From positions 683,389-747,388 of the forward strand of contig BCIK01000004.1 in NCBI GenBank assembly GCA_039545295.1: a stretch of DNA of 64,000 bases, read 5' to 3'. The position numbers and the translations under genes are program-made. Positions 1 through 64,000 of the stretch are shown here, piece by piece. A model generated the notes under the pieces. The model made no database searches. It worked only from the letters and a program-made list of their open reading frames with translations, and was not told the DNA's origin. This DNA is from Udeniomyces pyricola. Its lineage: Eukaryota > Basidiomycota > Tremellomycetes > Cystofilobasidiales > Mrakiaceae. How positions within the stretch are numbered: position 1 is the first letter of the stretch; each line of letters opens with the position of its first letter.

Positions 1-559
1 GGGCCGGCAGAATAAGGGATGGGTGAGGATGGGATGAAGCGTTGATGGATGCTGTTCGTTGCGACGTGGGACTATTATGGACTATGATCAGTTGAGGGAG
101 GACTCGTACTCGCGGCCGATTGCAGGAGGAGGAAAAGGAAAGCCGTCCATCATCATCATCACCGGCCTCTTTCATCCGATCCCTCTTCGTTCCGGCAATC
201 ATGTTGTCATTGCCACGGACATATATATATGTGTGTATATGTATTATGCATCATGATCAATTCATCATCATGTATCATGACAACGCTCCATCACCTTTGC
301 CTCATCAACCGGCTTGCCTCAATTATTCACATCGTCTAAATGTACCATCCTTGCTTGCCCTGTTTCAGCTCCCCTCCCAACTCAACTGTCCTCGAAATCA
401 AACACGGCCTCACCCTTCATGAGAATCCGGGTGCGATATTCCGGCCATATCATACAAATCACTCATCTCATCATTCGTCAACGTCGACCGGTCCATACGC
501 CGTCACGATCACCATCCTTCATCCAAATCTCTGTCCCTCCTTTCGGTCGCTCACATCCT
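1..559. other. intergenic, no gene seen
   Basis: Only short overlapping ORFs without conserved motifs are present. There is a small TA-rich stretch near 220-245. This is the 3' flank of the minus-strand PhzF-family gene. I see nothing else to annotate. Confidence 0.5.
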
Positions 560-1889
560 TCACAACGGAGGCACAGAAATCCAACCCTCCCCAACCTTGG
601 CGACAGTTCCGCCCACTCGGCACTCTCCGATGACGCCAGCCGTGTCGCCGACCGTGATTTGCCCGATGAGATGCGCAGGTCGCTTCATCTCGACTCCTTG
701 AGAGGTCACATACGTTGTCGTCGAGTTGGGCGCAAGAGAGAACGAATGAAGGAGAACCGGCCCGAGACTTGAAAGGTTGACCAAGGTGTAACGGGTCAAG
801 AGATGGGAAAGCAAAGGAAGTCGGCATGTCAGTGTGTGTGGTCCAAGCGTCGCTGGGCAGGGAAATGTTTCGATAAGAAAGAGGAAAAAAAAAGGGGGGA
901 TCAAGGAAATCTAAAAGTCAAGAAACACAAGTTTACCTGACACAAGCACTGCCTGTGGCAGAGTCCTCTCCAAAATCCGTGTAAAACATGCGTGCATGAA
1001 CCCTCAGCTCGTCTTGTTGGCTCTCGTTCCTTTCGGCAAAGAACGCGTACACGCCCGAAGCTGCAAACTCTTCTCCCAAATCCTTGCGGAGCGCTTCGAG
1101 GAACGTCTTGATGCCATCTCCGTTGCCCTTGGCGTTCTCGACATCTTGCTCGCGTTGAAATTGGACGTGTAGGAACGGGAGACCGCAGCTAGAAACGCGA
1201 ATCCCCTCCGAGACGAGAGGAGTCGTCTTGGGAAGACCAAGTGTTTCAAGTAGCATGCCAATGTGCGGAGAGGTTGGGGGGAGAAGGGAAGAGAGATGCT
1301 TGTGTGGTGCCGAGAGAAAAAGGGGATCCGATTGGGAAGGCGAGCCCGTCACCGAGACGGTGATGAGACCGGCCTTGCAGTGCTGCCTCAGGTGTGATAC
1401 ATTAGCACCATGGGCATCAACTACAGTCGTTGAGGGGTCTTGACTGTGCTTGGCGGTTGAAACCAGGGATCGGTCGAGGAGGGAGAACGCCGTGCCGAGG
1501 GTGGGATGACCAGCAAAGGGCAACTCTTCGTCGATAGTAAAGATGCGGACGTTGTAGTCGAGAGCGTCATGGATGTTCGGGTCAGGAAGAGATGGGAACG
1601 TCGTTTCCGAGAGGTTGAATTCTAGCTTGGTATGAGAGAAGGGCAAGTCCAAGGTATCCGATGAGATGAGTGTGGTCAGCGAGTATCGGACCGACGAATT
1701 TTACCAACGGTTAGCATAGGGAACTGAGCTCGCACGTGTAGCAATGGTCTGAAGTTGAGCTTGAGACAAATCCTGAGCGCCGTAGACGACGGCCAGTGGG
1801 TTGCCCGTGAAGGGGATATTTGGCGGCAGCGTAAAAACGTCGACGAGATCGTAGGAGAGACGTGTGGGTGGGGCGTCTGGCATTGTCAT
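560..1889 (-). CDS. PhzF-family phenazine-biosynthesis-like isomerase/epimerase
   Basis: Three exons join in frame: 1889-1736, 1621-937 and 767-560, giving about 348 aa, close to the usual 260-350 aa of the family. Family hallmarks seen are an N-terminal start VDVF..P..GNPLAVV, then IATQFNLSETTF across the first junction (the Glu is the expected catalytic acid), then FTIDEELPFAGHPTLG, then DSATGSACV at the second junction, then a C-terminal SQGVEMKRP. PhzF proteins form a diaminopimelate-epimerase-like fold and catalyse proton shifts; the substrate of most eukaryotic members is unknown. The second intron's acceptor (ttcaag) follows a CTGAC branch motif and restores the frame. The gene is divergent from the MATE transporter and shares about 0.9 kb of upstream DNA with it. 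The family is confident; the physiological role is not known. Confidence 0.88.
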
Positions 1890-2801
1890 AGTGTCGATCG
1901 ATCAGCTGGTGGGAAAGATGAAGGAGCTAGTTGGAGATTTGGATGGTGACACTAGGGCCGGCAAGAAGCTGGTCAGATTCATGCTGGAAGATGGCCCATG
2001 TACAAGATGACTCACTCGCCCGAGGTGACTACTGTCCTTGGACGAGTCAGAGATATCGATTGATCGTTGGGGCGCGGGCGGGCGGAGATATGTGAGATCA
2101 AATCTCAAAGCTCGAAGCTGCTTGGGTGGTGATCAGTTATGTACTAAGGCGTTACGCGCATAGACGCGATTGGATGGTACATGTATGGATTATGCACGCA
2201 TGCTCGTGTATGATATATAATGATGGGTGACCGGTGGTGCGCGTCAGGTCGACGCGGTCGAGGAGTGTTATACGTTGATCGTGAGCCAACATGAGCAAGC
2301 AAGCACACGGGCGTTTTTCGTAAGTGCTAACTTGGCGGTCAAGCCCGAAGACAAGCGGGGCTCCATCGATGCATCGATCCATCGAGATTGAGGTGACGTT
2401 GATCATGTTGGTTCATGAAAGTCAAGTCGATCGGTTGGCGCGGTTGGCCCGACAGACAGCTGAGCATGAGCGCATGAAGTGCTCAGCGCCCCCGACGGTA
2501 CTTGTGTATAAAATCTTCGCCCCTCTGCTTGCCACCCTTGAATGAATGTCTTGTAAACGCTCAGCCAGATTCCCTCAAACATGCAGAGAGGAGTCTGCCA
2601 CAACAGTCATATCATGCATGATACACAGCGAACGAGAGCTATATATACGGGCTGACCAGAGCGAGAGGTTTTTGCCGACAACACGAAACGTCACATTGCC
2701 TGGATTCTGATCATGATCGCCCTCCTCCATTCCAGCTCTCCACCAACTGTCAACTTGCCTTGGCTTTCTTCGTCCCTCCGCCCCCCTTTCATCGACGCAC
2801 C
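1890..2801. promoter_or_regulatory. divergent intergenic region between PhzF-like and MATE genes
   Basis: About 0.9 kb contains no supported gene and must hold the 5' regions of both flanking genes. A pyrimidine-rich stretch precedes the MATE start codon at 2802. No specific operator was identified. Confidence 0.45.
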
Positions 2802-5800
2802 ATGTCGTCCTCATTCCCTCATTACTCGGCCCTCGCCGCAACCCTCAACGCAGCTCCTTCGACCTCTCCCAACGCCCACACCACTTACGCCAACAATCTC
2901 GAGGCCCTCATTGCGCGCGCCCAAGCCCACCCATACCCTCGCGCCCAGGAGGACGACCATTCGCCTGCCCCCGCAATCGGCGCCTTCACCAGTCGCAGAG
3001 GCTCTAGACGTCAGAGCGAGAGCGTCGTGGAGGATGAGGAAACCATGCTTTTCCAAACTGACGATATCCCTCCAGCAGGCGGAGTCAGTGGCAACGGCAA
3101 GGGCAAGCATAGGACCATGAGCTATGGTGCCGTCGATCAAGACCGGCGCCGTCGTCAATCTGCTGGGTCTTCCCGCTCGCTTGGGGGTGCTCGAGGAAGG
3201 TTCCGGGCCGAAATGGGTTTATCCTCGACTATCAACGGAGGAATCCAAGGCGATCACCACCGTGGCAATTCGGACGCCACCAACCGGACTGCCGGCGATG
3301 ATGACGAGATCAGGTCCATCCGTACCGTACACACCATCCGAGACACTGTTTTGGGCGTGCTGGAACCCCAGCTTCTCCTGGCCGAGCAAGGTGGAGAGAC
3401 GGCCGATGAAGAGGAGGAGCGGATTTTAGGTCACCTGGCTGGTGGCGATCTCGATGAGGATCACAAGGATTGGAAGAAGGCCCTCAAGGTGAGCCACACA
3501 AGACCTGGTCAGCTGGAGAACTCCAAGCTCGCATCTCGACGCGCGTTGGTCGATGCAAGACAGGAACACTCGCGTTGTACGTCTTATGCAAAGGGTTGAG
3601 AGGTGCTAATGCGGTCGGCATTTGTCTCGTGTTTCTTTCTTCTTGCAGGACGAGAGTCTCATCCTTTGTGGTACCACGGTCCCTATCCTTTTGTCCCAAC
3701 TCGCCGAGTTCAGTCTTGTCATGGCGAGCGTCATCTCGATTGGGGTAAGAACAACCACATCTCTAGACGGAAGACCTTCTCTTACAAGGGTGTCCTCTTT
3801 GGAATTTTCTGATTTTCTGACATCAATCGTTTCGCCCTTTGTTCAGCATCTTTCTTCTGGTCCTACGGACCTTGCAGCCTCATCGCTTGCTTCCATGACC
3901 GTCAGCGTGACGTGCTTTTCGCTCCTGCAGGGTATCGCTAGTTCTCGTGAGTCCATCCGCTTTGTCCTGTTCATGTCCTTTTCTGGCTGTCACGTTTCGT
4001 GCATCGCAAGTGAACGCGCCACAATTTCATCCAAACTGACTACGATACACTTTCCTTTTGGACCCTGGATAGTTGATACCCTTCTTCCCGCTGCCTGGAC
4101 GTCAGATGAGCCCTCGCGAGTTGGCACGTGGGCTCAAAGAGTCGTCGTTGTTCTGTTCGGCACGCTTCTACCCATGTATTTCGTCCTCTTCAACGCCGAA
4201 TCGATTCTTCTTTTCCTCAAACAAGGTGCGCCATGACCAGCTATACTTGTTTTCAAAGATAGGTGCAAAAGACCGTCGGCTGTGTCGCTGACATCAAAAG
4301 CACCGCATGGCAGATCCTCTCGTCGCTGCCAAGGCTGCGTTGTACCTCAAGTTCATTTCGATCGGTTTGCCGGGCTATGCCCTGAATTGGTAGGTCCCTC
4401 ACTATCTCTCGCACGTCGAGTCTTCAAAGCATGTCGCCGAATTGGTTGTGTCTTCCTAATGTACGCTCTGGAGACTGACGATTGATGCTGGCCGGTCTTG
4501 TTTGCTCGATCTAGCGTCCTCAAGAAGTACTTCCAAGCTCAAGGCCTGATGAACGTCCCGACGATCGTTATCTTTTGCATTGCATGTCCCGCCTCGTCTT
4601 TCTCCACCTTTTGATGTGCTTGGTACTTTCGTTAACACCTCGATCTCCCTTATGTCACGATTCTTATCTCTACGCAGGCTCCCATCAACCTCTTTCTCAA
4701 TTGGCTCCTTGTCTGGGGCCCTGATCCCGTTCGACTTGGTTTCCGAGGTGCCCCCATCGCAACTGCCATCTCACTCAATCTCGAAGCTGTCTTCTTCATC
4801 ATCTACGCCATTCGATCGCCCAACAAAAGCGCTTGGGGTGGCTTCTCGCGAAAACAAGCGTTCTCCAAGCTCGGGACAGTCTCGGCCTTGGGTTTGGCTG
4901 GTTGTGGACAGGTCGCTTCGGAGTGGTGGTCTTGGGAGGTTTGCATGGTTCCCCCTTTCTTCTTCCTTTTCACTGCGTATCTAGGACGCTGACACTCCGC
5001 CTCGGAATTGTTTTTATCGTTCACGCTCGATTATCCCTTCTTCATCTTCTCCCTCGCACAGGTCGTCACGCTGGCCGCTTCCCAACTCGGTCCGACTGCC
5101 CTGGCCGCCCAATCTGTCCTTCTTGCCGGATGCTCGCTGACCTATCAAATCCCCGTCGCTCTTTCGATCTCGACCTCCGTCCGGGCTGGTAACCTGCTCG
5201 GCGCGGGTCGAGGATGGGAATCCAAATGGAGCGCTTACTCGGCTTTGGTCTTGAGCGTTGCTATTGCAGCATTTAACAGGTTTGTCTGCTCACGCTCGTG
5301 TCTCACTTCTGCGAGAACTCATCGACGTGAGAAGGGGTTTCTGAAGCTCATGTTTTCTTTCTCTCAATGTCTTACCCGCTATATTTCTGTCTCTCTTCAT
5401 CGGATAGCTTGGTCTTGATCATCTTCCGTGACCAGTTTGCCTACATCTTCAACCGAGACCCTGAGGTCGTCTCTATCGGTCCGTCCATCTCCCTCTCATT
5501 GTTGCCGTACCCCTCCTGTCCGTCTCCACGACCATGGATCTCACCCTGCCCCGCTTCTCCTCTTTCTCTCTGTTTTTCTTCTTGTCGTCTTAGTCTCCGA
5601 CATCATGCCCTACGTTGCCTTCTTCCAGCTCGCTGATGGTCTTGCCGGTGTCGGCTCCGGTATTCTCCGTGTCATTGGCCGTCAAAACTCTGGAGCGCTC
5701 ATCAATACCTCGTCGTATTACGTCTTCGGGTTGCCGATTGGTATTTACCTGTGTTTCAACGAGAGATGGATGTTGGGGTTGAAGGGACTTTGGATCGGAC

Positions 5801-6217
5801 TCTCCATCGCGTTGTGTTACTCTTGTACGTATTTGGACTTCTACTCTGGCCGTTGGAGTTGCAGGTGCTCGCTACTTGATGTTGTTTGTCTAACGTATAC
5901 TGACGTCTCTATCTCTTTGTCACTCAATCTCCTTTCTTCAAACTTATCAAGCCGTCTTTTGTAATTGGATTGCTATGCGAGCCGATTGGGAAGGAGCGGA
6001 AGTTATCCGAGCCCAGGAGCGTGTCGGCGGCGCCAACGGTGGTGGGCACGGAATCGAAGGAGTCTATGAAGGCAAAGATGTCGAGCGGGCAATCCAAACC
6101 GCCGTTGCCGGAGAGCGACAGCGACTTTTGGGCGTGATTGAGGGAGTTGAACCTGAAGAGGATGAGAGAACAACGGAGGAGGAAGAGGAGGAGAGGCGAG
6201 GAAGAGCTAGGGATTGA
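2802..6217 (+). CDS. MATE-family efflux transporter (fungal Erc1-like)
   Basis: Eleven exons join in frame to about 741 aa: 2802-3488, 3649-3744, 3847-3946, 4073-4225, 4314-4389, 4515-4581, 4678-4938, 5062-5279, 5408-5478, 5594-5824 and 5952-6217. MATE carriers export organic cations or metabolites by H+ or Na+ antiport. A hydrophilic N-terminal extension of about 229 aa, rich in Ser, Arg and acidic residues, precedes the membrane domain. MATE-like segments include SLDTLLPAAW after the first helices, an AQGLMNVPT stretch, GAPIATAISLN, QLGPTALAAQSVLLAG and the second-half element FQLADGLAGVGSGILR. The C-terminal tail is Glu/Arg-rich. The sixth intron (4582-4677) appears to be GC-AG, since only a GCATGT donor keeps the frame. 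The start ATG at 2802 is the first in frame after a pyrimidine-rich leader. Substrate unknown. Confidence 0.92.
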
Positions 6218-6861
6218 ACGAGTGGGTCGTGAAGGCTTAGAGTCGAAAGGACGGCATCATGTCTACTCGTAACTAGGCTTTGTTCAACCTTGTTATTATT
6301 TTTCGCTTCCACATGCATCATTCGAACCCCAATCCATCCGTATAGGCTATAGTGTGTTTTCTTGTTCGTCCCGCTTGCTCGCTTCACCCTCCGTATCACT
6401 TCATCTCCATCGTCGGCAACGCTACTTAGTCGATTTTTTTTTTTCGCCTCTCCTGTCTAGTTGCCTCGATACTGTTCTTGTCAATCATTTCCGTAATGGT
6501 ATAGCTATAGCCATCATGTCCTTTTTTTGTCCTTTTTTATTTTAATAATCGTCTTGAACATCGTCTTTTGTCGCTATAAAAAGAGAAGATCAGCTTGATC
6601 AATCATGTAATATCCGCCTTTAATTTGACCCGTCTCGATGTTGCTTACAATATAATATATATGAGAGGAGTTGATTACTACTCTGTACTCGAGAGAACGT
6701 CCTCCTCGACGCGTCGAACGTCGAACCTGCTCGAACGCGTCCATCAATTGAAGCGGTTTCGATTTAGAAAGCACCGTCCACCTTACTGCAACATCTTCCC
6801 TCTTTGCCTTTCCCTCCCCTGTGTGTCGAGACTTAGGCGAACGTGTCACTTTCAACAACCA
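6218..6861. other. intergenic, MATE 3' flank and SCC2 5' flank
   Basis: T-rich and AT-rich DNA between two plus-strand genes, presumably terminator and promoter. There are T-runs near 6429-6438 and a TATAATATATA stretch near 6650. No gene is supported. Confidence 0.45.
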
Positions 6862-9800
6862 ATGTACCCTCAAGGGTCTCCTTCTGTTCACGCGTCTCCT
6901 CATCGCGTTGGCTCGACGACGCCCTCAACGGCCCGACACCTCCAACCCACGGCGGCGCCTCAATCGCCCTTTGGCGAATCGATCTCGGATCCTTCGCGCT
7001 TGCTCGCATTGTACCCGCTCGGAACGCCGTTTACACCCACCTCTACAGGTAAGAACGATAGGTTCCTGCTCAGAGTGGTCGTTAAACCCGATGGAGCAAG
7101 CATGCGTTGGCTTTTAAGGAGAAGAATGAACGGCGGATGAGACAATCACGGGAGTTCATGGAGCAATAATGTTCAATCTCGTACTAACACAACTTACTCC
7201 ACCTGCGTATCTGACCTATCTTACGTTCTTGTACAACGTACTCAATACTCTACCGTCCATACGCAATCTGATGTTCGATCGTGGCCTAGTCGCGTCTCGT
7301 CTCGCAACGCTTACGGTCACCTCGACGCATCCCTCGGCATACCTACCCAATTGGACCTCGGCCGACGACGCGACGCAGCACCAAATCGAGGTGCTGGAAC
7401 GCGGGCCACGGACGGAGGAGGAGAAGTGGTGGTTCGATGAACAAGTCAGGACGGTAGGGCGACTCATCGAAGAGGGGGAGGTCAGGAATAGGCATGGCTT
7501 GTGAGATTCTCCTCCATTCTGCCGCATATAGCCCGCTCATCTTGCTTGCTCGCCCGACCACCGCAATGGGGCCGCAAGATAAGTATTACCAGCACCTAAC
7601 ATGTCTGTTATCGCATTCAATTGCAGGCAACATCATTCCTCGAGCTACCAACCGCCTCAAGACTACCCTCATTACCCTTACCCGAGTCCCAACGGAGCTC
7701 TGGCCAATGCCTTGCTTGATTCTGCCCGATTTCCGAGTTATGTTCATGATTATCCCCACCCGGCACCTCGTCCACCCCCTCATGCTCAACAACAACATTC
7801 TCCACAGCTTCCTTTGCAACCACTCTACCCTGAATCGGACTCACATCGGTTTTTTGACGCGTTCATGGAGGAGACTATGGCTAAGATGGCTGCGGAGCCT
7901 TTGCCGGTCTCGAGGGCCTCGGAAGCTGGAGGAAGAATCGGAAGCTCACCTGCTTCAGCTGGAAAGCGAGGACTAGGAGATGGAACTCCAACGGCAGGAT
8001 CCAGACATACTAAGACGCTGGCATCCATGCGAATCCCTGTCCAACCGCCGACCCAACCCGAGTTTCTACCACAACCATCGCAGATGCCTCAGCAACGAGG
8101 AAGCTCTTCTCACTACAACAGTCCTCAACCACATCAGCATCAACCTACTATATTTGGCCAGCCATCTCAGTATCCGCAGCAACCTCAGCCGCCGAGCTCG
8201 CCTTTGCACTCCCACCAAGCTCAATCACAACACAAGTCACTTCAATCCTTTTCTCAGCCTGCGTTTTATCCAGCTCATATCCCTCCTCCGTCGGCTATCT
8301 CTCCAACTAAGCGTAAATTCCTTCAATCTCCTACTCCATCCCGGAAACGATCGACTCCACCCGGATCGCCCTCTGGCAACTCGGCCAATCACGGCATCAG
8401 CCGTGGCAGTAGCAGCGCTGTATCTTCTCCTCCCCCATCGTCTCCGACTTCAATTTCATCGACACGCATCAAGTTACAGATCCCAAAGGACTTTGATCGA
8501 TCGCCAGCACCGGGAGGCGTCGTGGACGTCGCTCCGAGCTCGAGTGCACTGACAGAGTTGCCATCAGAGGAGCTCGAAGAGAGAAAGGAGATGATTCGGG
8601 ATCAAGAGGAGTCCGAAGAGGCGGATGTCACAATGACAGTTGATGAGAGTGAGAAAGGTGAGGATCATACGATCGGCATCTCTTGGCGGAGTATGACATG
8701 CTACGCGATGCATACACACTCACATATACGCACTCGTTCATGCTTATCAATCTATCTATGTTGTTTCCATCAGGAACACCCCGTGCTCGACCACTAAATG
8801 ACCGTGCTAAACTTCACGAGCTTCTCGAAGCCGTCTTTGAGGCCATTGACGAGCTTCCCCATCCAATTCCTGATGGGATGCTCTCTTTGGGTACGCATCC
8901 TTACCTTTCCCGCGTTAGTAGCGCGAACCTCGCGGATCGACGGCCGTTGCTCAATAGCTCGACTCTGCGGAAGATCACCAAACTGCTAGGAACGGTCGGA
9001 GGAAGTCGAGAGGGCGCTGCTCCAAGGAGGCACGATGGCGGTAAGGCAGAGAAGAGGAGGAAAAAGGACCAGGAACGTGCCATGCAGGATGGAAAGCCTG
9101 CTGAGCTCTCTGGGCCAATCTGGTGGGGGTCGGAGATGGAAGAAGGATCCGGGGAGAAGTTGATGACGCTTCTGGTTGGAGCCATGATGGAAGGGAAGGA
9201 AGTCTTTGAGAGTGGAGGCAGTCTGTGGGCCAATTCAGCTAGGAGTGCATCAGTGGAGAAGGTGTTGTCTGAAACTGAAGAAGGTACATCGGCTGATACA
9301 AAGGGTGGGGCGAAGGGCAAGGTGAAGAAGGCACAGCGGACTAATTTAACTGCACTAGGCGCAGCAGATCAGGAAGAAGAGACAGATGTGCTACTTGATC
9401 GACTTGAGGAGAAGCTCGAAATCGCTGTTGAGGCGGGGCTGGCGGCGGATTGTGTGCTTGTGATGCTTGCAGGTGACGACGTGCCCAAACAGGTGAGGTC
9501 TCTGTTGTGTATGAGAAGTGGCGACATGGGAGAGCCCAGCTATCCAACCTCGTATCCGTATCCGTGTTCTGATCTCGCTTTTTGTTTTTCCTGTGTATAT
9601 CTTAGCTCTACTCGGAAGAGACTATCTTGCAGTGTGTTCAGGTCGTCAAGCAGCACCTCGCAGATGTCATCTACCCTTTGGTCGAAGCATTGGGAGAGCC
9701 TTCTGGTTCGTCAAAAGACAAGCATAGGATATCCATTGTCTATCTCGGCAAAGTATATATACTCACCCCTTCCACCTGTTTTCTTTCCACTACAGCCATC

Positions 9801-12800
9801 GCTTCTCGCCTCCTCTCGGTGCTCATTCTTCCTGGCCTCAACGCTCCCGCATCTCCTTCGAAATCCAACGCTACTTCCCGCACGAAGCCTCACCTTGCCC
9901 ACCTTTCGGTGCTCTTTCAAACCCTTCTTCACCTGCTCTCCCACCTCCAAAGATTGGTGGAGTCTCCCCACATCGGCATGTCGGACGATATCATCATTCA
10001 AATCGTCTACATCGCCGTCGGTCCGTTCTTTGTGGGCGAAGTTGGGTCGGGTGTGGGAGTGGGCGGCGCCAAGGGCAAGACGACGGAGAAGAAGGTGCTC
10101 GAAAGCGCTCTAGCGGCTGTCGGTGGAGAGAGTGGCCTCAGAGGGCTCAGATTGGATGCGTTGGGCTTGGTTCGAGCGGTAAGTTCCTGCTACTATATAC
10201 AGGGGCGAGAGGAAGACAAGCGAAAGAAGTGGATCCGTGACGAAAGGATCACCTGACTTGAGTTATGGATTACCACATATGCCCTTCGCTTTCTTACCTG
10301 GCCAGATTTTTGGCCAGAACGAAGAGCAGAGATCTTGGATCATTCAAGAAATCCTTACCTCGCTCATCAAGCTACCCCACATCAAGAAGGCGCAGAAGCA
10401 ATTCAAGCTTCGCGATGGGCGATCCATCCACATCGTTTCGGCTCTCTTGCTTCACCTTGTGCAGAGTTCGACCCGGGGTATCCGAGACGACATGATGAGG
10501 AACAGAAACCAGGCGCAATCGAATCTCATCGTCCATACAGATTTTGCGGAGGACGACGAGGGTGAGGGTGCGGGGAAGAGAGATACTTCGTTTGAAAGTC
10601 AGGTAAGAGAACATGTCATCTTGAATTTCTCCGATCTCTTTAAAGTTTGTTATGTCAATGAGAGACCAATGATTGACCGGCATCTCTTCATTTTCTTTTG
10701 ATACACCTGTAGGAGAACCAATGCTACGCATCAAGTGTGGAAGCCGCATCCAAATCTGCCAAAGCTATCGCTATCTTCCTTATGCAATCGTCAGTCTCGT
10801 CCCTCCAAACCACATACCTGGAACTCTCGTTGAACCATCAACGTCAAACTAATGGCCTTTTTCATGTGATGCTTTACCTCGCCTTGTCTTAGCTCGGCAT
10901 CTGGCAAGGCTTCCAAAAGCTCCGAGGCCGAGTACCGAGCCGTACTTGACATCTTCCTCTCCGATCTCATCACGGTCCTGCATTGGCCCGAGTGGCCAGC
11001 AGCCAGTCTCCTGATCTCTTACTTTTGTCGCATCATGGTTCGTCATTCAAACTTCTGGCGTACTGTCGTTCCAAAGAACGAAACCTCTCCGTAATGTGTT
11101 GTAAACACCTGTGGCTGACCCGCTGGCTGACATCGAGCGTATATCCTCTGCCATCTAACTATTCCATCCAATCGACTGTCACTCTAGATCACGTCGCTCG
11201 GAGACGAGAAGAACTCGGCAGAGGACAACGCCTCCAAGGCGATCGCCCTCGATCACCTTGGCTTGTTTGGGGCGAAACTGAGGACGTGCGCTGTCGAGGC
11301 AGAGGCAAGGGCAAAGAGGATTCCAGAAGGGAAGAATATCGGATCATCGCTCCAAGAAGTCAGCATCTTCACTGAGTGTTTCCTTGTTCTTGTGACACTC
11401 GGGGAGAAAGAGGGAATAATCTGGATAGGCTGTCCCCTCTTTCAACTTTCGGAAAAAGGCTGACCTCTTTGTTTCCTCTTTTCCTGCTTCTCCTTTTCTT
11501 TTTCTCATCTCATCTCGTTCCTGCATAAATAGCTCATCACCAAGGCCGATCGAAAAGCTCTCGAAACACGAGTCGCGCTCGTCACGCGTTTGCTGGCCTT
11601 CTTGGCGAAATCGAGTGCTGTTGACCCGGCTTTTTCGGTGAGACTTTGGTTTGAATGCTCACTACTACGGGTTGATATGACAGGTTTCGATGACCAATTC
11701 AGCTCATTCTTCCCTGATCACCTTGCCTTTTCGACTCAGAGCTCAAGCGAATATGCATGCGTAGTCTGGGGGTCAGAGCTGAGTGCCGAATTGGCTCGAC
11801 TTCGCTCGAAAGTCGGGCTAGCCATGTCCGATGGTGCTGAAATAACCGAAATTTTACGAGAAGCCTTGGATACGCTCTGGGCGACTGATTCGACGGGGGA
11901 CGTTTTCTCTGGAGGGTGAGTGGTACATATGCTGGTCTTTCTAGTAGAATGGTGTACAGCTGTGACTGATGCGAAATCATCATCCCCTGTTTGATGTGCG
12001 GTCTAGTGCTGCCAACGAGGCAGCCGCGATAGACATTGTCGCTGCGGATATTGAGTCTTCCCGACCACTCAACCGAGCGTTCGACTCGATCCTGATGGCA
12101 ATTCTCAAGGCTCTGAGCTCGTCATCCGTCACGTTCAGAACCAAAGCCCTCCGAGCGCTCGGCCATGTCATCACCGTCGACTCCAACGTCCTCAAACAGG
12201 TACATTGTCTCATATCCACCATTTTCTCTCTCTTTCACTCTTTCGGACTGACAGCAAGGGCAGAATGGACTGAAGCTGATGTTTTTTCTTCGCGTTGACT
12301 TTTTGCATAATTCTTTTCCTTCGCATTGCCTTTTCGTCGTCATGTGTTCACAGGCTAACGTTCGTAAGACAATCAGTGACCGATTGGGCGACAACTCGCC
12401 TGCCGTTCGAGATGCGGCCGTGGAGCTGCTCGGCAAGTACCTCATTCAACAGCCTTCTCTACTTCAAGACTATTATGGCCAGATTGGAGAGCGTGTCAAT
12501 GTAAGCTTTGGTCGTCAAGCCCCCTGTTTCTTCAACTGGGATACAGTTGCACTCTATTCTTGATTGGCCATCATTGATCGTTCTCTCGTGACCTTCTGAA
12601 CTTACCTTTTAGGACACTGGTCTCGCTGTTCGCAAGCGAGTCGTCAAGTTGCTCAAATCGTTCTATGCAAGCACGAATGACGTGCATCGTCGAGCTGATA
12701 TCTGTGTGCGATTAATCGGGCGCGTCGACGACGAGGACGAAGGAGTCAAGGTCAGGAGCGTTCTTATCTGAAGGCTTTAATGGTTATATTCCACAGGGCC

Positions 12801-15800
12801 ATTTCTCACAGCCATCCTTATGCTTCACGGTCAAATTTCGCAGGACCTTGCTGTCAAGACGATCGAAGAGATCTGGTTCTCAGACCTAGCCAATCTTTCT
12901 AGCGACGCTCGATCTCACTCTCCCTCGCCTACACCAGGCGGTCCTAAAGCCGCCTTGCGGACCAAGGCTGCCGTTTTCATGGAGGTCGCTGGCTTGTTCA
13001 AAGAGCGACAAAGCCCACTCGAACAGTTCCTTCGTCAGGTAAGCATGGCCGTGCAGACGCGCCTCGGCTGACTCCTCAGTTCGAAATGCACTCAGGCTGC
13101 CATTGACAGCTTCGTTTTTTCTTTGTACGCACACAACACCAGATCGTCGCCGACAAACGCAAGCCCAAACTGAAAGAGCTCAAGCACAAAGACATGAAGG
13201 TCTCGGATGGGATTCTCGACCATTACCGCGAGCTGTCGGACGCACTCGTCGAGCAGTTGCTTGACTCGGACGAGCTGCCCGACTTTGTAAGCTGTCCTGT
13301 CGCTTTCGTTGGATGACTATTTGACGCTTCTTCGCTGAACTTTTCCTTGCATTTGGCCCCTTTGTCTTATTTTCTTTTCCAGTCCGTCAGCAACTGCATT
13401 AAGGCCATTTATCACCTCTCAGTCGTGTACCCTGAATGTGTCTCGACGAGCAAGGCGGCAACACTGCTTCGCTACCTGCCAACCGTATCCAACGTAAGTT
13501 CCTTGATCGTACATGAAGCGAAGCCTTCTCCATATCAATCCGCACCTTCGAAAGTCCGAAACGCGTGCTCACCGTCTCCATTAACATGAATTCACAATTC
13601 CAGTCCGAAGAACTTGCTACAGCTAGTTTCCTACTCAAGATTTTTAGGGCCTGCGTAGTCAAGATGCCGAAGACGGCGTCCAACTTTGCCCGCGACCTTG
13701 AAAAGAAGCTATTGCCGATGATCAACAGTGGGACAGGGGGGGCCCTCGTGAGTCTTCGTCACTCCATCCTCTTGTCCTCTTTTGTTTTGCCTCTCAACCA
13801 TCAGTCAGGTGCGTCAGAACCTTCTAATCACTGATCGATCTACCATGTTCGTGTGTTTTACTTCGAGTAGGGCCTCCAAGACAGTATTGCCTGTCTCTGT
13901 GCCGTTGTCAATAATTTGACATTTGACTACGAGCGAGTCATCAAGATCCTCGGGAGTTGTGTCGGTACGTGATGAACATATCTCAAATCCCCTCGCCTGA
14001 CCATGCGTCAGGCATCGTTCAAGTCTCTAACGACTACGATCGTTTCGTTTGCTTGCTTTTCCTTCTCTTCGTAATTTGGCGTCCCATCACAGCCAAATTG
14101 GAAGCCGTTCGGACCGCGTACCAACAGTCCCAGCGTTTCCCACCTGATCAGCGAAGCCTAGCGCTCATGCTGTACATTGTCGCTCTTCTCGGAGAGCACT
14201 GTGACTTTGACGCTATCCGAGCCAACCTTAGCGGTACGTCTCGCATGGAGATGGCAGAGCGAGGCTATCTCGAACATCAACTGTAGTCTAATTGCATTCC
14301 TTTCCTGTTTCCTTCTCTTTTCTCTATGCCGACTCTCGCTGCAATATATTACAGTGTACTCGGTCGAAATCAATCGTATCAGCAAGGATTACATTTCAGA
14401 TTATATATTCGAGGTGCTGTGCTCGTACCAGCAAATGCCTGTCACTCCACTAGTGAAGAAAGCGTCGCTGACGTCGCTGGGTAGGAGCCATTTCTCTCTC
14501 CGCACTCTGCTCTAAAGCTGAATTTCAGTCACCACTCTAGGATGAATTGTCGTGTTTACAAGTCGTTCAATTATTTTACCCCTTCACTCCCCCCTCCTCC
14601 CTTCCCTTACGCTCATACTCTCTGTCTTTCCCCGTCCATGACGTTGCTGGCTCCCAGGGTTCCTCTATCGAGCGTACCCGACGCTCATGCTTCACCCCAT
14701 GAGTCTCGCCATCATGGATGACGTCCTGTCCTCTGACGATCTCGACTCTCGGGCGACGCTTTTGAGCATCATTCAAGACTTTTTGATCTCTCAAGCTCAG
14801 AGGCTCGGCAAGGAAGGGATAGACGCTGTGAATGGCATCGAGGACGGTAAGTGAGGGAACAGGGAAGACTCTGGCTCAACAGATCTTTCCTCGGATAACA
14901 TTTCACGTTTTGGTTACTGATGACGCTGTATTCTCCCAGATCCAGACGACAGTATTGACATGACGGAACTCATCGGTGATACTGAGGGATTCGCCGAGTC
15001 CGGGTAAGAGATCGCTCCAACTATCCTCGTCAAGTCTCCTTTTCTTTTATCCTGAGTGACAAGGACGACAAGCACTTACTCATCGTGAATTTGTAAATTG
15101 ATTCGTCTGATGATCTTGAACAGAGTGAGCTCAACCATCGTTCAACGATACCTTCATCGGATCCTCGATGCCGCCCTGCACGCGCAAACTCAGCACCTAG
15201 CCATGGACATCCTCACCTTCACTGTCAGGCAAGGGCTTGCCCATCCTATCCAGGTATGTGGCGCGCAAGACTGGTTCTTTTTCCTCCGTAGCTGAATATG
15301 CCGTCAGTTGACTTCTCATGCTTCCTCACTCTTACCTTGCGTATGTCCAGTCAACGCCCATCATCATCGCATTGGAGACCTCGGCCGATCCATCGCTATC
15401 CGCTCGAGCGTTTGCCCTTCATACGATACTTCATCACAAGCATGCGTCCATCATCAACTCTCGGTTCATTGAAACAGCCAAGCTTTGCTTCCAGTACCAG
15501 CAGAAGAGTGTCGTTCAGGGTCCAGCACGAGGTTCGATCATCGAAACCTCATCTGAAGAATCTCTCCTCATACATGCAGGCGATAGCTGACATGTGACTG
15601 TTGCTTCTTTCTTTTTCTGCTGGATTGGTTCATCTCGTGAATTGACTTGAATTTGGATTTGGATTTGTCGTGGTTGACTCGTACGATGGTAGGATTCCGA
15701 CACGTCATCACAACATTCTCAGCTGAACCAATCCCGATGGCGCTCTGGCGGCAATGGTACGGCTTGATTCGAGAAAAGCGGCCACTCAAAAAGGACTATC

Positions 15801-17034
15801 TCCAGCATCTTGTCCGGTCTCTCGATCTTGGCTTGCCTTCGCCGACAGCCACTTGTTCCGCTGTGAGTGCAGTCGTTCTTTCTCTTTCCTTGCCCATGTC
15901 CGTGTGAGTCAAGAGGTTTGCAGAGTTAGTGCTGATACTTCATGCTTGACTTTCGGCTTTGGTTCCCGTTCTCGCTTGATGACCGGTCGATGCTGTAGGA
16001 CGATCTTGGTTTCTGCCGCTTCATCATTGACAACCTTGCCACGGTTGACTATAAAAACCAAGAGGAAGTCTTCTTCGTCCTCGACCGACTCACAGCCATC
16101 CTTTCTGTATCGGGTGTTGCGCTGTTTGAAGTGGTCAGCAGGCTTGACATGAGAGGACGAGACAAGAGCGAGAGCGTGCTCGATGGGAAGGTCTTGGTCT
16201 GTGTGGGAGCTCAGCAGACTATCATACCGGGATCTCAGGAAGACGTAAGTCCAAATCATGTAAAGCTGACCAGGAACCGGTCGCTGCTTTCAAGAGACCT
16301 GATCCGGAGGTCCAGCGTTTCCGTAACCTTGTTGACTGATTCAACGACGCTTCTCTTGCTTGCCTCGGCTCAATTTCTTCCTGCAGGAACTTGCGTCTTC
16401 TCCAATCGCTTCGGCTTCGAGCGCACCTGGCAGTGCGTATCCATCACCTTCCTGCATTTCTCTACGCTGTTCCATTGACAGGGAGAGTGTTTGATCTCAC
16501 GCGTCATCGACCTTCCCACACAGATTACAACGCGACTGTGCTTGCCAACTACACGATTGTCATGTCGCTCATCTTCGTCCTCAAAGCGCATCTCAAATTG
16601 CTCTATGGTGTCTCAGAAGAGTAAGCTCTGACCGATGCATATCAGAGAATGCGTACCACAGCAGATCTGACCTTCGCCCCTGTTTTACTGGCTCGAACAC
16701 CAGGAAATGCAAGAGGTTCATCGCGGCCGGTTCCAAGAAGTCGACTCAAGGCGACAAACCCGCCGTGCGGTCTCCCATTGTGCCACTTGTCATGCCACTT
16801 GAGCGAATCCCATTTGCCTTGAAACCACTCGAGACGGTCGGAGACGTTCAATCTCAGATCGAGGCGGTACGTTTATCAGGCGACTCTCCGGTTCTGATCT
16901 TGTGGTACATTGATCGTATATTCGATTGTAGCAAAGGCTGACATAACAACCCGCCTTACCGCTTATCTCAGTTCCTTGAAATAGCCCATACGGATGGACT
17001 CGAAGAGGAAGAAGGCGAAGAAGAGGCATCATGA
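6862..17034 (+). CDS. SCC2: cohesin-loading factor SCC2/Mis4/Nipped-B
   Basis: Thirty-two exons keep one frame to about 2141 aa. Starts and ends: 6862-7048, 7290-7500, 7627-8657, 8774-9492, 9606-9705, 9796-10178, 10306-10602, 10713-10789, 10893-11037, 11188-11358, 11533-11637, 11740-11915, 12007-12199, 12354-12500, 12613-12750, 12844-13038, 13143-13286, 13383-13493, 13604-13747, 13871-13964, 14093-14233, 14355-14480, 14658-14846, 14940-15003, 15124-15253, 15351-15531, 15693-15862, 15999-16244, 16387-16432, 16482-16620, 16704-16866, 16972-17034. Scc2 with Scc4 loads cohesin onto chromosomes. The N-terminus is Pro/Gln/Ser-rich and disordered. The rest is HEAT-like, with family signatures [70 protein letters not shown] and [14 protein letters not shown]. 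The tail is Glu-rich. The first two exons are less certain; a start at 7566 with a 44-nt intron is the alternative. Confidence 0.93.
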
Positions 17035-17742
17035 TCGTCAACTCACCCTTTCTCCATCTATCCATCCACCTCACTTTGATGGTCCCCATCAACTGTTTAT
17101 GTGCCATCGTTCCAGGCGTTGTCTCTCTTGTCGAAACGACACTCTCAGCTAGCTCTTCCTTCCCTGCATTGCGTTTTGTCTATCTCCTTCCGGCATCAAT
17201 TTTTTTCCTGCTTCTTTCTGTTTCTCTCGCTGTCAACCAACTACCCTTCCTTATCCATCTCTTCTTTGCAGCTATTTCATGACGCCTCCCGATGTGTTTA
17301 ATACTGTCTATTTCAATACTTCGTATGAATTCTCATCCGGCCGTTCAGGCGCATTTATCCGCACGAGTCAAGCTAGGTATGTGATGACATGACACGCGAC
17401 GGCCATTGAGGAGGATGATTTATCGATGGCCACGCGTTTTGCAGGATAGAGGCCACTCGAGTCGCATGGGAGTTGAGGCCGCTGATCAGGAGACTACTAG
17501 TAGACGAACTCCCTTACGCCATGAGCCGATAGATTCACGCCAGCTGATTGATTGACCAGTTGTTGAGTGATACATCGATGATCGGACAAGCCTCGAGCTG
17601 AAGGCTGTGAGGCCTGTTCTTCACGAAAGCTGTGCCAAGTGCAACATGTTGCATTCGTAGATTCCGCCTGCGGTTTGAGCTTTCAGCTCCGACGACATAC
17701 TTCTCGCATCATCTAATACTCCCCTGCATTGTTCTATACATC
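17035..17742. other. intergenic between SCC2 and GPN2
   Basis: About 0.7 kb between two plus-strand genes. Pyrimidine-rich sequence follows the SCC2 stop. No ORF with coding character was found. Confidence 0.45.
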
Positions 17743-19515
17743 ATGCCATTCGGACAGCTAGTGATCGGTCCTCCAGGTACCCCCCTTGTCCTTCCGGCCG
17801 ACTAGCACTTCTCGGCCGAATCGAACATCGATTGACCTAGTCTCGCTTTGCTCCTTCTTACTCTCTGCTTACACATATCCATCGGCCCTTCCCTCGCTGT
17901 CTATCCCAAGGGTCCGGCAAGACAACTTACTGCTATGGCATGCACCAGGCAAGCCTCTTGGAACTCTTTCTTTCCGCCGTCTTCCCAACAGGACATGACG
18001 CTGACGCGCCTACCTCTCGTTATGTATTCGATAGTTTCTCACCGCTCTTCACCGACCGGTCCACATCATCAACCTCGACCCGGCCAACGCCCATATCCCG
18101 TACCCTTGTTCTCTTTCGATAGCTTCGCTAGTCACTCTCGAGGACGCCATGACCGAATTTGGTCTGGGGCCCAACGGGGCGATGTTGTATTGCATGGAGT
18201 ACCTTGAGGCCAACTTTGATTGGCTCGAACAAGGGCTCGCTGCTCTGGACGGAGACTACTTCATCTTCGATATTGCTGGTCAGGTACGACTTAGTAATTT
18301 CGTCTTGGCTCTGTCTTCATGATCACACGACTGACTTGTATCACACCTTGGTCTCGGTGTCAATTTACCAGGTCGAGCTGACGACGAACCATGGCTCGCT
18401 CACGCGTATAATGGAACGTCTTCGAAAGCTCGACTATCGCGTCAGTGCCTCTATTTCCTTCCTGAGTTCTTATGAGCTCATCTCTCTTACATTGTCGTTT
18501 CCTTTTTCCACCTTTGTTACTTTATCTATGTCATGTTCATGCTGCATTTCTCCCCTCTATTCCGCTTGCTACCTCGTGTGTTCTGTCCGACAGCTGGCCG
18601 CCGTCCACCTCTCGGATGCGTCGTACCTGACAGATCCCTCGAAATACGTGTCGGTGTTGCTGCTCTCACTACGGACCATGCTTCAACTCGAGATGCCCCA
18701 TGTTAACGTTCTGTCCAAAATGGACGTCATCACCAAGTTTGGTGATCTGCGTGAGTCGTCGTCGGTCGGGGAGGGCGTTGACGGCTGCTTGCGTCGTCAT
18801 CGATTTCCCCCTTCTGGAGCTATCAGTCCTTGTCCGAATAGAATTCTCGAACGTCTCCCTGAAATTTTGTCCTGTTTCACGCTCCTCTTGTAGCTTTCAA
18901 TCTGGATTACTATACCGAGGTTCAAGACCTGTCTCAACTCTCAATCCTACTGGAGCAGGACCCGAGGCTCGCTCGGTTTGGCGAGTTGAACAAGGCCATT
19001 TGCGAGATCGTCGAGGACTTTGGCCTCGTAGGGTTTGAGACGCTGGCTGTTGAGGTAAGGGTACCCTTCGTTCATACTCCAACTACGTGTCGATGGCAAA
19101 GAGAGAGTTTCCCGAGTTGAATCACAATGACTCGAGTTGTTACTCACTTAGGCGTCTCCCTTCCGTTCTACGTGTGCGCGTACCCTTGTACTCACAGGAC
19201 AAAAAATCGATGCTCTCCCTACTCCGGATTCTTGATAAAGCTACTGGCTACATCTTTATCCCTCCTAGCGGCGTAACTCCCGCCTCGTCCTCAACCTCCG
19301 CCGGTGCCAACCCGAACGGGAGCAGCAGCAGTACCCCCAACGCGGCGTCTCTGTTCTCGTCGATATCAGGGCCCGTCCAAGGGGGTCGTGATGTGGGAGA
19401 AGTGCAAGAGAGATGGATTGATCACAAGGACGACTTTGATGAGTACGAGAAGGAGGAGTGGCGGAAGGAAGGCCTTCGGGCGAGCAGTCGTCGGGCTACA
19501 TTAGGTGATTCATGA
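17743..19515 (+). CDS. GPN2: GPN-loop GTPase 2
   Basis: Seven exons (17743-17776, 17911-17948, 18035-18283, 18372-18440, 18594-18750, 18894-19054, 19198-19515) join to about 341 aa, the usual size of fungal Gpn2. GPN GTPases help assemble and import RNA polymerase II and III. The P-loop GPPGSGKTT spans the first junction, followed by INLDPANAHIPYP, the family-defining GPN loop in FGLGPNGAMLYC, the switch motif FDIAGQVEL, and SKMDVI for base recognition. The second intron is GC-AG: the donor GCAAGC after CAG joins MHQ to FLTALHRP, while reading through gives an unrelated frame. The C-terminus is a variable Ser/Asn and Glu/Arg-rich tail. GPN2 is chosen over GPN1/GPN3 on overall pattern. Confidence 0.92.
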
Positions 19516-19868
19516 TGACTTGATCAACGGTTGCGCGCCTGTTTCCTTTGCATGGTCTGCCCTAACAGTGAATGCGCTTTGTGCACTGGATTGGGGAAGA
19601 TGCTCCATGAGACTTGAGAATGTGGTGTGATGAGAGTTTGTGCGGTTTGATGTCAAAAGTGGACAGCAATGTATATGACATAAGAGGTGTATATATCAAC
19701 ATATGCTGATATATATATATATGTAGATGCAAGCTGATTAATCCAAGGGCCAAGGGGCTCCATCGACCTGTGGCAATCGAAACATGGCCCTCCTTCCCCT
19801 TGCTGCTTCCTTCCACCTCCCCCCTTCCCTCCCCCCTCCCCCCCCCCCACTTCCCCTTTCCATCTAAC
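19516..19868. other. intergenic between GPN2 and the SR-protein gene
   Basis: About 350 bp with a TA microsatellite near 19710-19723 and long C-rich tracts (19812-19858) just before the start codon at 19869. No gene. Confidence 0.45.
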
Positions 19869-22290
19869 ATGTCTTCTGGACGACGACTCTATATCGGACG
19901 ATTGGCTCCGGGTATGCTCCATCATCGTCTCCTCATCTCATCCATCAACTGTCCATCCATCGCTCCATACTTAATCATCTCTTCCCTCCGTCGCCTCTCC
20001 CTTTCCTTTTCGCATCGCCTCGCGTCCCCGTTTCTTCCGCTTCTTTCTGGCCGTCTCGTCCTCCCTCGCTTCTGTCCTCGGTCCATTCGCATTCCCTCCA
20101 ATCAGATGCTACCCGAAAGGACATCGACACTTTCTTCGAGGGTTACGGAGCCCTCGTCGATGTCCGCATCATGAACGGCTTCGGTTTTGTCGAGTTTGAG
20201 ACGAGCAAGGTAAATGGCCTTCTTTCTTCCTCTGGATCCTTGCTGCTCACTAAGTCCTCTCTGCCTCTGACGGTGTAGCTGACGTCTGTCTCTCATACAT
20301 CAGGATGCCATGGACGCTGTCGCCGACAAGAACGGAGCAAAACTGCTGTGGGTGCCCAGTCTATCCTGGGCGGTTTGGCCTTGACCGTCGTGCCTGCTTC
20401 TGTTCCTTGCCGTTTCGTTTCTCGCGTTCATCTACTGATGGTGATGACGCTTGCTCCATCTTGATCCTACTCATCAGCGGAGAGTCGTACGTTCCTTCTT
20501 ACCGCCTTTATTTGATTATCCGTCTCTCCTATCCGGTCACAAACATCCGTACTGACAGAGGGTTGTTCTGTCCTCGTCGTTCTTTCGCAGGATCATCCTT
20601 GAAATCGCCAAGGACACCCGACGAAGGGACGTCTACGACGCTGGACCTGGGTTCGTCATTTCTTATCACTGCCTCCTTACCGCTATGCTTCTCCTTGCCC
20701 TGACGCTCTCGTTCCTTTGCTAATCTTATCGCACCTTTCCGTCCCAGATTCAACGGTCCTGACCGACGAGGTCCCCCTTCCTCCCGAGGCCCTCCTCGCG
20801 GAACCCGAGGACGAGTCCTTGTCAAGGGCATCAGTGGCGGCATGAGCTGGCAGGTAAGGCTTGTTCTTTTTTTTTTCTCTCGTCGAGGGCGAGGTGTTCG
20901 TTCTTTCCCGTCCCCTTCTCTCTTTCGTTTCTCTTCTGGGCCTGGTTCAGTCGCATGCCTTTGGCTACGGTCGTCTCCGCGGATACCGGGCGCGCGTGTG
21001 CGTGTGTATGTGGAACACACGCTTGAAAGGGCATTCATCTAGCCGATGCCCTCACGGAAGGCTTGCGACTTTCCATCTCCCTCTCGTTACACGATCGTGG
21101 TCTGGCGGATCGAACGGTCGACGTGCGGCGCGCTCGGGAGGTATGGGCGGCGTAAGATCATCGACAGTGATTGTCAGCGTCGATTGGCAATCATTGTGCG
21201 CAAGGACGTTTGGCGACGGCCTGGTACTCTATCGAGGACGTCACGCGCTCGGTCTCTGTGGTTTGATTTAGCGCATCCTCCGCTCATGGTTTCCGCAAGA
21301 TCATCGACTGGTCTCGTTCGACGTTTTTTCCACATATATATCTTGTCTCCCGCCCGGCTCTCGCACTCGGTTCGGTCGGCCGCACGCACGCGCTCCTCGA
21401 ATCTGGCGGTCGTCTCGCTCGGGTTTCGGTTTCCTAACAAATCTTTCCGCTTGGCCAACCTTGACCTTCCCTCCCCGTCCCGCTGCACCTCACCCACCTC
21501 TACCTGGCCCGACCGTTGGTTTCGCCTCCATCAGGACCTCAAGGACTTCGGTCGAGAGGGAGGACCCGTTTCTTTCGCCGACGTCGACCGAGATCACCCG
21601 GGACAAGGGTACGTGCCGCTCTCTTCTTTGAGCCTGGAACTACTGACTCGACTTTGATTAACGCGCGCGACTTGTTGCATCTTTCTGTCCTGCAGTATCA
21701 TTGAGTTCCCCTCTCCTCAGGATGCCGAGGAGGCCGTCAGGAAGCTTGACGGTCTCGAAATCCGAGGTGTTCCCGTTCAGGTCGTCCTCGACGTGAGTCG
21801 GCCGCGAATCAGCGACGTGTCCCTTTTGATCAGCTTTTGAGAGCCGGAATCTGACTGGTATACTCTGTTGCTTATATCTTATCTCGTTGAGCGTTCGTAG
21901 ACTCCCATCGATGGCGGAGATTGGCGACGAGATGAGGGTCGGGACCGAGGAGACCGCGGTTACGACCGACGAGGCGACGACCGACGAGAGTGAGTTCTCA
22001 CCCACTTTGCCCAGTATACGCGGGTTCTTCTTTAGCCGGTCCTGATTTGACTTTTGCTGCTTTCACCACGTCCCAGTGACCGATACGGTTCTTCCCGACG
22101 AGACGACCGAGACTACCGAAGGGACGACCGACGGGATGACAGGCAAGTCTCATCTTCTGCTTGTGCCCGTCTTTCTGTCTCTCGATGGAAATCGATGCTG
22201 TTTGCATACTGACTCTCGACCGCAGGGATTACTATGGCTCTAGGCGATTCGACGACCGAAGGGATGACAGGTAAGTTGCCTGCCAAGGGC

Positions 22291-22335
<45 letters not shown>

Positions 22336-22677
22336 TCACTGTTGTTATTTGCTTTCGTTCGCGCTTGTCGTTCCAGTCTGCATGCTGACTCGCGTAACCT
22401 CAGGGATGGCTACTCTTACAGGCGGGACGACCGAGATTACCGCCGATCGGACCGGGACGACCGGGACTACCGACGAGACGACCGACGGGATGACCGAAGG
22501 GGAGGTGACGACCGAAGGGACGATTACCGCCGAGAGAGGGATGACCGACCCGCTAGGTCGCCCCCTCCCCGTGAGGAGAGGAGGAGGTCGAGGTCGCCTG
22601 TCGCGAGGTCGAGGTCAAGGTCTCCTATCGCGCCTGCTGGAGCTGCCAAGGTCGATGAGGATAACGGTGGATGGTAA
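19869..22677 (+). CDS. SR-family splicing factor (two RRMs, RS/RD tail; Srp2-like)
   Basis: Twelve exons (19869-19911, 20106-20209, 20304-20347, 20478-20486, 20591-20650, 20748-20853, 21535-21608, 21696-21792, 21901-21989, 22077-22142, 22226-22270, 22404-22677) give about 336 aa. RRM1 has RNP2 LYIGRL and RNP1 GFGFVEF. The second domain carries SWQDLKD, the heptapeptide that marks the pseudo-RRM of SR proteins. The C-terminus is a long run of Arg-Asp repeats (RRDDRDY type) followed by Arg-Ser dipeptides, expected to be phosphorylated in splicing control. Oddities: exon 4 is only 9 nt and encodes the GES step of RRM1; intron 6 is 681 nt, far longer than its neighbours; the intron after exon 10 is GC-AG; the intron after exon 11 carries 37 consecutive T. 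It is the likely counterpart of S. pombe Srp2 or animal SRSF4/5/6. Nuclear. Confidence 0.92.
22296..22332 (+). repeat. poly-T tract (37 T) in an SR-protein intron
   Basis: An uninterrupted homopolymer lies in intron 11, between the donor at 22271 and the acceptor at 22403. It may act as a polypyrimidine tract, but the length is also typical of slippage and assembly error. Confidence 0.9.
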
Positions 22678-25549
22678 GCTTTGTGTTGGAAAAAAGTTTG
22701 TTTGCGTGAGGGGTGCCACAAAATGGGGGGGAAATCGCCAAAAAGAGGAAAATTCCAAAGATCCCCCTCCACCTTGGTTTTTTGTTCCTTTCCATCTCCA
22801 ACTCCCCTTTTTTCTTTGGTACTTTGGCGTTTGATGCTGGATGCCGGAGCAACCTCCTTTTCTTTTGTGTCTCTTCTCTGTCTCTCTTTCTGATCTTGAT
22901 CTATGGAATGACACTCGCTACCCATGGTTCGACTGGCTGCGCCGATTATCTTCATATTCAATCGAGTGGTTCAGTTTAGCCACTAATCTTGCAAGCCCAG
23001 CGATACCTACGTATATCAGTATAGCTAGGCTCTATAATCCAGTATCTTTCCCTCGATTTTTCTGACACTAACCAACGCATCGATTGACGCGCGTCATGAT
23101 GTCCGCGCGTTATCATGCGCCATGACGCGTCACATCCAAATGCTATTGTAGAAGCGGCGGTGTTGGTATATATAATATACGTACAATATACGTCGCGCGT
23201 GTCATATCATTTAAGGTGTGTATAGTAGTAAATGTTAATTGTTATGTATATGACGTTGCAGCTAAGGTTCGACACAATTTGGGTTCGGACAACTATATAT
23301 ATATACATATACCTTTTGGTGCATAACCCAAGCTTCTGCCAACCAGCTCATGTATGCAGTGTGAGCTGTATCATAGCTTATGCTTGTTTGTGGTGCGTGC
23401 CAGATAGATGGCCAACGACCAACACAACTGTATGTACACCTCAGTGTCAATGGGTGAACTGATGAGCGCCGCATCAGTCGAGCAGAGAGAGACAAGCTCA
23501 GGTGAAAGGTGAATCTGCGGCATAGGAGCTCAGCATCGTTGTGTAGCGGCGTGTAAAATCTGTGGCGGTGCCCGACAGCTAGGAAGACTGGGCGATGATG
23601 GTTAATGGTTAGCGAAATTCGAAACGAGGCAAGACGTGAGTACGCCGGGGCGACTGACTGTTTGTGGTCTCACGCGGATCCGGAGGGCGCGCAGCTTAGG
23701 GATCATCCGAGTAAAGTTACATGCAAAGAAAGGGTATTCGAGTAAAGTCCCGTAAATCTTAAGGTGCAATCGCCGAGCGCGCTGGTCCGAGAGTGAATTT
23801 TACAAAACCGAGTCGCAGATAGTTGAACGTTGATGTATGATGGCAGAGATCTCGATTCGGGAGGCCGGCGAGGGTCCGAGCAATTAGCCTCAGGGTGCGC
23901 CGGTGCGTCGAGACCCACCTTGTCACGTGGTGAATATACCATTAGTTCGTGTTCGCTTGTCTTGAGGATTCTCGGTCGACATCTCGACGGCCTCGATCAA
24001 CTGGATGATACATGATATATACATATATGATACACAGCCGATAACACTCAATTGTACGTTTCACAACAAAGTTGACAGATGATGTGCGTCGCCTGCAGGA
24101 AACAACACCACTGCTTTGTCTTTCTAACCAAGTCGAGTATGCGTTGCCAAATGCGGAAATCGACAGTACGTGATGTTTGCTGAATGTGCACGGTATGATA
24201 CAACGCACGTATCAGAGCACTCCTTTTTTTTTTTCGCGCGCGTGGGTTGTTTGAACGCGTTTGACGTTGATCATGTAGACGCGCGCTTGTACTTCAATTG
24301 ATCTTTGTGCGCGCGTGAGCTGGCATCTGCAGGAGCTTGGAGCTCGGAGATGGATGCGTCTATATATGCATCTTATAGTATATATGTATGAATCTGGCTG
24401 GGGTCTAAGTGCATTCAACAAGTATATAGCATTGCTTGGCGCTCACGCGCTCAATATGTGTAGCTCTGACGTGACACAACGTCCAGTCATGGCGCGTCGA
24501 CGTTCGACGCGTTCGAATGTTCATGTCGGTCGTGATGATCGTTTCTCGCGCGGTGTGTATGGGTGTGGGTTCTTATCACGTTTTTTTGGCGCTGTTCCAG
24601 GTGTCGGCTTATGCTGTGTAAGACTAGTTGGCCGCGCTGGATGCCCGGAGCTCGGAGACTAGCGAGAGTTGACGAAAGCCTGGGTGTGTCGACGAGTGTC
24701 GATCTGTCAAAGGCCGGTGCGGCTTGACATCTTGGGACGCATCGGATGATCATCATCGTCGTCGTCAGTAACATCAGCCAACACAAGAAGAGGCCAAACA
24801 ACGATCGAAAGTCGCTGAATTTCAACTTATCGTGATGCACGATCAGCAAAAAGTCGCGTTGGAGGCGTTCCCCCCCCCCCCCTTCTTTCCTTTTCCGGCA
24901 GTCACGAGTCATGCACCATGGGCTTTGTTTGGAAAATGAAAATTCCGTCAGTCTTTGGGCGCGTTGCGGTAGTGTGTGGCCAGAGTAGGGATCTGACGTG
25001 CTGTCATCAACTCGACGGCACAATCTGCCCTGAACAGAATGGGATGACGGGATGCAACACGGCTGAGGCTACTTGATGAGAAGTATGATCAACCTTTGCC
25101 CTCTGCCACGCGAACGAGAACCGGGCTAAACATCGAAAGCTGAAACGCTGGACTAAGGAGGGAGGGGTCGTCGAAGGGGCTGGGCGCCGGGCGCTGGGTG
25201 GGACAAAGCAACTTGGCCAGGGCGGAACAGTGCTGCGGGCTCGAGTTCCCTTTCCGGCGGATGTCTCTCTCTTGCTCCTCCATCCGTTTCGCTTTCGTTT
25301 GGCCGCCCTGGTGAACCCCCCTTCCCCCTTAGCTGGAATTCCTCGCTGGTCTTGCCCTGATTATATCTTTCAACCTAACGTACCATTACCCCAAGCCCTT
25401 TGACCGGCTAGGATTTCTCTCATCCTTTGCTCTTCATCAACCACCATCGCTCCCTTGCCGAAAGAAGCCCACCGTCCTTTATCCCTCAACAAATCGTTAA
25501 TTCCCGCCCGCCCACTCGGTCACCCAACCCTTCTTCGACTTCGCTCAAA
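22678..25549. other. gene-poor region of about 2.9 kb
   Basis: Contains the 3' flank of the SR-protein gene and the 5' flank of the Ser-rich orphan gene. In between are only short ORFs in all frames, none with recognisable motifs or plausible splice partners. Local features: two palindromes near 23085-23132, TA-rich stretches near 23160-23320 and 24360-24430, several ACGCGT-type CpG-rich words around 24250-24520, and a C10 tract at about 24871. It could hold an ncRNA or replication/regulatory DNA, but nothing in the sequence proves this. Confidence 0.5.
23085..23132. promoter_or_regulatory. pair of GACGCG-type palindromes
   Basis: Two perfect palindromes lie 26 bp apart: TGACGCGCGTCA at 23085-23096 and TGACGCGTCA at 23123-23132. 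They resemble bZIP half-sites (TGACG) flanking MCB-like ACGCGT cores. No adjacent promoter is known, so a binding role is speculative. Confidence 0.3.
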
Positions 25550-28500
25550 ATGATCTCCTTCCGAATCGCCTCGTCATCATCCACCATCGACCTTCCTTCT
25601 TCCTCTTCTTCTTCCATCACCGCCCCCCTGTCGACATCACCTCCTTCATCTCCCTCTACCTTTAATGCGTCTCTTCGCCCGTCGACCTACCATCGCTCGT
25701 CTGACTCGTCTGACTCGACATCGTCCAGTCCGGAACCCAATCTGACGACGCCGCTGACGGTCGTCTTTCCGACGCCACCTTCCTCATATGTCGATGCGTA
25801 TGCCCCCGGCGGCAAGAAACCTCTCCCCGTGGCCGGCCACGCGATTTCGTCTCAGGCTCCCTCCGATGGCCAACGGTTGGCCCATACCGGCGGCATCAAC
25901 GTCGCTACGCCCTCCCCATCCCAGCTTGCCAAGCGTCGAATGTCCAAGCCATCGGTTGTCCTTCAACGACGTGCTTCTGTCGACCGAGCAGTTCTTGCCC
26001 TTGACCTCGACTCGTCGCTACCTCCACTCGAGCTCCTCTCGCTGAATACTCACTACGCACCGAGGACGCCCGAGAACCAGGTCTCTCTTGGCCCTGCCGT
26101 CATCCTTCGAGCATCCCCTCAAGCTGTCTCCCCGCCAATCACTCACCAGGACCCCTCGGTTCATCCTGCTCCCCTTTCGACTAGCCCGTCGTCTTACTTC
26201 CCTTCATCGCCCAGAGATCACCATCAGCATTCCGTTTCAAGCGCTCAGATCTCTGCTTCAATGCACACACCTACGCCTACCCCTCCAACGTCCGGCTCCG
26301 AGTCTGAAAAGCCTAAGCTCGCCTCAGTGGTCAAGCCTTCCAACCAACCAACATCGGCCGCTAGCGTGTATGCCCAAGCTGTCCGGGAGGGCAAGGGACT
26401 TAGGCGGATGAGCGTCCAGGGAGGCGGCAAGAGGCTTCAAGAACAAGGAGCCACTTCAACTCCTCTTCTGGCAGCCAAGAGGACTAGCTCGAGCTACGAC
26501 ACGTTTGATTCTTGCGTCAATGGTGAGTCTTTTTCTTTCCCCCCTTGCGTTCTCATCTTTAGCTGATGATTGGACCAGCATAAACCCCAAAGGTAGATTT
26601 GCTGACATGCATACTTTCATTATCACTGTCTGGCCACTCCCTAGGCGCCCTCGGCCATGAGCGAAAGGCTCGCTCCTACGGCGAGGTCGCTTGCCCAAAG
26701 GTGCGCACAATGCTTCTTATCGCCTCGACATTTCACCCATCACAGAAGTTCCCTTGTCTGACCCACTTATCTTTGTTATGATGACCAGGCCCTGCACCAT
26801 TTTACCCGAGCCAACAATCTTCTCGATCTCGCCCTTGGCCACCGAAAGAACGACCTCGAGACCACCATTTACAAGTGAGCGTCATCTCTTTTCGTCGTGG
26901 TTACTGTCTTTGTTGAGTCCTTTCTAGACGGTCTTATGTGCTGACGTTGATTCACCCCCCACTTATCTCCATTCTCATTCTCTCAGATCAAACCTCCTAA
27001 CCACTCTGCTTCCCACCTCATCCACGCCATCCATCTACATCCGACCTCTCCAGTCTCTACTAGCAACGCTCCGTCATCACCTCTCTCTTCCTGCGACCCA
27101 GACCCATTCGGCTCTCTACCTCCCAGCCCAACGTCAGAAGGCCAACCTTCTTCTACACCTCGCTCGCTTGACTCGAGGCTCTCAGCTCGCGTTCGTTCCT
27201 AGAGCCATCTGGTCGGGGCCTGTTGGCGAGATGGGTCGGGAGTCCGTCTCGGTTCTCGAGGGCATCGTTCGTGACGAGGAGCATGCCGAACTCGACGGCG
27301 AGGAAGCCAAGCGGTTCCCTTGCCCGGCTATCGAGAGGAGGGCCGACACGATCTGCTGGCGACCGAGGACGAGGCGAACGATGATCGAAAACCTGCTTGC
27401 TCTTGCCGACACCGCCGCCTACGTCGCCGACCTTGCCATCGAAGGCGAGCCTGCAGCGGCGGGAAAGTACCTCACCATCCTCGACGGCGCCGTTGAAAAG
27501 GCCGAGACGCTCGCCCGCGAGGAGGAGAGGGTTCTGTGGATGGAGGCAGCTTCGATCCGCGCGGGCGAATCTCTTCGATCGGTCACTCCTGCTCCCCTTG
27601 TTTCGACACCGACGTCGGAGCTCTTCCCCTGGTCTCCTCCCTCTGTCGACTTCCCTTCCGCTCATGGCGACGATACTGGTGATGCTCGCTCCTTGTTCTC
27701 TTGCAATTCCACCTTGACGTCTCAAGTCCCCCTGACGGTCCTTTCCTACGACGTCCGCCTACGACTCGGCCCGGCTCGCATGCAGCGCGTCCTCCTTCAG
27801 TTCACGCTCAATCCTCAAGCCCAGATTAACCTCCATAATACTCGTGCCATCCTCGGCGACATGGATGTCCTTGCCTCGGACCTTCATTCGCTTTACCGGC
27901 CCAACTCAGCTCCGCCGGGCGGCCATGAGTCGGACATTTCAAAGGAGCGCAAGCGGCTCGCCACCAAAGCCTTCAGTCAACTCGGTGACGCTCAGTTTAT
28001 CCTCGCTCATCTCCTCAAGAGAACTTGGAAGGCCCGTCGATCGTCCGTCTCCTCGGCCGTTGGCAGCACCTATGGTCGGCGTCGGTCGTCGGTCCTCTCG
28101 AACTCGTCAACTGACTCGAGCGGGAGCACGAGCACGAACGGCCATTCGGCCGGATTGCTTAGTCCGCGAAGGTCCAGCGCCGAATCGAGACGAGGACGCC
28201 AGAGTTCTCTCGCTGACATGGGTCGGCCAGGTGGACGAGACGAGGCTATCCTCGAGGAGGACGAGGTCGAAGAACGCCGACCAACCTCGGCCATCGCTGT
28301 TCCTACTCAGACTCTCATCAAGCGCATGGACTCGAACGCCTCCCTTCCAAACACTCCGATACTTGCTGGATTCTCCGTTCCTCGACGGGGCTCGCTTGCC
28401 CAAATCCGCAGGTCGTCGGTCGCTTCGGCTTCCTCTATCGCCTACAGCGCATCCTCCTCAACGATCGACAGCCCTCACCAGCCTCTCTTTTCATCCTCCC

Positions 28501-29681
28501 CTACCTCTTCGGGCTCCCTTTTCATGCCGTCTTCTCCTGGGCCGGCCGTCAACCGACGACTGTCGCACGCCCCTTCAGTCCCACGATCTTCATCCATGAC
28601 TTCGATGAACTCACTCGCTTCGGATGACGACATCTTTGCGACCATGTCCCCCTCGGCCCTCGCCAACGTCCTTCCCGAGTCGGCCTGGCATATGCGTAAA
28701 CCATCCCTCGTCAACATTAACACCTCAATCCCGAGTCCACGCCTGTCCATCTCTTCAGCTCCCGCCGTTCTCGATCCGACACTCGCCGCTATGGACGAGG
28801 ATATGGTGCCCTCCGTCAACATCGAGGACTCGCTCACCCTCGACAACGTCGAAGAGCCCTCTGCTGTCGAGTTCCCACAGCTGTCTCCCTCTCAGTTGGC
28901 GGAAAAGGCTTGGAACCTGCTCTCATCGGCCGTCAAGAACCACAAGACTGCGCTCTCGCTTCTCAAGGCCTCGACTCCCATGGCGCCCATTCTGTCTTCT
29001 TCGACCTCCTCTTCCACTCCTCCCGTTGCCCAGCTCGCACTCCAACGGGCTCAGCTTCTACTCTCCATCTCATCGGCTTCGTACTTCCGTGCCTCTCTTG
29101 CGCCCCGGGTCACCGCCGCCAAGCAGGGCCGTACCTCGCTCCTCGTCACAGCCGAAGTTTACGCCTCCTGGGCCGCCAAGGAGCTCGGGTTCGACTGGGT
29201 TACGGACGACCTTCCTCCTCCTGATCGACCCTTGTCTTTAGCGAGTGCGAGCGGTCTCGTCAGTGCTCAGACGGATCTCGGTCTCAGGAGTGTCTTTATC
29301 CTGATGCGCACGATCTGGCACAAGGCTGTTACCGGGACGGAGGGGGAGGTCCACAGGGAGGAGAAGAGAATATCCAAAGAGCGGGTCGAGAACATCGTCC
29401 AGCGACTGAAGAGCGAGCTCAATGTCGGTCAGAATGATGTCACGAGGTAGGTTGTCGTCCTTGAACGTTCTCTTCTCTCCCCCATAGCTTCTCTGTATAC
29501 TTTTCACTTTCTTTCCTTCGTCCGAAATTGCTTGCTCGAGGCTGACTTTCATGCTCTTTCCTGACGTACATCTCTCCTCAGATTCAAAATCCACGTTGAG
29601 CGATTCGAGGGCGACTTTGAGCAGGCCGAGAACCTCTTCTGGCGTGGCTGCACCAAGACGCTGAAGGAACCTTCTCGCTAG
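25550..29681 (+). CDS. serine/proline-rich protein of unknown function
   Basis: Five exons (25550-26522, 26645-26700, 26789-26874, 26987-29446, 29582-29681) stay in one frame to about 1224 aa. I do not recognise the family. The first 320 residues are low-complexity Ser/Pro/Thr with Arg-Arg-x-Ser phosphosite-like motifs (for example KRRMSKPS, LRRMS). Then comes a helical segment (ALHHFTRANNLLDLALGH) reminiscent of MIT or TPR helices, and a long folded-looking region with Ala/Leu-rich helices (for example TMIENLLALADTAAYVADL). A Ser-rich disordered stretch follows (RRRSSVLSNSS, RRGSLAQIRRSS), then more helices (WNLLSSAVKNHKTALSLL) and an acidic/aromatic C-terminus ending near ENLFWRGCTKTLKEPSR. 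The start ATG sits in an AAAATG context after a pyrimidine-rich leader. It is probably cytosolic and phosphorylated; function is not inferred. Confidence 0.8.
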
Positions 29682-30398
29682 ACGAACGGACATACATAGA
29701 TTTCTGATTTTCGCCTCCGTCCATTCACCTTTAGTACTTCGCTGTTACCCTCCGCCCACTTTTTCTTTCCTTAGGCTTATCATGCACGTCGCACGTCTCT
29801 TGCTTTTTATATATTCATTTGCCAAACGCTACTTTCGGTTTCGCTCCCTTTGGCGCTTTCTTTCCTATATATTTGGGGATTCTTTGTTTGTCTGTTCGCA
29901 TCTTTTCACGAACTTTCCTTCTTTTATTTTTCTTTCCTTCCCTTCCTTGCTCTCTTTCTCCTCTCTTTTGCTTAAGCCCTACCGGAGCTTTCTCTTGCTT
30001 ATATATATCATTAATTATAAATCATTTCTATCCATTACATGTCTTATCTCTCATCTCCCGAGCACGGTTCCCCAGGAAAGGCGTAGAAAACATTGATAGC
30101 TACGTCGTAGATCAGGGCATGGGTGACGTATGATCTAGAGGGATCAGGTTGACATCACTGTTACATCGTATAACATACGCAGCCGGACGCTTGCCGCCTG
30201 CCGGAAGAAAGACCTTGTGCCCGGCATCGCTTGATCAGCAACCCCTCCACTTTTCAAAAGTCTCGCTGCGTTCTCTGCCCACTCACCACCATCTCACTCC
30301 TCCTCGGTTGATCCACGCTTTACTCTTCGCTACCCAGTACACATACCTTCAACTATCAATCATCTGCTGATCCTACAACCCAGCCATACATCATTAAC
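29682..30398. other. intergenic, T-rich
   Basis: The 3' flank of the orphan gene is strongly T-rich (29800-30050) with a TATATATATC stretch near 30000. The remainder is the 5' flank of the next plus-strand gene. No gene. Confidence 0.45.
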
Positions 30399-32299
30399 AT
30401 GACGACCTCCTCCGACTCCCCCACGATCTTCATCGTTGGCGCTTCTGGCTTTGCACGTATCTTTTCCCTGGATCATGCACCGTCTTCTCCTTCTCCTTCC
30501 TCTTCTTCTCCTCTGCTTCGTCATCCTCAACCTCTACAACTCTTGCTTGGTCACAAAGACGTGTTCACCTACTAACCGATTGTCTGCCTTGCTCGACATG
30601 AAATCCGGTCATCTTCAGATTGGAGGCCAGATCCTCCATGACGCCATCGCCAAGTACCCCGAGTCTCCCATCACGGTCCAGTACCGCGCTGGCTCGGAGC
30701 GCTACATCGACATCTTTAAGGCCTACTCCAAGAATATCACTCCCATCAAGGCTTCGTTTGATGATTACGACGTTCTTAAGGAGCAGGCGAGCAAGCATGA
30801 CATTGTCATCGCCGCCGCTGATTGCGACGACATGAAGTCGAACAAGGCCCTCGTCGAAGGACTTGAGCAAGCGGCAGAAGAGCGAATCCAAGCGAAAAAG
30901 GTAAAGTCTCTTGATCGCCTGATTCTGCCTGTTGCATCAACGATTTGGTTATGGTGGGCTTCGAGTGTTATTGGTTTGGTCGAGTTTTGCTGACAAAACT
31001 GCGGTTGTCTGATGATGCTTGCTCTACTCTTCTTGGCCATTCACGTTCTTTCTCTCGTGTGAATAGCTCAAGGCCATCTACATCCATACTTCAGGCACGG
31101 GCGAGCTGATCGACCCTGATGTTGCTCCCGGAGAGTTGGACCCGGTACGTCTGACCTGTCAAGATTATCCACTCAAAGCCCTACAGATATATCGCTCATC
31201 TTGCTTGCTCTTTTTCTCCTTTTTATCTATTTTAATCATTTCTTTTCTTTTTCTTTTTATACAGACAGTTTACGACGTGAGTCTACGAGATGCCTTCTTT
31301 GAATTTAGCTCGTCTATATGGTAGCGACTGACACACCTTGTCTACCTTTCATCCCAGGATGCCGATGTTGACCAGACCGAGGCCATGCCCAAGAGTCGGG
31401 CTCACCGTGACGTCACCCTCATGTCCGTTCAATTCAAAGTCTCCTTTCCGCAAAAACCTTCTGGTCCTTAGCTCCTGACACGACATTCTTTGACACTTGT
31501 TCCTTGTTCTTCAGGGTGTGTGATGCGTTGGGTCGAGGTCATTTCTTGGGCTACATCGTCCTTCCTTCGACGATCTACGGTCGAGGCCAAGGTCCTGTGA
31601 GTCGCTTGTCAACACCCCCTCTCTTCATGTCTTGATCGTATATATGTATGTACAATCGATCAGCTGATGTGATTTCCTCAAATCTTTCCGCTCTGGTAGA
31701 TCCACACCAAGAGTCAGCAAATCCCCGGTCAAACGACGTATGCGCTCGAGCAGAAGCGGGCTATTTACGTTAACCCAGGGTAAGATCCTGTCCTCGAGCT
31801 GCTTATGACTCTCACTCGTACACTCTCAGCTCACACATATGTGTGTCGTTGTATTTCTCGTGACCACAGCAAGAACCTTTGGAGCGGCGTTCATATCCAC
31901 GACCTCGGTCGACTCTACATCGACCTTGCTGCCCTTCTTCGCTCGGATAAGGCCCCGCCTCCTCCTCACCGACCTCAATCGCACTACGTCTACGCCTGCA
32001 ACGAGAAACCTTTCTCGTGGAAGGAAATCACTCTCAAGATTGGCGATCTCTTGAAGGACATGGGTCTCGTAGAGGAGGGTTCCGCTATCGGCAAGAACGC
32101 CAAGGACCTCAAGGACGTTTTGGCTGGCGGGACGACCGAAGGCGGCAAGGGAACCCTTACCCCAACGACATCGGTCGGCAAGAGCTCGAACGCTAAGCGA
32201 CTGGTCAACTGGCAGCCTCGAGAGAAGTCGGTCTTTGACACGCTTCCGGATGACGTGCGAGACGTCGTTGACTGGTGGAAGTCAACTCAGCAGAAATGA
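30399..32299 (+). CDS. NAD(P)-binding Rossmann-fold protein (atypical SDR, epimerase/NmrA-like)
   Basis: Eight exons (30399-30452, 30619-30900, 31067-31144, 31265-31276, 31358-31422, 31515-31596, 31700-31779, 31870-32299) give about 360 aa. The N-terminus joins across intron 1 to GASGFIGGQIL, a GxxGxxG dinucleotide-binding loop. Later motifs are IYIHTSGTGEL (where SDRs place a catalytic Ser/Thr), LPSTIYGRGQGP and WSGVHIHDLGRLYIDL, typical of fungal extended or atypical SDRs that act on nucleotide-sugar-like or other small substrates or as redox sensors. Intron 1 must be GC-AG (donor GCACGT) to keep the motif. Exon 4 is a 12-nt microexon encoding TVYD. A classical YxxxK pair is not obvious. 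Substrate unknown. Confidence 0.88.
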
Positions 32300-34143
32300 G
32301 GAATCAACTGATGTCCAGCGGTGGAAGGCCTGCAGGCCAGATGATGACCACCAAGTTGTAGCCACATAGGTCTCGCTCTCTGATAACCCGATGGGCTTCC
32401 GTCGTTCCTCTGGTCTTTTCTCTTCCTTCTCTCCCTTTTTCCTCTGATGCTGCGTCTTGTGAGCAATATAAACTCTGTGCTAGTGTATCTTTATGACGCT
32501 GTCTGCTTCCTTCCTGTGAGTGCGGGTGGATATGGGATGGTCGAGAACAGGTATCTCGGCAACAATCATTAGATCGGCGAGGTAGCGAGCGCGCGCTAAG
32601 GCAAGAAAAGCGAGGCCGCACTCGTTTAACCGGCATTAGTCGTACGTTACGTGCTACTGCAGCTGCTACAAGAACGAAAATGCCTCATATCCGATGGGCC
32701 AACATGGGTGTGACATGAGTCATATAATATCCTGGCAAGGTGTACATAGCAAATATGACATAACCCTAGCCTCCCTCTCTCCACGTACAATCCGATTTTT
32801 CCCACTCGCCCTTGCCGCATTGAAGTCGTCTCAGACAGCTGTCAGGGGAGATCGATGGTGATCGTGTGTGCAGTCGCCGTGGCGCTCATGTGGGGATGGA
32901 CACGGGGCGATCACGATATGGTATGAGAAGGACCTGATATATGGTAAAGTGGACAGACGTACAATTGCGCAAGGACATAGGACCGCTCGAGGTGTAGATC
33001 GGTGAGCGCTCGGGGTGAGCGAATATTGGCGGTGAGCGGTCCGGTAAGGCGGTCGCTGCGGGTGAGACCGACGGAGCCGACGCACTGACGTCTTCCTTCA
33101 GACCGGCGTCGGCGACCTGCGGGGACTCTCATAGCTCACGTTATACGTACGCGAGAGGCTTTTGCCATTCATAGCATGTGCTACTCTTTCCTTCTGACTT
33201 TCAAATTTCATTATTCTTTACCATTGATCAGCGATCGACCGATGTCGATCAACTTCCTCCAGCGGAGGCTGAATTGCATGGTTTATAATGCGAAACAAAC
33301 TGCAGAGCGGGATCCAATATCCATGGCCGGCCTGGCCGTACACGCATGCATGCACTGCAGCCCTGCAACTAGCTGACAGTCGACATGTCGACCAACAGGT
33401 GGCTGCCGGAATAATCATCACTCGATGTCTCGTCTCGCTTCTGCATCCCTCCTTCGGCTCTTTCCGGCACCTCGATATTGTCTTCGCACTTTGCTAGCTT
33501 CGAGCTTCGCATTATATGAACTATGACCCGTCTCTAGTTTCGTCTGACGTCTTGCCTCTGTCATAGCTTCGTCCGGGGAACTCGCATCGGGATTCCCACT
33601 CACGCACTTCCTGGCCATATTGATCAGCACATCAGATACCATGTATCAGCCAAAGGAGATTTGTTTAGCTTCCCTTGGTCGGTCTCTCCTCGGCCTTTAT
33701 ATTGATCGACAACCCCAGATGTACTGCGCTGATCCGTCATGTACGGAGTCCACCTTACCGCCCTTGCCGAGTCGAGTTATCTGAGTCGTCGGACTCCTAC
33801 TATTAGTTCTTCACCTACCTGCCGATAACTCCCTTGGCGGCCGACATCAAAGACGTGCTCAACACCCGTGCTTATATTCTCAGACGACGTGCACAAGCTC
33901 TCTTCAACTTGCATCTTATTTTGTTTCGATCCGATCCTTCCTTTGCTCTTCTCTCCATCGACTTCTACCCGACCGTACTGTCCTTGTCGACCTCCATCAC
34001 CTTCTCATCGGATATCTTCGCGCAGCGTCTGATCTGCAGATCGCATCCTTGCAGCAAATATTTGACCCGAATCCATAAATCACCTCGATCCGCAGCCTCA
34101 CCTCTTCGTCCTTCCCTTCGACACATCCACCATACGCCTCATC
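32300..34143. other. intergenic region of about 1.8 kb
   Basis: No ORF shows conserved motifs or a credible exon chain on either strand. It holds the 3' end of the SDR gene and the upstream region of the protein kinase, where 33870-34143 is pyrimidine-rich and probably 5' leader. Confidence 0.45.
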
Positions 34144-36251
34144 ATGCCCTCCGTCGACTCCACTATTCCCTGCCACGGCCTCTCCGGCATCGATGGCCTA
34201 GAATTCGTTCGGGTGCTCGGAAAGGGAGCGTACGGTGTCGTCTATCTCGCAAAAGAATCCAACTTCACTGCTCGTGATTCCCAGTGGTTCGGTAAGTCAT
34301 GGCCGCCACACAAGCTACGTTTCGATTTCTTTACTCCGTTTGTTTTTGTTTTATTTTCGATAATCGTTGTCTGTTTCCTCCTTTTCGTGTTCTTTGGCTC
34401 TGTTCGACCAGATTGGGAACACGTGCTCACTCATCGGTCCTTTGGTCTTTTTCTTTTGCTTTTTCTCGTCTCACTGTTCGGAACATGTGATTGACAGCCG
34501 TGAAATGCATCAACAACCGGAACCTCGACTCTAGGGCGCGTGAATTCCAACGGCGCGAACTTGCTCTTCACATGCTTGCCTCTGACCACCCTCACGTTGT
34601 CTCGGTTCGACGCATCATCGAAACGCCCGAGATCCTCTACATCGTCCTCGACCATTGCGAATCCGATCTCTTCTCCCTCATCACCGAGCAAGGCAGGTTC
34701 CTCGGGGCGGACGACCTCATCACTTCGGTCATGGAACAGTTGGTCGACGTTGTTGAACATTGCCATTCGACCCTCGGCATCTACCACCGCGATCTCAAGC
34801 CAGAGAATGTTCTTGTCTCCAATTCGGGGACGTGCGTCCAACTAGCTGATTTCGGACTGGCTACGACGGAGAAGATGACGCTGGATCGAGGCGTCGGTTC
34901 GAGGGTATACCTCTCGCCAGGTGCGTATCTCATTACCATTATTACTATTGTTAATATTGTTAATATTGTTAATATTGATTCAATCACTCTCAATCCTTTC
35001 TCTTTCGTCCACCAACTATATGTGCTGGTTGGCAACATCGTCTACTCACGCTAATTCTTCTCTCTTTCGTCTTGAACTATCCCTATCAGAATCTCACATT
35101 GGATCGTGCCGCCCTCACTCGACCGCAGCGAATGACGTCTGGGCGCTCGGCATCCTCGTGCGTCTTGGCGCTTGCTGGCATTCCTTCTGGTCCTGCCCTA
35201 CTTTGGATTTTGCAGACTGACAAGGCCCACTTTTTTTTTTCTCGTTCAAATATCCCTGGTTAGCTCATCAATTTGACCTGTGCCCGTAACCCTTTCTGTG
35301 AAGCCAAGCCGAGCGACGAAACGTTTCTAGCCTACCTCAAGAACCGCAACTACCTCTCTGTTATCCTTCCTATCACGCCCGCTTGCCATCTCATTCTTCG
35401 CGCCTGCCTGGAGATTGAAACCTCGTTACGCGTCAGCATTCAAGGACTCAGGAATATGGTGCAAGCCATGAAGGGGAGGCGATGGACGTTGTCGGCGGAC
35501 GAGCTGGAAGGTGCTCATCAAGCCGCGAGGGACGCTGCGCTCGAAAGCAAGTTGCCAGCGGCACTGATATTCCATCAAAGACAGTTGCAAAGGTTCGTCC
35601 TGAAACTTGGTCTTTGTTCTCCTGTAGATACAGGACCGTCATCAAACATATTAACATGTTGCTATTTTTTTTTGTTTTGTTTTGGTTTCCCTCTTCAGGC
35701 AGCGGCAGTGTCAAGAGCACAGTGGCCGAGCCCAACCCCATGTTCATACCGCCCTTCGTCCTTTCCGACTCTCCCGCCCTCAACCAGCACCCGTCGCAGT
35801 CACTACCCACTTCGCCACCATCGAGTCGTTTGCCAGGTCAATCAACCCTCTGCCCTCATCCTCAACATCCTCCTCCTCCTACTCGGGCTCCTCACATTTC
35901 AACGACAACACAAACACTGCTCCAGATTGGCACGATCTTCACCCTGATAATCACGAAATTAGCCTCTCGCTATCCTCTTCATCCTGTGCTTCTTCAACCA
36001 TCGATTCCCATTTATCTACTCCAATCGCATCCCCCCCTTCTTCTCCTCATCACAAAACCGACTTTGGTATCCAATTCAACGATATTACTACCGCGGCATT
36101 CAGCGCTACCGCCGTTCTTTCACCTCCAGTCGGTATGGACATCGACGTCGACACTCACCAGCAGCAGTCCAAACCAGAGCTCTCATTCTTGCACAGAACT
36201 TTCCGTCCTCCTTCAAGAGCCGTGGGGTCCAAACCGTATCTGATCTTATGA
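34144..36251 (+). CDS. serine/threonine protein kinase, Ran1/Pat1-Sks1-Vhs1 type
   Basis: Five exons (34144-34291, 34498-34920, 35090-35157, 35264-35592, 35699-36251) join to about 506 aa. The kinase domain occupies the N-terminal two thirds: glycine loop LGKGAYGVVYLAK, VAIK lysine in AVKCI (across the first junction), catalytic loop YHRDLKPENVL, ADFGLAT for DFG, and GSRVYLSPE for the APE region (split by intron 2), then NDVWALGILL. The YHRDLKPEN plus LADFGLAT combination and the SPE ending resemble fission-yeast Ran1/Pat1 (repressor of meiosis) and yeast Sks1/Vhs1 (glucose response). The C-terminal 170 aa are Ser/Pro/His-rich and low-complexity. MSH5 lies next downstream. Orthology to Ran1 rather than Sks1 is not settled here. 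Confidence 0.9.
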
Positions 36252-37161
36252 TTTTTAGTTTCCTTTCGTCGTCGCCAGCTATTTTCTTCCGGGTTCACTT
36301 TGCTTCTTCCTCTTTTGCTTTACCCCCGGGTTCATTCTTTCTATACCAGCTTACCTTGCATGTGACGAGACGGAAAGACAAGGGATCTCATGCCGCAAAG
36401 TCACGATCCAGACCTTTTCCTGTTAATTAATTCTTCCTTCTTCCTAGCAATACACTCCATTCCTCTATCGTTCATTCACGGTCTTCCTGTTCTGTACGAC
36501 TCAACATTGTACGTTCAAAATCTTATACTGGTTCCTTGGAATTCATATACATATATATGTATTAGTAGTGTCATGTTCTCTTCGGTTTTTGGTCCCTTCG
36601 CATGGCATCGTCGATTGCGATATCCGCGCGCAGGCCACTGATTAATCCACGTACATGATGATATCATGTATCAATCGATTCAAGTCTGCTGAGTACTTCG
36701 TCATCAGGTGAGTTTGCACGCATTCACAGATGAACAAATACTAGACCAAGACTCATCTGATAGTAACCTTTTGAATGATTAGTGGGCAGGCGTGATCGCG
36801 TGATTGATCTGTGAGCCAACAACATGCACTGTGGGAAGCATCGGCGCAGAAATAGTGCGCTTGGAATTTCCCGTCGTGATGCATGACGCGAATGATTAAT
36901 GGATTAATGAGCGCCTGTAACTGAATGTGCAACATCCAACCTGATCCAACGACCACCATCGATCTGCACTTGTCCTCAACGTTCCCCTACAGCTTGTGCC
37001 AAGTCAAGCATCACCTCGACCCCGCTGATCGGCCTGACACGACCTGATATCGTACAGTGTTGATCGCTTTGTAGCTTCGGCCTGAACCCCTTTTGATCGC
37101 GCAAAAGCGACGCGATTGACGACTGCTCAAGTGCACGCAGCTTAACAATTATTGCTTAGCA
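36252..37161. other. intergenic between kinase and MSH5
   Basis: About 0.9 kb with no supported gene. There are T-rich stretches after the kinase stop and a short TATATAT run near 36550. Confidence 0.45.
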
Positions 37162-40100
37162 ATGATGGCAACTGATATCGATGATTTGCTGCAGCTGACT
37201 CGACCAGAGCCCAACACAGCACTCTCCACCCTTTCATTCTTACCTACGCAGCAGATGGACAGCTCTAGCCTGCTTACTCAGCATTCACCCATTTCCAGCC
37301 AGACCAGACGAGGCAATGTGCGGTTCCAGTCTGGACTCCAACCTTCGCCTGCTGCCTCCCTTGTCGACAGCGACGACGATGACGGCAGCGAACCCGATGT
37401 GGGCGAGGTGTGTGCTTGTCCTGGGTTACGCTTCAAGACTTCTTCAGAAGATGCGAGTATATGTGTGCTTATGTTCGTAGATTATCTTGTGCATTGCGGC
37501 TCGAGGGCGGATGTTTGGAGCCGCATACATCGATGCTGCTCGCGAGATCCTCAAGGTCATGCCTGACGCCGCCGATCCCCACAATCAAAACGACTTGGCT
37601 TCGCTGTGTGAGAAACTCAAAATCGTTTCGAGGCTTTCAGACGATGCCAGAGTGATAACTGAGTCTTTCAGCTCTTTCCTAGTCCTGGAGCAAGTTCGGC
37701 CGGACCTTGTCCTCGTCAACTCACAGGCACCTGACGGCCTGGTCGATCAGATCAAAGCATTCCGTACGTCAGCCATCCGATCTGCTGATATACGCTCACT
37801 GGGTTCGACTGCTAGTGCTGACATTGTCTAACAACATCCGTGCAGTTGATTTGAACGGAGGGGATCTGGAGATTCGACCGCAGAAAGGTGGTATCCGCTT
37901 GATATGTTTCTCATGAACATGCGTTCAACACCATTGACATTGACGCATCTACCATTTGCGTTCCCCTTGGCTTCGCTTATTAGAGTTCCATCCAGCTCGA
38001 GCCAGGAATCGTCTCGAATCGTTACACATCCTTGCCTCGGACGACCCCAGTGTAGGCTACGATTCGGACTCCGCCTCTTCACGTTCAACCATCCGACGAG
38101 CTGGCGTCATGATCGACGACGATGCAAGGTCGAGGCAGGCAAGACTCAATCTTGGAACGATGCTCGATCTTGATCAATCGCTCGCAGTGAGTTCTTGTTG
38201 CCCGAACGAGACGAGGATGATGCGACAAAGAGAGAATGCTAAACCGCTACGCAGGTCTCGGCTTGTGGAGGCCTTCTTGCGCACCTGACTAGAGCTCGAG
38301 CGTTTGGTGAACTCCCAGGTCGCGATGGTGGACTGGAGATTGGCACAATCGAAACATTCATCCCGTAGATCCAGCTCGTTCTCTCCTTCGTCAGTGACTT
38401 GTGTCTCGCTTGCTATGAAGGCTGACGGTGTTCGGAACCTCATTCAGCAACTCGTACATGCAGATCAATGCGGACGCATTGTCGTGAGTCGTCAACATGG
38501 CTTTTCCGTGTGACCTGTTGATTACTGCCGGCTCAAGCAAACCTGTGTTTGGCTATACAGATCCCTTCAGGTGTTCGAAACCCAATCTCATGCCTACGTA
38601 CATTCGGGGTCAACAAAGGAAGGTCTTTCGCTCTATGGTGAGTTTGTTTTTCCCTGAAGTTTGAAATACTAGAGAAGACGTCTTGATTTCGCTTCTGCGC
38701 TCAGGTATCCTCAACACGACAAGAACACCGATGGGAAAGACCCTCATCCGCGACTGGTTTCTTCGTCCTCTCATGGATCTCGATGCCATCTCGCTTCGCC
38801 ACGACGCTGTCTCCCTCTTTTCCCGGGCTGAGAATCGCAAGCCGGTCGAAGAAATCAAGACGCACTTGCATCAAATAGCCAATTTCCAACGACTGCTCAA
38901 CAGTTTGAGACGAGGCAAGGTCACAGTTCGAGACTGGAAGTTTTTGCTGGAGGTACGTCCGACGCGTGCCCCGATAAGGTGATGCTGTGCATCACGTTTG
39001 TTACTGATAAGCCTCGCGAAACCAGTTCACCGTCAAGCTGCCTCAGATCAAAGACATCGCAGGAGACCTCGTCGGTCCGTACTCGGGAGACATGCAGAAC
39101 CGAGTAAGGGCTTGCAACTCCCCTTTGTTTACTCGATGGAAACGGTGGTGAACTGAACCATTCCATCTTGCTACAGCTCACCACTCGAATCGACTCCGCC
39201 GCTATCGCTGCTATGTCCAGTAAGATGAACGGGCTCATAGACTGGGAAGAATCACATATTCAAGGCCGAGTCGTCTGCAAGCTGGGCATCGACGAGGATC
39301 TTGATGAGTGGAAAAGGACTTTGCAAGGACTCGATTATTTTCTTGTACGTATCAAACAGGGCATCCTTTGCGCTTCATATAACCGAAAGCTTATCGCACC
39401 TCATCTTCTGTCTTGCCAGTCAAACGTTGCTGCCGAAATCGGGCGCGAGATCCCTTCACAGATGGAGCTGAATGTGGCGTACTTTCCTCAGCTGGGCTTC
39501 CTCACCGTTTGTAGACTCACAGACGAGTGGAACCCAGATGAGTCACCAGCAGGGCTGGAGGGCTGGCAGTTTCAGGTGAAATGTGGTGTTCTCGACGAGG
39601 AAGGATCGAGGCGAGGCATTGATTGTCCGACCATGCTAATTAATGGCTGGTTGATCACTTTCTCGCGACTACAACCAGTTTCAATCTCCGTAAATTCTTG
39701 GTTTGATATAGATGGATGATGCACACATCGTGTTCAATTTCTAACAATTCTTCCTCACGACCTTCAGTCACGGGTCGTACTTCAAAAATGTCAAGATGCA
39801 CGATTTGGACCATCATTGTCATTGATCATCTTTTTGCGGAGCTTGTCAGCTGGAAGCTTCTCAACTGAATCCTTTCCCTTCCCTTCTGCTCAGTTGGAGA
39901 TCTGCACGGGTACATCGTGGATCGAGAGATTGAACACGTTCAGAGGCTTAACGAGAATTTACTTCAAGACGTTGCCATCTTATCGCGAGCGGCTGATTGT
40001 GTAGCCGAGCTGGATTGGTCCGTTTTATACAGAGTCACGATGGAGGTCATATACGCAGTTTAAGAGGCTGATGGATCCGGGATCAGCCTTCTTGCTTTTG

Positions 40101-42136
40101 CAACAGCGGCCGAGACGTTTGGTTATCAGCGTCCCGTGATGACCGAGGAGAACGTCCTTACGGTACACAAGGGCCGGTAGGTCCTACGCTCTCCAATCGG
40201 ACACATCATCTACAATCTGCAACGATCGCATGGTTCAACATCGTTACGATAGTATTCACTAACCTCGACCTGTTCTTTCCTTAGACATCCCCTTCAGGTT
40301 TGCATCAGTGTTCTGAGGGAATACGACTGCATGGCGACAGACTAACGAATAACAACACTATGGGTTTCATTTCGTCAGGAGCTCGTTGTAGATGTATTGT
40401 GAGTCCATGTTTTTCATCGATGTGGAAGAGTGAAACATCGTCGACTAATGTTTGAACCATACTTCCTCTCTCTTTCCGATCATGCAGCGTCCCCAACTCG
40501 GCCGACCTCCATGGAGGTTGCGGAATTCTCGAATCTATGATGGTCGAAGACGATCACGGTATCGTCAGCAGAGACTCATCGTCTGGTCGCTCAAGCAAGT
40601 CCAAAAAGTCAGTCATGGTCCTGACCGGATCCAACGCGAGTGGCAAGTCGGTCTACGGAAAAATGGTCGGGTTGATCTGTTATATGTGAGCTTCCCTTTT
40701 TCCGCATGCTCGATCTATTTGGTGCGCATGATCCTGAGACATGAGAAATTAGGGCCCAAATCGGTTGCTTTGTTCCAGCCCAGGCAGCAAAAATTGGACT
40801 TTGCGATAAGAGTGCGTTGGGATGGCGGTCCAGCAATCAGCTATATATATATATCCCTGATGTGTTGCGTGAAGTGTACTTACGATCCCGACATTTTGAC
40901 AGTATTCACCCGACTTGCGGCCCGAGAGAGTGTATCCAAGGTCAGTGGTCGCTCCATACTACGCAATTTATCGTCGATGACTTCAGCTCACCTGATCGTA
41001 TCGAACGACTACCTTTTTCAGATGCAGTCGTCTTTCATGATTGATCTGTCTCAAATCTCATATGCCCTTCGAAACTCTTCGGCCCGTTCTCTCATCATCT
41101 GCGACGAGTAAGTCACGGCAACAGCTTAAGAGCTGAATTGTTGTATGCCAAAAAGGGCTGACCCATCTTGGTTTGCAGGTTCGGCAAAGGAACCATCACA
41201 GCTGACGGTGCTGGAATCCTTGGCGGGACAATTCTTCACCTGCTCAACCGAGCTGAACATTGCCCAAAGGCTATCTTCATGACGCATTTCCAGTGAAAAC
41301 ATTGCTTTCAGTCTTAGTTATATTCGTGCACTTGCTCTGGAGATGCTAATCCATATGTCGCCGCTCTGGACTCGAACCTTTCTGTAATCAGCGAGCTTTT
41401 CACCCAAAATTTCTTGCCCCCAACGCTGCCCATCTTCTTTGCATCTATGGTGAGTCCATGAAGTAGACGAATGTGTGAAATTTTGCCATATGACCTTAAC
41501 ACTTTGTGAGAGATACGTTAGGATGTCATCATCCACGACGATAAGGATCGAGGCCAGGCGGATCGACGACCTATCACCTACCTCTATCAGTGCGCTCTTT
41601 CTTGTCTCCAACAACTTCCGTGTCTCAATAGATCCGGGCTGACAAAGGTATCAACCTCGTCAATTGCGCAGACTTGTCCCGCGACTCGGCCTTACGTCCC
41701 ATGCGGCAGCATGTGCACGCTCTCAGGGTATCCCTTGTGAAGTTGTCGATCGTGCTGTCGAGGTTGGGTCAGTCTGAGCTATCATCGTTCAGCTTATTGA
41801 GCTTCTTAGTCAATCTGCCGTATTCTGACCGTGTAGCCATGCAGCGGTTATCTGTCGCGTTATGAGTTCCTTCCCCTTCAGAATCCGGTACTCTCAGAGG
41901 AGGAAGTCAAGTGAGTTCTTTCACACGTTCATCTCGCCACTCTGAAATCTGATCGGGTGACTGACCACAGTTTCAGTGAGCTCTCCCAAGCGGAGCGATG
42001 CGTCCGAGATTTTCTGAAGATGAATCTTGATTCTCTAGATGGGAGAGACTTGAGGGGGGAGTTGGCTGAGCTGATCAGTGGTCCAAAAAGTCAGCAGGTC
42101 GATGAGAGTATGTCGAAGGTTGAGATGCTTGATTAG
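37162..42136 (+). CDS. MSH5: MutS homologue 5, meiotic crossover factor
   Basis: Twenty-seven exons hold one frame to about 968 aa: 37162-37407, 37481-37763, 37846-37887, 37984-38186, 38255-38364, 38448-38483, 38561-38637, 38705-38952, 39026-39103, 39177-39344, 39420-39575, 39679-39689, 39768-39817, 39894-40017, 40087-40176, 40285-40297, 40379-40398, 40488-40685, 40753-40811, 40903-40940, 41022-41107, 41179-41292, 41392-41449, 41522-41589, 41673-41763, 41837-41910, 41971-42136. Msh5 pairs with Msh4 to stabilise crossover intermediates. Signatures are GRMFGAAYIDA near the start, STKEGLSLYGILNTTRTPMG, FGDLHGYIVDREIE, HKGRHPLQELVVDVFVPNS, Walker A TGSNASGKS, SFMIDLSQISYALRN, Walker B LIICDEFGKGT and FMTHFHELF. 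Three exons are only 11, 13 and 20 nt. Tandem ATGs at 37162 and 37165 are both possible starts. Confidence 0.93.
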
Positions 42137-42612
42137 TCTTCTACCAAGGCAAGGCGAGAGACGAGCCTTTTTTTTGCGTGGCTCGTTTTTGACGTGGTTG
42201 TATCAATCAGCTATAGAATGCAGGCATCTGCTCAGTACTTCGAGCCTGTCGCGTAGCATGATCAGTCATCAGTAAGAATCAAACAACGTCAGAATCAAAC
42301 AACAAAGGCCAACAATATATATCGTCCGTACATCTTATACAGACTTTGTATGATCCAGTTTGATCGTAGCTGGTCCCGTCGTCCGCGACAGTCCGCAACG
42401 TCCGTCGACCGTCATTCCGCGGCCCGGATCGGATTCCGTCGCGTATCTTCTAGTTGTTTCCAGCGGAATCTGCTGGCCATCTCTTTTTTTCATCTTCTGC
42501 CGCCATGTATGGCACTTGAGCAAGATAACATGTGGCCGCTCAAACATGGCTGCCACAAACACTCACCTCGATCAAATCGCATCTGCCATCTTACATAGTC
42601 TTCATCGCCTGG
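42137..42612. other. intergenic between MSH5 and the F-box-like ORF
   Basis: Short region with TATAT stretches near 42210 and 42315. A reading frame from an ATG at 42546 looks protein-like for about 40 codons, but I could not splice it into the F-box-like frame. Confidence 0.35.
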
Positions 42613-43404
42613 ATGCAAGTCGCGATAACACAAGGCCCGCCAACGACATCATGCACCAATCTTGCTCTTCATCCTTCCCCCAAACTGGCCAGGCTTCCTC
42701 CCGAGCTGCTCCACTCTATTCTTCTCACTTTCTTGCAAAATATCTCTTCCACCCTCCTCGACTCCGATAGTGACTCTCCTGAAGTTGCATCTATCCTTTC
42801 CCTCCTTCTTGTCAACTCGACCTTTCACCACATTGTGCTTCGCCTGCTATTCGCCTCTCCAAGTCGATATGGTCTGGGTCCCCAAATCGCATTTTCATCC
42901 ATTGACCGCCTTTTATCGGCGTATGCATACCATCCAGAGCTTCTGCCGGGGACAAAGTTCCTTTCTCTCGAGCAGAGCAGATCCCAACACCGGTCGACCC
43001 CATCTAACGTTTATAACGGTCCCACCGGCGTCCATCCCAGGCTCGAATCTCTTCTCGACAGCCTCCCGCATCTGGATATCCTGATTCTGAAGGACGTCAA
43101 GGTTGCTTCCAGTCAAGATATTATCTCCTTTGTAGGAGCCCTGGGCAATATCCGACCCAGGATGGCCAAGATTGAGGTCGGCATCATCCGTCGAGCGGGA
43201 GAGTGGCCCTTTGGGAGACGGGGGTTGATTCGGCCTGGAGGGGTGGAGGTTTGGGACAACATGGAGGCAGGGGTAGGAAGCGTGAGGGTGATCAGGGGAT
43301 CTGTGCTAGAAGAGTTGTATCAGGGACTGAAAATGGTCCTGTCAGGTTGGAATGAGTGGAAGGAAGGGTCGATATCGCTGCGAGTGATAATGCCACCAGA
43401 CTGA
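42613..43404 (+). CDS. F-box-like / hypothetical protein
   Basis: A single open frame of about 263 aa from the first in-frame ATG at 42613. Near the N-terminus LARLPPELLHSILLTFLQN is spaced like the start of an F-box, followed by a helix ending LLLVNSTFHHIVLRLLF, as in the second half of an F-box. The remainder resembles a basidiomycete F-box C-terminal half with Leu-rich turns (LDSLPHLDILILKDVKV), but no named domain is clear. The frame stays open upstream of 42613 without an ATG, so a 5' exon may be missing. Its role, if any, would be a substrate adaptor for an SCF ubiquitin ligase. Moderately supported. Confidence 0.55.
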   Translation: MQVAITQGPPTTSCTNLALHPSPKLARLPPELLHSILLTFLQNISSTLLDSDSDSPEVASILSLLLVNSTFHHIVLRLLFASPSRYGLGPQIAFSSIDRLLSAYAYHPELLPGTKFLSLEQSRSQHRSTPSNVYNGPTGVHPRLESLLDSLPHLDILILKDVKVASSQDIISFVGALGNIRPRMAKIEVGIIRRAGEWPFGRRGLIRPGGVEVWDNMEAGVGSVRVIRGSVLEELYQGLKMVLSGWNEWKEGSISLRVIMPPD

Positions 43405-43830
43405 GTCATGCACAACGAATCGAAGGGATCGCGGACTGGGATTATACCGTAGACGATTATGGTCAGGGGGTCAGTGTATAGTTGTAGAGACGTTGTTAGA
43501 TTATATGATATAATATGGGAGTCTTGGAACGAAGTGTTGCTAACGAGAAAAACACATAAAAAAGAAAAACAATAATAATAAAAACTGTCTCGTTCAAAGT
43601 TAAACTGCTTGGCTCAAGGAAAGCCCGAAACGAACCGAAATCTCACTCTCGTTCCTCTTTCAACACCACCTTCGCGAGCGAGCCTCTCCCTTGCTTACCT
43701 GCTCTCCTTCCTCTCCTTCTTCGTCACCACGTCCTTTCTAAGCGTCTGTCGAACGCTTCCTTCTCTCGCCTCCCGTACCACCCTCCTCAGACCACTTCGG
43801 ATCGTTCCCGTTTTTCCCACTCGACGAACT
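43405..43830. promoter_or_regulatory. upstream region of leucyl-tRNA synthetase
   Basis: A-rich DNA (about 43548-43585) passes into a pyrimidine-rich leader with many TC words just before the start codon at 43831. This is consistent with a promoter and 5' UTR of a highly expressed gene. Confidence 0.4.
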
Positions 43831-46800
43831 ATGGCCGCCACCAACGACAAGGTCGATCTCCAGCAGCAGATCAAGGACAAGCCTCTTGTCCTCGAGAACG
43901 TATGTAACTCTCTTCAACACGATGACCATTCTTGGACTTGCTTGTCCACGTCGATCAATCCCGCGTAGTCAGCTTGGGTATTTCATCTTCTCGTTCGCAC
44001 CTATGGATCGACTCTCTGATGACACCCCCCCCCCCCCTTCCATCCTTTGGGTCTCCTTCGTTCCCGTCTTTGATGCTTCCTCCTGCGTACCGGTCATTGC
44101 CGAGACAGACTTTCAAGCGAGACTACCTCATCAACATCGAGAAGAACTTCCAGAAGAAGTGGGCCGACGAAAAGGTCTTTGAGATCAACGCTCCGACTCA
44201 GGAAGAGCTCGGAGGCAAGGACCTCAGCCCAAAAGAGATCCAGAAGCAGGTCCCCAAATGGATGGGCACCTTCCCGTACGTTGCAATTATCTCAGTTTGT
44301 TCCGTCGTCGTCGAATGCCACTATTTCACGGAGTAGAGAACATCTGTGGAGTATTGCTAAGCTGAGCCGATTCCATTTGATTAGCTACCCATACATGAAC
44401 GGTTCCCTCCACCTCGGTCACGCGTTCACCGTCTCCAAGATTGAGTTCGCTGCCGGTTACCACAGAATGAAGGGAGAGCGAGCTCTTTTCCCCATGGGTT
44501 TCCACTGCACTGGAATGCCCATCAAGGTCAGAGAGACTTCCTTATCACTCATCAGCTGTTACCTGAATGGCCCGTAGGAGGCAGAGGTCGCTGCTTGTTT
44601 GCTAACAGCCTGGTTTCTCGCGGTTTCTACCCATGTACCTCTGCTTTTTCTGCCTCACACAGTCTGCCGCTGACAAGCTCATCCGAGAGATGGAGATGTT
44701 CGGAGAAGACTTCGAGAACTATGATCCTGAGGCTGCCGTCGCTGCTGCCACCCCCGTTGCTAAGGCCGCACCTGTCAAGAACGCCGATCCGTCCAAGGCT
44801 ACCAAGGGCAAGCTCGCCGGGAAGGCGACTGGCCTGACCTACCAGTTCCAGATTATGGAGAGCATCGGTAAGCGTCCACCTTAATCATCTCTAGCGTCCG
44901 ATATTGATCAAGAAAGCTGACGAGGCCGCGCTTCCGTACGATTCCAGGTGTCCCCAAGGCCGAGATCAAGAAGTTTGCCGACCCTCTCCACTGGGTTGAA
45001 TACTTCCCTCCCATCGCTCAGGTACGCTAACGTGATTGTAAGCATGCTCGAATGAGATGCGAGTAGTACTTACGTTCTTTATCTTTCTCTTCCTTTTCCG
45101 TTATGACCACGTAGGAGGACTGCAACGCTATGGGAGCTCGAATCGACTGGAGGCGATCCTTCATTGTGAGCTTAAAGCCGGCCCACAACGGACTCATCCA
45201 TTTTCGTTTCGTTTCGCTGACAGATTTCTTCGATTGCTCTCGCATTTTTAGACCACCGACCAGAACCCCTTCTACGACTCGTTCGTCCGATGGCAAATGA
45301 ACAAGCTCCACGAGCAGAAGAAGATCAAGTTTGGTCGACGAAACACCATCTACTCGCCCAAGGACGGTCAGGCCTGCATGGACCACGATCGATCGAGCGG
45401 AGAGGCCGTCGGTCCTCAAGAGTACACTGGTCTGAAGATGGAGGTCCTGTCGTGGCCTGAGGGAGCCAAGAAGTCGATCGAGGCCATGGGCGTCGAGGGC
45501 AAGAAGGTCTACATGGTTGCCGCTACGTTGAGGCCGGAAACTATGTGCGTCATGCTTTGGCTTGTCGTCTCACCCAGGCATGCCTTGCTGAATGGAAGCT
45601 GACTGCTTGCGACTTTTGTAACTCTATCCGTTGATTCCGTTCACCCACCAGGTACGGACAGACTAACTGCTTCGTCGGAACTAACATTACCTACGGTCTC
45701 TTCCAAGCATCTCCCAACGAAGTCTACCTTATCTCGGAGCGAGCAGCCAAGAACATGGCGTTCCAGGGTCTCTTTGAGGAGGAGGGCAAGCTTAAGAAGC
45801 TCGGCGAGATTGTCGGTGCCGAGCTCATCGGAACCAAGATCAACGCCCCTCTTAGTGTCCACAAGGAGGTTTGGGTTCTTCCCATGGACGGTGTCCTCGC
45901 GACCAAGGTGCGTCGTCATACTTGGACTTTCATGTCTATATAGCGTGCGGGTCAAGCTCATCATATATCTCTGGGTTCTCTCTCTCTCTCTCTCTCTCTC
46001 TTCGATCCACAGGGTACCGGTGTTGTTACCTCGGTCCCATCTGACTCGCCCGACGATTACGCGACCTACATGGACCTCAAGAAGAAGGCCGAGTTCTACA
46101 AGATCTCCCCCGAGTGGGTCGAGTTCGAGATCTTGCCCGTCATCTCGACGCCCGCTTACGGTAACCTCATCGCACCGACGCTCTGCAAGAAGCTCAAAAT
46201 CCAGTCTCAGAAGGACACCAAGCTTCTCCTCGAGGCCAAGGATATCGCCTACAAGGAGGGTTTCTTCAACGGATCGATGTGCTACGGAGAGTTTGATGGC
46301 GAGGCGGTCCAGACGGCCAAGCCCAAGGTCCGAGACCTTCTCATAAGCCAGGGACTGGCCTTCAAGTACGCCGAGCCGGAGAGCCTTGTCATGAGCAGGA
46401 GTGGAGAGGAGTGTGTCGTCGCGCTCGTCGACCAATGGTACATTGACTACGGAGAGGAGGAGTGGAGGAAGACGGCTGAGACGTGAGTAGTCTGTCTCTC
46501 GTTCTATAGCTCTTTCTGCCATTCCCGTCCTGCTTGCTAAGAGACGTTTCGATTCCTTCTTGCTCTTACCCTTGTGGTCTCCCTCAGGCTCCTTGCTCGA
46601 ATGAACACCTACTTCCCCGAGACCCGAAATGGATTCGAGGGTGTCCTCGCGTGGCTCAAGCAGTGGGCGTGCTCGCGAAGCTACGGTCTTGGTTCGCGAA
46701 TTCCTTGGGACCCTCAGTTCCTCGTTGAGTCGCTTTCGGACTCGACCGTCTACATGTCGTACTACACTGTCGCTCATCTTCTCCAAGGTACAATCTCTCA

Positions 46801-49124
46801 ACTAAGCGTGAACACTTCAAGCTTCCGATGCGGTCAATTGGATGGGCTGACTAACTCTGTTTGCACATCAATACCGTTCCTCATCACCCCTCCGCGCCTT
46901 CTCTCTTTTGCTCTTACTATCTCTGTTTACAATCCTACTTCTCAGGTGGCGAAATTACCGGCCAGCAGGGTGGACCCCTTGGCATCAAGCCAGAGGACAT
47001 GACCGACGAGGTCTGGGAGTACGTCCTCGGATCGGGCGCCTTCCCCTCGTCGCATTCGCTTCCCGAGTCCAAGTTCAGCCAGCTCAAGCGAGAGTTCCAG
47101 TACTTCTACCCGATGGACGTCCGATCATCCGGCAAGGACCTCATTCCCAACCATCTCTCTTTCTGCATCTACATCCACGCCGCCTTGTTCCCCGAGGAGC
47201 ACTGGCCCAAGAGCATGCGAGCCAACGGTCACCTCATGCTCAACGGCAAGAAGATGGCCAAGAGCACGGGTAACAGTCTGACGCTCAAGGAGGCTGTCAA
47301 GAAGTTTGGTGCCGATGCTACGAGGCTCACGCTTGCTGACTCTGGTGACGGAATCGAGGTAAGACCAACCCGACTTTTCCTTTTTTTTTTCCTCTTGGGG
47401 TTGGAAGCAGATGGAGAGACAAATGCCCACAGCTAGCAGTCAACTGATTCGGCCCTCGATCTCTTTATCTTCTCTCTTCGATAGGATGCCAACTTCGAGG
47501 AGCTCACTGCCAACGCCGCTATTCAGCGACTCCACACTCAGCTCATGTACATTGACGTATGTGTTTCCATCCCGCCGTCTCTTGAATGCATTGGTTCTCG
47601 TCACGGTATCAGCTGTCTTGCTCAATTCCACTGATGCATCTTCATACGCTTGCGATGTCCGTACGTTCGCTCCCACAGGAGGTCCTGTCGAACAAGGGTG
47701 CTCTCCGAACCGGCCCGACCGACTCCTTCTGGGACAAGGCGTTCTTGGAGGAGATGTGGGACATCACCGAGAGGACTCGGGAGGCCTATGAAAAGTCAGT
47801 CGAATGAAAGCTCACCTCTTGATCCGTTTGGTTGATCGAAACTCCTGAAGAATACTGATGGAATAAATCTCGCTTGTTTTAATTTTGCTTCTTCTTCTAT
47901 TTTTGTTGTTGTTGTTGGTTGTATCACGTTGTAGGACTTGGTACAAGGAAGCTCTCCAGTACGGTTTCTACGAGTTGGACAACGCCCGACGTGCCTACAC
48001 GGAGACGACGACCGATATCGGCATGCACTACGACGTCTTCATGCAGTACCTCGAGCGAGCCGCCTTGCTTGCTGCCCCTCTGATCCCTCATTTCGCCGAG
48101 CACATCTGGTCGACCGTTCTTCAAAAGCCGACTTCGGTTCAAAACGCTCTGTTCCCCGAGCCTCACGCCGTCGACAAGTCGACGATTGCCTCGGTCGAGT
48201 ACATCCGAACGACGCTCAAGGAGGTCCGAGACCGACAGATTGGCCTCGACAAGGCCAAGGCCAAGGCGAAGAAGGGCGTCAAGGGTGGATCGATGCCCAT
48301 TGCGGATCGAGAGAAGCCCCTCAAGGCGAGGCTCTACGTCGCCAAGAGCTGGCCAGAATGGCAAAACCAGATCGTCGCCGCTGTCAAGGCCAACTTTGAT
48401 GAGTCGACGAACCAGGTCGACGACGTCAAGGTCCGAGAGGCCCTCACTGCCGCTGGACTCATCAAGAACAAGAGAGCGATGCCTTACGTCATGGGACTCA
48501 AGGTACGTTGGCCGATCTTTATCCTACTCTGCTCTCTCTGCCCAAGAACTGATAGATCTCTGTCTTTTATCGGCTACGTCCTTCTTTCTTCTTCTTCTTC
48601 TTATTGTTTTGTTGCACTCCTTGCTTCCTCTGTCCATCCCTTCAGAAACGCATCGCCGAGTTTGGAGCTGCCGTCGCGTTTGAGCGAACGCTCCCTTACA
48701 ACGAGACCGAGTGCCTCGCCATTCTCGCGCCTTACATGGAGAAGAACCTTTCCCTTGTCGCCGTCGAGGTCATTGCCGTCGAAGCTGCGGCCGAACTCCT
48801 CGAGAAGGGCGACAAGACCGAGTTCGAAGAGGGTTGGTCGAAGCAAACTCTCGAGGAAGCTCAACCGGGTCAACCCGCCGTGACGTTCTGTTCGTTGCTT
48901 CTCTCTTCTCTTTTGCTGCCTTGTTCTTTTTCTTCTTCTTTTTTTTCTTTTTTTTTTTCGTCGTGTTCTGGCTTCCCTTACCGCTCTGCCTTTGGTTTTG
49001 CCACGCTCATTCGGAACCATACGCTGACACCCACAAACACACTTTTTCATCCATGTCTTTCTTTCCCCTCCGCTCGTGGTTCTTTGAATTTTCCGTCTTC
49101 TTCCTCTAAACAGGGAACGCTTAA
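43831..49124 (+). CDS. cytosolic leucyl-tRNA synthetase
   Basis: Sixteen exons give about 1116 aa, the normal length for eukaryotic cytosolic LeuRS: 43831-43899, 44109-44275, 44385-44526, 44663-44867, 44948-45021, 45115-45165, 45252-45544, 45652-45907, 46013-46482, 46588-46787, 46946-47358, 47485-47556, 47679-47794, 47935-48502, 48646-48889, 49114-49124. It charges tRNA-Leu and edits mischarged products in a CP1 domain. Seen: [13 protein letters not shown] (HIGH box), [28 protein letters not shown] (CP1 editing domain), QFYDWRxxR-class context around [25 protein letters not shown] and the ATP loop [12 protein letters not shown], in which the usual KMSKS Ser is Ala. The anticodon-binding and C-terminal domains follow. 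The last coding exon is only 11 nt and encodes the end of FWNA and the stop. It converges with the aldo/keto reductase. Confidence 0.96.
45977..46001 (+). repeat. (TC)n microsatellite in a LeuRS intron
   Basis: A dinucleotide run lies just before the acceptor at 46012 in intron 8 and probably doubles as its polypyrimidine tract. Confidence 0.85.
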
Positions 49125-49321
49125 AGAGCAGCATCCTAGAAACAGACGAGAAAAAAAAAAGAGAGCGAAGTGGGGAGGGACGTAGGTGTCCACGTAATTT
49201 TCCAGTCGATGAATGGGTTTTCTTTCAATTCATTGCCTCAACGACATTCACATAGACAAACAGAGGAAGAGAAAGACCTAGAGAGAAGACTCCGAGAAAA
49301 AAGACATTTACATATGAATAC

Positions 49322-49344
49322 ATATATATATATATATATATATA
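49322..49344. repeat. (AT)n microsatellite
   Basis: A perfect alternating AT run of about 23 nt sits in the 272-bp space between the convergent LeuRS and aldo/keto reductase genes. Confidence 0.85.
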
Positions 49345-49396
49345 CGTATAGAGATACGGCATGTTTGTCAAACATCTACTCGAGCCTTGGTTGGTT

Positions 49397-49689
49397 TTAA
49401 GCGCAGTTGAGGTCCGTAGGGACGACTGGTTCATCGCTGCCTTCTCCCAAAGCATCAATCTTGGTCATCTCTTCCTTGGTCAACTCGAATCCGTAAAGAT
49501 CGGCGTTATCCTACAAACACACATAAGACAGTCAACGCAAAGACGAAGGGGAGAAAAAAAAAAAGGGGGAGGGGTTCGTTCAGCGTTCAGAGCCCGAGTT
49601 TTGATACCGATTGAATGAAAAGTTGAGTTGAAGGTTTGGTGAAGGATGTTCGGGCACAAATCATTCCTCAACACCTCGACGAGTTTCGC

Positions 49690-49744
<55 letters not shown>

Positions 49745-51313
49745 CTGAGCGACTGACCTTGATTCGGGAAGGGGTGTCCGACTTGGGAAGGGGAACGAAA
49801 CCCTTCTGGAGCGACCATCTCAGAAGGACTTGAGATGGGGAGACTGAGTGCGCCTCCGCGATCGAGACGAGCGTCGGATCGGAATTTTTGGTCGCTCGGA
49901 CGAGAGGGCAGTATGCCTGAGTGACAAGCACAAGAAAGAAAAAAAAAGAAAAAAAGAGTCCGAGCCGAAAGAGGAACAAGGTCAAGAAGCAGCCGTGAGT
50001 AACTGGATCGTATGTAGACAGGTATTCGAGATGATTTAAGCCGAATGGGGAAGCTTGTAGAGTCTAAGGGGAGATCTCGATGGACGGACCTGGAGGGTGA
50101 TGTTGTTCTTCTGGCAGTAGGCGACGAGATCGCGTCGCTGGCACCACGGGTGAAGCTACACGAGTGTCAAGGCCGACAACGAGATAAACATGCAAAGATT
50201 CAAGAAGAACACGTAAGCGAAAACATCCAATATACCCTTTGGTTTCAGCATCGTTTGCTTTCTGGATGCATTCTCGAGGTAACTCACCTCGATCTGGTTA
50301 ACGGCAGGAGGGACAGAAGAAAACTCCTTGATCTGCTCGAGGTGCTTGATGCCGTAGTTGGAGACTCCGATGGCTCGCGTCTTGCCGTCCTTGCGAAGGC
50401 GCTCAAGGCCTTTCCAAAGGGTCTGTCGGCCTGAAAGAGATGGTCGGCTTGTCAGCCGTAAGTTGATGCGATCAAGAGCTCTTCCACTCCCCATCTGAGC
50501 CACCTTCATTGAACGCATCACTCGGCATCCTTCCAACTCAAAATAAACCAGTTGAAACAAGCGAAACCGAACTTACCCTGGGGACCACTCGAAGGAGTGT
50601 GAATCAAGAAGAGATCGACCTTGCCGCCATCCTCCTTCAACCCAAACTTCTCCACCCCATGAACGAGATCTTGGTAAGTCTTCTCCTCGTCGTTGCCCTC
50701 GGCAGGGAAGAGGATTTTGGTGGTAAGGAAGACAGAAGATCGAGGGATAGAAGATGAAGTGACGGCCTCTCCGACTTGGGCTTCGTTGTCATAGTAGCCA
50801 GCCGAATCGATGTCTGAAGAAGGAAAAAAGAAACGATTTTGATGAAGTTTATTCATTTGTTAGCCAAGAACGGAACGATCAAGACTTCTTTGGCCCTCCT
50901 TTCTCTACGGGAAGGTCGTTTAAACTCGTCCAACCGACGCATCCGAAGAAGAAGAAAAGAGTTGGACCGTAGGTCGAAAGCTCGAGATGTCAGAAGAGAT
51001 GAGAAGGAACAGCGGAACTCACGACGGTAGCCAGCCTCCAGCGCGGTCGAGGTGGACTTGGTGCAGACATCGTTGGGAGATTGGTACACTAGAGAAAGTC
51101 AGCCGTCAAAGAATCAGGACGTCAGTTGGATGATATACGATACAGCGCTGTGAAGGCGCATACCAGGTCAAAGCCAGCGTTTCGTGAAGAGCATTCCCCT
51201 CTCTTCCCCCCCCCCCCCGATCGCCTCGAAAAGCGAAGCTTACCTCCAAAGCCAAGCCGAGGCATCTGAACGCCTTCGGCGATGGTAACAGTATCGTTGA
51301 GAGTGAAGGACAT
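49397..51313 (-). CDS. aldo/keto reductase
   Basis: Seven exons on the minus strand (51313-51244, 51088-51023, 50813-50577, 50430-50288, 50155-50090, 49916-49758, 49510-49397) join to about 284 aa, typical for the family. AKRs reduce aldehydes and ketones with NADPH in a TIM barrel. Motifs: MPRLGFGGV near the start; GYRHIDSAGYYDNE with catalytic Asp and Tyr; a Lys in VFLTTKILFP; the active-site His in LFLIHTPSSGPQG; IGVSNYGIKHLE; LHPWCQRRDLVAYC; AYCPLVRA; and the cofactor-binding PLPKSDTPSRIKDNADLYGFEL (19 residues quoted by position only in part). It ends LNCA. About 0.4 kb separates it from the ATP-grasp gene on the same strand, so it may belong to the mycosporine locus. Intron 6 contains a long GA repeat. 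Substrate unknown. Confidence 0.93.
49694..49743. repeat. (GA)n microsatellite inside an aldo/keto reductase intron
   Basis: About 50 nt of near-perfect GA dinucleotides. On the coding (minus) strand it is a CT run that begins about a dozen bases after the donor of intron 6. Confidence 0.9.
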
Positions 51314-51721
51314 GATAGTGTAGGTCTAGTAAGTGAGCGGAAAGGCGAGAGGCGAGGGTACGGCAAGGGACTCAAGAAGGAGATGGAAGGCAGAGATGAT
51401 CGATGATCGATCGGGGATGTGCAAGGGGGATTGAAAGGAAAGGAGTGACGTTGGTGATTTTGAGAAGCGAAGGAGTAGTATTTGGTATATGCTTTTTTTT
51501 CATGATTTTTTCCCGTTCAATTGTGGATTGATATGACGCTTACAGCTCGGATGTTACGTCGATCGAGAGCAATGATTTCATGTGATTACATCGGGTGGCC
51601 GCCCGCCCACTTCTCTTTTGTTTACCGCCACTTCCGACGCCCTCTGACTTCGATCATATAGCATGTCCAATCCCCCCCCCCCCTCCCCCTCATCTTTCCT
51701 TCCTTCCCTCGATCCCTCCGT
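51314..51721. promoter_or_regulatory. aldo/keto reductase upstream region
   Basis: About 0.4 kb between two minus-strand genes, holding the promoter of the reductase and the 3' end of the ATP-grasp gene. A C-rich tract (near 51672) and T-run (near 51490) are present; no other gene. Confidence 0.4.
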
Positions 51722-53609
51722 TCAGCACTCAAACACCCTCGCCGTACTCACGTTGATCCGCGTCCACCTCTTTCCCTTCTTGACCAAGCAATTCCACAAC
51801 AGCAGGACAACCTGCCCATGCCCAAGGACGAGGAACGGCATCGGGTCCTCCCAATCGAACATGGGATCGTTCCACCACCAACTCTCACCTTGCCCCTGAG
51901 CCTCCTCGACCGTCTGATCCAACCATGGGTGAATAGTTGCTCGCAGCGACTTGGGAATGAACCGAGGAATGAACCTCGCCGCGAGGTCGTGCGAAACCCA
52001 CGAGCGAGGCTTCGTTGAAGGGAGAGGCGTGATGGGGAGCGTCGAAGCAGGGATGAGGGAGAGCAAGGATTGAGCAAAGCTCAAAGGTGGAAGAAGAGTG
52101 CAGGCGGTATGGACCCGAGGGTTGCATTCAATGATGTAAAGTTGCTTGTCCGCAGAGAGGATGAAGTCGAATGAGAACGAGCCATTAAGAGGAGAGTTGG
52201 GTGTCTTGGCCTGAAGTCGCGTCAGGAAGGTTTGAGTGTAGGCGAGAGCTTGCTTTCCGACAGGTGAAGAGGTTGCATTCTGATAGGTCATGAGCATGTC
52301 GTTCTGTGGAGGGAGGGGTAGGGAAATGTAAGGAGAGATCAGTTTTTCATCCTGAGCTTGCGGCCGCTTATTTTCAGTCAAACCCAGATGGAACATACAC
52401 TTGGGCAACAAACAAAGGCCGCCAACTTTCCCTCGACGACGCTCGCATGGGTACACCATTCCGTTCCCCCGCCAATGAACTGTTGGAGCGCGTAAGGCGT
52501 CTTGTCGCAGATGGGAATTCTCAAGCCTTCGAGTCGCTTACGCGTCTTAGTAAGGTGCTCATCATCGCCTTTGAGAGGGTACGTCGTGAGATCGGCTCGG
52601 CCCAGATCGTCAAGCTCGGCGGTACACTTGAGGATGAGAGGATGAGGCGACGATCGGATGACGGAGAGCGCAGAAGAGATGCTCGAAACCGTCTTGGAGG
52701 AAGGTGCGAGCAGGCCAAGCGAATGGATAAGCTCGATGAAGAGATCCTGGAAAGGAAGAATCGGAGTTTATGCAAAGTTAACAATGAATGAAGGAACATA
52801 GTCGGAACCTCAAAAGGAAATAAATCAAACGGATTGGGGTCGTACCTTTTCATGCAGCGTCCTGCAAAGCTCTTCACTCTGGATGATGGCTTTGAATCCA
52901 GGGATTTGCTTGATCATCAATTCAGCTGCTTTTGCGTCGTCGACCGTCGATCCAGCTCCGGAGCACGGCACAAACATGGAACAGCCTTCCTCTTTGGCAA
53001 TTCGGGCGAGGGCCTTGACGTAGGCTTGTCGACCTGCCGGAGACGAGGTCTGAGGAACGAGATGGAACGTGTCGATGGCAGAGGAAAATCGGGTTGCACA
53101 AAGATCTCCCCAGCTGCAAGGAGCGTAAGTAGGTAGATCGAGATGGGATTATCAGAGCCGGAAAATGGGACCAAGATTTCGGAAGGTGAGCTTGGGTTGT
53201 TCGATTCATCTGCCACGATCTCATTTCCCTCGGTTTTGCGAGTGGAGCCATCTCTGACGTACGCTTGCTCCTCTACGAGAACGACTCGGACCCCAACTTT
53301 GGCCAAAGCTCGAGCGACCGTCAAGCTCTTGCTCATCCTCGCTCCGTTTACAAGAACGCTCAGCCTTCCGTCCCCTCGCCCTCCTGCTCTTTCTCGCTGG
53401 CGAGTCGATCGGATGTGCCCATTGGATCCATTGAGCTGACTGACTTGAGGCGATCGGGGATTGAGATACCGCCTGAGACGCGCGAGGAGCTCAAGCGGGA
53501 CGACGAGTGAAAGTGTGAGGGGAAGTGTCGCCAGCGACAGGGAAAGAAGGAAAAGTGAGACGATCCAGGTTTGAAGGAACGTCGGTGTGGCCGGTTGGAC
53601 GGCTGGCAT
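51722..53609 (-). CDS. ATP-grasp ligase, mycosporine synthase (MysC-like)
   Basis: Four exons on the minus strand (53609-53263, 53113-52846, 52746-52399, 52303-51722) join to about 514 aa. In the known mycosporine pathway an ATP-grasp enzyme couples 4-deoxygadusol to an amino acid, using ATP. Seen: a hydrophobic N-terminal segment (about residues 13-45, WIVSLFLLSLSLATLPL) suggesting a membrane anchor; a preATP-grasp start VLVNGARMSKSLTVARALA; SMFVPCSGAGSTVDDAKAAE; DLFIELIHSLGL; RIPICDKTPYALQQFIGGG; and the metal/nucleotide-binding block FDFILSADKQLYIIECNPRV, where the Glu and Asn are the expected ligands. The locus with methyltransferase and cyclase genes supports the role strongly. The amino acid used is not shown by the sequence. 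Confidence 0.88.
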
Positions 53610-55069
53610 GATGGCGATGGGTGCAGGCGATATGGTCTGAGGAGAGGCACGCGGCGGTAGGGCTATATATGTCGATACGAGTGCGTTGCTTTTCTCTCTC
53701 TCGAAAGGGTAAAAATATTCAGAGGAGGGAGAGGGGGGCGAAGGTGATTTGCGATGGTCGACTGGGGAAGATGCGAACTAGCGGGATGGTTCTGTGTCAA
53801 CGCGATGTCTCCGTGAAAGGTCGATTCGATGGTAGGAGCTTGGAGCTTGGAGTTTTGAGCGCTGGGCTGTGAGATCATAGTACGTGCGTGCAGCGTGGGT
53901 GAAGAGCAATGTGATCAGCAATCCGTCCGGGGGTGTGCCGGTGATGACGCGGCCACATACGGCGATGGGCGATGGGTACGTTGGATCTGCAAGATGGGCC
54001 GCCGGATTGAGGATGCACCGAGTCCGCAATGCTGAACGTCTCTAATAACGTTTACGTGGAGATTAGAGAGCGTGGTACTCGATACTGGACCGAGTGGAGC
54101 GACTCTCTTTGCTTGCGGGACGACTCTGAAAGCTCAGATAGTTCAGCGGTCAGTGTGAGCACGGCATATAACATGAGCGATGGCTCTCAGATCCTATAAC
54201 ATGATGTCAAAGGCAGCCAGTCGACATGTTCCTGATCTTGGTCGTGTCATCACATCATACGTACATACGCACGCTTCAAATTGGAGCCTGAAACATCTGG
54301 CCATGGTGCATCGAGCTTCGAGCATCGTACATATGCATGCATCGGGCCATCGAGTATTGATCATGATCGGATATAGCTGGTAGGCCGGAGCTTTGGCTAC
54401 GATGAGTCGGTGGAGCCTTCCTGGAAGAAGCGCAAGTCGATGCACGATGGTGAGCCGTTCTCGATTGGAGCGCCGCGCCGGATTGCGCCGAGGGACGCCG
54501 GCCAAGCGCCGAGACTTGAAATGTTGAGAGCGCGGGAGATCCATCCCGACGTTAGCATGTCGGCTCCTTTTAATATGTGAAAGCAGCTTCCGGAAGTTCC
54601 GGGGTCAGATCGATCAGACGTCACGCGCCACCTCGCCAGACGCCTGTCCATGCACGTTGCGTTGCACGTCGATGGACGAGAACCTGTGGACTGCCGGATC
54701 TCGGAGTTTTTGCTATTCCAAGCGCTGCCAGCATTACATTGCGTTGGCATTCAACACTCCGACTCGCGAGCGGGATGCATCCCATCGCGTTATGCACAAT
54801 TCGTACTGGGCCGATGATCTCTTCACTCGGATCTTATATTCGACGACACGAGTACAACAATGCGACATAAATACAGGCGGATTCGAAGATGCATTGGTGA
54901 ATCACAGATGAGAAAGCCATGTGATAACGCGCCGTACGTGTTCTCAAAACCTCTACTCCCTTCCAACACAGTTGGTGATCTCGACACTGAGAATGATGAC
55001 GACGAACGGTCGATTAGCCTTGATAGTACTGATTCACAGGATTCGAAGGACAGAGAGATAGCAAGAAAC
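53610..55069. other. intergenic, ATP-grasp promoter side
   Basis: About 1.5 kb between two minus-strand genes: upstream DNA of the ATP-grasp gene and 3' flank of the methyltransferase gene. Only short ORFs without motifs are present, so no gene is supported. Confidence 0.45.
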
Positions 55070-56332
55070 TCACGCATCGTCTTCAGCAGTGTAAGGGTCA
55101 AAGGACTCGTAAAGCCGCGACTCATACTTGAGCTCGGGTACGCCCTTGCCCTCCCACTCGCCACCCTTCTCCGAGAACCACTTCTTCCTCTCCTCAATGG
55201 ATGCACGGACGTACTTCAGGTAAGGCGGGTTACCTGCAAATTGATGATAAGACGGTGGGTAAGGGAAGTAAGATCGTGATCAGTCGCCAAACTCACATAG
55301 GTTGCAGAACAACACAGCTTCAAGTCACGCACCTGGCTTGACAACGTTGTCAGCAACGATGGTCGTTCCGGGTCCCACAAGGCCAAGGGACTCGAGCAGC
55401 TGGAGATCAGGCGTGTAGAGAGGCTTGAGATGGTCAAGGAAGAGGAAATCGAACGTCTCGTCCGGTCCGAGCGAGAGAGTCTCTCGAAGAGTGGCTATTG
55501 AGTCGGTGGATGATCCAACGATGATCTGAGAGGCGGATGTAAATACGACGAGCGTCAGCTTCGATGTACAAGCGCTTGTACAGAGAGTGAGCTTTGAACA
55601 GGACCAGACGAGATGAAAAGCAACTGACTTTGGCAAACTTTCCCACACCTCCGATATCAAGAACACCACGAGCAACCTCAGCGTATTCAGGGTTGAATTC
55701 AAGGCAAACATATCCAGCTTTCTGTTGTCCTTCCTTTGCGGATGCCCAGTTATCGGGGGTGACGGCGTCGGGGAAGTTGCGTTCGATGTGGCGAGCGAAC
55801 CGGAGCGAAGAGTATCCAACGTAAGTGCCGAGCTCGAGAACCTTGGCCGGCTTGCGGTCAGCGATGACAGCTTCGACTTCTTGGCCCTGAGAATGTCGGT
55901 CAAAACAGATATAGATCATGTCAGAATGGAACTCGGAGATGATCGGAATAGTAGAAGATGAGCAAGGTAAAAGAAAAGAAGAAGAAAAAAAAAGAGAAGG
56001 GAGAAACCCTGCAAATCTCGTGAAGCCAACCGATGACCGTGGTACCCATTTTTCATTTTGACGAGATGAATGCTCTGGAATGCCATGTATGCGGCCAAAT
56101 CTCATGACAGAACAGGAAAAGGTTGACTGACCTTGTGCTTGCCAACATTCATGAGGTACTGAGTCTCTCCAAACTTGTCGATGGCCTCAAGGACGAGGTC
56201 CGAATTGCCCTGGAGCTCGCTCGAGCGCGATTGAAGGTGCTTGAGCAAGGCCGGCTCACGACCATCGCCGTGGAAGACGGTGCCCTCGACGGGCTGGGAA
56301 GTAGGCGTAGGGCGGGCGACAGATGAAGGCAT
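55070..56332 (-). CDS. COMT-like O-methyltransferase, 4-deoxygadusol-forming (MysB-like)
   Basis: Four exons on the minus strand (56332-56132, 55886-55629, 55525-55333, 55233-55070) give about 271 aa, close to the cyanobacterial MysB length of about 280. The SAM-binding motif I is KVLELGTYVGYSSLRFA, preceded by the helix QYLMNVGKHKGQEVE as in catechol O-methyltransferases. VCLEFNPEYAEVAR is motif II and FDFLFLDHLKPLY supplies the metal-binding Asp, with VADNV further on. The enzyme would methylate desmethyl-4-deoxygadusol using S-adenosylmethionine and a divalent metal. It is divergent from the cyclase gene and on the same strand as the ATP-grasp gene. On its own the sequence says only COMT-like; the specific role rests on the neighbours. 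Confidence 0.88.
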
Positions 56333-57375
56333 GTTGAGGAGAAGATGGGGCGATAACGTGAGCAGGGACGGATGGATGAGAGGGCGAGATGGGGTGCGAA
56401 AAGAGTTGAGATCGATGATGGGGAGCGCGCGATGGAGATGGAGCGGGCGGCGTGCGTGCGATGGCAAGGAGCGGAAGGGGCGATGATGACGATGATGGAG
56501 TTGACGAGGGCGCGCTGTGAGCGAGACTGAGCGCTGAGCTGTGAGCGAGACTGAGCGCTGAGCAGAGCAGAGGGATATTACTGGGTGATAAATGCGGGGG
56601 AAGGCGAGGAGAAGGTGAAGTGGCTTCGACGATCGGGACGAGAAGTATGGGGGGGGGGGGGGAACCGGGTAGAGAGAACGGAGCTTGGGACAGACAGGCT
56701 GGAACGGAGAGCTGAAAGCCGAGAGCCTAAGAAGAATAAAGAGGGCAAGAATGTGTGTGCCCCAGACGAAAAGGGATGGCCAAAGCTGATCGATCGGATC
56801 GGTTGGTCTGTAGTAGCGGCTCATGGCGTGCGCTCGCTCTGAAGCTGTGAAGCTCGGAAGCTTGGCTGAGCCAAATTCATCAGAGAGGACAGTCAGGCTA
56901 GTGAAGCGACGTCAGATCAGATCGTCAGTCTCAACTCGCAACCGGGTCTACGCTCCACCCGGCATTCGCTCCCGATCGCACCTTTACTCGTTCTGTCTCG
57001 CTTTCCTTGCTCGCTCGCCGCCATACGCAGTATCCTGTCCTACGTATGCGGCGGCAACCCATCGCACGAATTGCTCCCCCTTCCATCGCGATCCGGTCTA
57101 TGCAAATGAAGCCCCGCACCACCGAGTTCGCTCCTTGAAAAGACGATCAGCCCATCGAAAGACAAGTTCCCTTCTTCTTCCACCACCTTTCTACTTCTCC
57201 TCCCTCGACTCACTCTCCTCAACAGAGCCCAACACCCGCCCTCTTCTCAACGAAGCCAAGCCCCATCTCGACTCTAAACCTTCCCGCCCCTTTTTCATCC
57301 CGTCTTTTCATCCAACTCCCATCTCACCACTTCCCCCCCACCACCAACTACCCAATCTCCCGATCTACCTTCAAA
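56333..57375. promoter_or_regulatory. divergent promoter region of the mycosporine methyltransferase and cyclase genes
   Basis: About 1.04 kb separates the two start codons. It contains a direct 24-bp duplication (56514-56561), a G-rich run near 56650-56661 and a long pyrimidine-rich leader before the cyclase ATG. Shared regulation of the two pathway genes is likely but not demonstrated. Confidence 0.5.
56514..56561. repeat. 24-bp tandem duplication in the divergent promoter
   Basis: Two perfect adjacent copies of a 24-bp unit beginning gctgtgagcgagactgagcg, at 56514-56537 and 56538-56561. Each contains the sub-motif GAGCG twice. Confidence 0.85.
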
Positions 57376-59567
57376 ATGTGTGACTGCAACAACTTCGCTG
57401 CCTCCTCCGATCTCCGTGCCTCTGTCACTGAGACCCCCGCCACCAAGAACTCGGTTGGTACCGGTCTTGTCGTCAAGGGTGAGTAACATGTAGCCGATCT
57501 CCCTGCCAGCCGTTCTATCCATCGTTCCCCCCCCCCCTTCCGATCTCTCTTGAGTTTCCCATCGCATCTGTTCATCCCCCCCCCCTTTTGCCACTTGCAT
57601 GCATCTTCGGATCGACTTCTTACTCACGCCACACCCGATCACTTTCTCCTCCCATCCCCCCTTGGCTTTTATTTTTCGCTTTCCCCTTCCCCCTGCTTGC
57701 AGGTGCCGAGTCCCTTCAGTACTCGTACTCTTTCGTCGACGACGTCTTCTCGCCCGAGAAGGACGATCTCTCGACTTACTACACCAAGTGGGGACGAGTC
57801 CTTGTCATCCTTGACGAGGTTGTTAACAAGCTTTACGGTGATGCCATCAAGAAGTGTGAGTCACGCACTCCTGCTTCATCCGATTTTTAGGGTATCCGGT
57901 TTCTCGGACGCCGATCCGGCATCCCATTCTTCACTAGGCATTCTTTTCCCTTTCTCTTCCGCCTTCATTAACTGATATTTGCATCCTCACTCCCCTTCGA
58001 TTAGACTTCGCCGCCTACAACATTGAGCCCACTCTTCACGTTTTCAACGGTGGAGAGCTCAACAAGAACATGAGGACCATGGTTAGTAACCTTTCGATCT
58101 CCACATCTTTTGCGACAGGCTACCCACGTTGGTCAGTGCACCTTTGGAACATAGGCTCATCATGCTTTCGATCTTTGTCATTATGTAGGAGTCCTTTGTC
58201 GATGCCATGGACGACTTTGGCCTCATCCGAAAGGAGCCCGTTCTCGTCGTCGGTGGTGGTCTTGCCACTGACGTTGTTGGCTACGCTTGCGCCTCTTACC
58301 GACGATCGTCCAACTTCATTCGAGTCTCCAGTATGTATACAAGTCTCCACACGTCCAGCTGCGTATCTCCACTCGCCATGCTGATGATTTCACTTTGCTC
58401 GCTTCAGCCACCCTCATTGGTTTGATCGATGCCGCTGTCTCCATCAAGGTTGGAATCAACCACAAGAAGCTCAAGAACCGACTTGGTGCCTACCACGCTC
58501 CCATGCACACCTTCCTTGACTTCAACTTCCTCCAGACCCTCCCCGTCGGTCAGATCAGGGTCAGTTGCAATTCACATACATCTTTTCCACTGATTGGCGC
58601 AGAACTTTTGTTCATTGACTTATTTTCTATGATACCTTTTTTTTTTTACAATACACAGAACGGTTTCTCCGAGATCATCAAGATCTCCCACGTCGCCCAC
58701 AAGCCCACCTGGGACCTTATGGTCGCTCACGGCAAGGAGCTCGTTGACACCGGTTTCGGTCGAAAGATCGAGGGCCAGACCTCGGAGGAGCTCTCCAAGG
58801 TTGCTGCCACTATCTGCAGGAACGCCATCCGAGTCATGCTTGACGTGAGTGTTTTCGTTCTTGTCGTGTAGCTGCTCTTCTTCTTTTGCACCAAAGAAAC
58901 CCCAACAGTGCGCTGATCAAATCTCTCCTCTTTACCCGTTTTCTTGTGCTTTCTTCAGCTCGAGTCCGGAAACCTTCACGAGATCAAGCTCGACCGAGTC
59001 ATTGCCAGCGGTCACACTTGGTCTCCTGTCCTCGAGTTGACTCCCAAGATCCCCCTCCGACACGGTCACGCCATTGCCATCGACATGGCCTACTCGGCTA
59101 CCCTTGCCTTCTCCCGAGGATACATCACCGCTGAGGAGCGCGACGAGATGGTCGGTCTTCAGGTCAAGGTCGGACTTTCGGTCGACCACGAGCTCTTCGA
59201 CTCGGCCCTCCTCAAGAAGGCCACCGAGATGATCCTCAAGACCCGAGACGGCAAGCAGTGGTTCGCCGTCGCCAAGCCCCTCGGTACTTGCGCCTTCATC
59301 AACGATGCTTCGGACGAGGAACTCGACTCCGTCCTCCAGCAGCACAAGCAGTACATCCGGGAGAAGTTCCCCCACCTCAAGAACGGTGCCGGTCAGGACG
59401 CCACTCTTGATGCTTCCGACATGGGTTGCTCGCCCGAGTCGTTCGCCGCCCTCGTCGAGGCTCAGGCCAAGGGTGCTTCCATCGAGGCTTCCAAGCTCAA
59501 GGTCGAGACCAACGGCGAGGCTACCCCGGCTGTCTCGGCTCCCACCGAGTCCAACGTCGCTGCTTAA
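57376..59567 (+). CDS. desmethyl-4-deoxygadusol synthase (sugar-phosphate cyclase, MysA-like)
   Basis: Seven exons (57376-57478, 57703-57855, 58005-58081, 58189-58330, 58408-58559, 58659-58844, 58959-59567) give about 473 aa. Sedoheptulose-7-phosphate cyclases of the dehydroquinate-synthase superfamily make desmethyl-4-deoxygadusol from sedoheptulose 7-phosphate using NAD+ and a metal. Seen: [12 protein letters not shown]-binding [16 protein letters not shown]; the substrate loop [19 protein letters not shown], close to the DDGS/EEVS type and unlike the SS-GGKT form of true dehydroquinate synthase; [12 protein letters not shown], typical of DDGS; metal ligands in [11 protein letters not shown] (Glu) and [16 protein letters not shown] (His). 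The tail beyond about residue 430 is Ala/Glu-rich. DDGS rather than EEVS is favoured by motifs and by the linked methyltransferase and ATP-grasp genes. Confidence 0.93.
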
Positions 59568-60633
59568 ATAGCAAGGATTGAGTAGCCACTTTCAGTAGTC
59601 GTTTGCCTTATCCGCATTCTCGTCCTATTCTCTTTCTTTTTTCTTTTGCATCTCGATCTCGACCGCTGTACAAAAACGCATGGCCATCGAGCCTTTCTTT
59701 TCCTCTCTCTTCCTCTCAGGGTTTTACGTTTCTCCCCCCTCCCTCTTCATTATTTTTATCTTCTCACACTACCTCTTTCATGTTGTGTGTTCTCTATGTT
59801 CTCACCTTCCCTTGATCCTGTCTGTGCTCTGCCCATTCCCCCCCTCTCCCCTTTTTTGTTCCTTTTTTTTTTTGTTCCACGCAACCTGCCTCTATACTGT
59901 ATTCAAAGGAGGATTATTGTCTCGGAATCCAGTGTTGCTTCCCTTGAATTTGTGACATTAAGAAGGTCTCCTCAAGTCCGTGATGATGTCGTGATGGTTA
60001 CCTTGATCATACGGTATCGAAACTCCAGTTGAGTCTCACATAACTAACTAGCTTTGATCAAGCCTGAGATCCGGTCGCCTGTCCGGTCGCCGACCAGTTG
60101 AATCAAAAAGTCTCACTTGGAACAGCCCGTCTACATATCATTGCGCTGCAAGACGAGCATGCCTGTGCGGTTGTAGGTGCAACGAGTGCTTGCGACATTT
60201 TCCCCATATGCAAGCTGTCTGCAGCGTCCGACAAGGGTCCCGTTCGATCAGAGTTAATTTGGGGAGACAACATATATATATATACAGCACTCATATATAT
60301 CGACGCCATGACGGGCTGAAATGATGTAGCTAGGCTCGATGACTATCGATGAAGGGGTCAATCAACCCCAAAAAAATTTCGAGTAAGTACGCCAAGTAAG
60401 TCCCGAATATGAAGGATCAGCTACATTGATCACAGGGCTGCACTAGCTAGTACGTTGTTTGAGCTTATAGGCTACACGCATGCGTATGCACATCTCGAGG
60501 TTGACACACGCACGAGTCATACTTTTCCAAGCAGCAGTAGTACATCAGCATCGGCATCTACAATAGATGAATGTACGTCTTCCCTTCCGCCCCCCCCGCC
60601 CCCCCCCCCCCCGCTTTCAGTCTGTTCATTCAT
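59568..60633. other. intergenic between convergent cyclase and Ytp1-like genes
   Basis: About 1.07 kb. T-rich sequence follows the cyclase stop, with TA repeats near 60273-60300 and a C-rich tract near 60587-60612 at the Ytp1-like 3' end. No gene. Confidence 0.45.
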
Positions 60634-61204
60634 TCATGCTGCTGCACCGCGCCTAGTCGACCGCCTATCTTGTCTCCCTTCGATCTCCTCCTCGAAACTA
60701 TCTCGTCTCGATCCACCACTAAGACTGATGTTCTCATTACTCCCCTCATCAACTCGAGGAGACTCTCCTTCATCGTCTTCTCCATCACTCATCCTTCCTT
60801 GCCTTTCCCTTTCCCTCTCGACCCTCTCCCTCTCCCTCTCCCTCCTAGTCGGCGTCTCGTCCAACTCGAACCGTTCGGCTTCGAACAGGTCCAAGGCTTC
60901 GTACCCTGCGTCTCCAGGCTGCTTCATCAAACCAACATGATCGCGTTGATGATGGTGTTGACGACGACGACGACGCGAGAAGGGGTCGATGGAGGAGGAG
61001 GAAGACTCTCGGTCTGAGAGTCGATCGGTCGGCGTAGGTGAGCCACCGAAAGTAGGGGAGGTGTAAGCGGAGATAAGGACAGTGATAAGGAGGTAGATGA
61101 GGAAGGAGATGGAGAACATGACTGATTGAGAAGAAAGGGAGTTGTCCGATCCAGGGGAGAGCGATAGGAGGAATAGTACCGGGAGGGAAGCGCGCGCAAG
61201 AAGG

Positions 61205-61239
<35 letters not shown>

Positions 61240-63705
61240 CATGCATGCATAGAGGTTTTGGTTAACATCACAGAACAAGACCCCATGCAACTTCGTCAAG
61301 ATTGAATAAAGAAGAGAAAGAATTGAGTCATGCAGGGTTTTTTTTTTTTTCTTTGGTAAACACTCAACTGAGCATGTAGGTGACGCCATCGAGGTTCATA
61401 GCGTCAATGACTTTGAGCTCCTCGTCTGTGGCCGAAAGAAAGATGCAGCTAAGAAGGTAAAACGATGAGAAAAAAAAAAGCAGACATGGACCATACACAT
61501 TGATGGAAGAGTTCGTTTCTTAGTTCAGTCAAGTTTTTGCCTTCCAACCCGACAAGAGCGAACCCAACCCCCCCCCCCACCCCCTCCTCTCCTCCTGATC
61601 CAACATACAGCAAAACCCAAACAACAATAAAAATAAAAACAAAAGAACCTCTCACCCTGTAAGTGTCAGGAGGTACGGATAAAGGTGCTGCCAAGCCTTG
61701 ACGCCTTCACCTCGGGGTCCTTCCCCGCTCGGTTGGTCGTTCAAGACGAAGCAGATTTCGACGATCCGAACGACACCGGCGCTGCCGAGGGCCCAAGCGA
61801 GAACTTTGTGGACCAGGCTCGAGACTTCGAGTTTTTGGACGTGGCCTCCAAAACTTGAGGAAAGGCCGCCGTAGTCCGCACACGCACATACGCACATATA
61901 CACATACATACACGCACGAATCAAATGTCAAACCGAGGTAGGCAAGATTCAAGTCAAATTCGTTTGACCGTTGGATCAGTAAGAGAACGGCTTGCTTGCT
62001 TCAAGGCGCAGAATGACCGTTTGCGGCCGATTGAGGTTTGTTTTCCTTTCTTCCTCTAGGAACAGAGGCACTCACGCATATCCAGTCATGATGAAGACGA
62101 TGGCAGGGATGACATTTCGTTTCCCACCGAGCGACATGAACACACCTGAGATGACGCAAATCACCAAAGACAGACAGAGTGAGATCCCGGCAGTAAGCCG
62201 CAGAACATATATAGCCTGGATATCGGCTCGATCGAGATTGGATCAAGGGATGGAACATACCAAGCATTCCTCCTGCCCACCAGAGCAATCCTAAGCTACA
62301 TAGTTGGAAGGAAATACAATTGAGGAGAGAAGGAGTCTGAGCAGGTCTTCCAGACGATACGAAAGCCACGTTGCTATCGAATAAGATTGGTGAGACGGTG
62401 AGGATTGAGGCAACTCACCTGGTATGCTACATGATATAGTGGATAGAGATGGTGTCCATGTCAGGTCAGTTACTGTCACTTTCCTCTTCTCCTTCTTCTT
62501 TTGATCAGGCACCATACGTTTGAGATGACAGACCTGCATGTCTGCATTACAAATAGAAAGAAAAGACATACGCTGTAGGTCAGCGTGCGGTGTCGTACAG
62601 GTTGTTGACATGAAAAGTGAAGAGGGAACAGAATCACGAACCTTTATGTGACCAACCGTCACTGTGGCGCATTGAAAACGTGTTGATAATGCCGAATCTA
62701 GGAGAGAAAAACGAGTTCACATGCATCAAACGAAAGCAGGAAGAGGTTCAAGCTCAAAGAGATCTACGCTGGACCAGAAGTGAGTAAGGAGCAAAGAAGA
62801 GAAGACGTACGTCATGATCATGAGAGAATCATAGAGCTCCTGGCTCGTGCCTGTTCTTCTCAAGGCTTCCGTGCCCGCCGACATCATGATCGAAAGCAGG
62901 GTCGAATAGACGATAAAGGAAAGGCCAAATGTCCAGTGCGCCAGGCATTGCAACTGCTCCTCACCCAAACAATAGCCCAAGTACGTAAACGCCCCAAAGA
63001 GTGCCTGGGCAAAGCCAAGGAGCGGGAAGAGTCGCCCGAGAATACCATGAAGGCGAACGACGATGGATCGAAATCGCTCTCGGTGGGTTTTGAGGTAGAC
63101 GCCTGAAGCGGCTTGACCCGCGAGGACGAACAGGAGAGCCGTGGCCATCGGTCCGTCTGTACGTCGTAGCACAGTCAGTTGGTTGGTCGATACACGGTAT
63201 ACCAATGAGGAGTGAGCGATTTTTTTTGTAGTAGCTATTGTACAAGAAAAGAGAATTCAACGTGATGAGAACGTGCACACGTACGGACTGTATAGCGGTA
63301 TTCTCGAACACCCTGCTCAGCTCCGCCATGGTGATGGCCAAGGGTATAGCCCACGGCTGTCGTCAGCAGTATGGCTGTAGATTGAACAGGCACGTGATAA
63401 CGAGATTTCCTGCAGCAATCGAACAACGCTTACGTCAGTCAGTCAGTATGTATGGTTGTAGGTCATCGATCGGCTTGTATATCGGTCAAGTCGCGGTCCT
63501 CGTTGCCCCGACGCAGTTGGAACTCGTTTCCTCAGTAAGCTCGCAAGAACGAAGCTTACTTGAGTCCAAGGATCATGCCGAGGGGCAAGACGATTCCCCA
63601 GATGCATCCTTGCAGTACCATGTGGATCCAAATGAGCGAGCCCGGTGGGGTTGTGTCGTCGCTGAGGACGAGGTGGTGTTCGTGGCGAGGTTGGAATGAG
63701 GCCAT
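60634..63705 (-). CDS. Ytp1-like multi-spanning membrane protein (DUF2427 plus Ytp1 C-terminal)
   Basis: Eleven exons on the minus strand (63705-63560, 63409-63285, 63156-62811, 62697-62642, 62541-62534, 62426-62419, 62295-62261, 62145-62076, 61853-61656, 61448-61369, 61121-60634) join to about 519 aa. About ten hydrophobic segments are visible, beginning IWIHMVLQGCIWGIVLPLG, then VGYTLGHHHGG, LHGILGRLFPLLGFAQALFG, WSHKDMQHTSLGLLWWAGG, RNVIPAIVFIMTGYA, GVVRIVEICFVLND, TDEELKVID and LIMFSISFLIYLL. These match the order in fungal Ytp1-like proteins. The C-terminal 130 aa are soluble and rich in Arg, Glu and Ser. Function in fungi is unclear; conserved His/Trp suggest a redox or metal role in membranes. 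Two consecutive exons are only 8 nt and together encode part of DMQHTS. Its 3' end faces the cyclase gene. Confidence 0.9.
61210..61238. repeat. poly-A tract (poly-T on the coding strand) in a Ytp1-like intron
   Basis: About 29 A in the intron between 61368 and 61122. On the transcribed sense it is a T-run about 90 nt before the acceptor. Confidence 0.88.
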
Positions 63706-64000
63706 CGGAAAAAGGACAGAGCCAGGATGATCCGTGTCTGAGAGGGATGGCTAGTCGAGTGTGGGAGTCAAGGCGCAAAGACGAGGATCCAACGTTAGAG
63801 AAGGATGAGGAGAGGGGTCCTGGATATGAGAAGGCGACAACTTTAGAAGATCGGTGGACGTTGTAAGGGGGCCGAAGCCTGCATCCGACTGCGGTCTGGC
63901 TTTGAGTTATCGATCGGAAATCGGGGGAGACGCGTGCATGGAAAACACAGCTGATGCGATTGGTTCACGCAATGCAGATAGGTCACGTACACGTTACATG
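63706..64000. other. upstream flank of the Ytp1-like gene
   Basis: Purine-rich on the plus strand (pyrimidine-rich leader on the minus strand) next to the start codon at 63705. No further gene is visible before the window ends. Confidence 0.4.

Follow-up and report, generated by a model that had tools for sequence, protein, structure and literature searches.

A three-gene basidiomycete mycosporine cluster with likely orthology to that of Phaffia rhodozyma

A stretch of 64,000 nucleotides of basidiomycete DNA, here called the window, contains three complete intron-bearing genes at positions 51722-59567, read directly from the window and spliced at GT...AG. They encode a 2-desmethyl-4-deoxygadusol synthase (DDGS), a COMT-like SAM-dependent O-methyltransferase (OMT) and an ATP-grasp mycosporine ligase of the MysC type (ATPG). 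With high confidence, the locus can be regarded as a mycosporine (MYC) cluster of basidiomycete type, an orthologue of the one in Phaffia that directs the same three reactions, the exact amine being left outside this statement. A MysA-MysB-MysC-type mycosporine cluster had been predicted originally, and the protein families, the layout, the class of the cyclase and the orthology with Phaffia support that assignment.

An 8-kb cluster of EEVS-like, O-MT and ATP-grasp genes was described in P. rhodozyma in 2016, and was reported absent from a non-producing strain (PMC5103461). A study published in 2023 gave the size of the Phaffia cluster as 7873 bp, with DDGS divergent from OMT and ATPG. Deletion of any single gene abolished mycosporines, deletion of the ligase left 4-deoxygadusol, and the three cDNAs expressed in S. 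cerevisiae yielded mycosporine-glutaminol. The accessible text of that study also describes three core genes in fungi and the absence of genes for other peptide-joining enzymes (PMC10057719). In Naganishia friedmannii, EEVS-like and catechol O-methyltransferase genes have been named mycosporine genes, according to the part of the report available (PMC12204325). Because of the 2016 and 2023 papers, as far as their accessible text goes, the main points of the original prediction were already in print (PMC5103461; PMC10057719). The same arrangement has been reported and experimentally proven in Phaffia, and only the locus itself is an addition.

Layout and gene models

The DDGS gene lies on the forward strand at 57376..59567 and encodes 473 amino acids in seven exons (57376-57478, 57703-57855, 58005-58081, 58189-58330, 58408-58559, 58659-58844 and 58959-59567). 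The other two genes are on the reverse strand. OMT, at 54953..56332, encodes 281 amino acids in five exons (56332-56132, 55886-55629, 55525-55333, 55233-55074 and 54986-54953), and ATPG, at 51722..53609, encodes 514 amino acids in four exons (53609-53263, 53113-52846, 52746-52399 and 52303-51722). The genes had been described as separate, intron-rich and linked, in agreement with these 7-, 5- and 4-exon models and their 13 introns. The outer coordinates proposed for DDGS and ATPG were exact. For OMT, placed at 55070-56332, the gene and its start were correct, but the last exon (54986-54953) had been missed. The end at 55070 is an in-frame TGA overlapping a GTGAGT splice donor, and the additional exon is preferred because the longer model fits the Phaffia OMT, with 80% identity over 98% of the query. 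Two other choices were discarded: an OMT exon at 56047-56074, which breaks the frame, and another donor for DDGS intron 5, which does the same, while the donor after 58559 restores it.

The three genes are adjacent, with DDGS divergent from OMT and ATPG, the fungal MYC layout of the Phaffia type. The coding span of 7846 bp is close to the 7873 bp of Phaffia, and the genes, their order and the orientation of DDGS are the same. The Phaffia genes have 14, 7 and 6 exons for DDGS, OMT and ATPG, encoding 477, 284 and 500 amino acids, compared to the fewer exons, 7, 5 and 4, in the window; the gap between OMT and ATPG is 1343 bp in the window and 621 bp in Phaffia (PMC10057719, accessible text). The start codons of OMT and DDGS are separated by a measured 1043 bp (56333..57375), the counterpart of Phaffia IGR1, which is 1568 bp long (PMC10057719, accessible text). 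By analogy, this is probably a shared promoter region of the two genes, from which joint regulation may proceed.

A silent or decaying relic that yields no sunscreen is a very unlikely description of this locus. All 13 introns have GT...AG ends, each of the three intact frames has a single terminal stop, and residues invariant in the families are kept. Published work bears on the question from both sides. The cluster is missing in some P. rhodozyma strains and growth in culture was equal after the cluster was added, so the trait appears dispensable in the laboratory (PMC5103461; PMC10057719). On the other hand, lower UVB tolerance was reported for Phaffia mutants without mycosporines, which argues that selection maintains the genes (PMC10057719, accessible text). 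Judged from its sequence, this is a real and complete cluster that very probably works.

The three enzymes

In a search of 5.77 billion proteins, the closest protein to the window cyclase was the DDGS of Phaffia (73% identity, E = 2.0e-224). Against solved structures it scored 414 bits with 5tpr, 226 bits with 4p53 and at most 102 bits with dehydroquinate synthases (DHQS). We take 5tpr to be the DDGS of A. variabilis, though it was deposited as a 3-dehydroquinate synthase, and 4p53 to be the EEVS ValA. At two sites, Asp and His in ValA, the window protein carries A287 and T366, and the same Ala and Thr occur in every one of the 52 DDGS rows in the tree described below; these are presumably the fingerprint positions, Ala/Thr in DDGS and Asp/His in EEVS, which agrees with the ValA row. 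The putative metal ligands E214, H290 and H306 are also present; we assume them to be the Glu, His, His set, and they fit the ValA and 5tpr rows. EEVS and DDGS have been told apart by two active-site fingerprint positions (PMC4426668, accessible text). A 30-residue segment that marks the Phaffia enzyme as Ddgs (PMC10057719, accessible text) is kept at 28 of 30 positions.

The cyclase tree had 54 rows: the window protein, 41 of the 120 listed matches, 9 of the 80 bacterial loci, 5tpr, ValA and the AROM-type DHQS of the same genome. The 52 DDGS rows were split from ValA and AROM at 100/100, both outgroup rows being very long branches, and the window and Phaffia DDGS paired at 100/99. Grouping of the cyclase with EEVS or dehydroquinate synthase had been named in advance as the outcome that would overturn the prediction; the tree sets it among the DDGS proteins. 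An EEVS or DHQS here would make the cluster a source of a valiolone- or gadusol-type cyclitol and of no mycosporine, and the best NCBIfam model for the cyclase is indeed aroB (DHQS), at 176 bits, below its cut-off of 305. Since the PDB scores, the fingerprint residues and the tree all point to DDGS, this identity was rejected, and it is very improbable. Two further observations stand against it: the closest match of the cyclase is the DDGS of Phaffia, a member of an experimentally proven family, and the genome has a separate AROM-type DHQS. In an exon-by-exon search of the 25.0-Mb genome, the DHQ_synthase family has two matches, the window DDGS and a gene on contig 29, which by eye reads as AROM-type, with DHQS running into EPSP-synthase-like letters.

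The long model of OMT was 80% identical to the 284-residue Phaffia OMT (E = 3.0e-145 among 5.77 billion proteins). It matched PF01596 with 37.2 bits, above the cut-off of 22, and so both the domain and the close Phaffia kinship that define a COMT-like MYC O-methyltransferase are present. Comparison with solved catechol O-methyltransferases was made with the Phaffia OMT (P0195). At E<=1e-5, OMT matched 29 of 80 bacterial loci, the six best shown being 26-31% identical; by sequence, its relationship to the cyanobacterial methyltransferase is no more than distant. Among the candidates scored in exon-by-exon searches of the genome, neither OMT nor ATPG had a second match at E<=0.001.

ATPG was 52-54% identical to its Phaffia counterpart (E = 4.8e-166 among 5.77 billion proteins), the lowest conservation of the three cluster proteins, and it retains all 41 invariant residues of the family. 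The E values of all three proteins are much too low for coincidental matches. ATPG matched no Pfam model at E<=0.001, and its NCBIfam match was below cut-off (161 vs 406 bits). The ATP-grasp family was settled by a fold search with the Phaffia homologue P0121, so that the fold is known for the homologue, not for the window protein. A PDB sequence search with the Phaffia ligase gave two weak matches to the GTPase ObgE (E 0.03), taken as chance.

By tblastn, MysC homology to ATPG was found in 74 of 80 bacterial loci, with 29-32% identity in the six best shown. The cyclase is 47-55% identical across the 80 loci, two of which are actinobacterial. Cyanobacterial mysA-mysB-mysC thus share a homologous cyclase and ligase with the window; they differ in the more distant methyltransferase, whereas the window genes are separate and eukaryotic, are interrupted by introns and have a divergent start region.

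Pathway, product and surroundings

Carrying over the reactions from Phaffia, DDGS would convert sedoheptulose 7-phosphate to 2-desmethyl-4-deoxygadusol, OMT would methylate this to 4-deoxygadusol, and ATPG would join 4-deoxygadusol to an amino compound at the expense of ATP. Cyanobacterial mysA-mysB-mysC carry out the same three steps. In the window species the joined amine may be glutaminol, and a later glucosylation could be catalyzed by the product of a gene outside the cluster. Because the Phaffia cluster gives mycosporine-glutaminol, this is the likely product here too, and it is plausible, again by analogy, that the pathway stops there. The chemistry is proven by experiment in Phaffia (PMC10057719, accessible text), whereas the window cluster is known from its genes alone.

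A different mycosporine, formed by an ATPG that uses, for example, glutamine, glutamate or serine, or by a reductase that alters the side chain, would be a variant of the same pathway and is rather improbable. At just 52-54% identity to the Phaffia enzyme, ATPG has diverged most among the three proteins, and therefore the joined amine could differ; the 41 of 41 invariant positions kept speak for the same activity, though they may not be the ones that set the amine. A predicted aldo/keto reductase of 284 amino acids in seven exons (PF00248, 153.9 bits) lies on the reverse strand at 49397..51313, 408 bp past the ATPG stop and on the same strand, and its product could act on a mycosporine side chain. 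However, it has further matching places in the genome, and the Phaffia trio alone yields mycosporine-glutaminol in S. cerevisiae, so a cluster reductase is unneeded there (PMC10057719, accessible text). For these reasons the reductase is not counted in the cluster, and mycosporine-glutaminol is retained as the preferred product.

Neither a MysD nor an NRPS-like MysE gene had been visible in the original reading, in keeping with fungi whose pathway ends at oxo-mycosporines. An exon-by-exon genome search with PF07478, in which the best candidates were scored, gave no MysD-type gene, as a shinorine-type pathway would have; the model matched only at C3:1192070-1192291 and C3:1194178-1194612 on contig 3, each overlapping CPSase_L_D2 matches. 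No NRPS-like MysE was recognised among the flanking ORFs scanned, and none of the 20 flanking ORFs and gene models scanned belonged to a glycosyltransferase or NRPS family. The flanking matches were part of a leucyl-tRNA synthetase, the aldo/keto reductase and a YTP1-like protein with a weak cytochrome-b561 match. Beyond the window there are histidine-phosphatase and RIO domains and one weak match below cut-off. ARAGORN found no tRNA in 47000-64000.

The ligase N-terminus and the ancestry of the cluster

The window ATPG starts with a hydrophobic stretch, the best 19-residue mean being 2.2, from residue 19. With a 19-residue mean of at least 1.6 within the first 120 residues as the threshold, such a stretch is present in 54 of 74 ATPG matches, in one of which (P0161) it is away from the usual place. 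Among the 20 that lack it, several visibly begin inside the core, P0176 and P0178 have cyclase sequence in front, P0193 and P0194 are distant rows, and P0139 (Naganishia) begins shortly before the core. When P0176 and P0178 are excluded beforehand, all 51 rows in which a pattern located 25 or more residues ahead of the core have the stretch. The N-terminus was at one time considered a fungal addition, as bacterial MysC matches start near residue 84, but the bacterial open reading frames carry a hydrophobic segment too: it was found in the first 80 residues of 73 of 74, the start being taken as the first possible codon. As controls, the first 80 residues contained a stretch in 1 of 120 DDGS and 2 of 120 OMT rows.

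An LxP-like motif, picked after the sequences had been viewed, occurs in all 51 leaders (at the hydrophobic peak in 47) and in 74 of 74 bacterial frames. It is also found in 38% of shuffled leaders and in the N-termini of 35 of 120 DDGS and 6 of 120 OMT rows. Since it is weak evidence, only the hydrophobicity and a near-invariant proline were retained; this proline, P27 in P0121, is conserved in 90% or more of the 25 aligned rows. The AlphaFold model of the Phaffia ATPG has the stretch as one helix, residues 8-47, in which residues 11-40 have block means of 89-92.

Most full-length ligases of the ATPG/MysC kind, from bacteria as well as fungi, open with a hydrophobic segment resembling a membrane anchor. 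It is slightly favoured that the ligase is membrane-anchored in both groups, and that an N-terminal hydrophobic helix, usually with a proline, ties the final step in making the sunscreen to the membrane. A literature search that included the accessible text of PMC7660261 returned no published statement of such an anchor, an absence that is not proof.

The ancestry of the cluster also departs from expectation by taxonomy. Phaffia is a tremellomycete of the Cystofilobasidiales, and the same label was given to the window row in the trees as an assumption from the cluster genes. In the DDGS tree the window, Phaffia and the agaric Pterulicium gracile join nine Ustilaginomycotina rows at 100/99, and not the Tremellales and Filobasidiales. 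A single DDGS clade of all Tremellomycetes was rejected with an AU p of 0.0007, or 0.003 when ValA, AROM and L070 were left out; these AU p-values are flattering because the group was named after the first match list. The ATPG tree agrees more weakly (98/94, AU p 0.033). It held 27 of the 74 matches plus the window, used three distant ascomycete rows as its root, and has long branches including Pterulicium.

The Tremellales and Filobasidiales have homologous DDGS, OMT and ATPG genes, with DDGS and ATPG in another clade than those of the window and Phaffia. All three genes have neighbouring locus-tag numbers in Kwoniella sp. DSM 27419 (IAU60_001199 to 001197) and Naganishia vaughanmartiniae (QFC22_000111 to 000113), as OMT and DDGS do in others, e.g. 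Saitozyma podzolica. The tag numbers suggest the order OMT-DDGS-ATPG in the first two species, in contrast to DDGS-OMT-ATPG in Phaffia and the window. The grouping with smut fungi (Ustilaginomycotina) suggests either transfer between lineages or an ancient duplication with differential loss. No prior paper on a smut-like ancestry of the Phaffia-type cluster was found in a literature search.

Given the 2016 and 2023 papers the locus is an ordinary find, which alone leaves existing knowledge unchanged. Two testable side leads are the anchor-like start of the ligase and the cluster's smut-like ancestry; if the ligase is membrane-anchored, the sunscreen product would be made or passed on at the membrane surface. 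Being a second and diverged case of the layout proven in Phaffia, the cluster may help to locate conserved elements of regulation and catalysis, and it may be of use in the heterologous production of sunscreens.

Ancestry of the cyclase and the ligase

In the tree of the sugar-phosphate cyclase (DDGS) matches drawn from P0001-P0120, the window protein and that of Phaffia rhodozyma, a tremellomycete yeast with a proven cluster of the same layout, join those of the smut fungi (Ustilaginomycotina) and the agaric Pterulicium gracile, apart from Tremellales/Filobasidiales. The ATP-grasp ligase (ATPG) tree, with rows from P0121-P0194, places the two with Ustilaginomycotina and Pterulicium as well, more weakly. 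A single Tremellomycetes clade was rejected for both DDGS (AU p 0.0007) and ATPG (AU p 0.033). Although the DDGS and ATPG of Ustilaginomycotina are close to those of the window, no name from this group appeared among the named O-methyltransferase matches in the 120 listed (209 total). The methylation step in smut fungi may be carried out by another methyltransferase.

DDGS-like proteins also occur in the records of the bdelloid rotifer Adineta ricciae (P0066, 56% identity) and the amoebozoan Planoprotostelium fungivorum (P0106, 54% identity); contamination is possible in each. Two of the 80 best bacterial DDGS loci are actinobacterial, L070 (Nocardioides) and L084 (Pseudonocardia); the rest are cyanobacterial by record title.

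A possible gene fusion and a neighbouring reductase

One predicted protein of Exobasidium rhododendri (P0176, 891 aa) has both DDGS-family domains and an ATPG match, possibly a cyclase-ligase fusion or an annotation artefact merging two genes. Directly downstream of ATPG in the window, and on the same strand, is an aldo/keto reductase gene (49397-51313, minus strand; 284 aa, 7 exons), which is possibly an accessory gene or an unrelated neighbour.

The N-terminus of the ligase

The ATPG N-terminus (53475-53609, minus strand) was compared for hydrophobicity with P0121-P0194 and with MysC, the bacterial ligase, from loci L005-L084. A hydrophobic N-terminal segment was found in 54 of the 74 ATPG matches, in all 51 fungal rows with a leader of at least 25 residues ahead of the conserved core (51/51), and in 73 of 74 bacterial MysC ORFs. 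It was nearly absent from the control proteins among the matches listed (DDGS, 1/120; O-methyltransferase, 2/120). In fungi and bacteria alike, this segment looks like a membrane anchor.
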